Shown here: in pieces, positions 1 through 64,000 of the stretch
Position numbering within the stretch: the first letter of the stretch is position 1
Layout: the number at the start of each line of letters is the position of its first letter
Assembly (NCBI RefSeq): GCF_008729015.1
Contig: NZ_RKSM01000001.1
Coordinates: 744,001 to 808,000 of the forward strand
Direction of reading: 5' to 3'
DNA from: Haloarcula sp. CBA1129
GTDB taxonomy: Archaea > Halobacteriota > Halobacteria > Halobacteriales > Haloarculaceae
DNA: 64,000 nucleotides
Program-made: the position numbers and the translations under genes
The notes under the pieces: generated by a model
Database searches by the model: none
Told to the model about the DNA's origin: nothing
Seen by the model: only the letters and a program-made list of their open reading frames with translations

Positions 1-1
1 G

Positions 2-343
2 GCACTCATCGACGAGCACGACGGCGTACTGGAGTTCCACGATATGGAGCACGCCGACGACGTGCTACTGGAGCGCGCGGGCATCTGCGACGCCGAGGAC
101 GTCCACGTCGGCGGCGTCCTTGACGTGCGCTCGGACGAGAAACCGACCACCACGACAGTCAGCGTGACTGGCACGACCTTCGACGGGGAGACGGGAACGA
201 ACACCTTCGAACTGGACGACGTGACGAGCATGGAGGCCAACGTCAACGGGCCTGCGCTGGGCTACCTGAAAGCCGGCGTCCGGAACAACCGCGCCGGCCA
301 CTACGGCGTGTTCGGTCCCGCCGACCTCATGCCCGGCTTCTGA
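2..343 (+). CDS. C-terminal part of an unidentified protein upstream of bioF
   Basis: An open frame runs from the window edge to a TGA stop, giving about 113 visible residues; the start lies outside. The visible part is acidic, as in haloarchaea, and ends in NNRAGHYGVFGPADLMPGF. I do not recognise the family. The stop is 21 bp before the bioF start on the same strand, so co-transcription with bioF-bioD is likely. A role in biotin synthesis or in a biotin-dependent pathway is possible from position only. No domain can be assigned from this fragment. Confidence 0.7.
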   Translation, partial: ALIDEHDGVLEFHDMEHADDVLLERAGICDAEDVHVGGVLDVRSDEKPTTTTVSVTGTTFDGETGTNTFELDDVTSMEANVNGPALGYLKAGVRNNRAGHYGVFGPADLMPGF

Positions 344-364
344 GACGATCTGGTTCTGCATTTC

Positions 365-1567
365 ATGACTCACGGCTTTGCTCTCGACGACCGACTCGAA
401 CAGCGCGACGCACAGAACCTCCGCCGACAGCTGGAAGTCGCCGAGTCCGTCTCGGCGCGGACTCGCTTCGCCGACGACCCGAACGGCGAACCACCGGAGT
501 TCGGCGATGAGGCGGTCGTCTTCGCCTCGAACAACTATCTCGGGCTGGCTGACGACGGCCGGGTCCAACGAGCGGCCGAACTGGGCGCACGGACCGTCGG
601 GACCGGTGCAGGAGCCTCGCGGCTGGTCACCGGCGACACGCGAATACACCGAGCGCTGGAGCGCGACCTCGCGGCCTCGAAAGGGACAGAGCGAGCGCTG
701 GTGTTCTCGTCGGGCTATGCGGCCAACATCGGAACCATCGACGCGCTGGCTCCGGACGTCGTCTTCTCGGACGAACTGAACCACGCCTCGATTATCGACG
801 GCTGTCGGGTCGGGGCGAGCGAGACAGTGGTGTACGATCACTGCGACCCCGACGACCTTCGAACGAAAATGGAGTCGCGAGCGGTCGATGTTGACGAGGA
901 CGAACAGTGGCTCGTGGTCACCGACTCCGTGTTTTCGATGGACGGGGACATCGCACCGTTGGGGGCCATCTGTGACGTAGTCGAGCAGTACGGCGCGTGG
1001 CTGATGGTCGACGAAGCACACGCAACAGGACTGTTCGGCGACAGCGGCGGGGGCGTCGTCCAGCGCGAGGGTCTGAGTGACCGCGTCGACGTGCAGCTGG
1101 GCACCCTCTCGAAGGCGCTGGCGAGTCAGGGCGGCTACATCGCCGGCGACGAAGTGCTTATCGAGTATCTACTGAACGCCGCGCGGTCGTTCGTCTTCTC
1201 GACTGGGCTGTCGCCACCGAACGCCGCGGCGGCCCGCGAAGCGCTACGAATCGCCCGCGAGACCGACCGCTCGGCGGAGCTCTGGGACACTGTCGCCACC
1301 CTCCGGGACGGTCTGGAGACGATGGGCTACGAGGTGCTCGGTGAGACGCAGATACTCCCTGTCGTCGTCGGCGACCGCGGCGACGCGCTAGAACTGGCCG
1401 ACCGCCTGCGCGACCACGGCATTGTCGCGCCCGCGATTCGGCCACCGACCGTTCCGGAGGGAACGTCTCGCATCCGGGTCGCACCCATGGCAACACACAC
1501 CGCCGACGACATCGCGCAGTGTCTCGACGCCTTCCGGACAGCCGGCAGGGAGGTGGATGTCCTGTGA
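365..1567 (+). CDS. bioF: 8-amino-7-oxononanoate synthase
   Basis: This is a PLP-dependent enzyme of the alpha-oxoamine synthase family, 400 aa, the usual length for BioF. It condenses pimeloyl-CoA (or pimeloyl-ACP) with L-alanine in the first committed ring-forming steps of biotin synthesis, in the cytoplasm. Visible marks are FASNNYLGLA near residue 55, GTGAGASRLVTGD near 80, the DEAHATGLFG segment near 217, and the PLP lysine in TLSKALASQGGY at about K250. The stop overlaps the GTG start of bioD by 4 bp (GTGA), so the two are translationally coupled. Identification as BioF rather than another family member (e.g. glycine C-acetyltransferase) rests mainly on the bioD neighbour. Confidence 0.93.
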   Translation: MTHGFALDDRLEQRDAQNLRRQLEVAESVSARTRFADDPNGEPPEFGDEAVVFASNNYLGLADDGRVQRAAELGARTVGTGAGASRLVTGDTRIHRALERDLAASKGTERALVFSSGYAANIGTIDALAPDVVFSDELNHASIIDGCRVGASETVVYDHCDPDDLRTKMESRAVDVDEDEQWLVVTDSVFSMDGDIAPLGAICDVVEQYGAWLMVDEAHATGLFGDSGGGVVQREGLSDRVDVQLGTLSKALASQGGYIAGDEVLIEYLLNAARSFVFSTGLSPPNAAAAREALRIARETDRSAELWDTVATLRDGLETMGYEVLGETQILPVVVGDRGDALELADRLRDHGIVAPAIRPPTVPEGTSRIRVAPMATHTADDIAQCLDAFRTAGREVDVL

Positions 1568-2298
1568 GCAATACGACGGCGGAGTCGAAACGGGAAAGCG
1601 GGACCGGTCACATCGCGGAGGACGGTGTCTTCGTCGTCGGGACCGACACCGGCGTGGGTAAGACGGTTGTGACAGCCGGGTTGACGGGCTGGCTACGGGA
1701 TATGGGGACGGACGCGGTCGCCGTCAAGCCCTGCCAGACCGGGTATCCGCCGGACGACGACGCGGCGTTCGTCGAGTCGATCTGTGACACACCGGACGCC
1801 GCGGTCTGTCTGGAGCGGCTGTCGCCACCGCTGGCACCGGAAGTGGCCGCGAGAGAGGCAGACGACGATATCACGCTGTCCTACGAGTCGATCCGCGACG
1901 GCGTTACCGATGTCGTGGCAGAAAGCGAGACGGCTGTCGTCGAGGGTATCGGCGGCCTGCGTGTCCCGCTGGCAGACGGTCGAGAAGTCATCGACCTCGT
2001 TGCAGATATCGGGCTTCCGGCCATGGTTGTCGCCCGCTCGGGTCTGGGCACGCTCAATCACACGGCGCTGACGGTGCAGGCGCTCCGGCAGAACGGCGTC
2101 CCCGTCGTCAGTATCGTTCTCAACGAGTACGAGGGTGCGACGACCGCTGAGCGGACGAATCCGAACGTTATCGAACGGATGACTGGCTGTTCCGTCTGGC
2201 CTGTTCCACCGCTTGACATCGAGTCGTCAGACAGCGTGATTGACGGACTCAGAGCGCATCTTCCGCAGTCGGTGTTACGGCCGGCTATCGAGCGGTAA
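1564..2298 (+). CDS. bioD: ATP-dependent dethiobiotin synthetase
   Basis: BioD closes the ureido ring of dethiobiotin from 7,8-diaminononanoate, CO2 and ATP. The chosen start is GTG at 1564, inside the bioF stop (GTGA overlap), giving 244 aa; an upstream ATG at 1519 would lie inside bioF and is less likely. The P-loop is GTDTGVGKT at residues 26-34, followed by VKPCQTG, and VEGIGGLRVPL is the typical second nucleotide/substrate loop. A disordered Ser/Lys-rich N-terminal stretch of about 20 residues precedes the fold. bioA and bioB are not in the window, so the pathway is completed elsewhere, possibly just upstream. Confidence 0.92.
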   Translation: MSNTTAESKRESGTGHIAEDGVFVVGTDTGVGKTVVTAGLTGWLRDMGTDAVAVKPCQTGYPPDDDAAFVESICDTPDAAVCLERLSPPLAPEVAAREADDDITLSYESIRDGVTDVVAESETAVVEGIGGLRVPLADGREVIDLVADIGLPAMVVARSGLGTLNHTALTVQALRQNGVPVVSIVLNEYEGATTAERTNPNVIERMTGCSVWPVPPLDIESSDSVIDGLRAHLPQSVLRPAIER

Positions 2299-2330
2299 CT
2301 GTCGATACGTGGCCGAGCGAAGGGGATAGA

Positions 2331-2378
2331 ACGGGGGCAAACCCCCGTCGTGTGACACTACGGAGCCGGTCAGGCTCC
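2331..2378 (+). terminator. Two hairpins after bioD
   Basis: ACGGGGG/CCCCCGT (7-bp arms, 4-nt loop, 2331-2348) is followed by GGAGCC/GGCTCC (6-bp arms, 5-nt loop, 2362-2378). They lie 33-80 bp behind the bioD stop, between convergent genes. There is no clear T-run right after them, so an intrinsic terminator or mRNA-end stabiliser is an inference. A further small hairpin, GTTCC/GGAAC, is at 2455-2468. Confidence 0.45.
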
Positions 2379-2496
2379 ATCTGACGTTTCACTACCAATC
2401 ACTAAAATAGTAAGGCACGTTTCATGTGGAGATTTCGCCATAGCGCGGGGCCGTGTTCCGTTAGGAACGGACTACCACCCAGCCGAAACGATGGTA

Positions 2497-3573
2497 CTAC
2501 AGATCGATTGACAGGAGCGCCTCGATATCGACACCGTCGTCCAGTAGCGTCTGCATACGGTCGACAGTTGCCTCATTGCGCGTCTGACCCGTTCGGAGGA
2601 CCTCCTCGACCCTGTCTATCGTCGTCCGCGTGTCCGACTGGACGGACAACACTGGGACGTTTTTCTCAGCCGCCTGTCCGATGACCGCGCTGGGGGGCTG
2701 GAACCCGCCTGTGAGAAGTAACGCCTTGATGCCGGACGCTTCGAGGGCCGCGGTCTGGACCTCCGAGCGGTCGCCACCGGTGACGACGACAGCATCGCGC
2801 GTCCGCCGGAAGCGTTCGAGTGCGCTGCTCCCGCTCATCGCGCCGACGCTGAACCGCTCGACGTGGACGTCAGTGTTGGCATCACCGGTGAGGATGTCTG
2901 CGCCGAGATTCCGGGCGAGGTCGGCAACGGTGACACCGGCGAGTGAGCGGTCACGCGGCAGGATTCCGTGGACCGGGATTCCCTCGCCTTCGAGGAACGG
3001 AACCACGTCGTCGGCGAGTTCGTCGACCGTCGCATCCGTGACGCCGTTGAACAGGACGCCGTCCAGTCGGTCGCCGATTGCACGGGCCGCTGACAGAATT
3101 TCGTCCGTATCACTGGGCGTCTCGTAGCCAGTGACTAACAGCACGCGGGCGTCGAGCAGTTCGGCGATGTCGATGTCTGTGAGGTCGACGATACTCCCGG
3201 TCGTCGGGTCGCTGCTCCCCTCGACGAGGAGCAGGTCGGTCCCGTCCGAACACGTCTCGATGCTTTCCTGCAATCGCTCGCGGAGGTCGTCGGGGTCCTC
3301 ACGCCCGCGGATGGCTTCTTGGATGAACGTCGGTGAGTAGACGATGGGCTCCATCTCGTGGAGGTCGGTCTCCAGATCGAGCAGTTCGCGGGCGAGCATC
3401 GGGTCCTCGTCCCGCGTTTTGCCGACCGCGCTCCGGAGTCGCGTCCCCTTGGGCTTCATGTAGCCGACGTCGTAGCCCGCGTCGTGGGCACGCGTCGCGA
3501 GCGCGAGCGTGATAGCCGTCTTGCCGATACCTTCCTCCAGTGACGTGACGAGTAGCGTGTTCGTGTCGGTCAT
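2497..3573 (-). CDS. BioD-like AAA/DRTGG-domain protein (phosphotransacetylase N-terminal type)
   Basis: This 358-aa protein has an N-terminal P-loop domain of the dethiobiotin-synthetase/AAA_26 type (LLVTSLEEGIGKTAITLALA at residues 7-26; later LLLVEGSSDPTTGSIVDL). A C-terminal DRTGG-like domain follows from about residue 215 (VERFSVGAMSG, VVVTGGDRSEVQ, ALLLTGG). These are the two regulatory domains found in front of large bacterial phosphotransacetylases; the catalytic PTA domain is absent. It overlaps the upstream acetyl-CoA synthetase gene by 4 bp (ATGA), so it is probably translated with it and may sense or regulate acetate/acetyl-CoA exchange. The substrate is unknown. Confidence 0.85.
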   Translation of the reverse strand: MTDTNTLLVTSLEEGIGKTAITLALATRAHDAGYDVGYMKPKGTRLRSAVGKTRDEDPMLARELLDLETDLHEMEPIVYSPTFIQEAIRGREDPDDLRERLQESIETCSDGTDLLLVEGSSDPTTGSIVDLTDIDIAELLDARVLLVTGYETPSDTDEILSAARAIGDRLDGVLFNGVTDATVDELADDVVPFLEGEGIPVHGILPRDRSLAGVTVADLARNLGADILTGDANTDVHVERFSVGAMSGSSALERFRRTRDAVVVTGGDRSEVQTAALEASGIKALLLTGGFQPPSAVIGQAAEKNVPVLSVQSDTRTTIDRVEEVLRTGQTRNEATVDRMQTLLDDGVDIEALLSIDL

Positions 3574-5675
3574 AGTTTCTCCTGATCGAGGGTCAGCCGC
3601 AGGTCGACCGCCTGCACCCCGTCGGGCGTCGCGACGAGGGGGTTGATGTCCAGTTCCACGATAGCGGGGAAATCAGTGACGAGTTGCGAGAGCCGCTGAA
3701 TAGTTTCGACGAGCGTGGCTTCGTCGACGGGGTCTCGGCCCCGGGCACCGCGCAACAGCGGCGCGGAGTCGATGTCGTCGAGCATCCCTTTCGCCTCGGT
3801 CTCGCTGACGGGGGCGACACTGACGGTGTTGTCTTCGAGCACCTCGACAAAAATACCGCCGAGGCCAAACAACAGCAGCGGCCCGAACTGCGGGTCGCGG
3901 TTCATCCCGAGAATCGTCTCGACGCCGTTGTCGAGATCGACCATTTCCTGTACCTGCACGCCGAGGATCGTCGCGTCCGCCTGATAGTTACGTGCCCTGA
4001 CGACGAGGTCTTCGTAGGTGTCGCGGACATCTTCGACGGGGACACCGACCTCAACGCCGCCGATATCTGATTTGTGCAGGATGTCCGGGCTGACGATTTT
4101 CATCACCACGTCGTCGCCGATTTCCTCGGCGATAGCCTCCGCTTCGACGGGAGAGGAGACGACATCGCCTTGTGGTGTCGGAATCCCGTACGCGTCAAGC
4201 AGTTCCATCGCTTCCACGCCGAGTCGGTTCGACCCGCGTCGGGCACCGGATTCAAGTATCTCACGGGCCCGCTCGCGGTCCACGTCGAAGGTCGTCGGCT
4301 CCTCGTACTCGGTTGCCCTGATCTCCCGATAGCGTCTGAGAGCGTCCAGACTCCCAACGGCGCGGGCCGGGTCGAAGTAGTTCGGCACGCCCGCTTCGCT
4401 CAGGACGTTCGCCCCAGCGTCGACGGACTTCCCGCCCATCAGCGTCGCCGCAACAGGCTTCTCGAACCGCTCTTGCTGTTCGACGACGCTCTCTGCGAGT
4501 TCCTCGAAGGAAAGCACTGCCGTCGGGCAGGCGACGACGACGGCCATTGAGACGCTGTCATCCGCAAGTACCGTTTCGAGCGCGGTCTCGAAGCGTTCCG
4601 CCGGGGCGTCGCCGATGATGTCGACCGGGTTGTAGATGTTGGCTTCCTCAGGCATCTCCTCGCGGAGTCGAGAGAAGGTTTCGTCGCCAAACTGCGCGAG
4701 TTGCAGGTCCGAGTCGCCGACGGCATCGGTCGTCATCACACCGGGGCCGCCGGCGTTCGTGACGATCGCGATTTCGTCGCCGTCCGGGAGCGGTTGGCCG
4801 GCAAGAATCTGGGCGTAGTCGAACAGTTCCTGAACGGATTCGACTCGGAGCGTCCCGGCCTTGTCAAGCCCCGCTTCGTAGGCCCGCTCGGAGCCGGCCA
4901 TCGCACCGGTGTGGGAGGCCGCCGCACTCGCACCCGCGTCCGTGCGGCCGGACTTGACGAGCACGATAGGTGTGTCCTGTGTGACCTCCCGGGCGGTCTG
5001 GACGAACGACGACCCGTCGCCGATGTCCTCCAAGTAGCCCAGAATCACGTCGGTATCGGGGTCGTCGCCCCACTCGGCGACGAAATCGCTCTCGTCCAGT
5101 ACGGCCTTGTTCCCGAGCGAGACGATGTCCTTGAAGCCGACATCGCGCTCGGCGGCCCAGTCCAGCACGGCGGTGATGAACGCGCCCGACTGGCTCATAA
5201 ATGAGATGTCGCCGTCGCTGGCCATCTCGTTGCCGAAGGTGGCGTTGAGCCCGACGGGGGTCGACATTACGCCGAGGCTGTTCGGGCCAACCAGATTCAG
5301 GTCGTATTCGCTGGCCACCTCACGCAGTCGCCGTTCGCGTTCGGCCCCATCACTGCCGGTCTCACCGAAGCCGGCGGTGATGACGACGACGTTCTCGATA
5401 CCCGCTTTCCCGGCGTTCTCGATGACCTCGACCGCCACCGTCGGCGGCACGACGACGACGGCCACGTCGACCGACCCGGGGTCTTCTAGGCCGGCGAGGT
5501 TGTCGTAACACGGCAATCCAAGCACTGTCTCTTTGTTCGGGTTTACGGCCACGACCTCCCCTGCAAACGAATCGAGCAGGTTCGTGGTGACCGCATGACC
5601 GACGGACCCCTCCGAATCGGTCGCCCCGACCACTGCGACACGTTCCGGCGCAAATAACGTCGATAATCGTCCCAT
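3570..5675 (-). CDS. acd: ADP-forming acetate--CoA ligase (fused alpha-beta)
   Basis: Acetyl-CoA + ADP + Pi is converted to acetate + CoA + ATP, the archaeal route of acetate formation with substrate-level phosphorylation. The 701-aa chain has a CoA-binding domain at the N-terminus (VAVVGATDSEGSVGHAV), succinyl-CoA-synthetase-like domains, and the phosphohistidine in ASAAASHTGAMAGS (about H255). A C-terminal ATP-grasp half follows from about residue 480 (DAYGIPTPQG, MKIVSPDILHKSDIGGV). Alpha and beta parts are fused, as in other haloarchaea. The next gene (BioD-like/DRTGG) overlaps by 4 bp. Related acyl-CoA substrates are possible because ACD isozymes differ in specificity. Confidence 0.9.
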   Translation of the reverse strand: MGRLSTLFAPERVAVVGATDSEGSVGHAVTTNLLDSFAGEVVAVNPNKETVLGLPCYDNLAGLEDPGSVDVAVVVVPPTVAVEVIENAGKAGIENVVVITAGFGETGSDGAERERRLREVASEYDLNLVGPNSLGVMSTPVGLNATFGNEMASDGDISFMSQSGAFITAVLDWAAERDVGFKDIVSLGNKAVLDESDFVAEWGDDPDTDVILGYLEDIGDGSSFVQTAREVTQDTPIVLVKSGRTDAGASAAASHTGAMAGSERAYEAGLDKAGTLRVESVQELFDYAQILAGQPLPDGDEIAIVTNAGGPGVMTTDAVGDSDLQLAQFGDETFSRLREEMPEEANIYNPVDIIGDAPAERFETALETVLADDSVSMAVVVACPTAVLSFEELAESVVEQQERFEKPVAATLMGGKSVDAGANVLSEAGVPNYFDPARAVGSLDALRRYREIRATEYEEPTTFDVDRERAREILESGARRGSNRLGVEAMELLDAYGIPTPQGDVVSSPVEAEAIAEEIGDDVVMKIVSPDILHKSDIGGVEVGVPVEDVRDTYEDLVVRARNYQADATILGVQVQEMVDLDNGVETILGMNRDPQFGPLLLFGLGGIFVEVLEDNTVSVAPVSETEAKGMLDDIDSAPLLRGARGRDPVDEATLVETIQRLSQLVTDFPAIVELDINPLVATPDGVQAVDLRLTLDQEKL

Positions 5676-5808
5676 GCCTCTACTCGGTGGTTACAGGGGG
5701 GCCCGAATATAGCTGTGGGGAACTCCCAGCGAGCGGGAATCTAGACGATTCATTACCGCGATTTCAGTGTGGCGGTGCTTTTGTTTGTCACAGTCGTAGG
5801 GTCCGCCA

Positions 5809-6198
5809 ATGGCTGAAACAGCACTCCTGTCGCCGTTCGACGACGAAGTACTCCATGGAGTCGCGGGGACAAACGGCGTTGACGAGGAACAGTTGCGATC
5901 CGCGCTCGCCGACCACCAGCGAACGATGCGGGAGAACCCGGGCGTCGAGAATCTCGTCTACGAGTGGCGAAAGCGATTCGATGACGCGGTGCTGCACCGC
6001 ACGTCCGAGACGTTCGTGATGGCCGTCAGAGAAACTGTCTGGGAAGAGTACGGAGCGTATCTCGGTTTCGACGACTACCTGCTCGCCGCAGTCGTGGCGG
6101 TCCATCAGGAGCAAGTCCTTCGCGAACCATCCGTCGACAGCAGCGCTATCGACGAGGATGCCGTCGCACTTGTTGTTTCCCGGCCGTCGTCGCAATAG
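5809..6198 (+). CDS. Haloarchaeal hypothetical protein
   Basis: A 129-aa acidic protein (MAETALLSPF...) without signal peptide or membrane segment. It is mostly predicted helical, with patterns such as EEQLRSALADHQRTMRENPG and YEWRKRFDDAVLHR. I know no function. It stands alone, divergent from acd (134 bp apart), and ends 172 bp before dpsA. The amino-acid composition (many D/E, few K) is normal for the organism, so I treat it as a real gene. Confidence 0.75.
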   Translation: MAETALLSPFDDEVLHGVAGTNGVDEEQLRSALADHQRTMRENPGVENLVYEWRKRFDDAVLHRTSETFVMAVRETVWEEYGAYLGFDDYLLAAVVAVHQEQVLREPSVDSSAIDEDAVALVVSRPSSQ

Positions 6199-6340
6199 CT
6201 CGGTTCCCTTCTAAATCAAGCAACGGGCGATGACCTGAAGAATAGTTGGTATCATCGCATAATATTTCAGTTCAGGTAACTAGCCATTACATCTTAGAAT
6301 ATATTTTTTGGGTTCCCGAAAACATATTTTCACAAAACAA

Positions 6341-6360
6341 TCTTTAAGTGGCTTCCACTT
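6341..6360 (+). promoter_or_regulatory. dpsA promoter with operator-like palindrome
   Basis: A TATA-like CTTTAAG (6342-6348) lies about 28 bp before the dpsA ATG at 6371, the spacing expected for a leaderless transcript. Overlapping and just after it is a perfect inverted repeat, AAGTGG-CTT-CCACTT (6346-6360). A palindrome placed between TATA box and start is where archaeal repressors usually bind. It does not match the TTAGG-type iron box seen elsewhere in this window. Confidence 0.55.
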
Positions 6361-6370
6361 GTACGATAAG

Positions 6371-6910
6371 ATGACTATGGCAACACAAGAGCACGTCCGA
6401 CGTGAATTCGGCGAGGTCGAAGAGAACGAACTCCGCCTCGACAAAGAAAAGTCCGAGCAGGTAATCAACGCGCTGAACCAAGATCTGGCAGACACGTACA
6501 CGCTGTACCATCAGGTCAGGAAGCACCACTGGAACGTCGAGGGCGCGGAGTTCCGCGACCTGCACCTGTTCCTCGGCGACGCCGCTGGCAACGCCGAGGA
6601 GGCGGCCGACGAACTCGCGGAGCGGGCACAGGCCCTCGGTGGCACGCCCATCGCCGGCGGCAAGGCACAGGAAGAGCACGCGTCAGTCGAGCCGGAAGGG
6701 CAGGACGTGTACGACATCCGGACGTCGCTCGAAAACGACCTCGAGATGTACGGTGACATCATTGAGTCGCTCCGGGACCACATCGACCTCGCGGAGAACC
6801 TCGGTGACCACGCCACAGCGCAGATTCTCCGGGAAATCATCGTGCAGACCGAGGAAGACGCCCACCACATCGAGCACTACCTCGAAGACGACACGCTCGT
6901 GCTGGACTAA
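6371..6910 (+). CDS. dpsA: Dps-type DNA-protecting ferritin
   Basis: Dps proteins form 12-subunit shells that oxidise Fe(II) with peroxide and store ferric iron. This one is 179 aa from ATG 6371 (MTMATQEH); the earlier in-frame codon would lie in the promoter. The ferroxidase/dimer-interface signature is LYHQVRKHHWNVEGAEFRDLH at residues 45-65, followed by the helical DELAERAQALGGTP segment and the C-terminal TEEDAHHIEHYLED helix. Length and sequence agree with haloarchaeal DpsA. The nearby TTAGG-type iron boxes belong to other promoters; this gene has its own palindrome. Confidence 0.93.
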   Translation: MTMATQEHVRREFGEVEENELRLDKEKSEQVINALNQDLADTYTLYHQVRKHHWNVEGAEFRDLHLFLGDAAGNAEEAADELAERAQALGGTPIAGGKAQEEHASVEPEGQDVYDIRTSLENDLEMYGDIIESLRDHIDLAENLGDHATAQILREIIVQTEEDAHHIEHYLEDDTLVLD

Positions 6911-7042
6911 CCTCGAACGACAGGTTTCTCTCTCGATTTCTTCTGCTAGGTAGCGACCGCTACTGCTTCAGTTTGAACTGCGAACGCTTGGCTTCGAGAA
7001 CAGCAGGACAGGGAAATGTAACGCGGATAGCGGACGAACGGA

Positions 7043-7192
7043 CTACCGTCGGAGGTCGACGGTGACGTCAGTCGAAATCCAGCCGTCTCGGTTTCCGTCT
7101 TCGGTAAACACGGTTCTGTCAGCACCGCTGTCCAGCGCCGACACCTCCGGCCGGTCCTCGGAGGCCTCGACATCGTCCGTCTGTGATGGCAT
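7043..7192 (-). CDS. 49-aa iron-box-controlled small protein
   Basis: Reading leftward from ATG at 7192 gives a 49-residue acidic protein. It begins MPSQTDDVEASEDRPEV and ends DGWISTDVTVDLRR before TAG. The C-terminal half (RTVFTEDGNRDGWISTDVTV) resembles the small one-domain proteins common in haloarchaea, whose function is unknown. The start lies 9 bp from a TTAGG-type iron box, and a TATA-like TTTTAG sits behind that box. This promoter layout is the main reason to accept so short a gene. No Cys, signal or membrane segment is present. Confidence 0.65.
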   Translation of the reverse strand: MPSQTDDVEASEDRPEVSALDSGADRTVFTEDGNRDGWISTDVTVDLRR

Positions 7193-7200
7193 TACCTGAG

Positions 7201-7240
7201 TTAGGCACCCCTAAAGCTAAAAGGATTTTGGTTGACCTAA
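7201..7240 (-). promoter_or_regulatory. Tandem iron boxes (DtxR/Idr-type operators)
   Basis: TTAGGCACCCCTAA (7201-7214) and TTTGGTTGACCTAA (7227-7240) both fit TTAGGYnnRCCTAA with one or two mismatches. The first lies between a TATA-like TTTTAG (about 7215-7223, minus strand) and the ATG of the 49-aa gene, the position expected for repression. DtxR-family iron regulators of haloarchaea (Idr/SirR) are known to use TTAGG-type palindromes. Control of the divergent gene starting at 7337 is possible but less likely, since it is about 100 bp away. Confidence 0.7.
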
Positions 7241-7336
7241 TCGTCGGCAGGGTTGCCCCGCCTCGACAGCAGCGACGACGCGGAACGGGCACCGGCACGG
7301 CGCGGTCTTTAGTACCCGAGGCAACAAGAGAGAGGT

Positions 7337-7921
7337 ATGAGCTCGGACGACGACCTTACCGCCCTGATTACGGACCTCGTGACGACGCTACAGGAGCTAG
7401 AGACGGAGGTCGAGCCCACGACCGACAGCGGCTTGCCGCGGCCGCCGACACCGGGTGAACTCCTTCGGTTTACCAGCGACGTGACCATCCCCGCGGTCAT
7501 TCTCGTGTTGAAAAGCAATATCGAGGCGCTGAAGCTTCTCCGGCGAGCCCTTCGGATGGCTGAGGGGCGGCCGACGTCGACGGGCTCTGCCTCGGATGAA
7601 GTACGACAGCGTGCGAGTGATCTGAGCCGAGCCACGCTCTCCCGCCTCGACGGTGCGTTGACGGACCTCCAGAACGCTGTCGAGGGGACGCCGGAAGATG
7701 AGGAGGCCCGCGAACTCATTCGGGAAGCCCAACAATTACGCGGCCAGATACGGGACAGGTTGGCCGACGAATCAGAGGTGAGTGACGGTGTCAGCTCCGA
7801 CCGGGGAACTGACGTTCCTGTAGATGTAGACGCTGAGCTACGGTCGATAAAGGACGATATCGACGGTCCGGACAGGGACGACACCGGGACCGAGAACGGC
7901 GATGGAAGCGACGAAGAGTAA
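7337..7921 (+). CDS. Haloarchaeal hypothetical protein
   Basis: A 194-aa acidic protein without signal peptide. Residues 35-75 contain a helical, partly hydrophobic stretch (LRFTSDVTIPAVILVLKSNIEALKLLRRAL), here broken into a soluble helix-like pattern rather than a clear membrane span. This is followed by a coiled-coil-like region (residues 90-150) and a very acidic disordered tail. I know of no function. A TATA-like CTTTAG near 7306 fits a leaderless start. It is separated from the iron boxes by about 100 bp. Confidence 0.75.
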   Translation: MSSDDDLTALITDLVTTLQELETEVEPTTDSGLPRPPTPGELLRFTSDVTIPAVILVLKSNIEALKLLRRALRMAEGRPTSTGSASDEVRQRASDLSRATLSRLDGALTDLQNAVEGTPEDEEARELIREAQQLRGQIRDRLADESEVSDGVSSDRGTDVPVDVDAELRSIKDDIDGPDRDDTGTENGDGSDEE

Positions 7922-8000
7922 CGGACTACAGTTCGGTATGAAATTTATGTTTCAAAAAACATAACGATTTATTATGTAGCACGTCTAGGTATGAACACTG

Positions 8001-8480
8001 ATGTCCAGCTCTACCGCTCCGGGTGGACGCCGGACGACTCTGTTCGTCCGGTCTGACCTCCCAGCGCCATCACAGAAACGCTGCACCGCTATCGAACGTG
8101 AGCTACAGGAGCTGGTGTGCCGTGGCGTACTCGACGACACCGAAACGGTCGAATGGGAGAAACGCGTCCCGCTACAGGGTCCCGGGAACGGAACCGAACG
8201 GAAGCTGTACAACGAGTTCGCGGACTGGGCCCGCGAGGCTGGTGTCTGTCTCGCCCCGTTTTTCGACACCCGGCTCTGTTACAGTTCGACGACGGGTGAG
8301 AAACGCCGGGAACTCGTCATGCCGGCCGTCTGTCTCGCAGTTTACGAGGACGACGAGCTGGTGCAGGTTGCCCCCTTCGCCGACGCGGGTCGAGCGGAGT
8401 CCGTCGAAGAATGTATTGCAGAACTGGCCGAGACAGGGACCCTCCCGGACACATACTCGGCAACGGTCTCGACCGTATAA
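8001..8480 (+). CDS. Haloarchaeal hypothetical protein, HTH-like N-terminus
   Basis: A 159-aa protein beginning MSSSTAPGGRRTTLFVRSDL. The N-terminal part (KRCTAIERELQELVCRGVLDD) looks like a small winged-helix recognition segment of the kind annotated as haloarchaeal HTH-domain proteins, but this is tentative. The rest is alpha/beta with one KRRELVMPAVCLAVYEDDELVQVAPF strand region. TTTATTATG at about 7969-7977 is a TATA-like box 25-30 bp upstream, fitting a leaderless start. It stands alone between unrelated genes. No ligand or target can be proposed. Confidence 0.7.
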   Translation: MSSSTAPGGRRTTLFVRSDLPAPSQKRCTAIERELQELVCRGVLDDTETVEWEKRVPLQGPGNGTERKLYNEFADWAREAGVCLAPFFDTRLCYSSTTGEKRRELVMPAVCLAVYEDDELVQVAPFADAGRAESVEECIAELAETGTLPDTYSATVSTV

Positions 8481-8628
8481 CGCTCTCTGACCTGTTTGCT
8501 TCTATGTTACCGTCTCCTCGGACGGAAGGGGGACGCCGCTCCGACCTCGGCAGCAACAGCATCGAAAAACAGGAGACGATTTCGCCGATGACAGAGTCGT
8601 ATTATCCGACAGGGGAGAAGACAGCTAA

Positions 8629-9009
8629 TCAGACCGGGTCCCAGCGGTAGCCGTCCCAGTCTTGGCTCTCGGGGACTTTGATACCCGCGTCGGGATCGCG
8701 GAGTTCCGCAACGTAGACGGGTTCGACCGTGTCGCCTGTTTCGACCTCGTCCGTGGTCACCTGCCCGAGCGCGCGGACGAACTCGTCGCTTGCGCCGGAG
8801 ACGTCGGTTATGTCGAACTCGACGATAGCCAGCGTGTTGGGCTCGCGAACACCCGGCGGCGTTGCTGTCGAGTGGGTCCAAGTGACAACCTCGCCGGTCC
8901 GGTCCGCGAGGTCGAGGGTCTCTTCCTGTGGTTCGCCACACTCCGGGCACAGCGGATGGGTGGGGTACGAGACGTGACCGTTCGCGCACATGCCTGCGTC
9001 AAGCGTCAT
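8629..9009 (-). CDS. DUF35 OB-fold/zinc-ribbon acyl-CoA-associated protein
   Basis: A 126-aa protein with a rubredoxin-like zinc ribbon at the N-terminus (MCANGHVSYP, LCPECGEPQEE: C-x4-H/C and C-x2-C) followed by an OB-fold (EVVTWTHSTATPPG, VEFDITD, VEPVYVAEL). DUF35 proteins partner thiolases in archaea; in the archaeal mevalonate pathway such a protein scaffolds thiolase and HMG-CoA synthase. It overlaps the upstream thiolase by 4 bp (ATGA), the usual arrangement. The likely role is a CoA-intermediate-channelling subunit for that thiolase. Confidence 0.88.
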   Translation of the reverse strand: MTLDAGMCANGHVSYPTHPLCPECGEPQEETLDLADRTGEVVTWTHSTATPPGVREPNTLAIVEFDITDVSGASDEFVRALGQVTTDEVETGDTVEPVYVAELRDPDAGIKVPESQDWDGYRWDPV

Positions 9010-10157
9010 TCTGCGGCCTCCATGATTGTGGTGATGACACAGTTCCCGAACCCGCCGACGTTACACGCCAGCGCGGTGTCGGCCTCGACCTGTCGGGGTC
9101 CGGCTTCGCCGACGAGCTGTTCGTAGATTTCGACGCCCTGCGCGACACCGCTTGCCCCCAGCGGATGGCCCTTCGATTTGAGCCCGCCGGAGGTGTTGAT
9201 GGGTAATTCGCCGTCCTTAGCAGTGGCTCCGTCCATCGCCAGCTCCCAAGCCGTTCCCTGCTCTGCGACGCCGATGCCCTCCAACTGGAGGAACTCCAGA
9301 ATGGTGAACATGTCGTGGAGTTCGGCCGTATCGAGGTCGTCTGGGCCGAGGCCGGCCATCTCGTAGGCCTGCTTGCTCGATTCGACGACTCCGCCCATGA
9401 CCGTCGGGTCGTCGCGTTCGTGGACGACGTGGGTGTCGGTCGCCCCGCCGATGCCGGAGACGAGGGCGTACTCGTCGGTAATCTCTTTGGCCCGCTCCTC
9501 TGTGGTGAACATGAGCGCGGCACTGCCGTCCGTGATCGGACAGAAGTCATACAGCCGCAACGGGTCCGCGATGATGGGCGACTCTAAGGCCTTCTCCATC
9601 GTGATCTCTGTCTGGAACTGTGCCTTGGGGTTGTCCACACCGTTCCGATGGTTCTTGACCGCGACCCGGGCGAGCGACTCCCGTGGGGCGTCGAACCGCT
9701 CCAGATAGTGCCGGGCGGTCATCCCGGCAAAGGACGGGAGCGTCACGCCGTGTTTGTACTCGTCGGGGTGGGTGATCGAGGCGATGATGTCCGTCGCCTG
9801 ACCCGTCGTCTTGTGGGTCATCTTCTCCCCACCGACTAACAGCGTCATCTCGCTGGCCCCGCTGGCGACGGACTGCCAAGCCTCGTAGATGCCCGCCCCG
9901 CCCGAGGAAGAGGTCTGGTCGACCCGTTCGCTGTAGGCCGGAAGCACCCCGAGGTCGTGGGCCAGCAGATTCATGATTCCCGTCTGGCCTTCGAACTCGC
10001 CGCTGGCCATGTTCGAGACGTACAGGTGCTCTACGTCATCAGGTGCAACGCCGGCGTCCGTGAGACACTCCTCGCCGGCCTGCGAGAGCAACTCACGGAT
10101 CCAGACGTCGCGTTGCCCGAATTTCGTCATTGACGCGCCGATTACTGCGACTCCCAT
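9006..10157 (-). CDS. Thiolase family protein (acetyl-CoA acetyltransferase/SCP-x type)
   Basis: A 383-aa thiolase-fold enzyme. The N-terminal catalytic Cys region reads RVDQTSSSGGAGIYEAW. The normal nucleophile Cys of biosynthetic thiolases is not obvious there (TSSSGGA), as is common in the SCP-x/archaeal group, so strict thiolase chemistry is uncertain. The C-terminal half has NTSGGLKSKGHPLGASGVAQ (catalytic His) and NVGGFGN. It is coupled to the DUF35 gene. It may act in acetoacetyl-CoA formation or in beta-oxidation-like thiolysis. Confidence 0.87.
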   Translation of the reverse strand: MGVAVIGASMTKFGQRDVWIRELLSQAGEECLTDAGVAPDDVEHLYVSNMASGEFEGQTGIMNLLAHDLGVLPAYSERVDQTSSSGGAGIYEAWQSVASGASEMTLLVGGEKMTHKTTGQATDIIASITHPDEYKHGVTLPSFAGMTARHYLERFDAPRESLARVAVKNHRNGVDNPKAQFQTEITMEKALESPIIADPLRLYDFCPITDGSAALMFTTEERAKEITDEYALVSGIGGATDTHVVHERDDPTVMGGVVESSKQAYEMAGLGPDDLDTAELHDMFTILEFLQLEGIGVAEQGTAWELAMDGATAKDGELPINTSGGLKSKGHPLGASGVAQGVEIYEQLVGEAGPRQVEADTALACNVGGFGNCVITTIMEAAE

Positions 10158-10220
10158 ACCTGTGCCGTCACAGGGGTCTCGTGTATGTATTACGGTCTAC
10201 CTGTAGAACGAGTGGAATGT

Positions 10221-11048
10221 TCAGACAGTCGTCGTAATGACCGATAGCCCCTCGGAGGGCTGATCACCCGCCAGTGAGACAAGCAGTCGCCAGCCGTTCG
10301 CAGTTCGCTCCGCTTGTGCCATCTGTGGCGTGATGCTCGTCCGGCGCAGTAGTTCGACGGCAATCGGCAACACCGGGCAGCGAAGGTCCGACAGCGTCGG
10401 GCGATAGTTCTGTAATGTGATATATCTGGCACAACGGCCGGGACCATCGGCTGCGGGTTCGATTGTGGCCTCGTCGACTAATCCTGCGGCTTCGAGGTCG
10501 GCAACGGCGTCCCGAACCGGCTCGGGTCCGCTTGGCTTTCTCGGTAGCTGTCCGGCGGCTTCACGGAGCGTGTCCGCCTGCAGTTCCGGGTCGAGGTGAT
10601 CCGCGAGCGCCGTGGCCATGCTTTCGAGCATCGCCAGACAGAGGCGCTCGCGGTTCTCGGTCTCCTCCGCCGCTTCGAGATAGCTGTCGATGACTGCCTG
10701 CTCGACGGAGCGATGCCGGCCCGACAACACCTCGAACAGCGACCCGGCGACCGTGTGACAGTACTCCGGGAGCGATGACGGCCCAGTTCTGACAGCGTCG
10801 GTCCCCCACGGTGCTTCACAGACGATGAGGCCATGAACGGTGACACGGGGGTCGTAGCGCCGGAGGGCACTTCGGTAGGCGGTCGCGACGCTGGCCGCTT
10901 CGGCGGCCGTCTCTCGGTCCGGGAACTGCATTCCCGACACCGGGAACGGCGGCGTCCCCGTTCGAGCACTGACGATACGATACGGCCCGACAGCCACGCT
11001 GAGTTCCGAGAGCCTGTCACGGATGTCTGCGAGTGTGCGTCCAACCAT
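10221..11048 (-). CDS. Haloarchaeal hypothetical protein in iron-binding-protein operon
   Basis: A 275-aa soluble protein (MVGRTLADIRDRLSELSVAVGPYRIV). I recognise no domain. The N-terminal half (FPVSGMQFPDRETAAEAASVATAYR) suggests a small alpha/beta module; the C-terminal half has a helix-turn-helix-like run (ADTLREAAGQLPRKPSGPEPVRDAVADLEAAGLVDEATIE written here in parts: ADTLREAAGQL, PVRDAVADLEAAGLV). It is the last gene of a leftward unit: iron-box promoter, binding protein, 69-aa protein (7-bp gap), this gene (2-bp gap). It is therefore probably iron-repressed; its biochemical role is unknown. Confidence 0.72.
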   Translation of the reverse strand: MVGRTLADIRDRLSELSVAVGPYRIVSARTGTPPFPVSGMQFPDRETAAEAASVATAYRSALRRYDPRVTVHGLIVCEAPWGTDAVRTGPSSLPEYCHTVAGSLFEVLSGRHRSVEQAVIDSYLEAAEETENRERLCLAMLESMATALADHLDPELQADTLREAAGQLPRKPSGPEPVRDAVADLEAAGLVDEATIEPAADGPGRCARYITLQNYRPTLSDLRCPVLPIAVELLRRTSITPQMAQAERTANGWRLLVSLAGDQPSEGLSVITTTV

Positions 11049-11050
11049 GG

Positions 11051-11260
11051 TTACGGTGTCTGTGTCGGCGTCGGTTCGAAACCCGATGCATCGGTGACGG
11101 CGTGTTCAGTCGAGCACCGATACGCGACGACGGCGCCGCGTCCCGCGTGCTCGATTCCAGTCGTGGCGATACAGCCACAGAGCTGCCCGACCGGAGCTGT
11201 GTCTCTCCGCCCTCCCGGTCCGCTTGCAGTCTCGTGAGTGAGTCGGGTTGCTCCGGCCAT
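11051..11260 (-). CDS. Small 69-aa protein between iron-operon genes
   Basis: A 69-aa reading frame fitted tightly between the binding protein (7 bp) and the 275-aa gene (2 bp), which supports its being translated. It contains GQLCGCIATTG and YRCSTEHAV, with three Cys and two His, so a metal- or disulfide-linked fold is conceivable. Its composition is less acidic than neighbours. No family is recognised. The start at 11260 (MAGATRLTHE) is the only ATG near the upstream stop. Confidence 0.5.
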   Translation of the reverse strand: MAGATRLTHETASGPGGRRDTAPVGQLCGCIATTGIEHAGRGAVVAYRCSTEHAVTDASGFEPTPTQTP

Positions 11261-11266
11261 TGGTCC

Positions 11267-12430
11267 TTACAGGTCTCCCGCGACGATGTCGGCGACGCGC
11301 TGGCGGTCGAATAGCTCCCGGTCCACGTCGTACACCTGCGACGCGGCTCGTTCTGTGAGGACCAGATTCGTTATCGGCCCCTGATACAGCGGACCACCGC
11401 GGTACACGTTCCCGTTCTGTACCGCTGTCAGTTCGCTTCCGGTCTGATCCGCTTCGAGGGAGCGAACAACTGTGTCTTCGAACTCCGCTCGTGTCTTGGT
11501 CTCCTGTCCACGCAAGAGCAGATACTCCGGGTCGATGTCAAGCAGGGTCTCGAAATCGACTTTTCCTCGGTCGGAGTGGAAGTCTCTGACGTCAGTCTCC
11601 GCGAAGGCATCGCGCACGCGCAAGTCCCGCCACTGTTTGAAACTGGTCCCGTCCTCGATGAGGTACGGCGAGAAGGTCGTCGGCTCGTCGCTCCCGGCCC
11701 ACATGATAGCCACTTCCGGCCGGTCGGACTCCGAGTCCGGCACGATGTCAGATAGACTCGTCTGGAACTCCTCGTGGAGGGTCTGAAACGCGTCGAAGCG
11801 GTTGGTCCGCTGGAACGCCTGAGACAGTTTCTCGAAGGCTTCGTACAGCGTGTAGTAGGTGTAATCGTGCCACTCGTAGCCGGTCGAGAAGATGCTGTTC
11901 CCGAAGAACGGTGCGATCTGGGTCTCGATTTCGTCGATGTCCGACTGCTCCCAAGACCCGCGGCTCTGCAGGAAATTCGGGTCCATGACGTGGATGTCGG
12001 CGTCTATTTCGTAGAACTGCTCCTTGCCGACGCCGCTGTCACCCCACAGCTTCTGGAGCGAGTTGTCAACGCTAACGCCCGGAATATCGTCGTAGTACTG
12101 GGTGTGGTACCGGGAGGGTAGCCAGACTCCCTCCGGTGCGTCGAGACCGAGCGCGATTCCCATGTCGGCCCAGCTTCCGTTGTTCGCGACCCAAACCTCA
12201 GGCACCGACTCGAAGCTGACCTCGCCGACTGGCTCCATCGAGACGGCGTAGCCCGAATCCGACTGTTCCGTGGCCGGTGTCGCAGTCGACTCCGCGGCCG
12301 TCTGACTGGAATCTGTCGCGTCAGCAGTCGCACCGTCACCACCGCTCCCGGCCTCGGACTGACCTGAACAGCCGGCGACGGCACCTGCCAGCCCGATACC
12401 GGTCGCAACGATGTACTCTCGTCGGTTCAT
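11267..12430 (-). CDS. Iron (siderophore/heme-type) ABC transporter substrate-binding lipoprotein
   Basis: A 387-aa exported protein. The N-terminus reads MNRREYIVATGIGLAGAVAGC, a haloarchaeal signal (R-R, hydrophobic core) with lipobox Cys at residue 21, followed by an acidic/Ser linker. The body is a class III (FepB/BtuF-like, helical-backbone) binding protein: VWVANNGSWADMGIALGL, EIDADIHVMDPNF, DIDPEYLLLRGQET, VYRGGPLYQGPI. It binds ferric chelate or a corrinoid-like ligand outside the membrane. Two iron boxes in the promoter argue for iron. No permease or ATPase is adjacent; the nearest transporter is the Fe(III) system at 16.8-20.8 kb, of a different class. Confidence 0.88.
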   Translation of the reverse strand: MNRREYIVATGIGLAGAVAGCSGQSEAGSGGDGATADATDSSQTAAESTATPATEQSDSGYAVSMEPVGEVSFESVPEVWVANNGSWADMGIALGLDAPEGVWLPSRYHTQYYDDIPGVSVDNSLQKLWGDSGVGKEQFYEIDADIHVMDPNFLQSRGSWEQSDIDEIETQIAPFFGNSIFSTGYEWHDYTYYTLYEAFEKLSQAFQRTNRFDAFQTLHEEFQTSLSDIVPDSESDRPEVAIMWAGSDEPTTFSPYLIEDGTSFKQWRDLRVRDAFAETDVRDFHSDRGKVDFETLLDIDPEYLLLRGQETKTRAEFEDTVVRSLEADQTGSELTAVQNGNVYRGGPLYQGPITNLVLTERAASQVYDVDRELFDRQRVADIVAGDL

Positions 12431-12436
12431 ATCTTT

Positions 12437-12485
12437 TTAGGCTTGCCTAATTCATTTAAATCTTCCCATATTTAGGTGCGCCAAA
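12437..12485 (-). promoter_or_regulatory. Promoter with two iron boxes
   Basis: TTAGGCTTGCCTAA (12437-12450) is a near-perfect palindrome lying 6 bp before the ATG of the binding protein. TTAGGTGCGCCAAA (12472-12485) is a second copy. A TATA-like TTTAAAT at about 12454-12461 sits between them, so one box covers the start region and the other the upstream face. This layout matches repression by a DtxR/Idr-type iron regulator. The upstream box is 88 bp from the divergent zinc-ribbon gene and could affect it. Confidence 0.78.
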
Positions 12486-12548
12486 AGGACCCTGAATCGC
12501 CAAACAGCACCACAGCCTCCGACCGTGAGAATCCACACAAAGTATATC

Positions 12549-12569
12549 CGTGTGTGCTAACCACACACG
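12549..12569 (+). promoter_or_regulatory. Perfect 8-bp inverted repeat in front of zinc-ribbon gene
   Basis: CGTGTGTG-ctaac-CACACACG lies between a TATA-like AAGTATAT (about 12540-12546) and the ATG at 12574. With a leaderless transcript the palindrome covers the transcription start, so it could be an operator; if transcribed it would form a 5' hairpin. It is unlike the iron boxes. Confidence 0.5.
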
Positions 12570-12573
12570 AAAT

Positions 12574-12759
12574 ATGCAGGAGGCTTGGCTCCAACTACAG
12601 TGTCCGGCGTGTTCAGTTGCTTGGGAAGCGCAAGTGTCTGACCTTCCAGCCCCGGAGACGCAGTTCGTCTGTGACGACTGCGGGACCGAACGGTCGCTGT
12701 CGGAGTTTATGCGGACCACCCGCGACCTCGAAGTGCTGCAGGAGTTTACCGAATCTTAG
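12574..12759 (+). CDS. Small zinc-ribbon protein
   Basis: 61 aa from ATG 12574 ([13 protein letters not shown]). Four cysteines in C-P-A-C and C-D-D-C arrangement ([12 protein letters not shown] and [11 protein letters not shown]), spaced about 25 residues apart, form a typical zinc ribbon. Haloarchaea have a conserved family of this size with the same start; its role is unknown (possibly nucleic-acid or protein binding). An upstream in-frame ATG at 12550 would fall inside the promoter palindrome and is rejected. Its stop overlaps the convergent pccX stop by 3 bp. Confidence 0.82.
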
Positions 12760-13061
12760 TACCGCGCTCGCGCCGCCGCCTTCCACTCGTCGCCTCGTTT
12801 GACGTTGTTCGGGGGGCGGCGTTTGCCCACGCTCGCCAGCCGGCCGGCCAGCGTCCAGTCGTCGACGTATTCGACTTGCGGACGCTGTGCTGTCGCCACA
12901 GCGGCCCGCTGGCGGTCGGTCAGATGAGCACTGATCGCAGCGGTAATAGCCGCTGCTTCTGCCTGTGATGCGTCCGCCGGTATCGACAGCGACAGGTCGT
13001 CCGGTTCCGCGCTGTCAGTGGTCAGCGCCGTCTCCGACCGTGGTGTGTCGCGTGTCGCCAT
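12756..13061 (-). CDS. pccX: Acyl-CoA carboxylase accessory (epsilon-like) subunit PccX
   Basis: 101 aa starting at ATG 13061 ([14 protein letters not shown]); an upstream ATG would lie inside pccB. The protein is Ala-rich and helical ([17 protein letters not shown]) with a basic end containing [14 protein letters not shown], the pattern of the short epsilon subunits of actinobacterial and haloarchaeal acyl-CoA carboxylases. In haloarchaea a PccX of this kind is needed for propionyl-CoA carboxylase activity. It follows pccB with a 1-bp gap. The biotin carboxylase/BCCP subunit is not in the window. Confidence 0.83.
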
Positions 13062-13062
13062 G

Positions 13063-14643
13063 TTACAGTGGGATGTTGCCGTGGTCTTTCGGCGGCGTGT
13101 CCTCACGCTTGCGCTGCAGGAGGTCGAGGTCCTGAATGAGACGCTTTCGCGTGTCCTTCGGCTCGATGACGTCGTCGAGATAGCCCCGTTTCGCCGGCCC
13201 GTACGGATTCGCGAACTCGTCGCGGAACTCGTCCATCAGTTCCTGCCGTTTGGCGTCCGGGTCGTCGGCGTCCGCGATCTCGTTCCGGTAGAGGATGTTG
13301 ACTGCCCCCCGTGGACCGAGCACCGCCATCTCCGAACCGGGCCAAGCGTAGTTCACGTCGCTACCAAGGAACTTCGAGGACATGACGATGTACGCGCCGC
13401 CGTAGGCTTTCCGCACGACGACCGACAGCAGCGGCACCGTCGCCTCGGCGTAGGCGTAGATCAGCTTCGCCCCTCGCCGGATGATCCCGTTGTGCTCCTG
13501 ATCCGTGCCGGGCATGAACCCGGGCACGTCGACGAGCGTGAGGATGGGGATATTGAACGAATCACAGAAACGAACGAACCGGGCCGCTTTCTCCGCCGCG
13601 TCGATGTCGAGCGTCCCCGCGCTCACGCGTGGCTGATTGGCGACGACGCCGACCGACTGACCATCCATCCGCGAGAAGCCCACGACGACGTTGCGCGCCC
13701 AGTTGCCGTGGACCTCGAAGAAGGAGTCTTCGTCGACAATCGAGTCGATGACCTGCGTCATGTCGTAGGGCTTGCGCGGCGCTGACGGGACGATGTCAGT
13801 CACGCCGGGGATTTCTCGGTCGGGGTCGTCCCACGGCTTGACCCGCGGTGGGTCCTCCATGTTGTTCGCCGGGAGATACGACAGGAGGCGGCGGATGTTC
13901 TCCAGGGCCTCCTCCTCGGAGGGGTACGAGAAGTGGGCCACGCCGGACTTCGTGGAGTGTGAGCCCGCGCCGCCGAGTTCCTCCTTCGACACCTGTTCAC
14001 CGGTCACCGTCTCGATGACGTCCGGTCCGGTGATGAACATGTGGCTGGTGTCCTGCACCATGAAGGTGAAGTCAGTCAGCGCCGGGCTGTAGGTGGCCCC
14101 ACCGGCACACGGCCCCATGATGGCCGAAATCTGGGGGATGAGTCCACTGGCCTTTGTGTTGCGCTCGAATATCTTGGCGAAGCCGACCAGCGAATCGACA
14201 CCCTCCTGAATGCGTGCGCCACCGGAGTCGTTGAGTCCGATGACCGGGACGCCGTTCTCGATGGCTCTGTCCATCACCTTGCAGATCTTGTCGGCGACGA
14301 CCTCGCCGACAGACCCGCCCAGCACGGTGAAATCGTGGGCGAACAGGAACACCTTCCGGCCGTCAACTTCACCGTAGCCGGTAACAACTGCATCGCCAGC
14401 GAACCGTTTCTCGTCCATGCCGAAGCTCGTCGACCGGTGCTCGACGAACGGGTCGACTTCGTTGAACGTACCGTCGTCGACCAGAAAGTCGATGCGCTCG
14501 CGGGCGGTCATTTTTCCCTTCTCGTGCTGGGATTCGATACGGGCCTCGCCGCCACCGAGCTCGGCTTCGGCTCGTTTCTCTCGCAACGCCTCGACCGCGT
14601 CGTCGGGCGCGGTCTCGTCTGCTGGTTCTTCCTGCTGACTCAT
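13063..14643 (-). CDS. pccB: Propionyl-/acetyl-CoA carboxylase carboxyltransferase subunit
   Basis: 526 aa from ATG 14643 ([10 protein letters not shown]), transferring carboxyl from biotin to propionyl- or acetyl-CoA. The N-terminal half has the acyl-CoA pocket ([17 protein letters not shown]), the C-terminal half the biotin-side pocket ([28 protein letters not shown]). Both oxyanion Gly-Gly/Gly-Ala motifs are intact. It lies in a leftward unit fabG-pccB-pccX with 1-bp gaps. It would supply methylmalonyl-CoA/malonyl-CoA; with fabG it fits the haloarchaeal polyhydroxyalkanoate and propionate routes. Confidence 0.92.
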
Positions 14644-14644
14644 G

Positions 14645-15388
14645 CTACCACTCCATTCCGCCGTTGACACCAAGTACCTGTCCTGTCATGTAGCTCGATT
14701 CCTCGCTGGCAACGAACCGCACGATACCGGCGATGTCTTCCACGCGAGCGAATCGGTCGAGCGGGATCTCTCGTAGAATCTTCTCCTGAACGCGCTCGGG
14801 CACTTCCTCTAGCATGTCTGTCTTGACGAAGCCCGGCGCGACGCAGTTCGCGGTCGAACCCGTGTGTGCTAGTTCGAGCGCAAGCGTCCGTGTAAAGCCG
14901 AACAATCCGGATTTCGTCGTCGCATAGTTGGCCTGTCCGATGTTGCCCTGTTGGCCGACGACGCTAGAGATGTTTATCAGTCGGCCGTGCTCGGCGTCGC
15001 GAATGTCGTCGTAGAACGCCTTCGTCCCGTTGAACACGCCGCCGAGGTTGACATCGATAACCGTCTCCCAGTCTTCGCGAGTCATGTTCTCGAATTTCTT
15101 GTCGATGGTGATGCCGGCGTTGTTGACGAGCACGTCTGCGGGACCGAACTCGTCGGCCACCTTTTCACGCATTGCCCGGACATCATCGAGTTTCGCCACG
15201 TCGGCCTGCGCCGCGATAGCGGAGCCACCGCTTTCGCGGATATCCTCGACAACGGCACGGGCTTCCGCCTCCGAGGATCGGTAATTAACGACGACGTTGG
15301 CCCCGTGAGCACCGAGGTCTTTGGCGATTCCGCGGCCGATACCGCGCGAGGACCCAGTGACGACACAGGTTTGATTGTCCAGGTTCAT
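14645..15388 (-). CDS. fabG: 3-ketoacyl-CoA/ACP reductase (FabG/PhaB type SDR)
   Basis: A 247-aa classical short-chain dehydrogenase. TGSSRGIGRGIA (residues 11-22) binds NADP(H), NNAG follows at about 88, and the catalytic Ser-Tyr-Lys is ISSVVGQQGNIGQANYATTKSG. The end YMTGQVLGVNGGMEW is typical of FabG/PhaB. In Haloarcula a FabG of this kind serves as acetoacetyl-CoA reductase for polyhydroxyalkanoate synthesis; coupling to pccB (1-bp gap) supports such a role. It starts the fabG-pccB-pccX unit; TATA-like AT-rich DNA (about 15420-15470) precedes it. Confidence 0.9.
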   Translation of the reverse strand: MNLDNQTCVVTGSSRGIGRGIAKDLGAHGANVVVNYRSSEAEARAVVEDIRESGGSAIAAQADVAKLDDVRAMREKVADEFGPADVLVNNAGITIDKKFENMTREDWETVIDVNLGGVFNGTKAFYDDIRDAEHGRLINISSVVGQQGNIGQANYATTKSGLFGFTRTLALELAHTGSTANCVAPGFVKTDMLEEVPERVQEKILREIPLDRFARVEDIAGIVRFVASEESSYMTGQVLGVNGGMEW

Positions 15389-15574
15389 TGGTGGTGGGTG
15401 AGAGCCCTGTTGCTTCGTACGCTCATCACCTAATCTGGCAAAGCACAGCCAAATAATAGTTCCCCCTATACAACATTAAACGCCGACGTTAGAATATAAT
15501 GATGCGCGGGGAGTGGGAACGTGACGAGTAGAAAACAAACTCACGAGGGAAGCAATTCGAGAACGCCAAATCTT

Positions 15575-15588
15575 TTAGGATGGCCTAA
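15575..15588 (+). promoter_or_regulatory. Iron box before RGP-like gene
   Basis: TTAGGATGGCCTAA lies 17 bp before the ATG at 15606. It keeps both half sites (TTAGG and CCTAA). A purine-rich GAGGTGGAG (15590-15598) between box and ATG could serve as ribosome binding site. Confidence 0.68.
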
Positions 15589-15605
15589 AGAGGTGGAGTC
15601 AGTAC

Positions 15606-16769
15606 ATGACAGCCGACATCTGCGTGATGGTGCCGACGATTCGAAACCACGAGTGTATGCGTTCGTACTTCCAGAACGCCCGAGACCACGGGTTCGATCT
15701 GGACCGACTGTTCGTCGTGCTCATCACCGAGGATTTCTGTGACACCGATGCGATGGAACAGATGCTCGACGAGGAAGGCGTCGACGGGGCCGTCTACGAC
15801 GGGGCCGCCCGCGAGGCGTGGTTCGAGAACCACGGCGCGAGCGAGTATTCACATCTTATCCCCGAGGCCAGCCACGCTCAAACGTCGTTTGGCCTCCTCT
15901 ACATGTGGGCCAGCGACTACGAGTACGGTGTGTTCATCGACGACGACACGCTGCCACACGAGGACACCGACTTCTTCGGGACACACATGGAGAACTTGGC
16001 CTTCGAGGGCGAGATGGAGACGGTCAGCTCCGACAAGCAGTGGGTCAACGTGCTCTACCAGAACGAGGACGAACATGGCCTCTACCCACGTGGCTACCCC
16101 TACGCTGCGATGGACGAGACGGTCGAGACCGAGCAAACCCACGTCGACGACGTGGTCGCCTCGCAGGGCCTCTGGACGAACGTCCCCGACCTCGACGCCG
16201 TTCGTATCCTGATGGACGGCGACCTGCAGGGACAGGCCCAGACCCGTACTGACGGGGGGGACTTCGGTGAGGACTTCGTGGCCGCCGATGGTCAGTACCT
16301 CACCGTCTGTTCGATGAACCTCGCCTTCCGCCGTGAAGTCATCCCGGCGTTCTATCAGCTCCCGATGGACGACAACGAGTGGGACGTGGGCCGCTTCGAC
16401 GACATCTGGTCGGGCGTGTTCCTCAAACGGGCCTGTGACGTGCTGGACAAGCAGATATACAACGGTGACCCGCTGTGTGAGCACAACAAAGCGCCCCGCT
16501 CGACGTTCTCGGACCTCACAAACGAGGTCCACGGGCTCGAACTCAACGAGCACGTCTGGGAAATCGTCGATGAGGCCGGTGCGGACGCCGATTCCTACGC
16601 CGAAGTGTTCGACGCGATCGCGACAGCCATGGCCGACGGCGATTTCAGCGACTGGGAAAACGGGGCCTTCCTTAACTACTGCGGCGAATTCATGCTTGAC
16701 TGGCTGGAATGTCTCGACGAACTGGACGCCGCTGCGACGGAACAGGTCCCCGCAACCGCCGACGACTAG
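15606..16769 (+). CDS. RGP-like glycosyltransferase/mutase (alpha-1,4-glucan-protein synthase family)
   Basis: 387 aa, soluble, no signal. The sequence ICVMVPTIRNHECMRSYF at the start, the acidic FIDDDTLPHED (about residues 111-121, DxD-type metal/nucleotide-sugar site), and the length match the reversibly glycosylated polypeptide family. In plants these act as UDP-arabinopyranose mutases or self-glycosylating proteins. The haloarchaeal substrate is unknown. The gene has an iron box and is followed after 37 bp by another iron box and the Fe(III) transporter. It is co-directional with a GT-C enzyme further down, which suggests surface or protein glycosylation under low iron. Confidence 0.75.
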   Translation: MTADICVMVPTIRNHECMRSYFQNARDHGFDLDRLFVVLITEDFCDTDAMEQMLDEEGVDGAVYDGAAREAWFENHGASEYSHLIPEASHAQTSFGLLYMWASDYEYGVFIDDDTLPHEDTDFFGTHMENLAFEGEMETVSSDKQWVNVLYQNEDEHGLYPRGYPYAAMDETVETEQTHVDDVVASQGLWTNVPDLDAVRILMDGDLQGQAQTRTDGGDFGEDFVAADGQYLTVCSMNLAFRREVIPAFYQLPMDDNEWDVGRFDDIWSGVFLKRACDVLDKQIYNGDPLCEHNKAPRSTFSDLTNEVHGLELNEHVWEIVDEAGADADSYAEVFDAIATAMADGDFSDWENGAFLNYCGEFMLDWLECLDELDAAATEQVPATADD

Positions 16770-16784
16770 AAAGGCCTAAGTTGT

Positions 16785-16798
16785 TTAGGCAACCCTAA
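16785..16798 (+). promoter_or_regulatory. Iron box before Fe(III) transporter operon
   Basis: TTAGGCAACCCTAA lies 8 bp before the ATG of the binding protein at 16807, covering the expected start of a leaderless transcript. An extra half-site-like GGCCTAAG is at 16773-16780. It is the best-placed operator for the operon 16807-23357. Confidence 0.75.
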
Positions 16799-16806
16799 AT
16801 CAAACA

Positions 16807-18006
16807 ATGAGTGATTCTAACGATATGACTGGACGTAACGTGACGCAGTCTCGACGGCGCTTCCTTGCTCTCGGCGGCGCGACTGCCGCAACAGCGCTTG
16901 CCGGTTGTTCCGGTATCCTCGGTAGTGGCGACGGCGGTGACGGTGGAAGTGGTGGGACTGACACCGGAGCCGGACAGGTCTCTCTTTCGGACTTCCGTGG
17001 CTCCGGCCCACTTGTGGCACAGCGGGAGGCCCCCGGCGGCACCTCTATCGAGGACCTACCCGACCTCAGCGGCGAGCTAACACTGTATCTCGGTGGTGGT
17101 GAAGGTGGACTGTATCTCGACCTCATCGAACTGCTCGAACAGCGCTACCCTGACTTCGAGGCTGAGCAGCGCCTCGAAGCTTCCAGCGACCTCGCGAACA
17201 CGATTATCGAGGAAAACGAGGCGGGCGCAAGTCCCGCCGACGTGTTCATGTCCATCGACGCCGGCTCGCTCGGTGCCGTGGCCAACGCCGGCGCGACTGC
17301 GAGTCTCCCCGAGGAGGCTCTTTCGACGGTCCCCGAAGCCTATCAGGACAGTGAGGGCCGCTGGGTGGGAATCGCCGGTCGTGCCCGGGCGATTCCGTAC
17401 AACACGAACCAGATTTCCGAGTCCGATATCCCGTCGACCGTTCAGGAGTTCCCCGAGGCGACTGCGCTGGAAAACAGCATGGGCTGGGCGCCGAGCTATG
17501 GCGCGTTCCAGTCGTTCATTACGGCGATGCGGCTCATCCGCGACGACGACGAGACGATGGCATGGCTGCAGGCGATGCAGGACCACGGTATCACCACCTA
17601 CGACGACGAGTTCCGCGTGTCCAACGCCTGCGCCGACGGAGAACTGACCGCTGGCTTCGCCAACCACTACTACACGCTTCGGGTCCAGTCAGCCCGCGAA
17701 AGTTCGCCAATCGGCCTTGCATTCACCGAAGGCGACGCTGGTGCGCTCGTCAACGTCTCTGGCCTCGAAATCATCAACGGAACCGACAACGCGGACCTAG
17801 CGTCGAACTTCGTCCGGCACGTCCTCTCAGCGGAGGCACAGGAGTTCTTCGCCACTCGGACGTTCGCGTATCCGATGATTCCGGGTGTCGCACCGGTTGG
17901 CGACCTACCACGCATCGACGATCTGAACCCACCGGACATCAACCTGACTGAACTGGCTGACGTGGCTGGAACCGTTGATTTACTTCGGGACGCTGGCGTC
18001 CTCTAA
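16807..18006 (+). CDS. Fe(III) ABC transporter substrate-binding lipoprotein
   Basis: 399 aa. The twin-arginine signal TQSRRRFLALGGATAATALAGC gives a Tat-exported lipoprotein with lipobox Cys about 37 residues in, followed by a Gly/Asp-rich linker. The body is a type II periplasmic-binding fold of the AfuA/FbpA ferric-ion class (LSGELTLYLGGGEGGLY, PADVFMSIDAGSLGAVANAGA, RARAIPYNTNQISE, IINGTDNADLASNFVRHVLS). It binds free ferric ion or a small chelate outside the cell. The permease follows after 1 bp. The iron box 8 bp upstream supports iron as substrate; thiamine-type ligands are a less likely alternative. Confidence 0.88.
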   Translation: MSDSNDMTGRNVTQSRRRFLALGGATAATALAGCSGILGSGDGGDGGSGGTDTGAGQVSLSDFRGSGPLVAQREAPGGTSIEDLPDLSGELTLYLGGGEGGLYLDLIELLEQRYPDFEAEQRLEASSDLANTIIEENEAGASPADVFMSIDAGSLGAVANAGATASLPEEALSTVPEAYQDSEGRWVGIAGRARAIPYNTNQISESDIPSTVQEFPEATALENSMGWAPSYGAFQSFITAMRLIRDDDETMAWLQAMQDHGITTYDDEFRVSNACADGELTAGFANHYYTLRVQSARESSPIGLAFTEGDAGALVNVSGLEIINGTDNADLASNFVRHVLSAEAQEFFATRTFAYPMIPGVAPVGDLPRIDDLNPPDINLTELADVAGTVDLLRDAGVL

Positions 18007-18007
18007 C

Positions 18008-19630
18008 ATGGGCACAAAAGACCGGTACGAGCGGCTTCGGGAGCAAGCGACGATGTCTGAACGAGACTCGTCGCCGCATACGCTGCTCGCAGTGGTCTCG
18101 CTGGCGATCTCGCTGCTGTTACTGGCACCGCTGGTGTGGGTATTTCTCCGAGCGGGCGAGATTGAGTTTACGCGTGCGCTTGCACTACTGACAAGCGACA
18201 CGACCGTTTCAGTGACGCTGAACACGCTGGCGCTGGTGACTGGCGTTACCACCGCCTCGATCCTCATCGGTGTCCCGCTGGCGATTCTCACCGCCCAGAC
18301 GGATCTGCCGTTCAAACGGTTCTGGACGATTACGTCTGCACTACCGCTGGTCGTCCCGAGCTACATCGGGGCCTTCGCGTTTGTCTCGGCATTTGGCCCC
18401 CGTGGCGTCCTCGCGGACCTGCTCTCGCCGCTCGGCGTCGAACAGATTCCGACGATATACGGCCTCCACGGCGCGATACTGGTACTGACGCTGTTTACAT
18501 ACCCATACGTGTTTTTGACGACGCGCGCGTCCCTGCTATCGTTCGACGGGACCGTCGTTGAGGCCGCTCGGACGCTGAACCACACTCGCTTAGAGGCGTT
18601 TCGCCGCGTCACGCTGCCACAGATTGCACCGGGCATCGCTGCCGGCGCACTGCTGGTGGCGCTGTACGCGCTTTCTGATTTCGGGACACCAGCGATTATG
18701 CAGTACGACGTGTTCACGCGGATGATCTACAACGAGTTCGGTGCCCGCCGACTGGACTACGCCTCCGTGCTCTCGATGCTGTTGCTCGTGATGGCGCTTG
18801 GCATCCTCGCCGTTGAGTCCCGTCTCAACGCCGGTAGAGACGGTGCCTACGTCAGCAGCGGCTCGCGACGACCCGGCCTCATCAGGCTCGGGTACTGGAA
18901 GGTTCCGGCGGTGCTGTTTTGCGCCGCTATCGCGTCGCTGTGTCTGGTGCTTCCGGTCGGTATCCTGCTCCAGTGGCTCCTCCGCTCCGGCACGGGCTAC
19001 AGCGGTGGCGGCTTCGCGTTCGAGGCGGCCTACGCTTGGAACTCAGTTGGGCTTGCGGCCGCCGCGGCCGCTATCTGTGTCGTGGCGGCACTCCCGATTG
19101 CGTATCTCTCCGCGCGCGGCACGTCGGCTGTTTCGTCGCTCCCCGAGCGAGCCACGTACGTCGGCTACGCCGTCCCCGGTGTCGTCCTCGGGCTGGCACT
19201 GGTGTACCTCGGCCTCCGGTACGTCCCCTTCCTGTATCAGAGCGTCATTCTGCTAGTGTTCGCCTACGTGATTCGGTTCCTCCCGCAGGCCGTCGGGACG
19301 ACCGAGTCCTCGATTCTTCAGGTCGACCCGCAGTACATCGAAGCGGCGCGGTCGCTGGGCTATCACCCGCTCTCGGCGTTCCGGAAGGTCGTCCTACCGC
19401 TGGTCGCGCCGGGCATCGCCGCTGGGGCCGCGCTGGTGTTCCTGACGACCATGAAGGAATTGCCGGCAACGCTGATGTTACGACCGACGGGCTTCGAAAC
19501 GTTCGTCACGTACATCTGGCTCGTCCAAGGTGCCGGCTACTACGGACAGGCGGCGGTCCCGGCCCTCGTGCTCGTCGGCCTTTCCGGGCTCTCCATGCTG
19601 GTCATTCTTCGACGGGAGGACACAAGCTAA
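18008..19630 (+). CDS. Fe(III) ABC transporter permease (fused, FbpB type)
   Basis: 540 aa with about 12 hydrophobic segments and two permease modules, each with an EAA-type loop (EAARTLNHTRLEAFRRVTLPQ and EAARSLGYHPLSAFRKVVLP). This two-module layout is typical of FbpB/CysT-like ferric permeases, which need no second permease gene. ATG 18008, 1 bp after the binding protein, is chosen; an internal ATG at 18053 is possible. Its stop overlaps the ATPase start (TAATG). It forms the membrane channel for iron taken from the lipoprotein. Confidence 0.9.
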   Translation: MGTKDRYERLREQATMSERDSSPHTLLAVVSLAISLLLLAPLVWVFLRAGEIEFTRALALLTSDTTVSVTLNTLALVTGVTTASILIGVPLAILTAQTDLPFKRFWTITSALPLVVPSYIGAFAFVSAFGPRGVLADLLSPLGVEQIPTIYGLHGAILVLTLFTYPYVFLTTRASLLSFDGTVVEAARTLNHTRLEAFRRVTLPQIAPGIAAGALLVALYALSDFGTPAIMQYDVFTRMIYNEFGARRLDYASVLSMLLLVMALGILAVESRLNAGRDGAYVSSGSRRPGLIRLGYWKVPAVLFCAAIASLCLVLPVGILLQWLLRSGTGYSGGGFAFEAAYAWNSVGLAAAAAAICVVAALPIAYLSARGTSAVSSLPERATYVGYAVPGVVLGLALVYLGLRYVPFLYQSVILLVFAYVIRFLPQAVGTTESSILQVDPQYIEAARSLGYHPLSAFRKVVLPLVAPGIAAGAALVFLTTMKELPATLMLRPTGFETFVTYIWLVQGAGYYGQAAVPALVLVGLSGLSMLVILRREDTS

Positions 19631-20760
19631 TGTCTCGACAAACGCGCACACAGCAAACATCGGACTTCGACGACGTTGACGCAGCGGTAGCGAACCCTGA
19701 CCGAACGGTTCTGGAACTGGACGACGTCTCCAAGGACTACGGGCAGGAACTCGCCGTCGAGAACCTCTCACTCGACGTGAAAGACGGGGAACTGCTGACG
19801 CTGCTCGGTCCCTCGGGCTGTGGGAAGACGACAACGCTCCGGATGATTGCCGGACTAGAGCGCCCCTCCGACGGGCAGATTTCCATCGCCGACGACATCA
19901 TCGCCGACGGGTCCTCGTTCCGGAAGCCCGAGGAGCGCAACGTCGGCATCGTCTTTCAGGACTACGCCCTGTTCCCGCATCTCACCGTCGCCGAAAACAT
20001 CGCGTTCGGCCTGACTGAGATGGAGGAAGACACCGTCGCCGAGCGGGTCGACGAACTGCTCGAACTGGTCGACCTAGAGTCCCATCACGACAAGATGCCG
20101 AGCCAACTTTCGGGCGGCCAGCAGCAACGCGTCGCACTCGCACGCTCACTGGCCCCGGAACCGGATGTCCTCCTGCTCGACGAGCCGTTCTCGAATCTGG
20201 ACGTGCGCCTGCGCGTCGAGATGCGCGAAGAGGTCCGCAAAATCCTCAAGCGGGCCGGCGTCACCGCCATCTCGGTGACCCACGACCAAGAGGAAGCGCT
20301 GTCGATAAGCGACCGTGTCGCCATCATGAACGACGGGACCATCGCCCAGATCGGCGACCCTGCCGAGGTGTTCGAAAACCCCGAGAGCCGCTTCGTCGCG
20401 AGCTTCCTCGGTCAGGCGAGTTTCCTCTCGGCTCGGGTGACCAACGACCGCATCGAGACAGGACTGGGATCGTTCGATGTGGAACTGCTGAACGGGCCGG
20501 TCGAGGCGTACAACGGAGCGATGGTGGACGTGCTCGTCCGGCCTGACGACCTGCAGGCGATGCCGACAAACGAGTCCAAGGCCGACGGCTACGTCGTCCA
20601 CCGCCAGTACAACGGCCCCTCGTTCGTCTACCGGGTCGAACTCCACAGCGGCGACGTCGTCCACTGTATGCACAACCACGTCGAGACGTTCGAACCGGGC
20701 CAGCCCGTCGAGGTCGATCTAGTCGCCGACCACGACTTGGCCTGGTATCCGACGGAATGA
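19630..20760 (+). CDS. Fe(III) ABC transporter ATP-binding protein (FbpC type)
   Basis: 376 aa from ATG 19630, which overlaps the permease stop (TAATG); upstream in-frame codons belong to the permease in another frame. Walker A LLGPSGCGKTT, Q-loop VFQDYALFPH, signature LSGGQQQRVALARSL, Walker B VLLLDEPFSN, H-loop SVTHDQEEAL. A C-terminal TOBE-like regulatory domain follows (LGQASFLSARV, DVLVRPDDLQAM). It powers the Fe(III) permease from the cytoplasm. It overlaps the next gene by 4 bp (ATGA), tying the glycosyltransferase to iron uptake. Confidence 0.93.
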   Translation: MSRQTRTQQTSDFDDVDAAVANPDRTVLELDDVSKDYGQELAVENLSLDVKDGELLTLLGPSGCGKTTTLRMIAGLERPSDGQISIADDIIADGSSFRKPEERNVGIVFQDYALFPHLTVAENIAFGLTEMEEDTVAERVDELLELVDLESHHDKMPSQLSGGQQQRVALARSLAPEPDVLLLDEPFSNLDVRLRVEMREEVRKILKRAGVTAISVTHDQEEALSISDRVAIMNDGTIAQIGDPAEVFENPESRFVASFLGQASFLSARVTNDRIETGLGSFDVELLNGPVEAYNGAMVDVLVRPDDLQAMPTNESKADGYVVHRQYNGPSFVYRVELHSGDVVHCMHNHVETFEPGQPVEVDLVADHDLAWYPTE

Positions 20761-22763
20761 AGCGACTGCGCCAGCCGGGGGTACAAGCCGGGCTGGTGGC
20801 ACTGCTCGGCGGGCTCGTCGTCTTTGCGCTGGCTCATATCGTCTTTCCACACCACACCACCAACCACGACGAGGGCGTCTACCTCCAGCAGGCCGCACTG
20901 TTGCTGGAGGGACAACTGTTCATGTACCCGCCGGTCGAGGAGTCGTTTCGGCCGTGGTTCTTCGTCGCCGACGGCGGGCGGCTGTATCCGAAGTACGCAC
21001 CCGTTCCGGCGGCGATGTTCGCCGTCGGGAAACTGCTGGGCGGCTACCGCGTCGCACTCGGCCTGATTTCGACCGGCGTGCTGGCACTGACCTATCACAC
21101 CGTCCGCGAGGCCTTCGACGCTCGGACGGGCGTGGTGGCGACCGTCCTCATGCTCGGGTCGCCGCTGTTCCTCGTCGAGGCTTCGGTGTTCCTCTCGTAC
21201 GTGCCGACGACGCTGTGGAACCTCGGGTTCGCCGCGGCGTATCTCCACGCCGACCGGACTGGAAGCCGAACGACGGCGGCCTGTGCAGGGCTCTCGATTG
21301 GCATTGCCTTCTTCGCGCGGCCATACACGGCGGTGCTGTTTGCGGCACCGTTTATTCTCCACGCGCTGTGGTCGCTCCGGACGCGCGACCCGGCGCGGTT
21401 CAAGCGCGTGTCACTGACCGCTGTCGGGGGGCTTACCGGTGTCGCCGCGACGCTCGCGTACAACCGCGTGGTCACCGGCTCTGCACTGCTGTTTCCGTAC
21501 GAAGTGTTCGCCCCGCAGGACGGGCCGGGCTTCGGGCATCGGGAGATTCTGGGCTATTCCCGCGAGTTCACGCCAGCGATGTCGCTGGACGCCAACGCCG
21601 AACTCCTCTGGAAGCTTCTCACCCAGTGGGTCGTCGCCGGCCCGCTGGGAACGGTCGCTGCGGCTGTGGGTCTCGGGGCTACGGCCCGCTGCGACATAGA
21701 CGGCCGCCAAGCGGCGCTGGCCGGCGTGCTGCTGACGGTCCCGCTCGGCAACGGCTACTTCTGGGGCACTGTGAATATGCTCGGGGACCTCTCGGACCCG
21801 ACCGACGGGCTGGTCGCCTTCCTAGGGCCGTTCTACCACGTCGATATGCTCGTCCCACTGACTGCCTTCGGTGCCGTCGGCGTCGTCGCCGTCGCCCGAT
21901 GGGCGCGCCGACGGGCCACCGAACAGGTCAGCGCCGACCGAGTCAGACCAGTCCTACTTGCGATAGCGCTCTGTGGCGCGGCGCTGGGCGGCGGCGCGGC
22001 CGTGGCGACGGCGTCCGAACCGGTCTCGGACAACTACGAGACGACCCAGCAACTCGAACACGCCTACGAGCCGTTCGAGGAGCGGAACCTCGACAACAGC
22101 CTCGTCTTGCTCCCGACGCCCTACGGCGATTGGCTCAATCACCCGTTCCAGTCGCTGCGCAACGACCCCGGCTTCGACGGCGACACCGTCTACGCGATGC
22201 AACACCGCCAGTTCGAGGTCATCGGCGCCTACCCCGACCGGACGTACTACCGGTACGTGTTCCGCGGCGAGTGGGTCCCGTATCTGGGATTGCCCGTCGA
22301 ACCACGGCTCCAACCGGTGTCGGTCGCGGAGGGTGAAACGGTCCGAACTGACGTGTCAGCGTCGGTCCCGGAGCAGGCCGCGCTGGTCTCGATCCGGCTG
22401 ACAAGCGAGGGCGCAAACGACTACGCGACTGTCACCGGAACTGACCGGCTGGACGTACAGCTGTCGTCTGACAGAAACCGAACACGGCTCACCGGCGACG
22501 GTGTTGACGATCAGGTCAGCGTGCCGACGCCGGAAGACGGGACGGTGACGCTCATCATGTTCGTCGACTACGGGACCGGCGCGGGGTTCGAATACCGGGC
22601 GGAGCTCCCAGTCGACCGGACAGACGACGGCGTTCGAGCGCTGACGCCGCGGCTCGAAGTCTGTAAGGACCAGCGCCGCTGTGGCGGCGAAGCGGCGTAC
22701 GTCCCGGGCACGCATCGCGATAGCATCAGCATGAACGCGACCACCACAGTCGAAAATACGTGA
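20757..22763 (+). CDS. Membrane GT-C glycosyltransferase (PMT/ArnT-like)
   Basis: 668 aa. About ten membrane segments fill residues 1-420; the first extracytoplasmic loop has the acidic motif TTNHDEGVYLQQA, the conserved D/E site of GT-C enzymes that use polyprenyl-phosphate sugars. An extracellular beta-rich C-terminal domain follows (about residues 430-668) with Cys in CKDQRRCGG. It probably moves a sugar from dolichyl phosphate to a protein or lipid on the outer face. The ATGA overlap with the iron-transport ATPase gene makes co-translation likely. Acceptor and sugar are unknown. Confidence 0.78.
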   Translation: MKRLRQPGVQAGLVALLGGLVVFALAHIVFPHHTTNHDEGVYLQQAALLLEGQLFMYPPVEESFRPWFFVADGGRLYPKYAPVPAAMFAVGKLLGGYRVALGLISTGVLALTYHTVREAFDARTGVVATVLMLGSPLFLVEASVFLSYVPTTLWNLGFAAAYLHADRTGSRTTAACAGLSIGIAFFARPYTAVLFAAPFILHALWSLRTRDPARFKRVSLTAVGGLTGVAATLAYNRVVTGSALLFPYEVFAPQDGPGFGHREILGYSREFTPAMSLDANAELLWKLLTQWVVAGPLGTVAAAVGLGATARCDIDGRQAALAGVLLTVPLGNGYFWGTVNMLGDLSDPTDGLVAFLGPFYHVDMLVPLTAFGAVGVVAVARWARRRATEQVSADRVRPVLLAIALCGAALGGGAAVATASEPVSDNYETTQQLEHAYEPFEERNLDNSLVLLPTPYGDWLNHPFQSLRNDPGFDGDTVYAMQHRQFEVIGAYPDRTYYRYVFRGEWVPYLGLPVEPRLQPVSVAEGETVRTDVSASVPEQAALVSIRLTSEGANDYATVTGTDRLDVQLSSDRNRTRLTGDGVDDQVSVPTPEDGTVTLIMFVDYGTGAGFEYRAELPVDRTDDGVRALTPRLEVCKDQRRCGGEAAYVPGTHRDSISMNATTTVENT

Positions 22764-22772
22764 GACACATCG

Positions 22773-23357
22773 ATGACTGACCACGAACTCACCAGACGAG
22801 ACGCACTGAAAGCACTCGGCGCGGCGGGTATCACCGTCGCAGGCGGCGCGGCGGCGCTCACTTGGGACAGGTCGGGGGACGACGAGACTGCCGAGGCGCC
22901 TGAGGATGACGCTGCTAGTTCCGAGTCGGACTTCGGCGACCACGAGCGCGAGACGTATCGAGCCGTCGCCGCGATTGTGTATCCGAGTGAGGTAGCGGGC
23001 GTACAGGAGTTCGTCGACGGCTACGTTGCCGGACGCATCGAGGCAGACCCGGAGCGGGCAGCGGACATGGCAGAAGCAGTCGCGGCTCTGGACGCATACA
23101 CCCGAGAGTGGGAAGGAACCGACTTCGTGGCGGTGGATGCTGCAACACAGGAAGAAACGCTCCGGGGAATGGGCGTTCAGGTCGCCGATCCGGACCCGCA
23201 TGGCGACCCCAGACATCGCGTGCGCTACTACCTCGTGAACGACCTTCTGTTCGCGCTGTACAGTTCACCCACCGGCGGCGAACTCGTCGGCATCGAGAAC
23301 CCGCAGGGCTACCCCGGCGGAACGGGTAGCTATCAGCAGCCGCCGAACGAGCGGTAA
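22773..23357 (+). CDS. Tat-exported gluconate 2-dehydrogenase subunit 3-like protein
   Basis: 194 aa. The twin-arginine-like signal TRRDALKALGAAGITVAGGAAAL leads to an exported protein with an acidic linker. The body (ETYRAVAAIVYPSEV, YVAGRIEADPE, RVRYYLVNDLLFALYSSPTGG, GYPGGTGSYQ) matches the small gamma subunit (subunit 3) of GMC-flavin sugar dehydrogenases. The usual partner, a large GMC oxidoreductase, is not next to it: the following gene is convergent. It follows the GT-C gene by 9 bp and is likely part of the iron-controlled operon. Confidence 0.78.
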   Translation: MTDHELTRRDALKALGAAGITVAGGAAALTWDRSGDDETAEAPEDDAASSESDFGDHERETYRAVAAIVYPSEVAGVQEFVDGYVAGRIEADPERAADMAEAVAALDAYTREWEGTDFVAVDAATQEETLRGMGVQVADPDPHGDPRHRVRYYLVNDLLFALYSSPTGGELVGIENPQGYPGGTGSYQQPPNER

Positions 23358-23389
23358 TCCGGGTCTCGTCGCCGACGTCTTCGGCGGCA

Positions 23390-24103
23390 CTACCGGAACC
23401 GCTCTTCGAGCGCGACCCGGACGATGGATTTGGCGATGGCCGCCCCGCCCGAGAACGGGTCGAGCTTCGTCTCGCCTTTCCGCTCGTCGTACTCGATGGG
23501 CCGTTCGCGGACGTCGTAGCCACGCATCAGCGGCCGCATGAGCAGTTCGGCCGAGAGACCGGTGTTCTCCGTCCAGACGATTTTGTGGAGGAGTTCGCGG
23601 CGGTAGGCACGCATTCCTGTGGTCGTGTCGTGGACGCGCTTGCCCATGAGTGTGCTCGCAAGCAGCGCGAACAGTTCGTTGCCCAGTTTGTTCATCTCGG
23701 GCATCTGGTCGGCCCCGTAGTACAGCCGGTCGCCGCTGACGACGTCGGCCCCGTCGTTGATCTCCGCGAGGAAATCGGGGAGCCGCTCCATCGGATAGGT
23801 GTCGTCACAGTCGGTCGTGACGACGACCGGTCGGTCCGGCGTCAGCACGGCTTCGCGGACCGCCACGCCGTACCCCTGCGGTTCCTGCTCGATGACCGTG
23901 GCACCGTGGTCGCGGGCGATATCCGGTGTTCGGTCGCTGGAGCCGTCGACACAGACGACTTCGGCGCGTCCGTCAGTCACCGCCGCGATATCATCGAGTA
24001 CGGTTCCGATTGCTTCTGCCTCGTTGTACGTGCCCATAACGACCGCGAGATCGTCGAACGTGTAGCCGGCCGGTTCTTCGGCCCGCGAACCCTGAATAGC
24101 CAT
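23390..24103 (-). CDS. GT2 glycosyltransferase (dolichyl-phosphate hexose transferase-like)
   Basis: 237 aa, soluble GT-A fold. VVMGTYNEAEAIGTVLDDI at the N-terminus and VVTTDCDDTYPMERL (DxD, near residue 97) mark a DPM1/AglD-like enzyme that charges dolichyl phosphate with a hexose from a nucleotide sugar. No C-terminal membrane domain is present. An iron box is 35 bp upstream of the ATG. It could supply the lipid-linked sugar used by the GT-C enzyme at 20757, with which it is convergent (33 bp from the intervening gene). Confidence 0.85.
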   Translation of the reverse strand: MAIQGSRAEEPAGYTFDDLAVVMGTYNEAEAIGTVLDDIAAVTDGRAEVVCVDGSSDRTPDIARDHGATVIEQEPQGYGVAVREAVLTPDRPVVVTTDCDDTYPMERLPDFLAEINDGADVVSGDRLYYGADQMPEMNKLGNELFALLASTLMGKRVHDTTTGMRAYRRELLHKIVWTENTGLSAELLMRPLMRGYDVRERPIEYDERKGETKLDPFSGGAAIAKSIVRVALEERFR

Positions 24104-24137
24104 TGCTCATCCGTCAGTACCCACGGTTCTTGAATGT

Positions 24138-24151
24138 TTAGGTTTGCCAAA
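24138..24151 (-). promoter_or_regulatory. Iron box before GT2 gene
   Basis: TTAGGTTTGCCAAA is 35 bp upstream of the GT2 ATG (leftward) and directly abuts the stop of the FilR1-like regulator. It matches the second box at 12472 in its CCAAA half. Confidence 0.6.
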
Positions 24152-24152
24152 A

Positions 24153-24929
24153 TCAGCGGTCGGCGAGATACGTTTCTATTGGGGTTGCATCCTCCCAGAG
24201 ATGCGTAAACAAGTCCGTTGCCCACGAAATAGCGCTGTCCGTTTCAGAGATTATCTTCGCCGACGGCCAAGTTCCATCGAGCTCTGGGAGCGTCAGGATC
24301 ATCCAGTCGTCGGCAACGGCGAGTGCGTACGGGACCGGTGTGACACGAACCGTTGTCGCTTCGTATCGATTCATATCGAGCGACACAGACTCCTTGCCGA
24401 GCATCTCATCGATTACAGCACAGCTCACTACCAGCCTCGAATCGGGGCTGTCTGGCATAGCCTCCTCATACTCCGGGTGGTAGACAGGCGAGACAACATC
24501 GCAGTTCTGGACGCTCTCGACGCGGGTGACGACTTCCCGGACAGGACGGTTGATGTCGGTCTGTGTGCCACGGATGACCGTGAATTCGTCGAGTTCGGGC
24601 AGGCGACACCGGAACGGCTGTGGTAGCACTGACGTATCGTGGGATTCCCAGTACTGGGGGTCGACAGCGAAGAGTTCTTCAAGGCGTTGCTGGCGGTGAA
24701 TCGTATCCGCAACGAGCCGGCCGGTGCCAGTCAGTTGCCACCCGTCATCCATCGAGGTGACTAAGCCGCGACCTTCGAGGTTCGAGAGCGCATCGTAGAT
24801 CGCGGACTCACTCGCAGTCACTGCTGACAGCAGTTCGTTGGTGGACTTGGCTCCGGGACACAGCGAGCCGATGATATCCGTCCGGACAGATGACGTTCGG
24901 ACGTACTGAATAATTGATTCTACGCCCAT
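24153..24929 (-). CDS. Winged-helix regulator, FilR1/DUF1724 type
   Basis: 258 aa from ATG 24929 (MGVESIIQYVRTS); another ATG five codons upstream is possible. Residues 1-75 are a winged helix (AKSTNELLSAVTASESAIYDALSNLEGRGLV). The rest (PQPFRCRLPELDEFTVIRG, VRVTPVPYALAVADDWMILTLPELDG) matches the methanogenesis-regulator FilR1 middle domain family, common in haloarchaea as single-gene regulators. The ligand is unknown. It sits between the iron-box GT2 gene and a set of palindromes in its own promoter region. Confidence 0.8.
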   Translation of the reverse strand: MGVESIIQYVRTSSVRTDIIGSLCPGAKSTNELLSAVTASESAIYDALSNLEGRGLVTSMDDGWQLTGTGRLVADTIHRQQRLEELFAVDPQYWESHDTSVLPQPFRCRLPELDEFTVIRGTQTDINRPVREVVTRVESVQNCDVVSPVYHPEYEEAMPDSPDSRLVVSCAVIDEMLGKESVSLDMNRYEATTVRVTPVPYALAVADDWMILTLPELDGTWPSAKIISETDSAISWATDLFTHLWEDATPIETYLADR

Positions 24930-24944
24930 GCTGTCCCCATACAC

Positions 24945-25045
24945 TGTAGCTCATATTTTTCCCACATATCAGTTTCCATTTGTAATGGAATTTTCCTCAG
25001 GAGCTACACTATTCTCACAGGCATTGGATATTATTGCATCCAATG
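24945..25045. promoter_or_regulatory. Three perfect inverted repeats upstream of the FilR1-like gene
   Basis: TGTAGCTC (24945-24952) pairs with GAGCTACA (25001-25008). Between them TTCCATT-TGT-AATGGAA (24974-24990) is a 7-bp-arm palindrome. CATTGGAT-n8-ATCCAATG (25022-25045) follows. They lie 15-116 bp before the start codon in AT-rich DNA, so they may be operators, possibly autoregulatory. The whole stretch 24930-25354 (425 bp) shows no credible gene. Confidence 0.45.
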
Positions 25046-25209
25046 TGTCCATCTTTTTTATGGCTCATGACGCAGACACAGTTGCTGTCCACGTAAGACC
25101 ACGTCCCCGCTGAACGCAATGGAGCACGTTGGTCTTGTGGAATTGCCACGTTCGGGCCCGGCGATATCGTGCCTCTGACATACGTCGCCAGCCCGAAGGG
25201 TCATGCAAT

Positions 25210-25234
25210 CACCGTGGGTTGCCCGCCCACGGTG
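25210..25234 (-). terminator. Strong hairpin downstream of trmB-like gene
   Basis: CACCGTGGG/CCCACGGTG, 9-bp perfect arms with a 7-nt loop, lies 120 bp beyond the stop of the leftward gene 25355-26407. No T-run follows in that direction, so a termination role is uncertain; it could equally be an isolated palindrome. Confidence 0.35.
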
Positions 25235-25354
25235 CTCATTGTCTCCGCTGTCGTCTCGTCCACACACATCCGTACTGTATACTGCCGTCCGTCGTTTCGG
25301 TATCGCCCGTCTGTGGTCGGGCAGTCATCGTGAAAAACAGCGACAGCCGCAGTA

Positions 25355-26407
25355 TCAGTTCTCGGGCGGCTCGTCCGTCCCGATCCGTATTTCGTACGCC
25401 TCGATGTCCTCGAACGCAGCGACCTGTCCACCGACCTCGACCGGCCCCTCGGCTGTTTCGACGACCAGCGTCGCAACTTCGCGGTTCGAACTGAACGACG
25501 CCTGATCCACTTTGCCTTCGACGACCCGGTGATCGCCCGTCTCCACGTCCCGGCCTTCAATCGTCGCGTAGAACTCCCCGTCCAGCGTCATCAGGTCAGA
25601 GATACAGCGTCTGATTGTCCCGTAGCGGCGCGGAAACGGCAGTCCATCTCCGTCGCTGGCAATCGTTTCGGCCGTTGTCCACAGCACCGTGTTGAGGAAC
25701 CCGGACACCAGAAACCCGAGCTCCGAGCGATTGAAGATGACGCCGTACCGGTCCGTGTCTCCGCGGACGCTCTCCCGAGTGGCGTACATCGAGTAGTTCC
25801 CGTCGGCGACGGCGACGACCGGTGTCGTGATACCGCGGCGGGCCTTCACCGTGGTCGCGATAGATTCGTAATCGAACCGCGCCGGGTCGGGGGCGTCCAC
25901 GCTCGGCGAAATGAGAATCTCGATAGCGATGCCGGACTGCTTGCGGCTTGCGAGTCTGTCTTCGAACCGCTCTAACAGGGCCGGAGTCAACGACAGCGTC
26001 AGTTCGTACTCGGCCGTCTCGATGATGTCTTCGAGATACCGAAGTATCGTGGGCCGGGATTTGACGAGCGAGACGGCTTCAGGCTCTCGTGCGGGTGCTG
26101 TGTAGCGCGAAGACAGGTCGTCAACGAGGTCATCAAGCGAGTCCTGAATCCCCTCGAAGGCTTCCCGAGGGTCGATAGCCAGAACCTTCATCGGTCGGGA
26201 CTCCTTGAGCTCGACGAGCCCGACATCGCTGAGGCTCCGGACTGTATCGTACACTCGTGGCTGTGGAATGTCCGTGTTCTCCGATATCTCCGACGCTGTC
26301 AGCTCGCCGTGTTGGAGCACGGCCAGATAGGCTGAAATCTCGTATTCGCCGAGATTGAACCGCGCAATCACCTGTTCGAGCGATGCCTCCAAGTCGTCAC
26401 TAGACAT
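25355..26407 (-). CDS. TrmB-family sugar-responsive transcriptional regulator (copy 1)
   Basis: 350 aa. An N-terminal winged helix (LGEYEISAYLAVLQHGELTASEISENTDIPQPRVYDTVRSL in residues 18-58, quoted in part: GEYEISAYLAVL, IPQPRVYDTVRSL) is followed by a TrmB effector domain. The latter has the phospholipase-D-like part (SLVKSRPTILRYLEDIIETA, ELTLSLTPALL) and the C-terminal sugar-binding barrel (EGRDVETGDHRVVEGKV). TrmB proteins control sugar ABC transporters and glycolytic/gluconeogenic genes. It lies downstream of the binding-protein gene 26538-27914 (131 bp). A paralogue is at 37562. Confidence 0.9.
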   Translation of the reverse strand: MSSDDLEASLEQVIARFNLGEYEISAYLAVLQHGELTASEISENTDIPQPRVYDTVRSLSDVGLVELKESRPMKVLAIDPREAFEGIQDSLDDLVDDLSSRYTAPAREPEAVSLVKSRPTILRYLEDIIETAEYELTLSLTPALLERFEDRLASRKQSGIAIEILISPSVDAPDPARFDYESIATTVKARRGITTPVVAVADGNYSMYATRESVRGDTDRYGVIFNRSELGFLVSGFLNTVLWTTAETIASDGDGLPFPRRYGTIRRCISDLMTLDGEFYATIEGRDVETGDHRVVEGKVDQASFSSNREVATLVVETAEGPVEVGGQVAAFEDIEAYEIRIGTDEPPEN

Positions 26408-26537
26408 AGTGGGGCGTTTGCGAGTCGAGTACTAAGAACTTCGGCACTCTATCCAGCAGACAGTTGCAGGACCTGTCATGTGAAGTCCCGTGCTGTTCGA
26501 GTCGTCACGGCGAAAACTGCGCGCTGTCGCTGCGTTA

Positions 26538-27914
26538 CTAGTAGGCGCTGGAGATCTGGGAGACGACATCCGAGGGCGAAGCGCCGGAGTTCAGCGACGA
26601 GATAGCGGATTCGAGCGAGGACTTGACTGCCGGCGGGGCGGCCAGACCGTGTGCGACGGACGGCGGCTGAGCCTCGCTGTTCTGGAAGTCCTCTATCTGG
26701 TCCTTGGAGAAGTCGTTGAACGGATCGGTGTTCACGTCAGTCCGCGGTGGAATCGACCCCTTCTTCGGGTTGAAGATCTCCTGTGCCTCTGTCGTACCGA
26801 CGAACTGGCACCACAGCGTGGTCGCTTCCGGCGACGGGTTGTTGACCGGATACGGGAACGAGTCCATGTTGAGGGCGTAGTAGCCGTCGGTTCCCGGGAA
26901 TGTCACATGGTCCCACTCCTCTCCGTACGTGAGGTCGTTCGTGATGTACGTTCCGGCCGCCCAGTCGCCTTGGTGGAGGAACGCCGCTTCGCCGTTGATG
27001 ACCTGATTGTTGGCCTCGGTCCAAGAAATCGAACCGGCGTCGCTCGGGATGTAGTCGAGATAGGACTGCGTGGTCTCGACTGCCGACTCCAGCGCGTCGC
27101 TGTTAGCGTCGACCTCTCCGTCGACGAAGATGGCGCTGTAGGTCTCGGCGTCCGTTTCGCCGAGGAGGACGGTCGCGAACATCTGGAAGCTGGACCACGG
27201 CGAGCCGGTCTGGTGTGCCATTCCGGTGTAGCCAGCATCGTTGACCGTCGCCATTGCGTCGACGAGGTCAGACGGCGTTTCGAGGGATGCCGGGTCGACT
27301 CCCGCGTCCTCGACGACCTCGACGTTGTAGAAGAGGTTGTTGATCCGGTGGATGTTGAGCGGAACTGTCACGTAGCTTCCGGCGGGCTGGGCCGCGTCTT
27401 TGACACCTTGGAGGTACGCGTCCTCCATGCTGTTTTCGGACCACACGGAGTCGCCGATGTCCTTCAGCAGGTTCGCATCGGTGAAAGGAAGCAGATTGTT
27501 TCCGGGCCAAGCTTGCCACGTACTCGGGTGGTTGCCGTTCTGTACCCGTGTCCGGATGTTCGCCTGCAGGTTCTCACCCGCACCGCCAGCGATGAGGTTC
27601 TCGTCGAAGGGGACGTCCGGGTGTTGCTCCTTGAACGCATCCATGACGGACTGAATTGCTTCCAGTCCGTCGCCCTCACCCCACCAGTGGGCGACCTCAA
27701 GTGTGCTGTACTGTGAGCCGCTGTCAGTGCTGCCGTCACCACTGCTGCCATCGCCGCTACTGCCGTCACTGCCGTCACCGCTGCTTCCGTCGCCGCTGCT
27801 GCCGTCACCGCCATCACTCCCACCGCAGCCAGCCAGCGAGGCCGCACCTGCTGCGCCAGCAATCCGAAGAGCGTTACGCCGCGTCAACCGTTTATTTGAA
27901 TTGTCGTCAGTCAT
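26538..27914 (-). CDS. Sugar ABC transporter substrate-binding lipoprotein (copy A)
   Basis: 458 aa. Signal TRRNALRIAGAAGAASLAGC with lipobox Cys, then a Ser/Gly/Asp low-complexity linker (repeats of GDGSS, residues about 31-65) of the type that tethers haloarchaeal lipoproteins. The body is an MalE/UgpB-like binding fold (STLEVAHWWGEGDGLEAI, WQAWPGNNLLPFTDANLL, AAFLHQGDWAAGTYI). It probably binds glucose or a related sugar. It has no own permease; the nearest is the operon 30607-35376, which has its own binding protein. It has a separate AT-rich promoter region (27915-28190). Confidence 0.88.
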   Translation of the reverse strand: MTDDNSNKRLTRRNALRIAGAAGAASLAGCGGSDGGDGSSGDGSSGDGSDGSSGDGSSGDGSTDSGSQYSTLEVAHWWGEGDGLEAIQSVMDAFKEQHPDVPFDENLIAGGAGENLQANIRTRVQNGNHPSTWQAWPGNNLLPFTDANLLKDIGDSVWSENSMEDAYLQGVKDAAQPAGSYVTVPLNIHRINNLFYNVEVVEDAGVDPASLETPSDLVDAMATVNDAGYTGMAHQTGSPWSSFQMFATVLLGETDAETYSAIFVDGEVDANSDALESAVETTQSYLDYIPSDAGSISWTEANNQVINGEAAFLHQGDWAAGTYITNDLTYGEEWDHVTFPGTDGYYALNMDSFPYPVNNPSPEATTLWCQFVGTTEAQEIFNPKKGSIPPRTDVNTDPFNDFSKDQIEDFQNSEAQPPSVAHGLAAPPAVKSSLESAISSLNSGASPSDVVSQISSAY

Positions 27915-28190
27915 GGTTGCACCAATACCTCATAATTCCTTATTGAAGATTCGCACTTAATACTTCTGTATAGGGAAAGTCAGCATTTGACATTCGGATC
28001 GATCCCGGTAAATCATCTATATCTCCCGATTTTTCGGGTTTGAGTGGTGAAACAAATTAATCATATGTGAGTAAATACCCCACTGAATTACATCTACTAT
28101 CTTATATTTTCCCGAGATTACCCCTGCCAGACGGGGTATATCGAGCCCATATTGCGACAAAAAAGCTCGGGCGCGGTCCGGCCCGAAGGG

Positions 28191-29255
28191 CTACAGGGAA
28201 TCGAACTCGACGACTGCTTTTATCTGCGCATCTCCATCCTCGAAGGCGGCCTCGACGTGTTCCGGGTCGGTGACCGTTGTCACGAGGTCATCGAGCAGCC
28301 ATTCCGGAAGCTCCTGTAAGGTCTCGACGGCGTCCTCGAAGTGGGAGACGTGTGAGTTGACCGTGCCGATGAGACACTTGTTGTGCAGGACGATCTCGTT
28401 GTGTAGCGAGCCACCATCGACTTCAAACTCCCACGGCTCCGGAATGCCGAGCAACACACCGACCCCGTTCTGGTCAAGCGCCGTGACCGTCTGGAACGCG
28501 TGTGGGGCGAACCCGGTCGCCTCGTAGATGTAGTCCATCGCCTCGTAGGCCTCTGGGAGTTCGTCCACTGGCGTTTCGCGGGAATCGACGTACGTACTGC
28601 CGATCTCGTCGATGATGTCGACCGTCGGGTCAGGCCGGTCCCGTCGACCGACGCAGTATGTCCGGTCGTACTCCTGTTCGAGCATCCACAGCGTCAGCAG
28701 TCCGAGCGAACCGTTGCCCAGCACGCAGGCGGATTCCGGTCGCCAGTCGAACGGCTCACGAGTCGCATACGCGTGCTCATTTGCCTTCTCGGTGATCGAG
28801 AGCGGTTCGACGAGGAAGCCGTACTCCGCGACCGCTTCGGGGACGGGAACGAGGAAGTCCGCCGGTGAGGTGAAATACTCGGCCATGAAGCCGTGGTCAC
28901 CGACAATACCCCGTTCCGTGTACTCGCCGTCCGGTGCCATGTCGGGCTCGCCCCGACGGAAGTACTCGTTCGTTTCACCGTCTGGTTTCCGTCGGACGGT
29001 CGGCGCGACGACCTGCCCCGCCTCGAGCCCCGTGCCATTGGGCTCTTCGACGACGCCGACCGCCTCGTGTCCGAGAACCATGTGGTCTGCCCCGTCGGGG
29101 AACCCCCCGTGGGACCCGTTCAGGACTTCGTGGTCTGTGCCGTCAACACCAACGCGAAGCGTCCGGACGAGTGCCTCGCCCGGGTCAGGCGACGGTCGCT
29201 CCCGCTCTAAGAGCTGGGGGCCGTCGTCGTCCCGCGTAACACCAATCACTTTCAT
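28191..29255 (-). CDS. gdh: Glucose 1-dehydrogenase (zinc MDR)
   Basis: 354 aa. It oxidises D-glucose to glucono-lactone with NAD(P)+, the first step of the haloarchaeal semi-phosphorylative Entner-Doudoroff pathway. Catalytic zinc ligands fall at the positions known for haloarchaeal glucose dehydrogenase: Asp38 (VGVDGTDHE), His63 (VLGHEAVG) and Glu150 (FLVEPLS). The cofactor site is VLGNGSLGLLTLWML. As in the family, the structural zinc loop is missing. It lies at the end of the glucose transporter unit, 40 bp after the Gfo/Idh gene. Confidence 0.95.
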   Translation of the reverse strand: MKVIGVTRDDDGPQLLERERPSPDPGEALVRTLRVGVDGTDHEVLNGSHGGFPDGADHMVLGHEAVGVVEEPNGTGLEAGQVVAPTVRRKPDGETNEYFRRGEPDMAPDGEYTERGIVGDHGFMAEYFTSPADFLVPVPEAVAEYGFLVEPLSITEKANEHAYATREPFDWRPESACVLGNGSLGLLTLWMLEQEYDRTYCVGRRDRPDPTVDIIDEIGSTYVDSRETPVDELPEAYEAMDYIYEATGFAPHAFQTVTALDQNGVGVLLGIPEPWEFEVDGGSLHNEIVLHNKCLIGTVNSHVSHFEDAVETLQELPEWLLDDLVTTVTDPEHVEAAFEDGDAQIKAVVEFDSL

Positions 29256-29295
29256 GCCAGGCAGAGAGTGAGAACACTGGGGATTAAGTCTTTCT

Positions 29296-30372
29296 TCAGG
29301 TCTCTGTCTCGCTGACGGTGACCGCCGCGCCAGTTTCGCTGGAGCGGTAGATTCCGTCCATCACGCGCTGGACCCGAAGTGCCTGTTCGACGGTGTTTAC
29401 TGACGGGGGTGCCCCGTTACGGACCGCCGAGATGAACCGTTCCTGCTCCGTTCGCTGTGGATCCGATCGTTGCGTCTCGATGTCGGTCGTGCGGTGGTGC
29501 ATCCGACCGATGTCGGCCGTTTCGAACAACGTCAGGGACTGGTCTGCGAGGTCGAGTTTCGCGCCCGCCTCTGTCCCACGGACGTAGTACTCTTGGCTGT
29601 CCGGTCGGTTCGTCGCCCACGCGACTTCCAGAGAGATCGTCGTGCCGTCATCGCAACGGATGAAGGCACTCGCCGAATCGTCGACGCTGAACTCGGCTGC
29701 ACCGTGGTCCTCGCCCCACATCTCGACGTACGCGTACTCCTCGTCGACGCCGAACTGAGCGCGAGTGTCACCCGACACCTCGACGACTTCCGGGTGGTCG
29801 GCGACGTGCAACGCTAGGTCGATAGCGTGCGCGCCGATGTCGATGAGCGACCCGCCACCAGCCACGTCGCTACGCGTGAACCACGACCCCCGGCCGGGGA
29901 CGCCGCGACGCCTGACGTAGTTCGCTTCGATGTGTGACACCTCGCCCAGATCGCCCTTCTCGCGGTAGCCCACCAGTGTCTGAACCGGGTCGGCGAACCG
30001 GTTGTGGAAGCCGACCATACAGAACCCGTCAGCCGCGTCAGCGGCCGCGGCGATCCGCTCTGCGCTTTCGAGCGTGTGCGCTAGCGGCTTTTCGACGAGC
30101 ACGTCCAGCCCCGCCTCAAGCGCCGCCACGACGTACTGCTCGTGGTATCTGTTCGGCGTCGTCACCAGCACGGCATCGACCGTCTCGAACATCGCCGCGG
30201 CTTCCTCGTACACTGTCGCGTCGTACGTCTCGGCGAACCGACGGCGCGCGTCGGCATCGACGTCGACGCCTGCTGCTATCGAGACCGGCTGGTCGAGCTG
30301 CCGGAGATTGGTACAGTGAATGTCCGCGATGTTTCCCAATCCGATGACGCCGATCCGAACGGTCTCAGTCAT
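29296..30372 (-). CDS. Gfo/Idh/MocA-family sugar oxidoreductase
   Basis: 358 aa. N-terminal Rossmann fold (RIGVIGLGNIADIHC, residues 6-20), the VLVTTPNRYHEQYV region, and the family lysine motif VLVEKPLAHTLESA. The C-terminal alpha/beta substrate domain contains SLIDIGAHAIDLALH. The substrate is unknown; the place between the transporter ATPase and glucose dehydrogenase suggests oxidation of a sugar or sugar derivative brought in by the transporter. It follows the small membrane-protein gene by 29 bp. Confidence 0.9.
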   Translation of the reverse strand: MTETVRIGVIGLGNIADIHCTNLRQLDQPVSIAAGVDVDADARRRFAETYDATVYEEAAAMFETVDAVLVTTPNRYHEQYVVAALEAGLDVLVEKPLAHTLESAERIAAAADAADGFCMVGFHNRFADPVQTLVGYREKGDLGEVSHIEANYVRRRGVPGRGSWFTRSDVAGGGSLIDIGAHAIDLALHVADHPEVVEVSGDTRAQFGVDEEYAYVEMWGEDHGAAEFSVDDSASAFIRCDDGTTISLEVAWATNRPDSQEYYVRGTEAGAKLDLADQSLTLFETADIGRMHHRTTDIETQRSDPQRTEQERFISAVRNGAPPSVNTVEQALRVQRVMDGIYRSSETGAAVTVSETET

Positions 30373-30401
30373 GTGTCACGAATTCTACACCCGGTGTCGG
30401 G

Positions 30402-30605
30402 TTAATACAACTGCTTTTCACGCTCTTCACGTTCCTCTTCCTGTTCCTGTTTTGCCTTCTCGCGGCGTCGGCCGCGCCGGTACTGGATGAGGCCCGGGAG
30501 TATCTTGTTTTTCAGGTCGAGGATGAACGACACGATGCCGTACGACCAGAAGAAAAACAGCACGAGCATCCCGGTCCAGTACAGCGTGGCGACGTGGCTG
30601 CTCAT
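30402..30605 (-). CDS. Small single-span membrane protein in sugar transporter operon
   Basis: 67 aa from ATG 30605 (MSSHVATLYWTGM), 1 bp after the stop of the ATPase gene. One hydrophobic segment at about residues 8-27 (LYWTGMLVLFFFWSYGIVSF) is followed by a highly charged cytoplasmic tail (RRGRRREKAKQEQEEEREE). Positive charges next to the span suggest the tail is inside. It may be an accessory or stabilising subunit of the ABC transporter; I know of no named family. Confidence 0.75.
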   Translation of the reverse strand: MSSHVATLYWTGMLVLFFFWSYGIVSFILDLKNKILPGLIQYRRGRRREKAKQEQEEEREEREKQLY

Positions 30606-30606
30606 G

Positions 30607-31809
30607 TCAGTCGTCGGATTCCACTTCGCCGCTGCTTCCGGAGGCAGTCTCCTCTGCCTCGTACGGGAGGAGGTCGTGGACGATGGCCTCACCAGTCGCC
30701 GAGTCGAACAGGTGGACGTTCCGCCGGTCGATGACGACCCCGATCTCGTCGTCTTCTTCGAGGTCCGAGTCGGGATCGATGCTCATCAGTAACTGGTCGT
30801 TCGTCGCCAGTTCCTGCGACATCGATGTTTCGCCCTCGCCGAGCAGTAGGTAGGCGAATATCTCGTCGCCCATCGGTTCGAGAATATCGGTCGTCGCCGT
30901 AATCATTCCCGAGGGGTCGGGCACCTCCGACTTGAGCTCTCCCGGATAGATGTCTTCCGGGCGGATCCCGAGCGTGACCGAGTCGCCGACGCTCACGCCC
31001 TCGATTGACGACGGATTGAACTCAAGATCGAAGTTCGGGGTTTCCAGCGCGTTCTCGGTGACGGTGCCTTCGACGAAGTTCATCGACGGCGAGCCGATGA
31101 ACCCGGCGACAAAGAGGTTGTCCGGCTCGTTGTAGCAGGTCAGTGGTGGGTCGATCTGCTGGAGCTGGCCCGAGTCGAGGACGGCGATGCGATCCGACAG
31201 CGTCATCGCCTCCTCCTGATCGTGGGTCACGTAGATGATAGTCGTGTCCAGTTCCTTGTGGAGTCGCTGAAGCTCCGTCCGCATGTGGACCTTGAGCTTC
31301 GCGTCAAGGTTCGCCAGCGGCTCGTCCATCAGGAACACATCGGGCTCGCGCACGATGGCGCGAGCGATGGCGACACGCTGGCGCTGTCCACCGGACATCT
31401 CTTCAGGCATCCGGTTGAGCATCCCCTCTAGCTGGACGATATCCGCGGCCCGCTCGACCCGACGGTCGATCTCGTCCTGTGGGTAGTCCCGCAGTCGGAG
31501 GCCAAAGGAGATGTTGTCGTACACGTCCATGTGCGGGAACAGCGCGATGTTCTGGAACACCATCGCAATGCCGCGGTCTTTCGGCGGGAGGTTCGTCACC
31601 TCGCGGTCGCCGATGTAGATCTCGCCCTCCGTCGGAATGGTGAGGCCGGCGATGGTCTCCATCGTCGTCGACTTGCCACAGCCCGAGGGGCCGACGAAGC
31701 AGATGAACTCGCCGTGATCGATATCAAGGTTCATGTCGTCGACCGCGGTGACCACATCACCTTGGTCGTCGTAGCGTTTCGTCACGTGTTCGAGTCGTAC
31801 TCTTGCCAT
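30607..31809 (-). CDS. Sugar ABC transporter ATP-binding protein (MalK/UgpC type)
   Basis: 400 aa. Walker A FVGPSGCGKST, Q-loop VFQNIALFPHM, signature MSGGQRQRVAIARAI, Walker B VFLMDEPLAN, H-loop YVTHDQEEAM. The C-terminal TOBE/regulatory domain is at about residues 240-370 (FIGSPSMNFVEG, LGIRPEDIYPGE). It energises the two permeases upstream; 4 bp separate it from the permease gene at 31814. An acidic tail of about 25 residues is typical for halophiles. Confidence 0.93.
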   Translation of the reverse strand: MARVRLEHVTKRYDDQGDVVTAVDDMNLDIDHGEFICFVGPSGCGKSTTMETIAGLTIPTEGEIYIGDREVTNLPPKDRGIAMVFQNIALFPHMDVYDNISFGLRLRDYPQDEIDRRVERAADIVQLEGMLNRMPEEMSGGQRQRVAIARAIVREPDVFLMDEPLANLDAKLKVHMRTELQRLHKELDTTIIYVTHDQEEAMTLSDRIAVLDSGQLQQIDPPLTCYNEPDNLFVAGFIGSPSMNFVEGTVTENALETPNFDLEFNPSSIEGVSVGDSVTLGIRPEDIYPGELKSEVPDPSGMITATTDILEPMGDEIFAYLLLGEGETSMSQELATNDQLLMSIDPDSDLEEDDEIGVVIDRRNVHLFDSATGEAIVHDLLPYEAEETASGSSGEVESDD

Positions 31810-31813
31810 TGTG

Positions 31814-32815
31814 TTACTCCTTGAGTGCGCCTGAGGTCAGTCCGCTGACGATGCGTTCCTGTGCGACGATCACGAGGATGACGACGGGGAGGACCCCGAC
31901 GATGCTCGCGGCCGCCATGAGGTTGAACTGCGTCGTGTACTGGGTCTGGTAGCTGAGAATGCCGCCGACGATGGGTGACCATTTGGCCGCCTCCGGCGAG
32001 GTCGCCATGATCGAACTGAAGAAGTACTCGTTGTAGACGGCGATGAACGTCAGCACGGCCGCGGTCGCCACGCCCGGCGCAGACAGCGGCATAATGACCC
32101 GGAACAGCGCGCCCAGCCGCGTCGTTCCCTCGACCCGTGCGGCGTCCTCCAGTCCGTCCGGAATCTGGCCGTAGAACGTCGTCAGGATGAAGATCGACAG
32201 CGGCATGAACAGCGCACTGAACGGCAGCACCATCGAGCCGGGCGTGTTCAGCATCCGCGGTGGGGTAAACAGCGGAATGGACGTAAACGGTATCGTGATC
32301 GGGGCGTTGCCGGCAAAGGCCTGAAACAGCGGGATGACGAACGCGGCCGGCGGGAAGTAGCTGATTGCCAGAATCCCGAGCATCAGCAGTGCACGGCCGG
32401 GGAAGCGGAGCCGCCCGAACACGTAGCCGGCGAGGCTGGCGACGAACAGGACGATGACCGTCGTCGTGACCGCCAGCGCGAAGCTGTTCAGCATGTACAG
32501 GTGGAACGGTACCTGTTCGAAGACCGTGACGAACGCGCCCGGATTGAAGCCCTTCGGAACCGGCAGCGGGAACGTTCCACTAACACCGAAGAGATTCACA
32601 GTCGGGAGGAAACTACCCGAAAGCAGGTTCCCTTCGGGGGTCACCGCCAGCACGATGAGCCAGTAGAAGGGGAACAGTGTCGTCACCAAGAAAAACACCA
32701 TCGCCGCGTAGAACAGCGCCCGGTACACCTTGTCCGGGTTCTTGATTGCGCCTTGGACCCAGCGTTCGAGTGGTCCTCCGTCGTTGTTGTCGTTCTGGTC
32801 TGTTGTCGTAGCCAT
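31814..32815 (-). CDS. Sugar ABC transporter permease (MalG type)
   Basis: 333 aa with six main membrane segments (AALFYAAMVFFLVTTLFPFY-like first span, then from about residue 110 to the end). The EAA loop reads GLEDAARVEGTTRLGALFRVIMP. This is the second permease of a CUT1-type sugar importer. It follows the MalF-type gene by 1 bp. The sugar is probably glucose or a gluco-oligosaccharide, from the GH15 and glucose dehydrogenase neighbours. Confidence 0.92.
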   Translation of the reverse strand: MATTTDQNDNNDGGPLERWVQGAIKNPDKVYRALFYAAMVFFLVTTLFPFYWLIVLAVTPEGNLLSGSFLPTVNLFGVSGTFPLPVPKGFNPGAFVTVFEQVPFHLYMLNSFALAVTTTVIVLFVASLAGYVFGRLRFPGRALLMLGILAISYFPPAAFVIPLFQAFAGNAPITIPFTSIPLFTPPRMLNTPGSMVLPFSALFMPLSIFILTTFYGQIPDGLEDAARVEGTTRLGALFRVIMPLSAPGVATAAVLTFIAVYNEYFFSSIMATSPEAAKWSPIVGGILSYQTQYTTQFNLMAAASIVGVLPVVILVIVAQERIVSGLTSGALKE

Positions 32816-32816
32816 G

Positions 32817-33809
32817 TTAGATCGCGTCCTCCCCCTGCCATGCGATGATTCCCATGACGACGATACCGATGATTGCTGCCGTCACGAACGCGATGGCGGC
32901 CGAGGTCCCTTCACGGGTGTTGAACGTTGCGACGACCATGCACGACAGCGACGGCACGACGGTACAGCTCGACACCGTATCGATAATACCGTACACACGC
33001 ATCGCCTGCACCGAGCGGAACAGGATCGCGACCCCGATTGTCGGCAGGATGAGCGGGAACGTGATGAGCTTGAACTGTTGCCACTTGGTCGCACCGGCGA
33101 CCTTCGCGACGTCGTAGAGACCGCGGTCGATGCTCTGGAGGCCGGCAAGGATGAGCAGGGCCATGAACGCCGATGTCTTCCAGATGTCGGCAACGATGAT
33201 AATAAATGTCGCACTTGCCGTGTCGTTCAGCGTGTTCGTCGGCGCTAAGAGGCCGAGGTCAGCAAGCGGCGGGGTGGCGAAGCCGACGTTGGAGTTGAAC
33301 ATCAGGAAGAAGATCATCCCTTGGATGACAATGGGCACAGCCCACGGGATGATGATAGCCGCACGAATCCACCGGCGGCCATAGAAATCTTGGTCGAGGA
33401 TGAGCGCCTGTCCGAGGCCGATGAGCGTCTCGAACAGCACGCTCACAACAGCGAAGATTATTGTGACGACCAGCGCACTATTTAACAGACTGGTGAACTC
33501 GAGGTTTGACGGGAGGAACGTAGTCCCGCCCGGGAGAAACTGATTTCTCTCCCCAGTGAACAGTTGGATATAGTTTTCCAGTCCGACGAAGCTTCTGCTC
33601 GAGAGGTCAATTGAGAGGGCGTACAGCGACAGTTCGAACGTGCGCAACAGCGGATAGAGGGCTATGACGCCCAGCAGGAGAAATACCGGCAGCAACAGCA
33701 GATACGCGTACTGCGTGTCGCTCAAGTTCTCCATCCACCGCATCAGACCGACGAGGAGACCCGAACGATGAGATTCCCGCGACTGGTGGGTCGCTGACTC
33801 TGGACTCAC
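32817..33809 (-). CDS. Sugar ABC transporter permease (MalF type)
   Basis: 330 aa from GTG 33809 (VSPESATHQS), chosen because AGGAGGT stands 5 nt upstream; the frame stays open further up but without ATG before the preceding gene. Six spans, first at about residue 38 (YAYLLLLPVFLLLGVIALYP). The EAA-type loop (DVAKVAGATKWQQFKLITFPL) contacts the ATPase. It pairs with the permease at 31814. Gap to the upstream binding protein gene is 67 bp. Confidence 0.9.
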   Translation of the reverse strand: MSPESATHQSRESHRSGLLVGLMRWMENLSDTQYAYLLLLPVFLLLGVIALYPLLRTFELSLYALSIDLSSRSFVGLENYIQLFTGERNQFLPGGTTFLPSNLEFTSLLNSALVVTIIFAVVSVLFETLIGLGQALILDQDFYGRRWIRAAIIIPWAVPIVIQGMIFFLMFNSNVGFATPPLADLGLLAPTNTLNDTASATFIIIVADIWKTSAFMALLILAGLQSIDRGLYDVAKVAGATKWQQFKLITFPLILPTIGVAILFRSVQAMRVYGIIDTVSSCTVVPSLSCMVVATFNTREGTSAAIAFVTAAIIGIVVMGIIAWQGEDAI

Positions 33810-33814
33810 GAGTG

Positions 33815-33821
33815 ACCTCCT
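33815..33821 (-). promoter_or_regulatory. Shine-Dalgarno AGGAGGT deciding a GTG start
   Basis: On the minus strand AGGAGGT is followed by TCACTC... with GTG 5 nt after the motif. A perfect anti-SD match in an organism with many leaderless genes supports internal-operon initiation at this GTG. Confidence 0.75.
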
Positions 33822-33876
33822 GATACTGTAGTTTGCATGGATTGTGTCTCGGTAGTTGGAAAATCGGTCCGCAGCG

Positions 33877-35376
33877 TCAGTTGCTGCTCTCGGTTTGCTC
33901 CAATCCAGACTGTAGAGTAGCCATCGCTTCTGTGGATGGGACATCTTGATTGACCGCGCGGTTAGCTTGCTCGGCAATCTTGCTGGACTGATTGCTCCAG
34001 ACTGCGGTGACTGGACGTGCCATCGTATTCTCGCCAGCTAAACGCAGCGTGTCCATGTGGTCGCCTATCGGGTCGATATTCGACGCTTTGTCGGAGTTAA
34101 ACAGGTTGCCCCGTGGTGGGAGCCACCCCTCCATCTCTAGTAGGAACAGTTGGATCTCGGGCTTCATTGTGGCTCGGATGACTTCGCTGACCGCGTCAAG
34201 TCGCTCGCTGTAGGGGTTGACGGTAATATGCCAGCCACCCAGTGCCGATGTCGTTCCACCAGTCCCTTGGAACTCGGCGTTGCTCTCCGAAACGGCATAG
34301 GGGATAGGCATTGTTCCGAGGTCGTCGCCAAACTCCGAGGCAGCCTGATTGATGGCGTAGGGCCAGTTGCGATGGAAGAGGGCGTTCCCATCGAGGAACG
34401 GTGCGAGCGACCCATCTTCTATCCAGCCGAGGATATTCGTGGGCGTGAAGCCGCCGCCGTAGCCTTGGAGATTGTCGAAGTCCTCGTCGTGAACGAACTT
34501 CCGCATCATATTCAGTGAGTTGATAACCGGTTCGGAATCGACGGTGACGGGTCGGTCGCCGACCGGGCCAAAGAGGTTCTCGCGGCCGCCGAAGTACGCG
34601 CCGCCCCACGAAGACATGATCTCGTTGAACGTACAGCAGGCGGTCCCCTCATAGATGTCCCATTGGGTAGTAAATCCGTATTTGATGTCTGTCGCATCAA
34701 CGGTATCAGCCGCAATATTCGACCATTTTTTCCAAGTCATCGGTTCGGTGGCCCAGCTCTCGGACTCAGGGCTGTATCCAGCTTGCTCGACGAGGTCCTT
34801 CCGGTACAGCATCGTCGGATAATCAGGATAGAGTGGGACACCGAAAAGGTCGCCACTCGACGGGTCGATAGCTGTCTCGGTGAAGCCGCTAAAGTACTCT
34901 GCTTCGATGGTTGAGAGCATGTCGTCTGCGAGAACCTCTGAGAGGTTGGCGAGTTGCCCCCGTTGAATGAAGATGTTCACCCATCCGTTGTCCATCATGA
35001 ACATGTCCGGTTCAGTCTCCTGTGAACTCAGGAGCCGGTTGTAGTTGGCCTGTCGCTTCCCGCTGTCGGGTTGTCCTTGGGCGAACTCGATTTGGATATT
35101 ATCTGAAAGGCCGCCCTTGTCATGCAGTGCGTCGCGAACTTCGTCAGCGTGATCCTGTACCACCGTCGCGTCGAACCCCCACGTCACAGTCGTCGTCTCT
35201 TCGTTTCCAGCGGCACCAGTCTGTGTACCTGTGGCGTCCCCATCGCTCTCGCCGCCGTTGAACATGCCTGCACAGCCAGCGAGGCCAGCTGCTATCCCCG
35301 ATGCACCCGCTCCCGCGACGAACCGCCGCCGCGAAATGCTACTCCGTTTTCCGCCTGTCTCTGAGTTCTCTGACAT
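33877..35376 (-). CDS. Sugar ABC transporter substrate-binding lipoprotein (copy B)
   Basis: 499 aa. Tat signal ISRRRFVAGAGASGIAAGLAGC with lipobox Cys near residue 35, then an acidic linker. The body is an MalE-like type (VTWGFDATVVQDHADEVRDAL, MFMMDNGWVNIFIQRGQL, FGVPLYPDYPTMLYRKDLVEQ, GNALFHRNWPYAINQAA). It is the first gene of the leftward transporter operon and has a leaderless-type promoter (TATA-like CTATAAGTGG about 30 bp upstream). Likely ligands are malto-oligosaccharides or glucose. Confidence 0.9.
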   Translation of the reverse strand: MSENSETGGKRSSISRRRFVAGAGASGIAAGLAGCAGMFNGGESDGDATGTQTGAAGNEETTTVTWGFDATVVQDHADEVRDALHDKGGLSDNIQIEFAQGQPDSGKRQANYNRLLSSQETEPDMFMMDNGWVNIFIQRGQLANLSEVLADDMLSTIEAEYFSGFTETAIDPSSGDLFGVPLYPDYPTMLYRKDLVEQAGYSPESESWATEPMTWKKWSNIAADTVDATDIKYGFTTQWDIYEGTACCTFNEIMSSWGGAYFGGRENLFGPVGDRPVTVDSEPVINSLNMMRKFVHDEDFDNLQGYGGGFTPTNILGWIEDGSLAPFLDGNALFHRNWPYAINQAASEFGDDLGTMPIPYAVSESNAEFQGTGGTTSALGGWHITVNPYSERLDAVSEVIRATMKPEIQLFLLEMEGWLPPRGNLFNSDKASNIDPIGDHMDTLRLAGENTMARPVTAVWSNQSSKIAEQANRAVNQDVPSTEAMATLQSGLEQTESSN

Positions 35377-35472
35377 CTCTCACTTTGTCAATGAAAATAT
35401 GCCCACTTATAGATTAGGGATTTTAATTGAGATATCACAAGAACTTTATCTGCAGTTCGCTGCTATTCTGAC
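35377..35472. promoter_or_regulatory. Divergent promoters of transporter operon and glucoamylase
   Basis: Leftward: CTATAAGTGG (about 35401-35412, minus strand), about 30 bp from ATG 35376. Rightward: CTTTAT (about 35440-35447), about 28 bp from ATG 35473. Both fit leaderless transcripts. The 96-bp region is AT-rich and shared, so one regulator (a TrmB protein is the natural candidate) could control both. I did not find the TACT-n7/8-GAGTA motif described for one haloarchaeal TrmB. Confidence 0.6.
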
Positions 35473-37494
35473 ATGGGACTCCGACGGTCACTCGATGATT
35501 ACAAGCGAAACAAAGAGACGGCAGAGGTATTTCCGGGCGAACAGCGCACACAGATGGGGCAGTTCACTGGTTCGACGCAACGATTGATACACGTTGATCC
35601 ATCCGGTTCGATTCGAGATTATTCGTATCCCCTATCTGGACTCCACGGGCTCTCCTCGTCCCGGTTTGGCGTTCGATTTGACCAGACAATCGAATGGTTC
35701 GATACGCTCGAGGGGGCGTCACAGACGTTGCATGAAGGGACCGTTGAGACCATCCACAACTTCGAGAAATTCGATGTTGTGCAGCGCGATTTCACCAACG
35801 CTCTCACGCATGCGACTGCGTTCAAACTCCGAGGTGAGACACCGGATTCTATCGAACTCGTCGGATTCGTGGAGCTCACTCCGGAGGGACAGGAAGGACG
35901 AATCGGACAGTTGGTTCATGACGACGAACTCGTCGAAGTATATCACAACCGGGAGCACACCTATTTGGGGGCATCGACAGAACTGGAAATTACGCCGGAA
36001 GTGATGGAGAAATTCGACGAAGTTCTTGCTGACGAGCCCAAGTCATTCCCGCGAAAGGGTGAATCCGAAAGCTATGAGGGGAGTCGTCTCACTGGTGGTG
36101 TGAGATTCCGTACCGAATTCGAAGATGGGCGGACAACTGTCATCACTACACTGTCGGACATCGAGGAGCAACCACGGTCTGCCAGTCTTAAGCACGTCGC
36201 TGACCAGACACAGCGCTACAGCGACCCATCGAAGTTACTCACCGACGCCCAACAGTCAGGACTGACTCCGGACATCACGGACCAACTCGTCCAAATGGAC
36301 CTCCATGTCCTTGACCTGTTGTCTGCGCCGACGGGTGCCCGAATAGCAGGTCCTGATTTCGATCCGCATTATCAGTACTCCGGCGGCTACGGGTACACTT
36401 GGTTCCGGGACGATGGGGAGATTTCGACATTTCTCTTGGAGGCCGACGAGAGGCTCGGTCTCGACATAGAGAACCGACACCGTAAGAGCGCCGAATTTTA
36501 TCTCCAGACGCAACTGGATGACGGTCGTTGGCCCCACCGAGTGTGGCCGATGAACGGTCGGCTGGCACCTGGCTGGGCAAACGGGCACGTGGAGGGGTCC
36601 GAAACACAGTATCAAGCCGACCAGACTGCAAGCGTCCTCGTCTTCCTCGCGGAATACCTCGCTACGCACCACGAGTCGCTCCCGAAAGACACGGCCACAG
36701 ATATCGAGACTGCACTGGAGCTAGGAGTAGGAGGGATGGACATCTCGCTGGAAACGGACGGATTACCGACCGAATGCGAGAACGCATGGGAGAATATGAA
36801 CGGTCGGTTCACGCATACTGCTGCGAAGTTCATGCAGGCATACAGTACTATTGCGACTGCACCGCTGGCTGACACCCTACAGAACCATGCAGCAACGCAA
36901 GCGAGGAGAATCTACGATGCACTTGAGACAATGTGGTGTCCCGACGAGAAAATTTACGGGCTTCGTTTGGTTGATGGGAACCTAGACGTGCGGATCGACA
37001 GTACCACGTTCTCACTGATAGACGCACACTTGGCTTACAGAGATGTAGGCGATATCAGCGATGAGCGATACTCTAGACTGGCGACTCACCTCGAGACTGC
37101 GTTCGAGCGTCTCTGGACGGAAACGGACGCCATTCGCGGACTGACGCGGTTCGAAGAGGATACGTGGCGTCGACGAAACCAAGGAAATGAAAAGATTTGG
37201 ACCGTCTCGACTGGCTGGGGCGCATACGCGGCCGAAAAAGCAATTCGACTGTTCTCGACGACGTCTCAGCAGTTCGACCCGACGGCGTGGTCTGACCGTC
37301 TGTTTACTGAAATTGATCTTACAGGGTCGCTTTGCCTCTCTTCGGGGTACTTGCCAGAACAGTTCTTTGACTCCGGTACGCCAGATAGTGCAACACCACT
37401 CGGTTGGTCCCACGCGATTCGACTCGCAACGTATGCGGCTCGGAGTACGCGAAACGTGGAACCTGCAGTGGAGCGTCAGTCGGGCAAACGCTGA
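35473..37494 (+). CDS. GH15 glucoamylase-like glycoside hydrolase
   Basis: 673 aa without signal peptide, so cytoplasmic. An N-terminal beta-sandwich (about residues 20-270) precedes an (alpha/alpha)6 barrel from about residue 295: YSGGYGYTWFRDDGEIS, LDDGRWPHRVWPMNGRLAPG. The general acid lies in TECENAWENMNGRF (about residue 435), the general base probably in SSGYLPEQFF (Glu about 629). GH15 enzymes release beta-D-glucose from alpha-glucans or oligosaccharides, or act on trehalose. With the sugar importer and glucose dehydrogenase it gives import, internal hydrolysis and oxidation of glucose. It is divergent from the transporter. Confidence 0.9.
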   Translation: MGLRRSLDDYKRNKETAEVFPGEQRTQMGQFTGSTQRLIHVDPSGSIRDYSYPLSGLHGLSSSRFGVRFDQTIEWFDTLEGASQTLHEGTVETIHNFEKFDVVQRDFTNALTHATAFKLRGETPDSIELVGFVELTPEGQEGRIGQLVHDDELVEVYHNREHTYLGASTELEITPEVMEKFDEVLADEPKSFPRKGESESYEGSRLTGGVRFRTEFEDGRTTVITTLSDIEEQPRSASLKHVADQTQRYSDPSKLLTDAQQSGLTPDITDQLVQMDLHVLDLLSAPTGARIAGPDFDPHYQYSGGYGYTWFRDDGEISTFLLEADERLGLDIENRHRKSAEFYLQTQLDDGRWPHRVWPMNGRLAPGWANGHVEGSETQYQADQTASVLVFLAEYLATHHESLPKDTATDIETALELGVGGMDISLETDGLPTECENAWENMNGRFTHTAAKFMQAYSTIATAPLADTLQNHAATQARRIYDALETMWCPDEKIYGLRLVDGNLDVRIDSTTFSLIDAHLAYRDVGDISDERYSRLATHLETAFERLWTETDAIRGLTRFEEDTWRRRNQGNEKIWTVSTGWGAYAAEKAIRLFSTTSQQFDPTAWSDRLFTEIDLTGSLCLSSGYLPEQFFDSGTPDSATPLGWSHAIRLATYAARSTRNVEPAVERQSGKR

Positions 37495-37561
37495 CGATTG
37501 TCGTGACGGAGATCCATGTTGATACTAAGCTTTATTTTCGGTATCTGCCCAACAATTGACC

Positions 37562-38617
37562 ATGAACGAGGACGACATCGTCGATAATCTCACTCGTTTT
37601 GGTCTCTCGGAGAAAGAGGCGCTCGCCTACGTGACGATTCTCCAGAACGGATCCACGACGATTCGCGTGATTTCCGATGAAACAGATATATCGAAAAGCT
37701 ATGCATACGATATCGTTGGAAATCTAGAGGAACGTAATCTTATCCAGATCGACGATCACGTCCAACCGACACAGCTCCGGGCGATTCCGCCCTCGGAGGG
37801 AATCGAAAATCTCGTCTCTCAGTTACATACTATCGAGACACAACTGGACGACCTGTTCGATTCGGAGAGCTACGAACAACAGAGGTTCAGTATCATCAAA
37901 TCGCGGCGCACGATACTCGCCCAACTCGTTGATTTGATCGACTCCGCAACCGAAGAGATTATTCTCGCTCTTCCAGCCTCAGTACTCCATAGAGTTGAGG
38001 ACTCACTCCAAGCAGCACAGGACCGTAGTGTGTTCTGTATGTTATTGGTAACAGAATACGACGGCGAGATACCGATAAGCGAGTCGATAGCGAACGTTGT
38101 ACAGACGTGGAATGCACCCGCGCCAGTCACTCTTACCACCGATCGTTCAGACGGAATCGTCTCCTCAGCTGACGCCGTGTTAAACTCAAATTCAGACGAC
38201 TACGCGATATACCACGCAGAGGAGCACATAGTCTCCTCGCTGTTCGACTCGTTTATCGCAAATTATTGGCCCATGGGTGAGCAAGCCTGCGTTGCAGAGA
38301 AAGGGTCGTTGCCGAGAACGTTCACTAGTTTCCGTCACGCAGTGTTCGAAGCAACGCTGTATTTGATGGAGGGGAAGCCGGTTACTGCTGAGATAGAGAT
38401 CCGGCCGACCCAAAGCGAGGATGCGTTCAAGACGACAACTGGAACTATTATTGACGTAAAGCAAAGTCTTGTACGCCCCTTCTCGAACGAGTTCCCAACT
38501 CAGGAGTCATTCGTTGTTGAAACAGCCGATGAAACGTTTACTGTCGGCGGGTCCAAGGCATTTTTAGAAGACTTTGAAGCACGCGACATCACCCTGAAGG
38601 GTATTCATGATGCGTAA
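37562..38617 (+). CDS. TrmB-family transcriptional regulator (copy 2)
   Basis: 351 aa from ATG 37562; a TTG two codons earlier is rejected. Winged helix (LTRFGLSEKEALAYVTILQNG, SYAYDIVGNLEERNLI) and a TrmB effector domain (FSIIKSRRTILAQLVDLIDSA, EIILALPASVLHRV, FVVETADETFTVGGSKAFLEDFEA). The layout equals copy 1 at 25355 but the sequence is clearly diverged, and its codon use is less GC-rich. TATA-like CTTTATTTT about 28 bp upstream. It is 67 bp behind the glucoamylase gene and is probably its local regulator. Confidence 0.9.
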   Translation: MNEDDIVDNLTRFGLSEKEALAYVTILQNGSTTIRVISDETDISKSYAYDIVGNLEERNLIQIDDHVQPTQLRAIPPSEGIENLVSQLHTIETQLDDLFDSESYEQQRFSIIKSRRTILAQLVDLIDSATEEIILALPASVLHRVEDSLQAAQDRSVFCMLLVTEYDGEIPISESIANVVQTWNAPAPVTLTTDRSDGIVSSADAVLNSNSDDYAIYHAEEHIVSSLFDSFIANYWPMGEQACVAEKGSLPRTFTSFRHAVFEATLYLMEGKPVTAEIEIRPTQSEDAFKTTTGTIIDVKQSLVRPFSNEFPTQESFVVETADETFTVGGSKAFLEDFEARDITLKGIHDA

Positions 38618-38618
38618 G

Positions 38619-38763
38619 TAGTACCTCTTCGCCGATTCATATCTCTATCCGGGTCGATCGAAATCGACGAAGTATCAGTACCTCACAAAGCGACCCCAGT
38701 TGATCCAACCTGAGTTGCCCTTCTGGCCTGAGGAGTCATCAGACACGGTTGATATCTGTTGAA
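38619..38763 (+). pseudogene. Possible gene remnant without start
   Basis: A frame open from 38619 to TGA 38763 reads YLFADSYLYPGRSKSTKYQY then LTKRPQLIQPELPFWPEESSD and VDIC, with protein-like composition but no ATG/GTG start. It lies between trmB copy 2 and the IS630 element. It may be the tail of a gene destroyed by insertions, or chance. Low certainty. Confidence 0.2.
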
Positions 38764-38840
38764 TGAGGCCGGAACTGTCGCTGTCGGCGGCGATATAATG
38801 AGTATGAATACTTTTGCAAGTAGAGACCACTGTTGAGGTA

Positions 38841-39932
38841 ATGGGATCACGTCGAACGGACATCAAGCGTCACCTACCGGAAGAAGAGATCGACAAGATG
38901 CTGAGAGAAGCTGAAGACGATCATCATCTTCGCCGGATTGGCTTCGTCAAGAACCTCTATCAGGGCGATACGATTCCTGAAGCTGCTGATCGGGAAGGTC
39001 GATCAGCAGCAACAGGGACACGCTGGGCAGAGGACTGGAACGAGGGGGGCTTTGAAGAACTCATGCCGAGTTTCGGGGGCGGCCGGCCCCCGAAACTCGA
39101 CGGGGATGAGCAAGACGAGCTGGTGGAGATGCTTCGTGACGGCCAGCCGTGGAAATCACAGGAGATTCAACATCTTCTCCAGGAGGAATTTGGCGTTTCC
39201 TACAGCCCAAATTATCTCGGCACCTTCCTTCGGGAACTCGGTCTCTCATACGCGAAACCACGACCAAAGCGTCCACACCGGCCAGAGAACCCTGATGAAA
39301 TCCTCGAAGAGCGCGTCGACGACGCGCTCGACGAGGACGACCAGCCACACAACAAACGTGAGGGAGAAGACGAAGAAGGGTGGATTGTTGAGGAGGATAT
39401 TTGTACTGACGGCGGTACTGTCCTCGGGTTTTTTGATGCATCGAAGCCACAGCCGTACGATAATTCGCGGCGTGTTTGGTACGTTGACGATCCCCACATT
39501 GAACGAGAGTTAGTCAAGACACACGATTCTGCGGTCGGATTCTACGCCCTCAACGGTGAGAGTCTGGTAACGTTCACTGAAAACGAAGAGAAAGAGCAGA
39601 TTTGCGGGGTATTAGAGAAGATCCGCGAGCAGAATCCCGACAAGCGGATTCTGCTCGTCTTGGACAAGCACGGTTCACATAGATGTGAATACACGCGCAA
39701 ACGCGCGCATCAACTCGGGATCGACCTGATTTTCATTCCCTCAGGCTCACCGCACCTGAATCCGATCGAGCAAGTCTGGAAGTATCTCAAATGGACGATG
39801 GCACCGATTGTCGTTGAGAACGAAGCGGAATTCAAAAACCTCGTTCAGGAAACTTTCGAAAAAATAACGAAACGCATCAGCTTTGCAAAGAACTGGTGCG
39901 AACAATTCCTTGACTTTCAAAAGTTATCTTAA
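38841..39932 (+). mobile_element. IS630-family transposase
   Basis: 363 aa from ATG 38841 (MGSRRTDIKRHLPEEEIDKML); an earlier in-frame ATG at 38814 is less likely. An N-terminal HTH (GDTIPEAADREGRSAATGTRWAEDW) is followed by a DDE catalytic domain: TDGGTVLGFFDASKPQ, VLDKHGSHRC and PSGSPHLNPIEQVWKYLKW, the last being the typical IS630 third-acid region. The frame is intact, so it may be active. Terminal repeats were not found with confidence; the AT-rich flanks (38797-38825, 39910-39950) contain similar CTTTTG-containing sequences in opposite orientation. Confidence 0.85.
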
Positions 39933-40344
39933 TAATTAAAGACTCACCCGAGCAATTATGATCTGAGAAATGGAATTTGTCAGTGCAGGATTTTCATAGG
40001 TCAACCTCATAGCTTCTCACAGCCCGGATCGTTTCCTTGCTTGTAGTTGGTGATGGCAACGACGAGTCGAAGGCAGAGCGCAACGCACACATGACACGCT
40101 CTCGTGTCTGCTATCGCTGATTCACAGTAAGCCGCCGGTGCTTCTCTCACACGCCCAGTTCTGCTAATCCGGCTGAAACACGAGCGGGCCAGACACCACT
40201 GCCGACTACCGTTCTTCACGTTGGAACCTTCGGTTCAGCAGTAGTTGACAACCGCCAGTTCCTCCACCGGCCGAGATCCTACGGGTAGTGCTTTGGGTAA
40301 CATTAGTACACCTGTTATCTAATTCGCCCTGACTCCTATTCCCA
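39933..40344. other. Non-coding stretch after IS630 element
   Basis: 412 bp without a convincing gene. A leftward frame at 40007-40219 (70 codons, Cys-rich, ending ITNYKQGNDPGCEKL) could be the tail of a decayed transposase, but I cannot match it to a family. The promoter of no neighbouring gene lies here, as the IclR gene reads leftward and ends at 40345. Confidence 0.4.
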
Positions 40345-41112
40345 TCAATTCGCTGTGAGATTTACCTGAATGGATTTCGTCGTGCTAAGGACTTGCCCGG
40401 TGATGTCTTCCCTGAGATACCGGCCGTTCAATCGGTCAACAGGGCCACAAACCCCAAGCGCAGCGACCCGATTGCCATTGACATCGGGGAGCGGGGCGGC
40501 AACGCCGATTATCCCCTTGTAGTGTTCTCCTCTGCAGAACGCGATACCGTCGTCACGGATTCGGCGCAGTTCCTCAGTGAGCTCGTCCGGATTGACGATG
40601 GTGGCGTCGGTCGGTGCAACGAGCTCCGTTTCGTTGAGAATCGATTCGACACGATCACTTGGGAGCGACGACAGCAGTGCCTTTCCCGTAGCGTTGACGT
40701 GAAGTGGCAACCGTTCGCCTGCGTGGAACGGGACTGACCAGCCGTCATCGGGCTCGGAGATCGACACCGGAACTCCGGCCGCCTCTTCGAGAACGAACAG
40801 CGTCGCTGTTTCCCCCGTTGCCGCCGCGAGATTCTCCAGTTGCTGTTTCGCCGCTTGATGGAAACTGAGACTTTCGCGCGTTCGCTCACCGAGAGCCAGT
40901 GGACGGAGCGACGCCTCGTATTTCTCTGCGCGCTTGACCACGTATCCTGCCGCACGCAGCGTCGCGAGATGGTTGTGTGCGACGCTCTTGGAAACCCCGA
41001 CGATATCTGCAAGGTCTGTGACGCCGACAGGCTCGGTAGCGTCGACAAGCGCTTCTAGAATCGCCACCGAGGTCTGGGTCGATTCAACCGCATACTGTGG
41101 TTCGTCAGTCAT
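40345..41112 (-). CDS. IclR-family transcriptional regulator
   Basis: 255 aa. Winged helix (TSVAILEALVDATEPVGVTD, VSKSVAHNHLATLRAAGYVVK; residues 13-60) and an IclR effector domain (LHVNATGKALLSSLP, IRDDGIAFCRGEHYKGIIGVAAPL, LNGRYLREDI). Haloarchaeal IclR proteins control sugar-acid and sugar catabolism. It reads away from the sugar cluster at 41.3-53.4 kb and likely regulates it. AT-rich DNA upstream (41160-41215) would hold its promoter. Confidence 0.9.
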   Translation of the reverse strand: MTDEPQYAVESTQTSVAILEALVDATEPVGVTDLADIVGVSKSVAHNHLATLRAAGYVVKRAEKYEASLRPLALGERTRESLSFHQAAKQQLENLAAATGETATLFVLEEAAGVPVSISEPDDGWSVPFHAGERLPLHVNATGKALLSSLPSDRVESILNETELVAPTDATIVNPDELTEELRRIRDDGIAFCRGEHYKGIIGVAAPLPDVNGNRVAALGVCGPVDRLNGRYLREDITGQVLSTTKSIQVNLTAN

Positions 41113-41323
41113 TGTACTCCGTTTTGACCCAGCACATCAAAAGTCTGTTCACTAGAGCAGAACAAACAGTGTCATGTGAATTAGTAACATTCCGCTCCTA
41201 CATTATTTATTAGATTGAACTGGATTGCTCCGGTGCCTGATCGCCGAAATTTATGCGTTCTTCTCTCCAGAACGAGTCTAATACGCTCGAAGCTATTTCG
41301 CCAGCACGTAGAAAACCACCGTT

Positions 41324-42127
41324 TCAGGCTGACCAGACCGCTTCAGGCGCGTCGGAATCGTGGATGACCCGACGGAGTGCAGACACGACAGCGGCTGGAT
41401 TGTCGGTCTGCCAGACGCTCCGCCCCGTCACGATACCCCGGGCCCCGGCCGCCATCGCACCAGCAACATCGTCAAGCATCGCCTGAACAGACCCTGACGA
41501 CGGACCACCGAGAATCATCACCGGAACCGGGGCGTTCCGGACAATGGGTTCGAATGAATCGCGGTCACCGGTGTACGGCGCTTTGAGAATATCGGCCCCG
41601 AGCTCCCAACCGATCCGGCAGGCGTTTGCGACGTACTTCGTATCAGTCTCGAAGCGGTCAGGAACCTCGTTGCCCCATATGACAGTCTCGACGATGTGGG
41701 GGACACCAGAACCCCGCAGGGATTTGGTTATCTCGGTTATGTAGTCGACGTTTCGCTCGAATGGCTGGCTATCCTGCCGGCCGAAGGCGAGTACCGACTT
41801 GACGCCTACGGGGTCACACGCCAGCAAGCGGTCGGTGTCACACGCCTGCTGTTGCACCCACGGACCGATATCCTCGCCGGGCCGACTCGACGGTGACACG
41901 AAGTCCGCAGTCACGAGAACGTCTGTCGACGACGCGGCGAACGTATCAGCGAATCGCTCGGCGAAGTACGGTCCGACGAGCACACCGTCGGGTTCGCCTG
42001 CAAGTACCGAATCAAGCGTGGCCTTGGGGTCCTCGAAACCGTCTATTGCACCCATTCCGATGCCGTGGTCAAGCGCCACGACGACCGCGTTACCGGAGTT
42101 GGTATCGAGGAGGTCGTACTCGCTCAC
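41324..42127 (-). CDS. DhnA/class I (Schiff-base) aldolase-like protein
   Basis: 267 aa from GTG 42127, overlapping the dehydrogenase stop (GTGA). TIM-barrel of the DhnA/LsrF type: VVVALDHGIGMGAIDGFEDP, VTADFVSPSSRPG, ELGADILKAPYTGD (Schiff-base Lys in LKAPY), PVMILGGPSSGSVQ, GARGIVTGRSVWQ. Family members cleave fructose-1,6-bisphosphate, 2-keto-3-deoxy or related phospho-ketose substrates. The operon partner is a zinc dehydrogenase; the substrate is presumably an oxidised product of the polyol/sugar cluster. Confidence 0.85.
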   Translation of the reverse strand: MSEYDLLDTNSGNAVVVALDHGIGMGAIDGFEDPKATLDSVLAGEPDGVLVGPYFAERFADTFAASSTDVLVTADFVSPSSRPGEDIGPWVQQQACDTDRLLACDPVGVKSVLAFGRQDSQPFERNVDYITEITKSLRGSGVPHIVETVIWGNEVPDRFETDTKYVANACRIGWELGADILKAPYTGDRDSFEPIVRNAPVPVMILGGPSSGSVQAMLDDVAGAMAAGARGIVTGRSVWQTDNPAAVVSALRRVIHDSDAPEAVWSA

Positions 42128-43158
42128 TCAGAGTCCCCTGGAATGACTACTTTCTTCAGCCCCTCAGCGTTACCCATCCGGTCGAACGCAGTCGGGAGGT
42201 CATCAAGCCTGATGCGCTCGGTGATGAGCGTCTCGGCGTCGATACGTCCGTACTGGAGGAGTGTTATCGCCCGCTCGAAGTCCTCGGTCGTCAACGAGAA
42301 CGATCCGTGGTAGCCCACTTCGTCGAAAAAGATGTCGAACGGACTGATTTCCATCGTCGCTTCTTGGTCGGGAACGCCGAAAATGAGTGTCGACCCGCCG
42401 GGGGCGGTCACTGCGTTGGCCTGTTCGATTGTCGGGACGAGCCCGATGGCCTCCGCACCGACGTCGACCGGTCCGCCGGCCGCTTCGGGAATCGCTTTCT
42501 CTGGGTCTTCCTTGTTGGGGTCGATGACGGCATCCGCGCCGAGGTCGGCCGCTAGTTCGCGCCGCTCGTCATCGAGTTCGGAGACAACGATGGGGGCAGC
42601 GCCAGCGTTGCGGAACGCCTGCAGGAGCAACAGGCCGATGGGACCAGCTCCGATAATTCCGACGCTATCGCCGGGTTTGATGTTCGCCTGCTCGACGCCG
42701 TGGACACAGCAGGCGAGTGGTTCGGCGAGGGCGGCCCGCTCGAACGACATTTCGCCGATGTCTTCGACATTGATGGCCGGCACGCGGACGTACTCGGCGA
42801 AGGCACCGTCGAGGATGGTGTCACCGGCGCCGCCGATGCTCGTGTTGTTCTCACAGAGGTGCGTCGCCCCCTTCTTGCAGTACGAACACGCGTTACATGG
42901 CACTGTAGGGTTGATTGCGACGCGGTCACCGACCACAAACCGGTCGACATCAGCACCAACCTCTGCGACGGTTCCGGCGCCTTCGTGGCCCAGAACCAGC
43001 GGCGTTTCAGCGGCGAAGGTGCCGTGGTACATGTGGTAGTCGGTCATACAGACGCTACAGGCACCAACCTGGACGAGGACCTCGTCGTCGGCTGGCTCCG
43101 GTCGGTCGCGCTCTTCGACGGTGATTTCGCCGACGTCTGTTAGCGTGCTTGCGCGCAT
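42124..43158 (-). CDS. Zinc-dependent alcohol/polyol dehydrogenase (MDR)
   Basis: 344 aa from ATG 43158 (MRASTLTDVGEIT). Catalytic zinc: Cys37 (CSVCMTDYH), His58/Glu59 (VLGHEGAG). Structural zinc: Cys88, 91, 94, 102 (CNACSYCKKGATHLC). NAD site SVGIIGAGPIGLLLLQ. It resembles threonine/sorbitol dehydrogenases. It is translationally coupled to the DhnA-type aldolase. The substrate is a secondary alcohol of the transported sugar or polyol (inference). It is divergent from the transporter genes. Confidence 0.87.
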   Translation of the reverse strand: MRASTLTDVGEITVEERDRPEPADDEVLVQVGACSVCMTDYHMYHGTFAAETPLVLGHEGAGTVAEVGADVDRFVVGDRVAINPTVPCNACSYCKKGATHLCENNTSIGGAGDTILDGAFAEYVRVPAINVEDIGEMSFERAALAEPLACCVHGVEQANIKPGDSVGIIGAGPIGLLLLQAFRNAGAAPIVVSELDDERRELAADLGADAVIDPNKEDPEKAIPEAAGGPVDVGAEAIGLVPTIEQANAVTAPGGSTLIFGVPDQEATMEISPFDIFFDEVGYHGSFSLTTEDFERAITLLQYGRIDAETLITERIRLDDLPTAFDRMGNAEGLKKVVIPGDSE

Positions 43159-43495
43159 CAGCCGCCCTCCGCTGGTCGGGTCGCGGTCGTCACTGCAACA
43201 GTACTCCGGTCGTGCGTTGGTGTTGGTTGGGTCATGAATTGGTTGGGCCGGAGTCCGCCGCCACTGGTCCAGGCTGGCTGGACGGACAGCGGACTCGGCG
43301 TCAATCCGTACCACAGTTGTTTTCGGACCGCGTATTAAAATCTTGCCACGGATCCCCGCAATCGGGGACCAATCGGAAACCGCGCGCCAGCACATCGCAT
43401 TCGGCCGTCGGTCCGTCCGCGAGGTGAGTATTCTACCTTACAGATGATTACCTTTATTATGCATCGGTAATTCGATAGTGACGAGGCAAACTGGC
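43159..43495. promoter_or_regulatory. Divergent promoter region of the polyol cluster
   Basis: 337 bp without a gene. Rightward, TTTATTAT (43453-43460) is about 36 bp before ATG 43496, giving a short or absent leader. Leftward, TTTTAATA (about 43334-43342, minus strand) could be a TATA box, leaving a leader of about 150 nt before ATG 43158. No clear palindrome that would be an IclR operator was found. Confidence 0.45.
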
Positions 43496-44929
43496 ATGAC
43501 GAACTCCAACAGGCGGAAGTTTCTGAAAGCGACAGGTGTCGGACTACTCGGCGGTCTCGCTGGCTGTACACGAGGCGGCGATGGCTCAAACGGCGGCGCG
43601 AGTGACGGCTCAAGCGATGGTAGCGATGGCGGAACCAGCACTGACGGAAACGACGGCGACCTCGCGATTCCGCTCAGCGAGTACGAGGACGCCGATATCG
43701 ACTGGCAACAGTTCGAGGGCTCCTCAATAAACATCGGGGCTGTCCAGCACCCCTGGGTTTCAGCCATCAAGCCCGCGATCCCGGTCTTCGAGGAACTGAC
43801 TGGAATCGATGTCGTCTGGAACGTGCTCCCCGAACAGCAGTTCCGGACCAAGCGCCAGACTGACGTCAGTACCGGGGCCGGGCAGTTCGACGTCTTCTAC
43901 ATGGATCAGGTCGTCAATCAGTTCCGGGAGGAAGGCTGGATACAGCCCCTCGACCCGTACTTCGAGGACGACAGCCTCTTCGACGAGGACTGGTACAACA
44001 CCGACGACCTCTTCGAGGCGTCGCGGTGGCAGGCCCACGGTGGCGGCTACAGCGACACGTGGACCGGGATGCCAATCACTGTCGAAGTCCAGACGCAGTT
44101 CTACCGAAAGGACCTCTACGAGAAACACGATCTGGAGGTCGCGGAGACGCTCGAACAGTTCCGGCAGAACGCCCAGACCATCCACGAGAACGAGTCGGAC
44201 GTCGTCGGCACCGTCGGCCGTGGCGACAAGGGCTACGGGATGAATATCTACGTCCTGAACACGTTCCTCCGCCAGAACGGCGCAGAACTCTGGGACAGTT
44301 TCCCGGACGATTCCGGCCTCGATTCCGACGGCGTCATCAACGCGGCCGAGTGGTACGTCAGCCTGCTGCAGGACTACGGTCCCGAAGGGGCTTCGACCCA
44401 GACCTGGTCGGATGTCCTCTCGACGATGCAGGAAGGGCGCGCCGGCCACATCGTCTCCGACGCAAACCTGTTCTGGCCCGGACTCACCGGCTCTGACTCC
44501 TCAGTTGCAGATAACGTCGGTATCGCGAAGGTTCCGAGTCCGGAAGACGGCCAGTTCTCGCCGAACGCGTTCAACTGGCAGATATCCACGTCGAAGAACG
44601 CGCAGAACTCCGAGCAGGCGTTCCTGTTTATGGTGTGGGCGTCCTCACAGCCGACCAACACCTGGATGCACGTCGAAGGCGACGCCGCGTTCTCCGTCCG
44701 GCAGTCCGTCTGGGAGAACGACGACTTCCGCTCGCAGGTGGGCGAGAACTTCGCGCAGGTCACACTCGAATCACTGCAGGAAGCGGCACCGGACCCATTT
44801 GACCGGAAGTACCCGCAGTGGGGCCAGCGCTATTCCGAGGAACTCCAGCGCGCCATCGCCGGCCAGAAGTCTGCTGAGGTGGCGATGACCAAGGCCGCAT
44901 CGGTTGCCGAGGATATCTACGACAACTGA
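43496..44929 (+). CDS. Sugar/polyol ABC transporter substrate-binding lipoprotein
   Basis: 477 aa from ATG 43496 (MTNSNRRKFLKATGVG); a GTG 18 bp earlier is rejected because the signal peptide then starts late. Signal NRRKFLKATGVGLLGGLAGC with lipobox Cys, Ser/Gly/Asp linker, and an MalE/UgpB-type body (FDVFYMDQVVNQFREEGWI, MPITVEVQTQFYRKDLYE, AGHIVSDANLFWPGL). First gene of the transporter operon. The ligand is unknown: from the enzymes downstream, an alditol, deoxy-sugar or sugar acid. Confidence 0.9.
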   Translation: MTNSNRRKFLKATGVGLLGGLAGCTRGGDGSNGGASDGSSDGSDGGTSTDGNDGDLAIPLSEYEDADIDWQQFEGSSINIGAVQHPWVSAIKPAIPVFEELTGIDVVWNVLPEQQFRTKRQTDVSTGAGQFDVFYMDQVVNQFREEGWIQPLDPYFEDDSLFDEDWYNTDDLFEASRWQAHGGGYSDTWTGMPITVEVQTQFYRKDLYEKHDLEVAETLEQFRQNAQTIHENESDVVGTVGRGDKGYGMNIYVLNTFLRQNGAELWDSFPDDSGLDSDGVINAAEWYVSLLQDYGPEGASTQTWSDVLSTMQEGRAGHIVSDANLFWPGLTGSDSSVADNVGIAKVPSPEDGQFSPNAFNWQISTSKNAQNSEQAFLFMVWASSQPTNTWMHVEGDAAFSVRQSVWENDDFRSQVGENFAQVTLESLQEAAPDPFDRKYPQWGQRYSEELQRAIAGQKSAEVAMTKAASVAEDIYDN

Positions 44930-44966
44930 ACCCCAGCCATACCAGAGTCACGATACATCCCCACCA

Positions 44967-45899
44967 ATGAGTACACCAACGCAAACCGAAACGGCTTCAA
45001 AATCGACCTTCGCCAGACTGAGCGCCCTCTGGAACGAGTACCTCCCGTACTGGTTCATCGCACCGATGGTGCTGGTGATGGTCAGCATCACCTTCTTCCC
45101 CGGTGCGTATGACCTGTATCTCAGCCTGATCGCAGAGCCGACGCTTGACGTATTTGCGGCTGATTTCGTCGGGCTGTCCAACTTCGAGACGGCGTTTACT
45201 CGCGGCGGCGCCGTCCACTCGTTCGTCATCACGATCACCGTCGTCGCCAGTGCGCTGTTGCTCGAAACCGCACTCGGATTCATCCTGGCTGCGCTCGTCG
45301 CCGGCGTCGGCTCCAGTCGAACGAAGTCGTTCTACAGGGTGCTGTTCATCATTCCGATGGCCGTCGCACCCGTTTCCTTGGCGACCATCGGCCGGATTAT
45401 GTTGAACACCGAGATCGGCATCATTCCCTACGTCATAAGTACCGGAACGCCGTTCGCAGCGCCAAACTTCCTTTCGGATGTTCCGCTGCTGACAGTGATT
45501 CTACTGGACGCGTGGAACTGGACGCCGTTCATGTTCATTATCTTCTACGCCGGCCTCTCGTCAGTACCGAAGACGCTTATTGAAGCGTCACGTGTCGACG
45601 GTGCGCCGATGTGGCGACGCTACGTCCACGTCATCATTCCCTACATGAAACCGGTCGTGTTCGTCGCCACGCTCATCCGGATGATTGACCTGTTCCGCAC
45701 CTTCGGCGTGGTGTACGGCCTCACGGGTGGCGGCCCCGGAACGGCCACCCAGTTAGTGAGTATCAACATCTACGAACAGATGTTCATCAACAACCAGATC
45801 GGTGTGGCGGCTGCGATAGCTGTCGTCTACCTAGTCTTTGTCATCGCGATTGCGAACATCGTCATTGCGAAGGTCGGCTTCGAGGGGGTGTGGGACTAA
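44967..45899 (+). CDS. Sugar/polyol ABC transporter permease (MalF type)
   Basis: 310 aa from ATG 44967 (MSTPTQTETASKST). Six membrane spans starting at about residue 28 (LPYWFIAPMVLVMVSITFFPG). EAA loop TLIEASRVDGAPMWRRYVHVIIP. Its stop overlaps the start of the second permease (TAATG). Member of the CUT1 group. Confidence 0.92.
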   Translation: MSTPTQTETASKSTFARLSALWNEYLPYWFIAPMVLVMVSITFFPGAYDLYLSLIAEPTLDVFAADFVGLSNFETAFTRGGAVHSFVITITVVASALLLETALGFILAALVAGVGSSRTKSFYRVLFIIPMAVAPVSLATIGRIMLNTEIGIIPYVISTGTPFAAPNFLSDVPLLTVILLDAWNWTPFMFIIFYAGLSSVPKTLIEASRVDGAPMWRRYVHVIIPYMKPVVFVATLIRMIDLFRTFGVVYGLTGGGPGTATQLVSINIYEQMFINNQIGVAAAIAVVYLVFVIAIANIVIAKVGFEGVWD

Positions 45900-46777
45900 T
45901 GGCGACGACAGACGGTGACTCCGCAACCGCGTCACAACGACTCGACAAGGACACGCGGGAGAGGCTCGTCACGGCGGTCCGACACACCATCCTGCTGATG
46001 TGGTCGTTCATTGTGCTGTTCCCACTGTACTGGCTCGCGTCGATGTCGCTGAAGCCGCCTGGAACAGCGAATTCGCTGCCGCCGGACTGGATCTTCCTGC
46101 CGACCGTGTACAACTACATCCAACTGTTTCAGGATTCGGGCTTCGTCGGGGCCTTTGCGAACAGCCTCATCATGGTGTCCGCGTCGGTCGTGCTGGTGCT
46201 GTTGATCGGCGTGCCAGCGGCGTACGTCCTTTCGCGGTACGACATCCCAATGGAGCGGGACGTACTCGTGTGGATACTCTCCTCACGGATGCTGCCGCCC
46301 ATCGCTGTAGTACTCCCATTCTTCATCATCTTTCAGGAGTTCAACCTGTTCGACACGCGCATCGGGATGGTGCTGATGTACGTCAGCATCAATCTCTCGC
46401 TGGTTGTCTGGGTGATGAAAGCATTCTTCGATGGTATCCCCGAGACCTTAGAGGAAGCGGCCCGGGTCGACGGTGCGACCCAGTTCCAAGGGTTCAGGAA
46501 AGTGGTCCTGCCGGCGGCAAAGCCCGGAATCTTCTCTGTCGCGATTATCAGCTTCATCTTCGCGTGGATCGAACTACTGTTCGGGCTCGTGCTGACGAGC
46601 TTCGAGGCCGTGCCGGTAACGCTGTTCGTCTACTCGTTCATCGGCTCCCGTTCCATTGAGTGGGGAATGCTCGCGGCCGCCTCGACAGCGATGATCGTTC
46701 CGGTTGTCATCTTCCTGATAGCGGTCAACAAGTATCTCGCTGCCGGACTGAGCTTCGGTGTGGTGATCAAAGAATGA
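45899..46777 (+). CDS. Sugar/polyol ABC transporter permease (MalG type)
   Basis: 292 aa from ATG 45899, overlapping the preceding stop. Six spans (TILLMWSFIVLFPLYWLASM first); EAA loop TLEEAARVDGATQFQGFRKVVLP. The tail AAGLSFGVVIKE is typical for MalG-like permeases. It works with the permease before it and the ATPase 85 bp downstream. Confidence 0.92.
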   Translation: MATTDGDSATASQRLDKDTRERLVTAVRHTILLMWSFIVLFPLYWLASMSLKPPGTANSLPPDWIFLPTVYNYIQLFQDSGFVGAFANSLIMVSASVVLVLLIGVPAAYVLSRYDIPMERDVLVWILSSRMLPPIAVVLPFFIIFQEFNLFDTRIGMVLMYVSINLSLVVWVMKAFFDGIPETLEEAARVDGATQFQGFRKVVLPAAKPGIFSVAIISFIFAWIELLFGLVLTSFEAVPVTLFVYSFIGSRSIEWGMLAAASTAMIVPVVIFLIAVNKYLAAGLSFGVVIKE

Positions 46778-46862
46778 GCACCACGCCCACGCCACGACAG
46801 GTATCGATAGCAAATCACACCCCTGCGGCGGGGATAGGCAGTCGCGACACGGAGGCTCACTA

Positions 46863-48023
46863 ATGGCTCGTATCACAATCGACGACGTCACGAAACGGTT
46901 TGGAGACGGAGATGAATCGATCGTTGCGGTCGACGACGTCTCCTTGGACATCCGCGATGGCGAGTTCATCGTCTTCGTCGGGCCGTCCGGGAGCGGGAAG
47001 TCGACGCTCATGCGCATCGTCGCTGGGCTGGAAACGCAATCGGAAGGCGACATCCGCATCGGCGAGGACGTCGTCAACCAACTCGGTCCGCGCGCCCGGG
47101 ACATCGCGATGGTGTTCCAGAACTACGCGCTGTACCCGAACATGACCGTCGAGGAGAACATGTCCTTCGGGCTGAAGATGTCGACGGATATGTCCTCCAA
47201 CGAGATTGAGGAGGCCGTCACCTCGGCCGCCGAGATGATGGACATCGGGGAGTTGCTGGACAACAAGCCCGGCGAACTCTCCGGCGGGCAACAGCAGCGC
47301 GTTGCGCTGGGTCGCGCTATCGTCCGAGACCCTAACGTCTTCCTGATGGACGAGCCACTATCGAACTTGGACGCGAAGCTCCGAGCAGAGATGCGGACCG
47401 AAATCAACCGGCTCCAGAACGACCTCGACGTGACGACGCTGTATGTCACCCACGACCAGACGGAGGCGATGACGATGGGCGACCGGCTCGTTGTCCTCAA
47501 CTACGGCGAGCTGCAGCAGGTCGGGACGCCGCTGGAGTGTTTCTACCGGCCGGCCAATCAGTTCGTCGCTGGGTTCCTCGGATCACCGTCGATGAACTTC
47601 TTCGAGGGCACGGTCGATGGCGGCACACTCCGAGCGGACGGCTTTGATTTCGACCTGACCGAACGGATGCAGTCCTCGGTCGGGGGCCGTAACGAACTCG
47701 CCCTCGGTATCCGGCCGGAGGACATGACACTCCACGACGGACCGAACTCGGGCCACGAGTTCGAGGCCGTTGTCGACGTTGTCGAACCGATGGGAAGTAT
47801 CTCATACGTCTATCTCCGGGCCCAGTCACAGAGCCACGAGCAGACGTTCATCGTTGAGACGGACGGACAGCGCCCGATCAGTGAGGGGCAACAGGTTTAT
47901 GTCGAGATTCCGGAACGGGACGTCCATTTGTTCGATGCCGCCAGCGGCGAGACAATCCACCAGCGTCAGCTTGGCGACGACGCCGAGCTGGCACTCGAAG
48001 AGCAGATGCAGCCCGCCGAGTGA
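46863..48023 (+). CDS. Sugar/polyol ABC transporter ATP-binding protein (MalK/UgpC type)
   Basis: 386 aa. Walker A FVGPSGSGKST, Q-loop VFQNYALYPNM, signature LSGGQQQRVALGRAI, Walker B VFLMDEPLSN, H-loop YVTHDQTEAM; C-terminal TOBE domain (LGSPSMNFFEGTV, LGIRPEDMTLHDG). GGAGG (46852-46856) is 6 nt upstream of the ATG, so translation is SD-driven inside the operon. Confidence 0.93.
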   Translation: MARITIDDVTKRFGDGDESIVAVDDVSLDIRDGEFIVFVGPSGSGKSTLMRIVAGLETQSEGDIRIGEDVVNQLGPRARDIAMVFQNYALYPNMTVEENMSFGLKMSTDMSSNEIEEAVTSAAEMMDIGELLDNKPGELSGGQQQRVALGRAIVRDPNVFLMDEPLSNLDAKLRAEMRTEINRLQNDLDVTTLYVTHDQTEAMTMGDRLVVLNYGELQQVGTPLECFYRPANQFVAGFLGSPSMNFFEGTVDGGTLRADGFDFDLTERMQSSVGGRNELALGIRPEDMTLHDGPNSGHEFEAVVDVVEPMGSISYVYLRAQSQSHEQTFIVETDGQRPISEGQQVYVEIPERDVHLFDAASGETIHQRQLGDDAELALEEQMQPAE

Positions 48024-48084
48024 CGACGACAGCTGTCGTCGACTCACTCACTACAGTCAGCTGACAATACATTCCACACAACAC

Positions 48085-48738
48085 ATGACAGACGAAGATA
48101 TTTCACACTACGAGACACGGAACGCTATTTGCGAGTACGGACGGAGCCTGCTCAAAGACGACTTGACGACCGGTACCGGCGGGAATCTCAGTGCCCGACT
48201 CGACGATGAGCATATCGCTATCAGTCCGTCGGGGGTGCCATACGAGGAGATTGAACCCACGGACGTGCCGGTCGTACAAATGGACGACACTGTTGTCGAG
48301 GGCGACGTTGAACCGTCGACGGAGCTCCCGATGCATCTGGCTGTCTATCGTGAGCGACCCGCGGTCGGCGGCGTCGTCCACACGCACTCCCCGTACGCGA
48401 CGACGTTTGCTTCGCTCGGAGAGGCGATTCCGGCGTCGCACTACCTCCTCTCGTTCACCGGAACAGAGGTACCTGTCGCCGAATACAGAACGCACGCAAC
48501 GGAGGAACTCGGCGAAGCCGCCGTCGATGCGCTGGGTGAGTCGTTCAACGCCACGCTGTTGCGCAACCACGGCGTGTTGACAGCCGACGAGTCGCTGGAT
48601 GACGCCTACACGGTCGCGCTGATGGTCGAGTACTGTGCCCGTATCCACCACCAGGCCCGAGCCATCGGCGAACCGGAAATCCTCCCGGATGAGGAAATCG
48701 ACCGGCTCGCCGATAAGCTCGACAGCTACGGGCAGTAA
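48085..48738 (+). CDS. Class II aldolase/adducin-family sugar-phosphate aldolase (FucA/RhaD-like)
   Basis: 217 aa from ATG 48085. Substrate glycine loop TGTGGNLSARL (residues about 32-42), catalytic acid in STELPMHLAVY, zinc ligands His in VVHTHSPY (about residue 93-95) and His in LRNHGVLT (about 156). Such enzymes split ketose 1-phosphates (fuculose-, rhamnulose-, ribulose-1-P) into dihydroxyacetone phosphate and an aldehyde. The kinase next door would make its substrate. It is 61 bp after the transporter ATPase and 26 bp before the kinase gene. Confidence 0.88.
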   Translation: MTDEDISHYETRNAICEYGRSLLKDDLTTGTGGNLSARLDDEHIAISPSGVPYEEIEPTDVPVVQMDDTVVEGDVEPSTELPMHLAVYRERPAVGGVVHTHSPYATTFASLGEAIPASHYLLSFTGTEVPVAEYRTHATEELGEAAVDALGESFNATLLRNHGVLTADESLDDAYTVALMVEYCARIHHQARAIGEPEILPDEEIDRLADKLDSYGQ

Positions 48739-48764
48739 CCACGCATGCCTGTCCCAACTGACCA

Positions 48765-50240
48765 ATGAATCACGTCGCAATCGACATCGGCGCGAGCGGC
48801 GGGACGGTGTTCCTCGGCGAGGTGACCGAGTCGTCGTTCGCCGTGCGGGAAGTCCACCGGTTCGACAACCGACCCGTCGAACGGGACAGTCGCTACGTCT
48901 GGGACGTCGACGCGCTAGTCGACCACATCGGGGACGGTATCCGGGCCGCCGAGGACCACGCCGACAGCCTCGATACAGTCGGTATTGACACGTGGGGCCT
49001 CGATTTCGGGCTCATGGCGGACGGCGAACTGCTCCGTGACCCGGTCTCCTACCGTGACCCCGAGTCGACGGCCACGCGCGACGATGTGTTTGAGGCCGTC
49101 GGAAAGCGGCGGCTGTTCGACGCGACCGGCATCACGAACTGGAACACGCCGAACACGCTGTGGCAGCTCCACACCATCGCCAAGCGCGAGCCCGAACTCC
49201 TCGAAGCAAGTGACGGCTTGCTCATGATGCCACAGCTCCTTTCCGCGCAGTTGGGCGGCAAACCGGCGGGCGAGGTGACGATTGCATCGACAACGCAGAT
49301 GGTGGACCCGGAGCGGCGAGCGTGGGCCACTGACCTGCTCGATGACCTGTCGGTTCCCACGGACCTGCTCCCGGACCTGTCCGAACCCGGTCGGTCTCTC
49401 GGCGCTGTCGACGACGATATCGTCTCGGGGCTGTCTTCGACGCCAAAAATAGTGACGCCAGCGAGCCACGACACGGCGGCGGCCGTTGCTGGCCTCCCGC
49501 TAGGTGAGGATGCTGCGTTCCTCAACACCGGGTCGTGGTTCGTCCTCGGCATGGAACGCGACGACCCTGTGCGGACGGACGCTGCCTTCGAGCAGGCCGT
49601 CTCGAACGAGCTCGGCGTCGACGGAACCGTCCGACTCCTGAAAAATATCAACGGCTTCTTTATGCTCGAAGAATGCCGCGAAGCGTGGCGTGAGAGAGGC
49701 GAACCGATCGAGTACGATACGCTGTTGTCGGCCGCTGAGGGGGCTCTGCCGCGGGCCGCACTCGTCGATACGGACGCCAACACGTTTGGTATCGATGAGC
49801 CGATGCCCGACCAGATCCGGGCCTACTGTCGCCAAACGGATCAGCCCGTTCCAACGGGGCAGGGCGGCATCGTCCGCTGTCTACTCGATAGCCTCGCGAC
49901 GAAGACGGCGCTAGAAATCGACGCGCTCGCAGCAGTCGTCGACAACACACCGTCGCGGATCGTGCTCGGGGGTGGCGGTGTTCGAAACGAACTGTTCTGT
50001 CAGCTACTGGCCGACGCCACCGACCGCCCGGTGTCGACTGGCCCAGTCGAGGCGACGGCTGTCGGCAACGTCCTCACACAGGCCGTCGCTGCCGGAACCG
50101 TGCCGGACATCGAGACCGGTCGGCAGTTGGTCGAGTCGGCCTTCGAGACGACGACCTACGAACCGGGGGCTGGCGACGAATGGTCCCGCGCAAAAGAACG
50201 GCTGGCCACGTTGACTGACGCCGAGTCTCCCGAGGCCTGA
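48765..50240 (+). CDS. FGGY-family carbohydrate kinase (rhamnulokinase-like)
   Basis: 491 aa. N-terminal ATPase-fold signature (VAIDIGASGGTVFLGEV), IDTWGLDFGLMADG, catalytic region TPASHDTAAAVAGLP and NTGSWFVLG, and the C-terminal VLGGGGVRNELFCQLLAD. The pattern is closest to rhamnulokinase/RhaB and related deoxy-ketose kinases, i.e. phosphorylation of a ketose at C1. Together with the class II aldolase it forms a kinase-aldolase module. It is convergent with the SDR gene (4 bp apart). Confidence 0.88.
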   Translation: MNHVAIDIGASGGTVFLGEVTESSFAVREVHRFDNRPVERDSRYVWDVDALVDHIGDGIRAAEDHADSLDTVGIDTWGLDFGLMADGELLRDPVSYRDPESTATRDDVFEAVGKRRLFDATGITNWNTPNTLWQLHTIAKREPELLEASDGLLMMPQLLSAQLGGKPAGEVTIASTTQMVDPERRAWATDLLDDLSVPTDLLPDLSEPGRSLGAVDDDIVSGLSSTPKIVTPASHDTAAAVAGLPLGEDAAFLNTGSWFVLGMERDDPVRTDAAFEQAVSNELGVDGTVRLLKNINGFFMLEECREAWRERGEPIEYDTLLSAAEGALPRAALVDTDANTFGIDEPMPDQIRAYCRQTDQPVPTGQGGIVRCLLDSLATKTALEIDALAAVVDNTPSRIVLGGGGVRNELFCQLLADATDRPVSTGPVEATAVGNVLTQAVAAGTVPDIETGRQLVESAFETTTYEPGAGDEWSRAKERLATLTDAESPEA

Positions 50241-50244
50241 CGGT

Positions 50245-51018
50245 TCACCGCGAAGTGTAGCCGCCGTCCATCACGACGGTCGACCCCGTCATGTACGACG
50301 AGGCATCCGACGCAAGGTAGGCGACGAGTTCTTTCAGCTCTTCTGGTCGGCCAAGCCTGCCAATCGGCGTGTTCTCCAGCCACGTCTCCTCCATCTTCGG
50401 GTTCTCTTCGAGCACTTCGTCGACGAGTTCGGTCCGCATGTAGCCGGGTGCGATGGCGTTGACGCGGACGCCTTGGTCGCCCCACTCGACGGCCAGAGAC
50501 TGGGTCAGCATCCTGACGCCGGCTTTCGTCGTGTTGTAGCTGGCCTGTTTCTGCGGGACGTTCACGTCGAAGCCCGACATTGAGGAGATGTTGACGATTC
50601 GGCCCTCGCCACGTTCGAGCATCTGTTGAGCGACGTGCTTGGCACAGAGGAATACGCCGTCAAGGTTAACCGATACCACACGCCGCCAGGACTCGATGCT
50701 CGTTTCCTCCGCGGGCGAGTTCTCGACGATGCCGGCGTTGTTGACCAGTACGTCAATCGGTCCGAGGCGGTCAGTCACGTCCTCAACCATCGCCTTGACC
50801 GAGGCTTCGTCCGTCACGTCGACCTCCGTCGCGATCACGTCCGTTTCGCCGTCGAGTTCCTCCGCTGTTTGGGATGCCTTGTCGATATTCACGTCCGCAA
50901 TTGCAACGTCGGCCCCAATCTCAGTGAGACCGGTCGCCATCTGTTTGCCCAGACCCTGCGCCGCACCGGTGACGATAGCTGTCTCTCCGTCAAGGGAGAA
51001 ACTGTCAAGTACACTCAT
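50245..51018 (-). CDS. Short-chain dehydrogenase/reductase (sugar or polyol)
   Basis: 257 aa from ATG 51018 (MSVLDSFSLDGETAIVTG). Cofactor motif TGAAQGLGKQMA, NNAG at about 93, catalytic SSMSGFDVNVPQKQASYNTTKAG, end YMTGSTVVMDGGYTSR. It resembles the glucose/galactitol/gluconate-5-dehydrogenase group. Acidic residues after the first strands (ADVNIDK) suggest NAD+ rather than NADP+. It is divergent from the dehydratase gene (120 bp), and probably oxidises a sugar or polyol of this pathway. Confidence 0.87.
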   Translation of the reverse strand: MSVLDSFSLDGETAIVTGAAQGLGKQMATGLTEIGADVAIADVNIDKASQTAEELDGETDVIATEVDVTDEASVKAMVEDVTDRLGPIDVLVNNAGIVENSPAEETSIESWRRVVSVNLDGVFLCAKHVAQQMLERGEGRIVNISSMSGFDVNVPQKQASYNTTKAGVRMLTQSLAVEWGDQGVRVNAIAPGYMRTELVDEVLEENPKMEETWLENTPIGRLGRPEELKELVAYLASDASSYMTGSTVVMDGGYTSR

Positions 51019-51138
51019 ACGTACGCTTGGTGCTCCGGTAGCCTCCAGCATAAATGTACGCCATTCACTGTCACATTCACTGGTGTACCGATGTCGGGAG
51101 CCAGTCATTACAAGTACTCTCTCGAAAATTACATAGCC

Positions 51139-52290
51139 ATGCAAATCACCGACTTCGAACTGTTCGCCGTGCCGCCGCGGTGGTTGCTCCTGAAGCTGGA
51201 AACTGACGAGGGGATCGTCGGCTGGGGCGAGCCGATCGTTCAGGGCCGATTGGAGACAGTTCGAGCCGCCGTCACCGAACTCATCGAGGCATATCTGCTT
51301 GGGGCCGACCCGCTCCGAACGGAGTACCACTGGCGGAAGCTCTACCAGAGCGGGTACTTCCGCGGCGGGCCGATACTCATGAGCGCGCTCGCGGGCATCG
51401 ACCATGCACTCTGGGATATCAAAGGGAAACACTACGACGCGCCGGTGCATCAACTGCTCGGCGGTCACGTCCGCGATAAACTACTCGTGTACCAGTGGCT
51501 CGGTGGCGACGATCCCGAAGACGTGGCCGCAGCGGCAAAGGAGGACAGGGAACGCGGGTATAAGGCGTTCAAGTTTAACTTCGCCCGGGAGTTTCGGCCG
51601 ATTGAGACGCCGAATGCTGTCGATCATGCAGTTGAGCGTGTAGCCGCAATCCGTGACGCCGTCGGTGACGACGCCCTCGTCGGCGTCGACTTCCACGGCC
51701 GCGTTTCGAAACCGATGGCTGCCGATCTCGTCGAGCGCCTCGAACAGTTCGATCTGATGTTCATCGACCAGCCGTTGCTCCCCGAACACGACGACTCGTT
51801 TGCCAGTATCGCCGAGCGGACGACTGTCCCGATAGCGACTGGCGAACGGTTCTACTCGCGCTATGATTTCAAGCGACTCCTCATTGATGACGCGGTGTCG
51901 ATTCTCCAGCCCGACGTGACCCACGTTGGTGGCATCAGCGAGATGCGCAAGGTCGCCTCGATGGCGGAAGCGTTCGACGTAGCTGTCGTTCCACACTGCC
52001 CGCTCGGCCCCATCGCGTTCGCGGCGAGCCTCCAGGTCGGGTTCTGCGCACAGAACGTCGTGATGCACGAACAGGACCTCGACCTGCACGATTCGACGAC
52101 AAGCCAGCGGCTCAAGGTTCTTGAGGACCCGAAGACGTTCCAGTTCGAGGACGGCTACGTCAAGCGACCGACCGGCCCCGGACTCGGTATCGATATCGAC
52201 GAGGGCCTCATCCGGGAATTGGCACAGACACAGGTCAACTGGTACAATCCGGTCTGGCATCACGAGGACGGCAGCGTCGCGGAATGGTAA
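51139..52290 (+). CDS. Enolase-superfamily sugar-acid dehydratase (galactonate dehydratase-like)
   Basis: 383 aa from ATG 51139 (MQITDFELFAV), the size of D-galactonate dehydratase. Barrel residues: KFNFAREF (about 145), D184/H186 in VGVDFHGRV, E236 in ATGERFYS, and HCPLGPIAFAASLQV, matching DgoD. The second metal-ligand position reads FIDQPLLPE (D210-Q211) where DgoD-type enzymes have Glu-Glu or Glu-Gln. It would dehydrate a C6 (or deoxy) aldonate to a 2-keto-3-deoxy acid. The exact sugar acid is open (galactonate, fuconate, gluconate). Confidence 0.85.
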   Translation: MQITDFELFAVPPRWLLLKLETDEGIVGWGEPIVQGRLETVRAAVTELIEAYLLGADPLRTEYHWRKLYQSGYFRGGPILMSALAGIDHALWDIKGKHYDAPVHQLLGGHVRDKLLVYQWLGGDDPEDVAAAAKEDRERGYKAFKFNFAREFRPIETPNAVDHAVERVAAIRDAVGDDALVGVDFHGRVSKPMAADLVERLEQFDLMFIDQPLLPEHDDSFASIAERTTVPIATGERFYSRYDFKRLLIDDAVSILQPDVTHVGGISEMRKVASMAEAFDVAVVPHCPLGPIAFAASLQVGFCAQNVVMHEQDLDLHDSTTSQRLKVLEDPKTFQFEDGYVKRPTGPGLGIDIDEGLIRELAQTQVNWYNPVWHHEDGSVAEW

Positions 52291-52359
52291 CTTGACACGG
52301 CGACCGAAGAGGGCGGGTCACCCTGTGTATTTTTATGGCTCTGTTCCGTGCCAACAGGT

Positions 52360-53391
52360 ATGCGAACCGCTGTCTTGACAGAGTTGACTGAGTTCGAACT
52401 GGAAGATCGTCCCAGACCGTCGCCCGGACCGGACGACGTACTCGTTGCCGTGCGCGACGTGGGTATATGCGGATCCGACGTCCACTACTACGAACACGGT
52501 CGGATCGGCGACTACGTCGTCGAAAACCCGCTCGTTCTCGGACACGAGAGCGCCGGCGAAGTTGTCGAGGTTGGCGAGAACGTAATGGACCACGAACCGG
52601 GCGATCGCGTCGCACTCGAACCCGGTGTTCCCTGCCGGCGTTGTGCTCACTGCAAGCGCGGCGACTACCATCTCTGTGAATCGGTTCGGTTCATGGCGAC
52701 GCCGCCACACGACGGCGCGTTCACGGAGTACGTCTCGTGGCCGGCCGACTTCGCCTACGAGCTACCGGAATCCGTCTCCACCGCCGAGGGTGCGCTGTGC
52801 GAACCGCTTTCGGTCGGGATTCACGCCTGTCGCCGCGGTAGCGTCGGAACCGGTGACACGGTGCTGATAACCGGAGCCGGCCCCATCGGGCTGATGATAC
52901 TGGAGGCCGCGCGCGCAACGGGCGCGACGGACGTAATCATGACTGACGTGGTCGACGAAAAGCTGGCATTCGCTGAAGAGCGGGGAGCGGACCTGACTGT
53001 CAACGTTACCGAAACGGATCTCCACGGGGCGGTCGCCGAGTACACGGACGGAATTGGTGCCGATGTCGTTGCCGAAGCCTCCGGTGCGGAGCCGTCGATC
53101 AAATCGACTATTGATGTGGTCCGTCGCGGCGGCACGGTCGTGTTGGTCGGGCTCGCCAGCGAAGCGGAAGTCCCGATCGACGTGTTGGAACTCATCGACA
53201 ACGAAGTCGATGTTCATGGCTCGTTCCGGTACAAGAACACATACGACGCGGCTATCGACCTGCTGGCCAACGGCGAAGTCGACGTCGAGGGGATAATCGA
53301 CTTCCAATCCGGACTCGAAGACATCGACGACGCCTTCCGCCGAGTGATGGAGCCGACTGTCGTCAAGGGCATGATATCACTGGATTCGTAA
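52360..53391 (+). CDS. Sorbitol/xylitol-type zinc polyol dehydrogenase
   Basis: 343 aa from ATG 52360; a TATA-like TATTTTTATGG (52327-52337) about 28 bp upstream gives a leaderless start. Catalytic zinc Cys37 (GICGSDVHYYEHG) and His62/Glu63 (LGHESAG); structural Cys92, 95, 98, 106. NAD site LITGAGPIGLMILEA. The GSDVHYYEHGRIG signature is typical of sorbitol and xylitol dehydrogenases, which turn an alditol into a ketose. The stop codon lies within the 10-bp duplication made by the ISH8-type element. Confidence 0.9.
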   Translation: MRTAVLTELTEFELEDRPRPSPGPDDVLVAVRDVGICGSDVHYYEHGRIGDYVVENPLVLGHESAGEVVEVGENVMDHEPGDRVALEPGVPCRRCAHCKRGDYHLCESVRFMATPPHDGAFTEYVSWPADFAYELPESVSTAEGALCEPLSVGIHACRRGSVGTGDTVLITGAGPIGLMILEAARATGATDVIMTDVVDEKLAFAEERGADLTVNVTETDLHGAVAEYTDGIGADVVAEASGAEPSIKSTIDVVRRGGTVVLVGLASEAEVPIDVLELIDNEVDVHGSFRYKNTYDAAIDLLANGEVDVEGIIDFQSGLEDIDDAFRRVMEPTVVKGMISLDS

Positions 53392-53397
53392 CCGACG

Positions 53398-54798
53398 CAT
53401 TCGTCTTTAGTTAGGCCTCACTCCTCGGTTGCGTAGCAGTAGCGAACGTCTCTTATAAGATCGGTCGTTGCTGATGGATTTTCTGTGCGTCCTCGATTAG
53501 CCGTTCTAACAACGGTGGTGGCGAGTAGCCGAGGTGCTCGCCAAGTTCGTGGAGGATGAGCTGGGCGTGCGACCGGAAGGTCGCAGCTCAGCGTTCCGGC
53601 GGAAACACGATCTCGTCGTCGGCTTGCTCGGTGACCAGATCCAACAGATCACGGCTCACCAGCAGCGACAGCAACGCTGCGTACACCAGAATCTCCACGA
53701 TGTACGTCTTGCTCGTATCGAACTCATCCAGATTGTACTGCGTCTTCAGCTCACGAAACAGCAGTTCTATTTCCCACCGACATCGATAAATCGTCGCTAG
53801 ATCTGCCGGCAGAAACTCCTCTCTCGGCAGATTCGTGATGTAGAGATGGTAGTCGTCGCCGTCCTCGTCGCGGACGCCGACGACACGGAACGTCTTGCTA
53901 TCGTACGATTGCGTGCCCGCGTACTCTCGTCGCTGAAACGTCGCTTCTATCTTAACATCAATGCACTCTCGGTGGAGAGCGTCCACGACATCTTGGATCT
54001 GTTCACCTTCCAAGGGAATGGCGTCGCCACGCCATTCCCGTAATTCCGCCGTTATTTCCGGGTTTGCGTTCGGTTTCAGCCGGCTCACGAAGTAGCTGTC
54101 ATTCTCGTCAATCAGCGCAAAGCGGCGGTACTTGAAGTACACTTGATCGAACAGCACCAACCGGTCTTCTAGCCACGACCCCGTGGAAAACTCGGTGCTG
54201 TCGTGCGCTTTCTCGTCAGTGATGTTGAACCGATTAATCGTCTGGTCGGTGACGTTGTGGAGCAGGTGGACCCTCGCTCCACCCTGCTCCCCTCGCCGTG
54301 GTTCGAACTCCTCTGAGAGAAGCCGGTGCAACCGCAGCACCGTTCCGTCGGCGATCATCACGTCCCTGAATCGGTCGATGTCAGCGTCAACAGCATCAGG
54401 AACAGCGACCTCGTCGATGCCGTGCTCAACGAGCTCGCAGAGATACTCCGCAAAAGTCGGCGTCAGCCGCTGATGGAATCCGCCAGGAGAGAGCGTTCAT
54501 CAGCAGTGGCGTTGTAGCTGCGCCGGAAACCAGCGAGTGTTCGACTCTCGCCTGCGGTGAAGCCGAACACGAATGACCACACGAGAGCGGGCATCTGCGT
54601 TTTCCTGCTGCGTTCGACCACGCCGAGTTCCTCGGCGTGCTCTTCGAGGAACTCGGGGGAAACAGTGTAGTGAGCCGACGCATGATTCTCGATGAGGAGG
54701 CTTCTTGCTGCACACTTGACGCCTCCTCATTCCTCTCGAAAAGATGCCTCGATAAGCCGCTGCTGTCACGCGGTTCGTCTCCTAACTAAAGACGGATG
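53398..54798 (-). mobile_element. ISH8-type (IS4 family) insertion sequence
   Basis: A 1401-bp element. Ends: CATTCGTCTTTAGTTAG at the left and CTAACTAAAGACGGATG at the right (inverted, one mismatch in 17). It is flanked by a perfect 10-bp target duplication, GTAACCGACG at 53388-53397 and 54799-54808. The size, terminal sequence and transposase match ISH8-type elements. The insertion lies at the stop codon of the polyol dehydrogenase; the gene is not changed because the duplication restores the TAA. The transposase is decayed. Confidence 0.92.
53411..54683 (-). pseudogene. Decayed ISH8-type transposase
   Basis: Read leftward from ATG 54683 (MRRLTTLFP). The frame is broken twice near the start: around 54655-54660 in a C-run, and around 54494-54497, where restoring one base joins YNATADE to LSPGGFHQRL and onward. 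It then runs well through DVMIADGTVLRLHRLL, TDEKAHDSTEF, LYITNLPREEFLPADLATIYRCRWEIELLFRELK (in parts) to FPPER. TGA at 53588-53590 stands where related proteins have Trp, and TAA at 53453-53455 where Gln is expected, before the natural end at 53411. It cannot be functional without in-trans help. Confidence 0.9.
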
Positions 54799-55096
54799 GT
54801 AACCGACGTTGTACGGAAAGCCGGAGACCGAAACGAAGTCCCCATGCGACAGATATACTGGTATATTTGTAACAGGATTAGCAAGATTAGCCACCATTTG
54901 TGTATAGCTATACTTATACAATACGATTTGCCCGTGACTTTCCATCCAAAATTCGTCGTTCACTGCTCTAACAAGCCCAAATCACCCATTTTGACATCTT
55001 ATTTCCTGATTTCACAACAACAGCAACTCAGTCGGGAGAATCGCACTCTTTAATACTGTTAGTTATCGCCATATGCTCAAAGATTACCAACACACT
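54799..55096. other. AT-rich intergenic stretch with palindromes
   Basis: About 300 bp between the IS duplication and the next element, without a gene. It holds ATATAC-TG-GTATAT (54853-54866) and GTATAGCTATAC (54902-54913), both perfect palindromes about 40 bp apart. Composition is markedly poorer in GC than the polyol cluster, marking the border to the replicator region. Confidence 0.4.
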
Positions 55097-55112
55097 TATC
55101 TAAAGACGAATG
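55097..55112 (+). repeat. Solo ISH8-type terminal sequence
   Basis: TATCTAAAGACGAATG shares CTAAAGACGAATG (13 bp) exactly with the right end of the MITE at 57466, and 12 of 13 bases with the right end of the ISH8-type element. No matching left end or duplication was found nearby, so it is probably the leftover of a deleted element. It directly precedes the frameshifted gene. Confidence 0.5.
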
Positions 55113-55115
55113 CGC

Positions 55116-55501
55116 ATGGAAGTTGATGAAGACGCCGGCATCATCCGACAGAGCGACCTCGAAACCACGACACAGATCGCTACGACCGGCGATGAGGATG
55201 AAGAAACCGAGCGCACTGAGTCGGATCTGCAAGTGTACAGCGACACACTCAATGTGACCGAGCTGTCAGAGACGGATCTGTACGACATTGAGAGTACCGA
55301 TGCGTCCGCAAAGCCGATGTTGACGAGGAGACCAAAGAGACCCGGCTTCAGGGACTGAAAGATCGGCTTGTCGCCAGCGATGCTGACGATGATGAAGCTC
55401 AGCAGCTCCAAGACGAGATTGCGGAGCTCGAAGACCGCATTGAGGAACTGATCTCGTTTGATTCTGGGGCGTCCTATCACACCTCTTCAGCGACCGAATA
55501 A
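55116..55501 (+). pseudogene. Frameshifted acidic coiled-coil protein
   Basis: Starts MEVDEDAGIIRQSDLETTTQ; after about 65 codons the frame must change by one lost base between 55292 and 55358. Downstream the other frame reads VRKADVDEETKETRLQGLKD and LQDEIAELEDRIEELISFDS to a TAA at 55499-55501. Repaired, it would be about 128 aa: a very acidic N-terminal half and a coiled-coil C-terminal half. A sequencing error would give the same picture. No family recognised; it lies just upstream of the iteron region. Confidence 0.6.
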
Positions 55502-55644
55502 GCGCTCATCAGCGGTCTGCTTGTAGTAGTCTGTTCTTGCCTCAAGTGAGCAAACAGCACTTCGTGAGTTCGCGGAGGGAGATACTATGTGTAGCTGTTC
55601 TATCAGTCTGAACTGTCAGCAACAAAAACTCAGGTTCAGACACA

Positions 55645-55987
55645 CACACCAGATTTTGAGTAAGGATTATACGATCAGTGTCGTAGGAGACGAGATGACT
55701 TGCTCTGGAACGAGTTCCTTACTCCAAACTAGGTGTGTTCCTCTAGTCTAGCTGTTCTAGTAAGTAGTAGTGTAGTCCGTGGAGAGACAACGAACGTGTC
55801 GCCACAACCCTCTATGTTGCTTCTCTCCGCACTGGCCTACCTGTCCTTCTTACTCCAAACTAGGTGTGTGTCTCCCTCCATCTTACTCAAAATCTGGTGT
55901 GGGTCAGCTAAGTTTTGTGTAAGAAGGAAACCCTGATATCTATCTTTTCACTTGTTTTCGCGGGCATCTTACTCATAACTAGGTACC
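55645..55987 (+). repeat. Five 20-bp iterons: replication-origin-like region
   Basis: Copies at 55718-55737 and 55849-55868 (identical to each other), 55882-55901, 55968-55987, and one inverted at 55645-55664 that is identical in reverse complement to the 55882 copy. Common core: CTTACTC, then AAA or TAA, then CTAGG or CTGG, then TGTG. The last copy ends 37 bp before the ATG of the orc1/cdc6 gene. The whole 55502-56024 region (523 bp) is non-coding and AT-rich. Repeats of this kind next to an initiator gene mark archaeal origins. Confidence 0.82.
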
Positions 55988-56024
55988 TAAGTTTTATTTC
56001 GCTGACTGCTGTCTAACTCTAATA

Positions 56025-57233
56025 ATGGATAGCGAGGACGGATCAGAGACACTCCACAGCGTATTTGATAGTATCGATAAGAGCGGAGGAAGAATCTTTG
56101 AGCAGCGTGAGATCCTTCAGATTGATTACGTACCCAGTGAAAAACGCATCGTCGGGAGGGATGAACAGATAGAGAAAGTTGCTGAAGAGATCGGGCCAAT
56201 TGTCGTCGGGAAGCCACCGAATTCGATCATCATCTACGGGAAAACCGGATGTGGGAAGTCACTCGTTGCAAAGCACGTCTCCAAGATTGCCCAGGAAGAA
56301 GCTGAAAACCGGGATGTGAAGCTTGCTACAGGATATATTAACTGTCAGCAGGCAAAGGGTAACTCTGACGCTCTGAGCAAATACGGTCGTGCAATCAACC
56401 CACCAGAAAGCGGTGTAAAGTTTCCGGCACGCGGGATTTCAGAGAACGAGTACTTTGAACGGGTGTGGTCGGTCCTGAACGAATTTTATGACGCTGCAAT
56501 CATTGTCTTGGACGAAGTTGACAAACTCAACAACGACGATCTTTTGATGGCCTTGTCAAGAGCCGGGGAAGACGGAAGTGTTGACGTTCCAATTGGAGTG
56601 ATAGCGGTATCAAACAAAATCAACTATCGGGACAAAATGAGCGAACGGACAAAGAGCTCATTCGGCCATAACGAATTTATTTTTGAACCCTACGACGCGG
56701 AGCAAATCCGAGAGATCCTTCAAAATCGGACCGATGCCTTCGTTGACGGCGTCCTTGATGAGGGAGTCATTCCCCGTGCTGCGGCACTGAGCGCCAAGGA
56801 ACATGGAGACGCACGAAAGGCCATGCGCCTCCTCCGATATGCTGGTGACCAAGCGAACAAGGAGAACGCTGAGCGAGTAAAAGAATCACACCTCTCAGAT
56901 GCACGCGCCACAGCAGAGTCTGATCGGTTGCTTGAATTGATTTCTGGGCTTCCGCCCCATAGCAAGCATATTCTAGTCGCGCTAGCGAACCTCAGTCAGA
57001 ACCACCCAGACCGAGAATGGTTCCGGACGATGCGAATACGCGAGATGTATCTCAATGTTTGTGATCAGAGTGGGGCAGACCCGCTTTCAACAGAACGGAC
57101 CCGACAGCTACTCAACGAACTCTGCTTTTTAGAGATTGCAGGGAGTCGACGAGGGACTGGAGAAGGGAAAGGGCACTATAGCCAGTACACGCTCCTGTGG
57201 GACGCAGATATCGTCCTCACACTTGAAACCTGA
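56025..57233 (+). CDS. orc: Orc1/Cdc6 replication initiator (copy 1)
   Basis: 402 aa. AAA+ domain: Walker A GKTGCGKS (72-79), Walker B IIVLDEVDKL (159-168), sensor region IAVSNKINYRDKM, sensor 2 HGDARKAMRLLRYAG. A C-terminal winged helix (REMYLNVCDQSGADPLS, LNELCFLEIAGSRRG) binds origin DNA. It probably recognises the five iterons directly upstream. Lower GC than most genes in the window, as is common for plasmid-type initiators. The MITE is inserted directly after its stop codon. Confidence 0.93.
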   Translation: MDSEDGSETLHSVFDSIDKSGGRIFEQREILQIDYVPSEKRIVGRDEQIEKVAEEIGPIVVGKPPNSIIIYGKTGCGKSLVAKHVSKIAQEEAENRDVKLATGYINCQQAKGNSDALSKYGRAINPPESGVKFPARGISENEYFERVWSVLNEFYDAAIIVLDEVDKLNNDDLLMALSRAGEDGSVDVPIGVIAVSNKINYRDKMSERTKSSFGHNEFIFEPYDAEQIREILQNRTDAFVDGVLDEGVIPRAAALSAKEHGDARKAMRLLRYAGDQANKENAERVKESHLSDARATAESDRLLELISGLPPHSKHILVALANLSQNHPDREWFRTMRIREMYLNVCDQSGADPLSTERTRQLLNELCFLEIAGSRRGTGEGKGHYSQYTLLWDADIVLTLET

Positions 57234-57243
57234 GTTGCAGTCT

Positions 57244-57466
57244 CATGCGTCTTTATCTAAGCCCAATAGTAATATACATATACCAAATTATGCACACCAG
57301 TACTTGGGCGAGAAAATCAATGGCTGACGTCCTCACTCTCTCAAGATCAAGCGATACAGTTCCTCTTCAACTGAGCGTTCTTCGCCATAGCTGGTCTGAG
57401 CAGGCCGTATATTGCCGAAAAACGCGGTTGGGGTGTATTACTGAGAGTATTAACTAAAGACGAATG
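57244..57466. mobile_element. 223-bp MITE derived from an ISH8-type element
   Basis: Terminal inverted repeats CATGCGTCTTTATCTAA (left) and TTAACTAAAGACGAATG (right; 14 of 17 positions pair), i.e. ISH8-type ends, with no transposase between. Perfect 10-bp target duplication GTTGCAGTCT at 57234-57243 and 57467-57476. The left copy begins at the base after the orc TGA stop. The element has no credible coding frame. The remaining 57477-57629 up to the next gene has only a weak GCTCC/GGGAGC hairpin. Confidence 0.88.
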
Positions 57467-57629
57467 GTTGCAGTCTTTTTTGTCCCGGCATGGCGGATTC
57501 TCTGGGTTTGCGCTCATTTCTGAGACATAACCAGAACTCGCTACGTACCCAACTGTTCTCACCAATATTCTATTTTTGCACCCACAGCCGGGTGAGGGGT
57601 GCTCCAGCGGGAGCGTCCTGACAGTACCC

Positions 57630-58211
57630 ATGGCATCGAAAACCACCAACAGCAGTCAGACCGGAAAACAGGCAAAACAAAGTGAATCGCAGTCGTTCCC
57701 AGAGTTGACAGTCCAAGCCGAAGGGACCGCAGACCGACTTCGGCGCGTGAATGAAACTGGGAAGGCCGATTGTCTCGAAACGGTCGAAGTTGAGCTTGCT
57801 GTTGAGTACGTGATCGACTCATACGATGAGTGGTGCAGTCTCATCGACCCGGACTACGTCAAACACGGACGGACCGTTGAGAAGGGCACGGTCATTGACG
57901 ACTTGCTCGACAGACTCGAAGAACACTACCGTCGGCAATCGTCCTCAAGATATGAGGCCTCAGACTGGAAGCTGACAGTAACTGGCTCAGCAACCGCTTG
58001 GAGACGCCTCTTCATGGAGTGTATGCAACTGCGTGGCTCAGATCTCGACCGTGCCGACAAAGGCACTCTTCGTCTCAAGCAGTTGCTCGCCGCAGACCTT
58101 GCAGACACAGGCGCAGCGCTGGCTGCCCTCGAACTCATCAACCAGCACGGCCTCGACGCGTCACCGGACAGCTTCATCGAAGAAGTCGCAGACGGCACAG
58201 GCTGCGAGTAG
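57630..58211 (+). CDS. Hypothetical protein of the replicator region
   Basis: 193 aa from ATG 57630 (MASKTTNSSQTGKQAK); longer in-frame starts give an unnatural N-terminus. A disordered Ser/Lys/Gln start is followed by a helical body (LAVEYVIDSYDEWCSLIDPDY, RLFMECMQLRGSDLDRADKG, LAADLADTGAALAALELINQ). No motif recognised. It lies 66 bp before the zinc-ribbon gene and may form a unit with it. Confidence 0.7.
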   Translation: MASKTTNSSQTGKQAKQSESQSFPELTVQAEGTADRLRRVNETGKADCLETVEVELAVEYVIDSYDEWCSLIDPDYVKHGRTVEKGTVIDDLLDRLEEHYRRQSSSRYEASDWKLTVTGSATAWRRLFMECMQLRGSDLDRADKGTLRLKQLLAADLADTGAALAALELINQHGLDASPDSFIEEVADGTGCE

Positions 58212-58276
58212 CCAGCTCACGCCCAGTCTCGGCTGCATTCGTTTTCTGTGACCCTCATGGCTGGAGTTTAAATACG

Positions 58277-59287
58277 ATGACGAACGCAACCAAGCGTGTG
58301 ACTGATCGGAATCCTGAATACGACCCCGCAGACATTCGAGGTGCAGCGAGTTCTGACCCTGAAACACGGGAAAACGGGCGGGAACGGGTCCTCAAATCCA
58401 CCGGCTATCCCAGTCAGACAGAGGATGAGACTCGCACCTGTTCGACCTGCGGACAGGAGATTCCACAAGATAACCGCCAGTGTCCGTTCTGCGCTCAAAC
58501 CGGTGTCTCAGAGATTCCTTCCGGCGATCAGGATAGCAGCCCACTTGGGGAGTGGACGTTCGGCCGGGTCGTACTCGCACTCGTCGAAGCGAACACTACC
58601 TTCCACGCACGAGCACTGGGCGCTGCGGCCTTCTCCGTGTCCAGTAGCATCGCGAGTGGCGAGGATACCTCTCACGGCACGGTGAAGTGTCGAGCGGCCT
58701 TTGGCACCGAGCCAGCCTCCAATCTCACTCAGGGCTGGCCCGACCTGCCGACTGAAACCACGATCGACGAGGAAACTGGACAGGCGCTCTTGGAGACAGC
58801 CGACGAGCAGACCGATTGGGACGGCGACGTCCAGCCACGGATCTATCTCGAGGACGGGACACCAATCACCGACCGCTCGGAGTTCCAGCGCCTCACAGAG
58901 GAGTTCCGACAGGACGATGGGACGTACTGGCTTGTGCCCGGCGTCGTACAGCGCCACCAGGCGAGAGCCGAACCGGAGATAGTTGGTATCGGGTTTTACT
59001 GTCGGCAGTGTGGCGCCGTGACGGGACACGAATCCCACGGGTTCGATGGCTTCGAGTGCCATCCCCATCTCGACCGTATGATCTGGACCTGTAGAGAGTG
59101 TGGACAGCACCGACACGAGCCCGAGCAGGAGGGTGACACGGAGGAGGTTACGGGCTATGAGCACCTTCCCGACGGCGTCTCACCCGAGGACATCCACGGC
59201 GACGAGCCAGACTTCCAGGAGCAAGAGTTCCAAGACCAGATCAGTGCCTATCGCGAGCGGAACGGATTCCTCCCGTGGGAGCGGTAA
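58277..59287 (+). CDS. Zinc-ribbon protein of haloarchaeal plasmid type
   Basis: 336 aa from ATG 58277 (MTNATKRVTDRNPE). Two zinc-binding regions: CSTCGQEIPQDNRQCPFC (residues about 55-72) and, near 240-275, CRQCG...CHPH...CRECGQH with His. The middle (GEWTFGRVVLALVEANTTFH) is alpha/beta. No catalytic motif is seen. Proteins of this kind occur near haloarchaeal replication genes; DNA binding is a guess. TTTAAATACG just before the ATG could be a TATA box only if translation starts further down. Confidence 0.72.
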   Translation: MTNATKRVTDRNPEYDPADIRGAASSDPETRENGRERVLKSTGYPSQTEDETRTCSTCGQEIPQDNRQCPFCAQTGVSEIPSGDQDSSPLGEWTFGRVVLALVEANTTFHARALGAAAFSVSSSIASGEDTSHGTVKCRAAFGTEPASNLTQGWPDLPTETTIDEETGQALLETADEQTDWDGDVQPRIYLEDGTPITDRSEFQRLTEEFRQDDGTYWLVPGVVQRHQARAEPEIVGIGFYCRQCGAVTGHESHGFDGFECHPHLDRMIWTCRECGQHRHEPEQEGDTEEVTGYEHLPDGVSPEDIHGDEPDFQEQEFQDQISAYRERNGFLPWER

Positions 59288-59524
59288 CTGCCGTGTCGAG
59301 ATAGCAGTCAGTCTGGCCAGCGTGTCATAGAAACAGTCACAGCCGATTTACTCCGGTCAACTTGAAATATTGAAATAGATATGGTTACGGAAGGCAGTGC
59401 AAGACACAGAGAGTGTATGCAGCACTGATCGATTACGTCGGTGATTAACTCGGAATGACTTCTGCCTATGTAACTCAGATCCTCACAATAGTGTCTTATG
59501 TGTGGGGATTGTACATTATTTTTG

Positions 59525-59866
59525 ATGAGGGATTCTAAATTAGCGCTGACTCGGAGCTGTACGGTAATTAGTGATAGAGAGTTCGAGAAAGACGGGGACC
59601 AGACGCTCACGGAGGCGTTTGTCAATGCAATTGCTGAGGCTGAAGGCGTTGCCCCAACTGAACTGCCGCCATTGTACGAGTCGGTAGATTTTGACGCACT
59701 TACTCAGTTGATGGAACCACCCGATGAAGCTATTGATGGGAATGTGATCATGGCATTGCGGATCGGCAAGTGGAACGTATTCGTGAGTGCCAACGGCCGC
59801 ATTCGTGTCTGTGACGCGACCATAGAGACCGACCCCGAATCGATCTTCGAGGATGAGCCGGTATAG
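59525..59866 (+). CDS. HalOD1-type output-domain protein
   Basis: 113 aa from ATG 59525 (MRDSKLALTRS). The segment LTEAFVNAIAEAEGVAPTELPPLYESVDFDALTQLM (in parts: AFVNAIAEAEGV, PPLYESVDFDALTQL) and IMALRIGKWNVFVSANGRIRVCD match HalOD1, a haloarchaeal output domain often attached to or encoded near signalling proteins. It stands alone here. Upstream AT-rich DNA (59490-59520, GTACATTATTTTTG) carries a TATA-like element. Function unknown. Confidence 0.75.
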   Translation: MRDSKLALTRSCTVISDREFEKDGDQTLTEAFVNAIAEAEGVAPTELPPLYESVDFDALTQLMEPPDEAIDGNVIMALRIGKWNVFVSANGRIRVCDATIETDPESIFEDEPV

Positions 59867-60029
59867 ATTACGTGATATCCCTTCGCAGTAGTCCTTTCTA
59901 TGTATCGAACGCTCTCTTCGCACGCTATTTGACCAGAAAGTCGTGCAAGACTTGTGCCCTATATCTTGCACGCGACTCTTGGCAAGACCCAGCCAAACAG
60001 ACTGTGCGAAGCCATCTATGACACGTTCG

Positions 60030-60290
60030 TCACTCTGGCAGTAGCCGATCCAAAACGACACTTGTCCCGTCCTCGGTCCGGGGCACTGTATTCTCCAGCA
60101 AGTGCTCATCAGTTTCGTCGACGTCGAGAATACCAGTTTCGACGATCCGGGGGCCGTCTTCTCTCTCACCGGTGAGGGTCAGGCACAGCTGACCGTCGAC
60201 CTTCCCGCCGACGACCGAGATCGCCGCAACGTCATCGGGAAACGAGACGGTTGTCCAACCATCGGGTTTCCGAACCCGCAACTCGGTCAT
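60030..60290 (-). CDS. Hypothetical acidic protein
   Basis: 86 aa from ATG 60290 (MTELRVRKPDGWTTVSFPDD); an in-frame ATG 21 bp upstream is less likely. Beta-rich pattern with alternating residues (VSFPDDVAAISVVGGKVDGQ, LCLTLTGEREDGPRIVE). No family recognised. It is divergent from the 82-aa gene at 60379. Acidic composition favours a real gene. Confidence 0.55.
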   Translation of the reverse strand: MTELRVRKPDGWTTVSFPDDVAAISVVGGKVDGQLCLTLTGEREDGPRIVETGILDVDETDEHLLENTVPRTEDGTSVVLDRLLPE

Positions 60291-60378
60291 TAGTTCTTTT
60301 TCTCTCGGCAAACAGCATCAACGCTCCGTCTGGGTCAAGACGTATTTTCTGACTCCCTCGTGGCTGGAGGACATCATC

Positions 60379-60627
60379 TTGAGTGACACAGAATCGCCTT
60401 CGTTTGAGGAGTATGACTTCAACCACGGTGACCGCGTTCGCGTCGACTGGACGGACGGACAGGGACCACTCGACGAGGTCGTGGGCACTGTCTCAGGAAT
60501 CTCGCGCAGCGCCGGCGACGTGATCGTCGCTGTCGAGGCCGACGACGATCAGTATCCGGACAACTCGCTCTACTACGGTACTCACGACGCCGCTCCCGAG
60601 TGGGTCGAATTGCTAGAGCAATCCTAG
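60379..60627 (+). CDS. Hypothetical acidic protein, TTG start
   Basis: 82 aa read from TTG 60379, preceded by GGAGG (60366-60370) 8 nt upstream; no ATG is available at a suitable place. The fold looks like an SH3/KOW-like barrel (HGDRVRVDWTDGQGPLDEVV, GTVSGISRSAGDVIVAVEAD). It ends LEQS. Function unknown. Confidence 0.6.
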   Translation: MSDTESPSFEEYDFNHGDRVRVDWTDGQGPLDEVVGTVSGISRSAGDVIVAVEADDDQYPDNSLYYGTHDAAPEWVELLEQS

Positions 60628-60856
60628 TCTGACGGCGGCCCCCTCCAAAGAGAGCCGTCAGCAGAGAGTTATGGCGCAACAGTACTGGTATTTGTCGGCG
60701 GTGCTGACTGTTTGATATGGCCGAGCGATAGCTGGGGCTGTGGTTTCAGATGCAGGTCGTGGTAAGGCGCTCGCTCGTCCGTCGTCGACGTCCATTACGG
60801 TTCGATGCGAGCGATAAAGTCCACATTTGGTTCGTCTACAAGTGACGCCACCAGTA

Positions 60857-61015
60857 CTACAGCTGCGGCTGGTCAACGACGACGGTGCCACAGCGGGGAC
60901 AAAGCAGGCGGTCGCGCTGAACAGAATCGTCCATGATCCAGTCACTGCCGATTGGGCTGGCGTGCTCGCAGGTCGGACAGAACAGCGCTGCTTTTGAAAA
61001 TTGCTTCCTCGCCAC
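60857..61015 (-). CDS. Small zinc-ribbon protein, GTG start
   Basis: 52 aa read leftward from GTG 61015 (VARKQFSKAALFCPTC) to TAG. Two C-P-x-C knuckles (FCPTCEHASP and LCPRCGTVV) 26 residues apart make a zinc ribbon like those of other small haloarchaeal proteins. It lies 65 bp downstream of the second orc gene on the same strand, so it could be read through from it. No ATG start is available. Confidence 0.65.
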   Translation of the reverse strand: MARKQFSKAALFCPTCEHASPIGSDWIMDDSVQRDRLLCPRCGTVVVDQPQL

Positions 61016-61080
61016 GGGGTCAGAGTGAGCTAACCAACGATCAAGAGCGATTGTGTAGTTGTTGGTTAGTCCAGTGTCGG

Positions 61081-62343
61081 TCAGACGTAGGACATCAACC
61101 GAGCCTGCTGGGCCTCGTCGGGATCAGGGACGAGGTCGTAGCGCTCCAGTGTCGATTCAGAGCCATCCTGATCCTGTTTGAGCCCTTCGAAAACGAGTTC
61201 GGGGGAGACTTCCAGCGTGTGGATGTACGAACGGCCACCCGCCCGGCCGAGGTTGCGCTCGTCACGCTCAAGCAAGCCATAAAGGCGGATCGAGTCCAGG
61301 AAGTCGTTGACTCGACGCTTCGAGCGGGGTTCGTAGCCACACACCTCACAAATATTCTCATAGACCTGGTAGATGTTCTTCGCACGGGGAGAGGCCTCGT
61401 CGTCGATATTGAGGAAGGCCGTCGCGAGCAACGCGAGTTTCATCTGTGAGGTGAGCTGTTCGCGAACGATTGTGAGGACGCGCTGTTCCTCAACGCGGCT
61501 GCCAGCCTCTTCGACGTGGGCTTTAGTGACCTGCCCGGCATCGTGTTTGCGTGCGATATTCCCAGCCGTCTCAAGCAGATCGAGGGCCTCGCGAGCGTCG
61601 CCCTGTTCTTGGGCGGCCCGGGCGGCACACAGTTGGATCACACCCTCGTCGATAATCCCGTCCCGGAACACGAGATCGCCGTAGTGCTGGAGGATATCAG
61701 TGAGTTCGGTGGCATCGTAGGGCGAAAAGAAAATTTCGTACTCACAGAGCGTGCTCTTGACCCGCGGGTCCAGCGAGTCTTTGAACATATGGTTGTTCGA
61801 GATGCCGATGACACCGACGCGGGTGTCCTCCAGTGACCCCATCTTGCGAGCTCTAGGGAACTCATACAGGAGTTTGTCGTTGTCCGCACCGAGCATATCG
61901 ATTTCGTCTAAAACAACGACGACATCGCCCTCGAGGTCGTCGAGTTCGTCGTACAGTGTCGACCAGAGGAAGCCCTTTGTCGGTCCCTGTTCGGGGACCT
62001 GATCGTCTGGGGGCCGGAGCTGGTTAACGAGCGAGATGAGGACACTGAAGATACTGTCGTCCTTGTTGCAGTTGATTTCGAGTATCGTCACCGGGACATC
62101 GTGCTGGGCGGCTTCGGCGCGGAGGAACTGCATCATTTTCTTCGTGACGACGGTCTTGCCGTTGCCCGTTTGCCCGTAGATGAAGACGTTGTTCGGGCCG
62201 AACCCTTCGATGACATCCTGCAGGGCTTCAGAATAGCGGCTGACTTCGTCTTCGCGACAGAGAATCGTCTCGGGGGTATAATCCTCATCGAGAGGCCGCT
62301 TATCGGCGAAGATTTTCCCAGGCTCGTCAAACGGGGAATCCAT
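61081..62343 (-). CDS. orc: Orc1/Cdc6 replication initiator (copy 2)
   Basis: 420 aa from ATG 62343 (MDSPFDEPGKIF). The frame is open to 62415, but that part (MEQEKHSKHSNWGF...) is made of origin repeats and would place the start upstream of the TATA-like TTTATTAT (about 62366-62373). Walker A GQTGNGKT (57-64), Walker B VVLDEIDML (144-152), sensor GVIGISNNHMFKDSL, sensor 2 QGDAREALDLLETAG, C-terminal winged helix (IYQVYENICEVCGYEPRS). It reads leftward from the second origin and is only distantly similar to copy 1. Confidence 0.93.
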   Translation of the reverse strand: MDSPFDEPGKIFADKRPLDEDYTPETILCREDEVSRYSEALQDVIEGFGPNNVFIYGQTGNGKTVVTKKMMQFLRAEAAQHDVPVTILEINCNKDDSIFSVLISLVNQLRPPDDQVPEQGPTKGFLWSTLYDELDDLEGDVVVVLDEIDMLGADNDKLLYEFPRARKMGSLEDTRVGVIGISNNHMFKDSLDPRVKSTLCEYEIFFSPYDATELTDILQHYGDLVFRDGIIDEGVIQLCAARAAQEQGDAREALDLLETAGNIARKHDAGQVTKAHVEEAGSRVEEQRVLTIVREQLTSQMKLALLATAFLNIDDEASPRAKNIYQVYENICEVCGYEPRSKRRVNDFLDSIRLYGLLERDERNLGRAGGRSYIHTLEVSPELVFEGLKQDQDGSESTLERYDLVPDPDEAQQARLMSYV

Positions 62344-62383
62344 GTTAGATGTATTCTCAGACCAATCGATAATAAATCCCCAG

Positions 62384-62545
62384 TTCGAGTGTTTCGAGTG
62401 TTTCTCCTGTTCCAATGCATGGTTGCCTATTGACTCCCCCTGTTTCGAGTGTAACCATCATATAGAGAGGCTGTATCGATGATTATGGGCGTTCACCTGT
62501 TCGTGGTGAAGCAGTGAATGTTCGTCACCCCCCATTTCGAGTGTT
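62384..62545 (+). repeat. Origin-recognition-box-like repeats, cluster A
   Basis: A doubled TTCGAGTGT (62384-62392 and 62393-62401, behind CCCCAG), TCCCCCTGTTTCGAGTGT (62435-62452) and CACCCCCCATTTCGAGTGTT (62526-62545). A run of C (G-string on the other strand) plus TTTCGA is the known signature of archaeal ORB elements. They lie directly upstream of the second orc gene. The rest of 62344-62764 (421 bp) is non-coding. Confidence 0.82.
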
Positions 62546-62764
62546 CTTTTAGTTTTGGACAGCGGGCTGTGCTGGAGAGTTGACAGTGGGACTTCGGATT
62601 GTCTCCAAGCAGATGAGTGGGACATGACTGACCGACAGGCTTCCCTCAGCCTCCTACCGGTCATCTGTGAGTGTTCTGTATCGAGGAACCAGACAGAGAG
62701 GTAATCTACTAATGCTGTTCAGGACACACAAATAATATGAAAGAACGGTAACGAGGTGACAGAC

Positions 62765-63241
62765 ATGTCTGGTGTCGAATCGGTGCTAATCAAGGCGATT
62801 TTAAGCAGTGTATCAAGCAAGGGAACCTCTCTATTATTTTCTGAAGCGATAGAACGACTTCAAGAAGAAAAGGATCTATCTGAAGATGAAATTCAATATA
62901 TTGATCGGGCAGTCCAAGTTATCATAGACATCGAACTCACATATAAATATAATATTGAAAATAGAGATGATCCTGATGTAGAGACTTTTTTGCAGGATTT
63001 AGATAGTGCGGCGAAGGAGGCTACAGAGCTGGAGGTCATCTCCGAAATGAAAGGGTTCGATCCCAAGAAGGGCGGAAGTAGTGTACTAATAGGAGTTGCG
63101 TCCGGTATGGCCGCAATATCTGACAATTACGCAGGTGTCAGCGACCGAGATGATATCCCTCAGGATACTACCCCGGACGAACTGTACCAAAGCTCTGCAG
63201 CCGCCCGAAATAGTATGCCGATTTTTGCAGATACAGAGTAG
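62765..63241 (+). CDS. AT-rich hypothetical protein inside the origin
   Basis: 158 aa from ATG 62765 (MSGVESVLIKAILSS); a GTG 9 bp upstream is possible. Composition is unlike neighbours: many Lys, Ile, Asn, and codons such as ATA and TAT. Helical N-terminal half (LFSEAIERLQEEKDLSEDEI, AVQVIIDIELTYKYNIENRD), then a short Gly/Ala-rich hydrophobic stretch (SSVLIGVASGMAAISDNYAG) and a polar tail. No family recognised. It lies between the two ORB clusters, so it is probably foreign DNA or a gene overlapping an unwinding region. Confidence 0.65.
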   Translation: MSGVESVLIKAILSSVSSKGTSLLFSEAIERLQEEKDLSEDEIQYIDRAVQVIIDIELTYKYNIENRDDPDVETFLQDLDSAAKEATELEVISEMKGFDPKKGGSSVLIGVASGMAAISDNYAGVSDRDDIPQDTTPDELYQSSAAARNSMPIFADTE

Positions 63242-63398
63242 CCTGTTGTCCTGTGATGTCATCTCCTGCTTTACTGCACCCTGCAGCACTAACTGAGACG
63301 GTAGATTTGCACACTTACTGACCGAGTGATCCAATCATTTTTTCATGAAGCAGTTTTCGTGAGAGAGATTCTGGTGGTGAGATCCTCCGATTCACACA

Positions 63399-63726
63399 CA
63401 CCCCCCGTTTCGAGTGTTCTGCGGGAATCATCTGTTTCCCCAGGAATCACATCTCGAACGGCTTCGATTCCACCGAGAGATGGCTGCTACGGCGAAGATC
63501 AGAGAGTGAGTTTCGGGGGTCCAGTGATCGAGTGGTGTCGCTGTCCTGAATGTTATATATATTCTTTTCTACTAGGTAACGTTAGTAGTAGTAGTAGACG
63601 GCTCACTCCTATGATAAACACTCGAAACGGGGGGTGATCGGAACTGTCTTTATATACGAATCGGGCGGAACCGCTCTTCCGTCGGAGAGACTGTCGCTCG
63701 GAGCAAAACACTCGAAACGGGGGGTG
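63399..63726 (-). repeat. Origin-recognition-box-like repeats, cluster B
   Basis: CACCCCCCGTTTCGAGTGTT at 63399-63418 (same orientation as cluster A) and the reverse complement at 63617-63636 and 63707-63726; the core of all three is identical. Between them is a TAG-repeat (TAGTAGTAGTAG near 63583-63596) and AT-rich DNA. 63242-63748 (507 bp) contains no gene. Opposed boxes around AT-rich DNA are the usual arrangement of an archaeal origin. Confidence 0.82.
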
Positions 63727-63748
63727 TGTGTGTGGTCCCCCGTCCGAA

Positions 63749-64000
63749 TCAGGCTGGATCAACTGGCCCCACATATTGGCTCGTGACAGTGTCGCCCTCT
63801 CGCCACTGCAGGTAATAGTAGTCACGTCCGTCGATGGTTTTGGTTGTGAGCGTTCCCTTCGAGGCTGGGATGTCTGCCTTTTCGTGAGCCTCCGCAAGCT
63901 GGTCATCCCACTCATTCTCAGCCCACTCGTCCGGTGTGTCGTGTTCTGCTATGGGTTGGGTGTCGGTCTCGGTTGGCTTCTTGAAACGATCAGAGAGTGT
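63749..64000 (-). CDS. C-terminal part of a hypothetical protein, runs off the window
   Basis: 84 codons read leftward from the window edge to a TGA at 63749-63751. The visible part is acidic: PDEWAENEWDDQLAEAHEKA, then KGTLTTKTIDGRDYYYLQWR and SQYVGPVDPA. The ending (a basic beta hairpin with a YYYLQWREG strand) recalls short haloarchaeal plasmid proteins, but I cannot name it. Its stop is 22 bp beyond the last origin box. Confidence 0.7.
   Translation of the reverse strand, partial: TLSDRFKKPTETDTQPIAEHDTPDEWAENEWDDQLAEAHEKADIPASKGTLTTKTIDGRDYYYLQWREGDTVTSQYVGPVDPA

Follow-up and report, generated by a model that had tools for sequence, protein, structure and literature searches.

An Orc1/Cdc6-linked candidate origin of predicted plasmid type, with ORB variants lacking the G-string, in a Haloarcula chromosome

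Background

It is established for archaea generally that Orc1/Cdc6 proteins bind at origins, that the DNA there is unwound and that MCM is loaded. Within the haloarchaea a linkage specificity between Orc proteins and their ORB boxes was described in 2012, in a survey that used a G-string run at the end of the box as a filter (PMC3528665). Genetic proof that an origin depends on its cognate Orc came in 2014 for other pairs in Har. hispanica, and mutation of the G-string at oriC1 of the same species abolished ARS activity (PMC3936714). The integration of plasmids has further been proposed as a route for the variable origins of Haloarcula (PMC4441112). Among plasmids, pNG100 of Har. marismortui is given by Wu et al. 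2012 one Cdc6 and one associated predicted origin and does not bear their mark for replicons with a rep gene; it is listed there as an origin despite the survey's G-string filter (PMC3528665).

The locus analysed here lies in a 64-kb stretch of Haloarcula sp. CBA1129 DNA (the window, C1:744001-808000), on a contig of 3.475 Mb where an orc of the oriC1 type is found as well. It resembles the locus of pNG100 (33.3 kb; NC_006389.1, 19669-20877) in its Orc, which is 91% identical, and in having the same boxes upstream in the same orientation and at near-identical spacing, but the pNG100 copy is on a 33-kb plasmid and the window copy on the 3.475-Mb contig with oriC1. The other named plasmids with the Orc/box pair are pNYT1 of Har. 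taiwanensis (CP019156.1) and pHsi139 of Har. sinaiiensis (NZ_CP073372.1), which share with the window an Orc of about 98% identity, origin DNA of 93-94% identity and neighbour genes; they differ in being plasmid-borne, and in pNYT1 the sugar-transport block has the opposite orientation to its counterpart in the window. Haloarchaeal oriC1 (L039, C1:2927311-2928552) likewise has an orc with inverted upstream boxes, the same register of the ORB core and 5' ends that face inward, whereas its G-strings read GAAGGGG(T)GGGG, its Orc belongs to another clade and the window boxes end in GGTGTG. The oriC2-cdc6E pair and other cognate pairs of Har. hispanica also link an origin with family-specific boxes to one cdc6, although there the cognate dependence is genetic (PMC3936714) and here it is read from sequence alone. 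As the pNG100 origin was listed in 2012, the origin family had already been predicted and the window locus is largely ordinary; apart from the absence of the G-string and the presence of a plasmid replicator in a chromosome, it follows the published pattern.

The orc1/cdc6 gene and its upstream boxes

The features of the locus, in window coordinates, are:

55645-55664, minus strand: ORB-like box R1, CTTACTCAAAATCTGGTGTG; kept in place in nine of ten aligned orthologous loci
55665-55717, no strand: spacer of 53 bp between R1 and R2, 53% AT; candidate site of initial unwinding
55718-55737, plus strand: ORB-like box R2, CTTACTCCAAACTAGGTGTG; conserved in the ortholog alignment
55849-55868, plus strand: ORB-like box R3, same sequence as R2; conserved in the ortholog alignment
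55882-55901, plus strand: ORB-like box R4, same sequence as R1 in the opposite orientation
55904-55923, minus strand: weaker sixth box facing R4, CTTACACAAAACTTAGCTGA; site kept in orthologs, up to CTTACTCAAAATTTGGTCAG in one of them (L004)
55968-55987, plus strand: degenerate box R5 next to the promoter, CTTACTCATAACTAGGTACC; probably a site of autoregulation
55991-55999, plus strand: TATA-like element, GTTTTATTT, about 26-34 bp 5' of the ATG; conserved in the alignment
56025-57233, plus strand: orc1/cdc6 initiator gene, intact; its 402-aa product has AAA+ and winged-helix domains

The product of the gene matches TIGR02928 at 434.7 bits (cut-off 181.3) and has Cdc6_lid and Cdc6_C domains (PF22703, PF09079), with the DNA-bound Orc structures 2v1u and 2qby among its sequence relatives. 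Against the plasmid orthologs its dN/dS is about 0.05, which points to strong purifying selection on the gene. The TATA-like element is likely to be the promoter of a leaderless orc transcript.

A preliminary description had placed five 20-bp repeats, with two exact pairs among them, before an orc1/cdc6 gene. The intact gene does lie directly downstream and the pairs are present (55718/55849 and 55645/55882, the latter inverted), and the count of five stands, with the addition of the weaker inverted sixth copy at 55904-55923, which had been missed. Together the six boxes span about 340 bp 5' of the gene. R1 on the minus strand and R2 on the plus strand form a head-to-head pair, R3, R4 and R5 lie on the plus strand and the sixth box is inverted, with irregular spacing between the boxes (131, 33 and 86).

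Chance repeats are ruled out by dinucleotide shuffles, with a longest exact repeat of 21 nt within 55600-56024 and, in 500 shuffles of that region, a longest of 17 and mostly 8-9. Throughout the 64-kb window, on either strand, the only repeated 20-mers are the R2/R3 and R1/R4 pairs and the array that accompanies the other orc at 63.4-63.7 kb. Searched across the 4.05-Mb genome with at most two mismatches, CTTACTCNNAAYYNGGTGTG finds only the four exact sites here and two identical orphan sites with two mismatches, and the reversed pattern, used as a control in the same genome under the same limit, finds 0 matches. The orphan sites (L055, C1:921646; L056, C2:6002) are ORB-like and read TTCACTCGAAATCTGGTGTG, with an inverted CCGGAAACAGTGGTGTG nearby; they lie 5' of a paralog of the ORF at 57576-58211, which is itself downstream of the orc gene.

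Conservation and the linkage of Orc and boxes

An Orc ortholog of at least 90% identity occurs in 10 of 32 Haloarcula genomes, and exact matches to the box motif are found in exactly the same ten, with none in the 22 others; this co-occurrence is partly trivial, because gene and boxes are adjacent and travel together. Nine of the ten orthologous loci preserve the boxes in the same order, on the same strands and at the same spacing. In the tenth (L009 of genome G010; L067, G010:C4, about 85397-87005) R2 and R3 are parted by some 1.5 kb of inserted DNA, and the boxes survive. Mean identity across the ten loci is 0.82-0.97 for R1-R5 and 0.79 for the sixth box, with spacers and upstream DNA at 0.45-0.64.

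The pattern at position 8 of the boxes, A in R1 and R4 and C in R2 and R3, is kept in nearly all orthologs (exchanges occur in L007 and L010), so that the subtypes appear ancestral and no fresh duplication. Recent copying as the source of the two exact subtypes was rejected on this ground, and a box limited to one species or newly duplicated was rejected from its conservation in ten genomes. A second copy of the orc, interrupted but with its box array retained, is present at G014:C3:4810-6007 (L069); the 363-kb replicon that bears it also has the intact copy.

Beyond the orthologs, relatives with 52-59% Orc identity have related but different boxes, CTAACTCGGAAYCNGGTGTG or TYGACTCCAAATCTGGTGTG, most of them with a head-to-head pair around a spacer of 39-55 bp, and those near 47% identity have mostly TTTCACCGGAAACNNGGTGTG. 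The similarity of the boxes is correlated with Orc identity over 33 loci (Mantel r 0.86, 0 of 5000 permutations) and likewise after dereplication to 19 loci (r 0.82, again 0 of 5000); a scan of the genome contigs added only one further locus. The boxes beside the remaining Orcs of this genome are unrelated to these. The Orc/box pairing predicted in the window is the linkage specificity that has been published for haloarchaea.

The G-string and the class of the boxes

The repeats had been said to lack the G-string of standard archaeal origin boxes, which is literally true, with no run of at least four Gs in the boxes and GGTGTG in the G-string position. Taking each box with its flanks, the median longest G run is 2-3.5 in the orthologs, whereas six further Orc families from the same genome have medians of 4-6. 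When aligned on the AAAC core, oriC1 (L039) reads ...GGAAACGAAGGGGTGGGG and the window boxes ...CCAAACTAGGTGTG, and the latter keep the register of the ORB core YAC-SS-AAAC-NN-GG. That the absence is unique to this locus was rejected, since the own-genome families L031, L034 and L038 also have no regular run of at least four Gs at the box end; the same is found for L016-L018, L020-L024, L027 and L028, and most relatives at 47-59% identity are without a G-string. The absence is therefore a property of a clade and not a peculiarity of the locus, the putative ORB boxes belonging to a broad haloarchaeal clade ending in GGTGTG.

Two terms of the preliminary description find no support in this comparison. 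The sequence of the repeats was called unusual, yet many boxes of the wider clade end in GGTGTG, and published Orc/ORB pairs are as a rule specific to a family. The label iteron-type is a misnomer for ORB variants with an inverted core pair, irregular spacing and an adjacent protein that is Orc1/Cdc6 and not Rep. The suggested distinct specificity class holds only in so far as the locus has an ORB variant of its own, as all haloarchaeal Orc families do.

A predicted plasmid-type replicator

In all probability the locus is a self-contained, Orc1/Cdc6-dependent replicator of the haloarchaeal plasmid type, now an additional and possibly dormant chromosomal origin. This reading starts from what is observed, namely the boxes, their conservation and exclusivity, the integrity of the gene, the purifying selection on it and the distribution on plasmids. 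The Orc1/Cdc6 from 56025-57233 would bind its own family-specific ORB variants, CTTACTCMAAAYYNGGTGTG, these being the head-to-head R1 and R2 together with R3, R4 and the weak inverted sixth box, and the bound protein would then melt nearby DNA and load MCM. R5 abuts the TATA-like box and its position is kept in orthologs, which suggests self-repression, whereby Orc on R5 may repress its own gene and so limit initiation. The unit probably arrived with plasmid DNA and, now in the main chromosome, may fire there.

The earlier prediction of an Orc-adjacent origin with its own boxes is well supported by the conservation in ten genomes, by the correlation of Orc and boxes and by pNG100, where tblastn finds one place for the Orc and this is the only recognisable initiator. 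Ten pNG100 proteins were scanned, mostly hypothetical, and gave no match to a replication-initiator (Rep) family; one of them gave OB-fold/RPA-like matches. The window locus is a good candidate origin, almost certainly of the plasmid type. Some points count against the replicator reading. With an AT content of just 53%, the spacer between R1 and R2 shows no pronounced AT-rich unwinding element, the G-string, which is essential at Har. hispanica oriC1 (PMC3936714), is missing from the window boxes, and origins integrated into Haloarcula chromosomes may be dormant or broken (PMC4441112). The most AT-rich stretch is 55921-56000 (62-65% AT), beside the promoter, and cumulative GC skew in the window has its minimum at 55187, with small amplitude.

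Genomic setting and alternative explanations

The window matches Haloarcula plasmids at 40.4-53.4 kb and 55.1-60.6 kb, and pNYT1 holds both matching blocks, the sugar-transport one being the block found inverted; the matches to pNYT1 and pHsi139 extend past the window. A remnant of an IS4 transposase lies at 53588-54361 and the upstream gene is truncated, which together with the plasmid matches makes the region look like integrated plasmid material. The plasmid-like DNA can be followed over 40364-60640, with matches to pNYT1, pHsi139, pHH400 and other Haloarcula plasmids.

Such a setting raises the prospect, to which we give an even chance as a sub-case of the replicator reading, that the copy is what remains, dormant or decaying, of a plasmid origin that became integrated, and that the chromosome relies on oriC1 and others. 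The rearranged, plasmid-like flanks with their IS4 remnant and truncated gene are in keeping with this, and there are documented cases of dormant or deficient origins in Haloarcula (PMC4441112). The gene and all the boxes are nevertheless intact and the dN/dS of about 0.05 speaks against decay, though most of the divergence from the plasmid copies could predate integration.

An improbable alternative is that the Orc homolog is a DNA-binding regulator, like Orc1-2 in some archaea, and not an initiator, with the boxes as operators for its own and neighbouring promoters. R5 does abut the orc promoter, haloarchaeal genomes have more orc genes than potential origins (PMC3936714) and non-initiator Orc1 paralogs exist (PMC9738581). 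A regulator would, however, leave unexplained why six boxes are spread over 340 bp at conserved distances, with a head-to-head pair at their core. Near-exact boxes are absent from other promoters genome-wide, and on pNG100 no initiator other than the Orc/box pair is recognisable.

It is very improbable that the boxes are genuine iterons of a plasmid Rep, or titration sites that have nothing to do with the neighbouring Orc. Direct repeats do make up four of the six, but there is no known Rep nearby, and the boxes, which include an inverted pair, have the ORB core in register and covary with the Orc sequence. An iteron/Rep origin was rejected because the gene beside these inverted ORB variants is orc1/cdc6.

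As a plasmid-type replicator the locus is a further example of such a unit lodged in a Haloarcula chromosome. It also offers a natural Orc/ORB pair, with ten orthologs and a 33-kb plasmid without other recognisable initiator, that lacks the G-string essential at Har. hispanica oriC1, and is a handy system for asking which protein contacts recognise the box at the G-string position. It is conceivable, if rather doubtful, that a widespread haloarchaeal Orc clade, at ORBs with GGTGTG in place of the G-string, initiates through changed contacts of the initiator-specific motif, that filters based on G runs, like the one in the 2012 survey, may omit such origins and that the chromosomal copy is an active, recently acquired origin.

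Other features of the window

A second orc1/cdc6 gene lies 4 kb away on the minus strand (61081-62415, within a unit at 61081-63726). Its own array has a full G-string, with AACACTCGAAACGGGGGGTG at about 62430, 62525, 63399, 63617 and 63707. The window thus contains a pair of Orc/ORB units, of which only this second one has the G-string. A copy of this second orc that scores equally is found on the 12-kb contig C2 (9743-10843). The ORF at 58130-59284 gives a weak match to the NCBIfam 'biosurfactant protein 1' family (MBSP1; 130 bits, cut-off 320), and this MBSP1-like ORF is near the 56025-57233 orc on related plasmids too.
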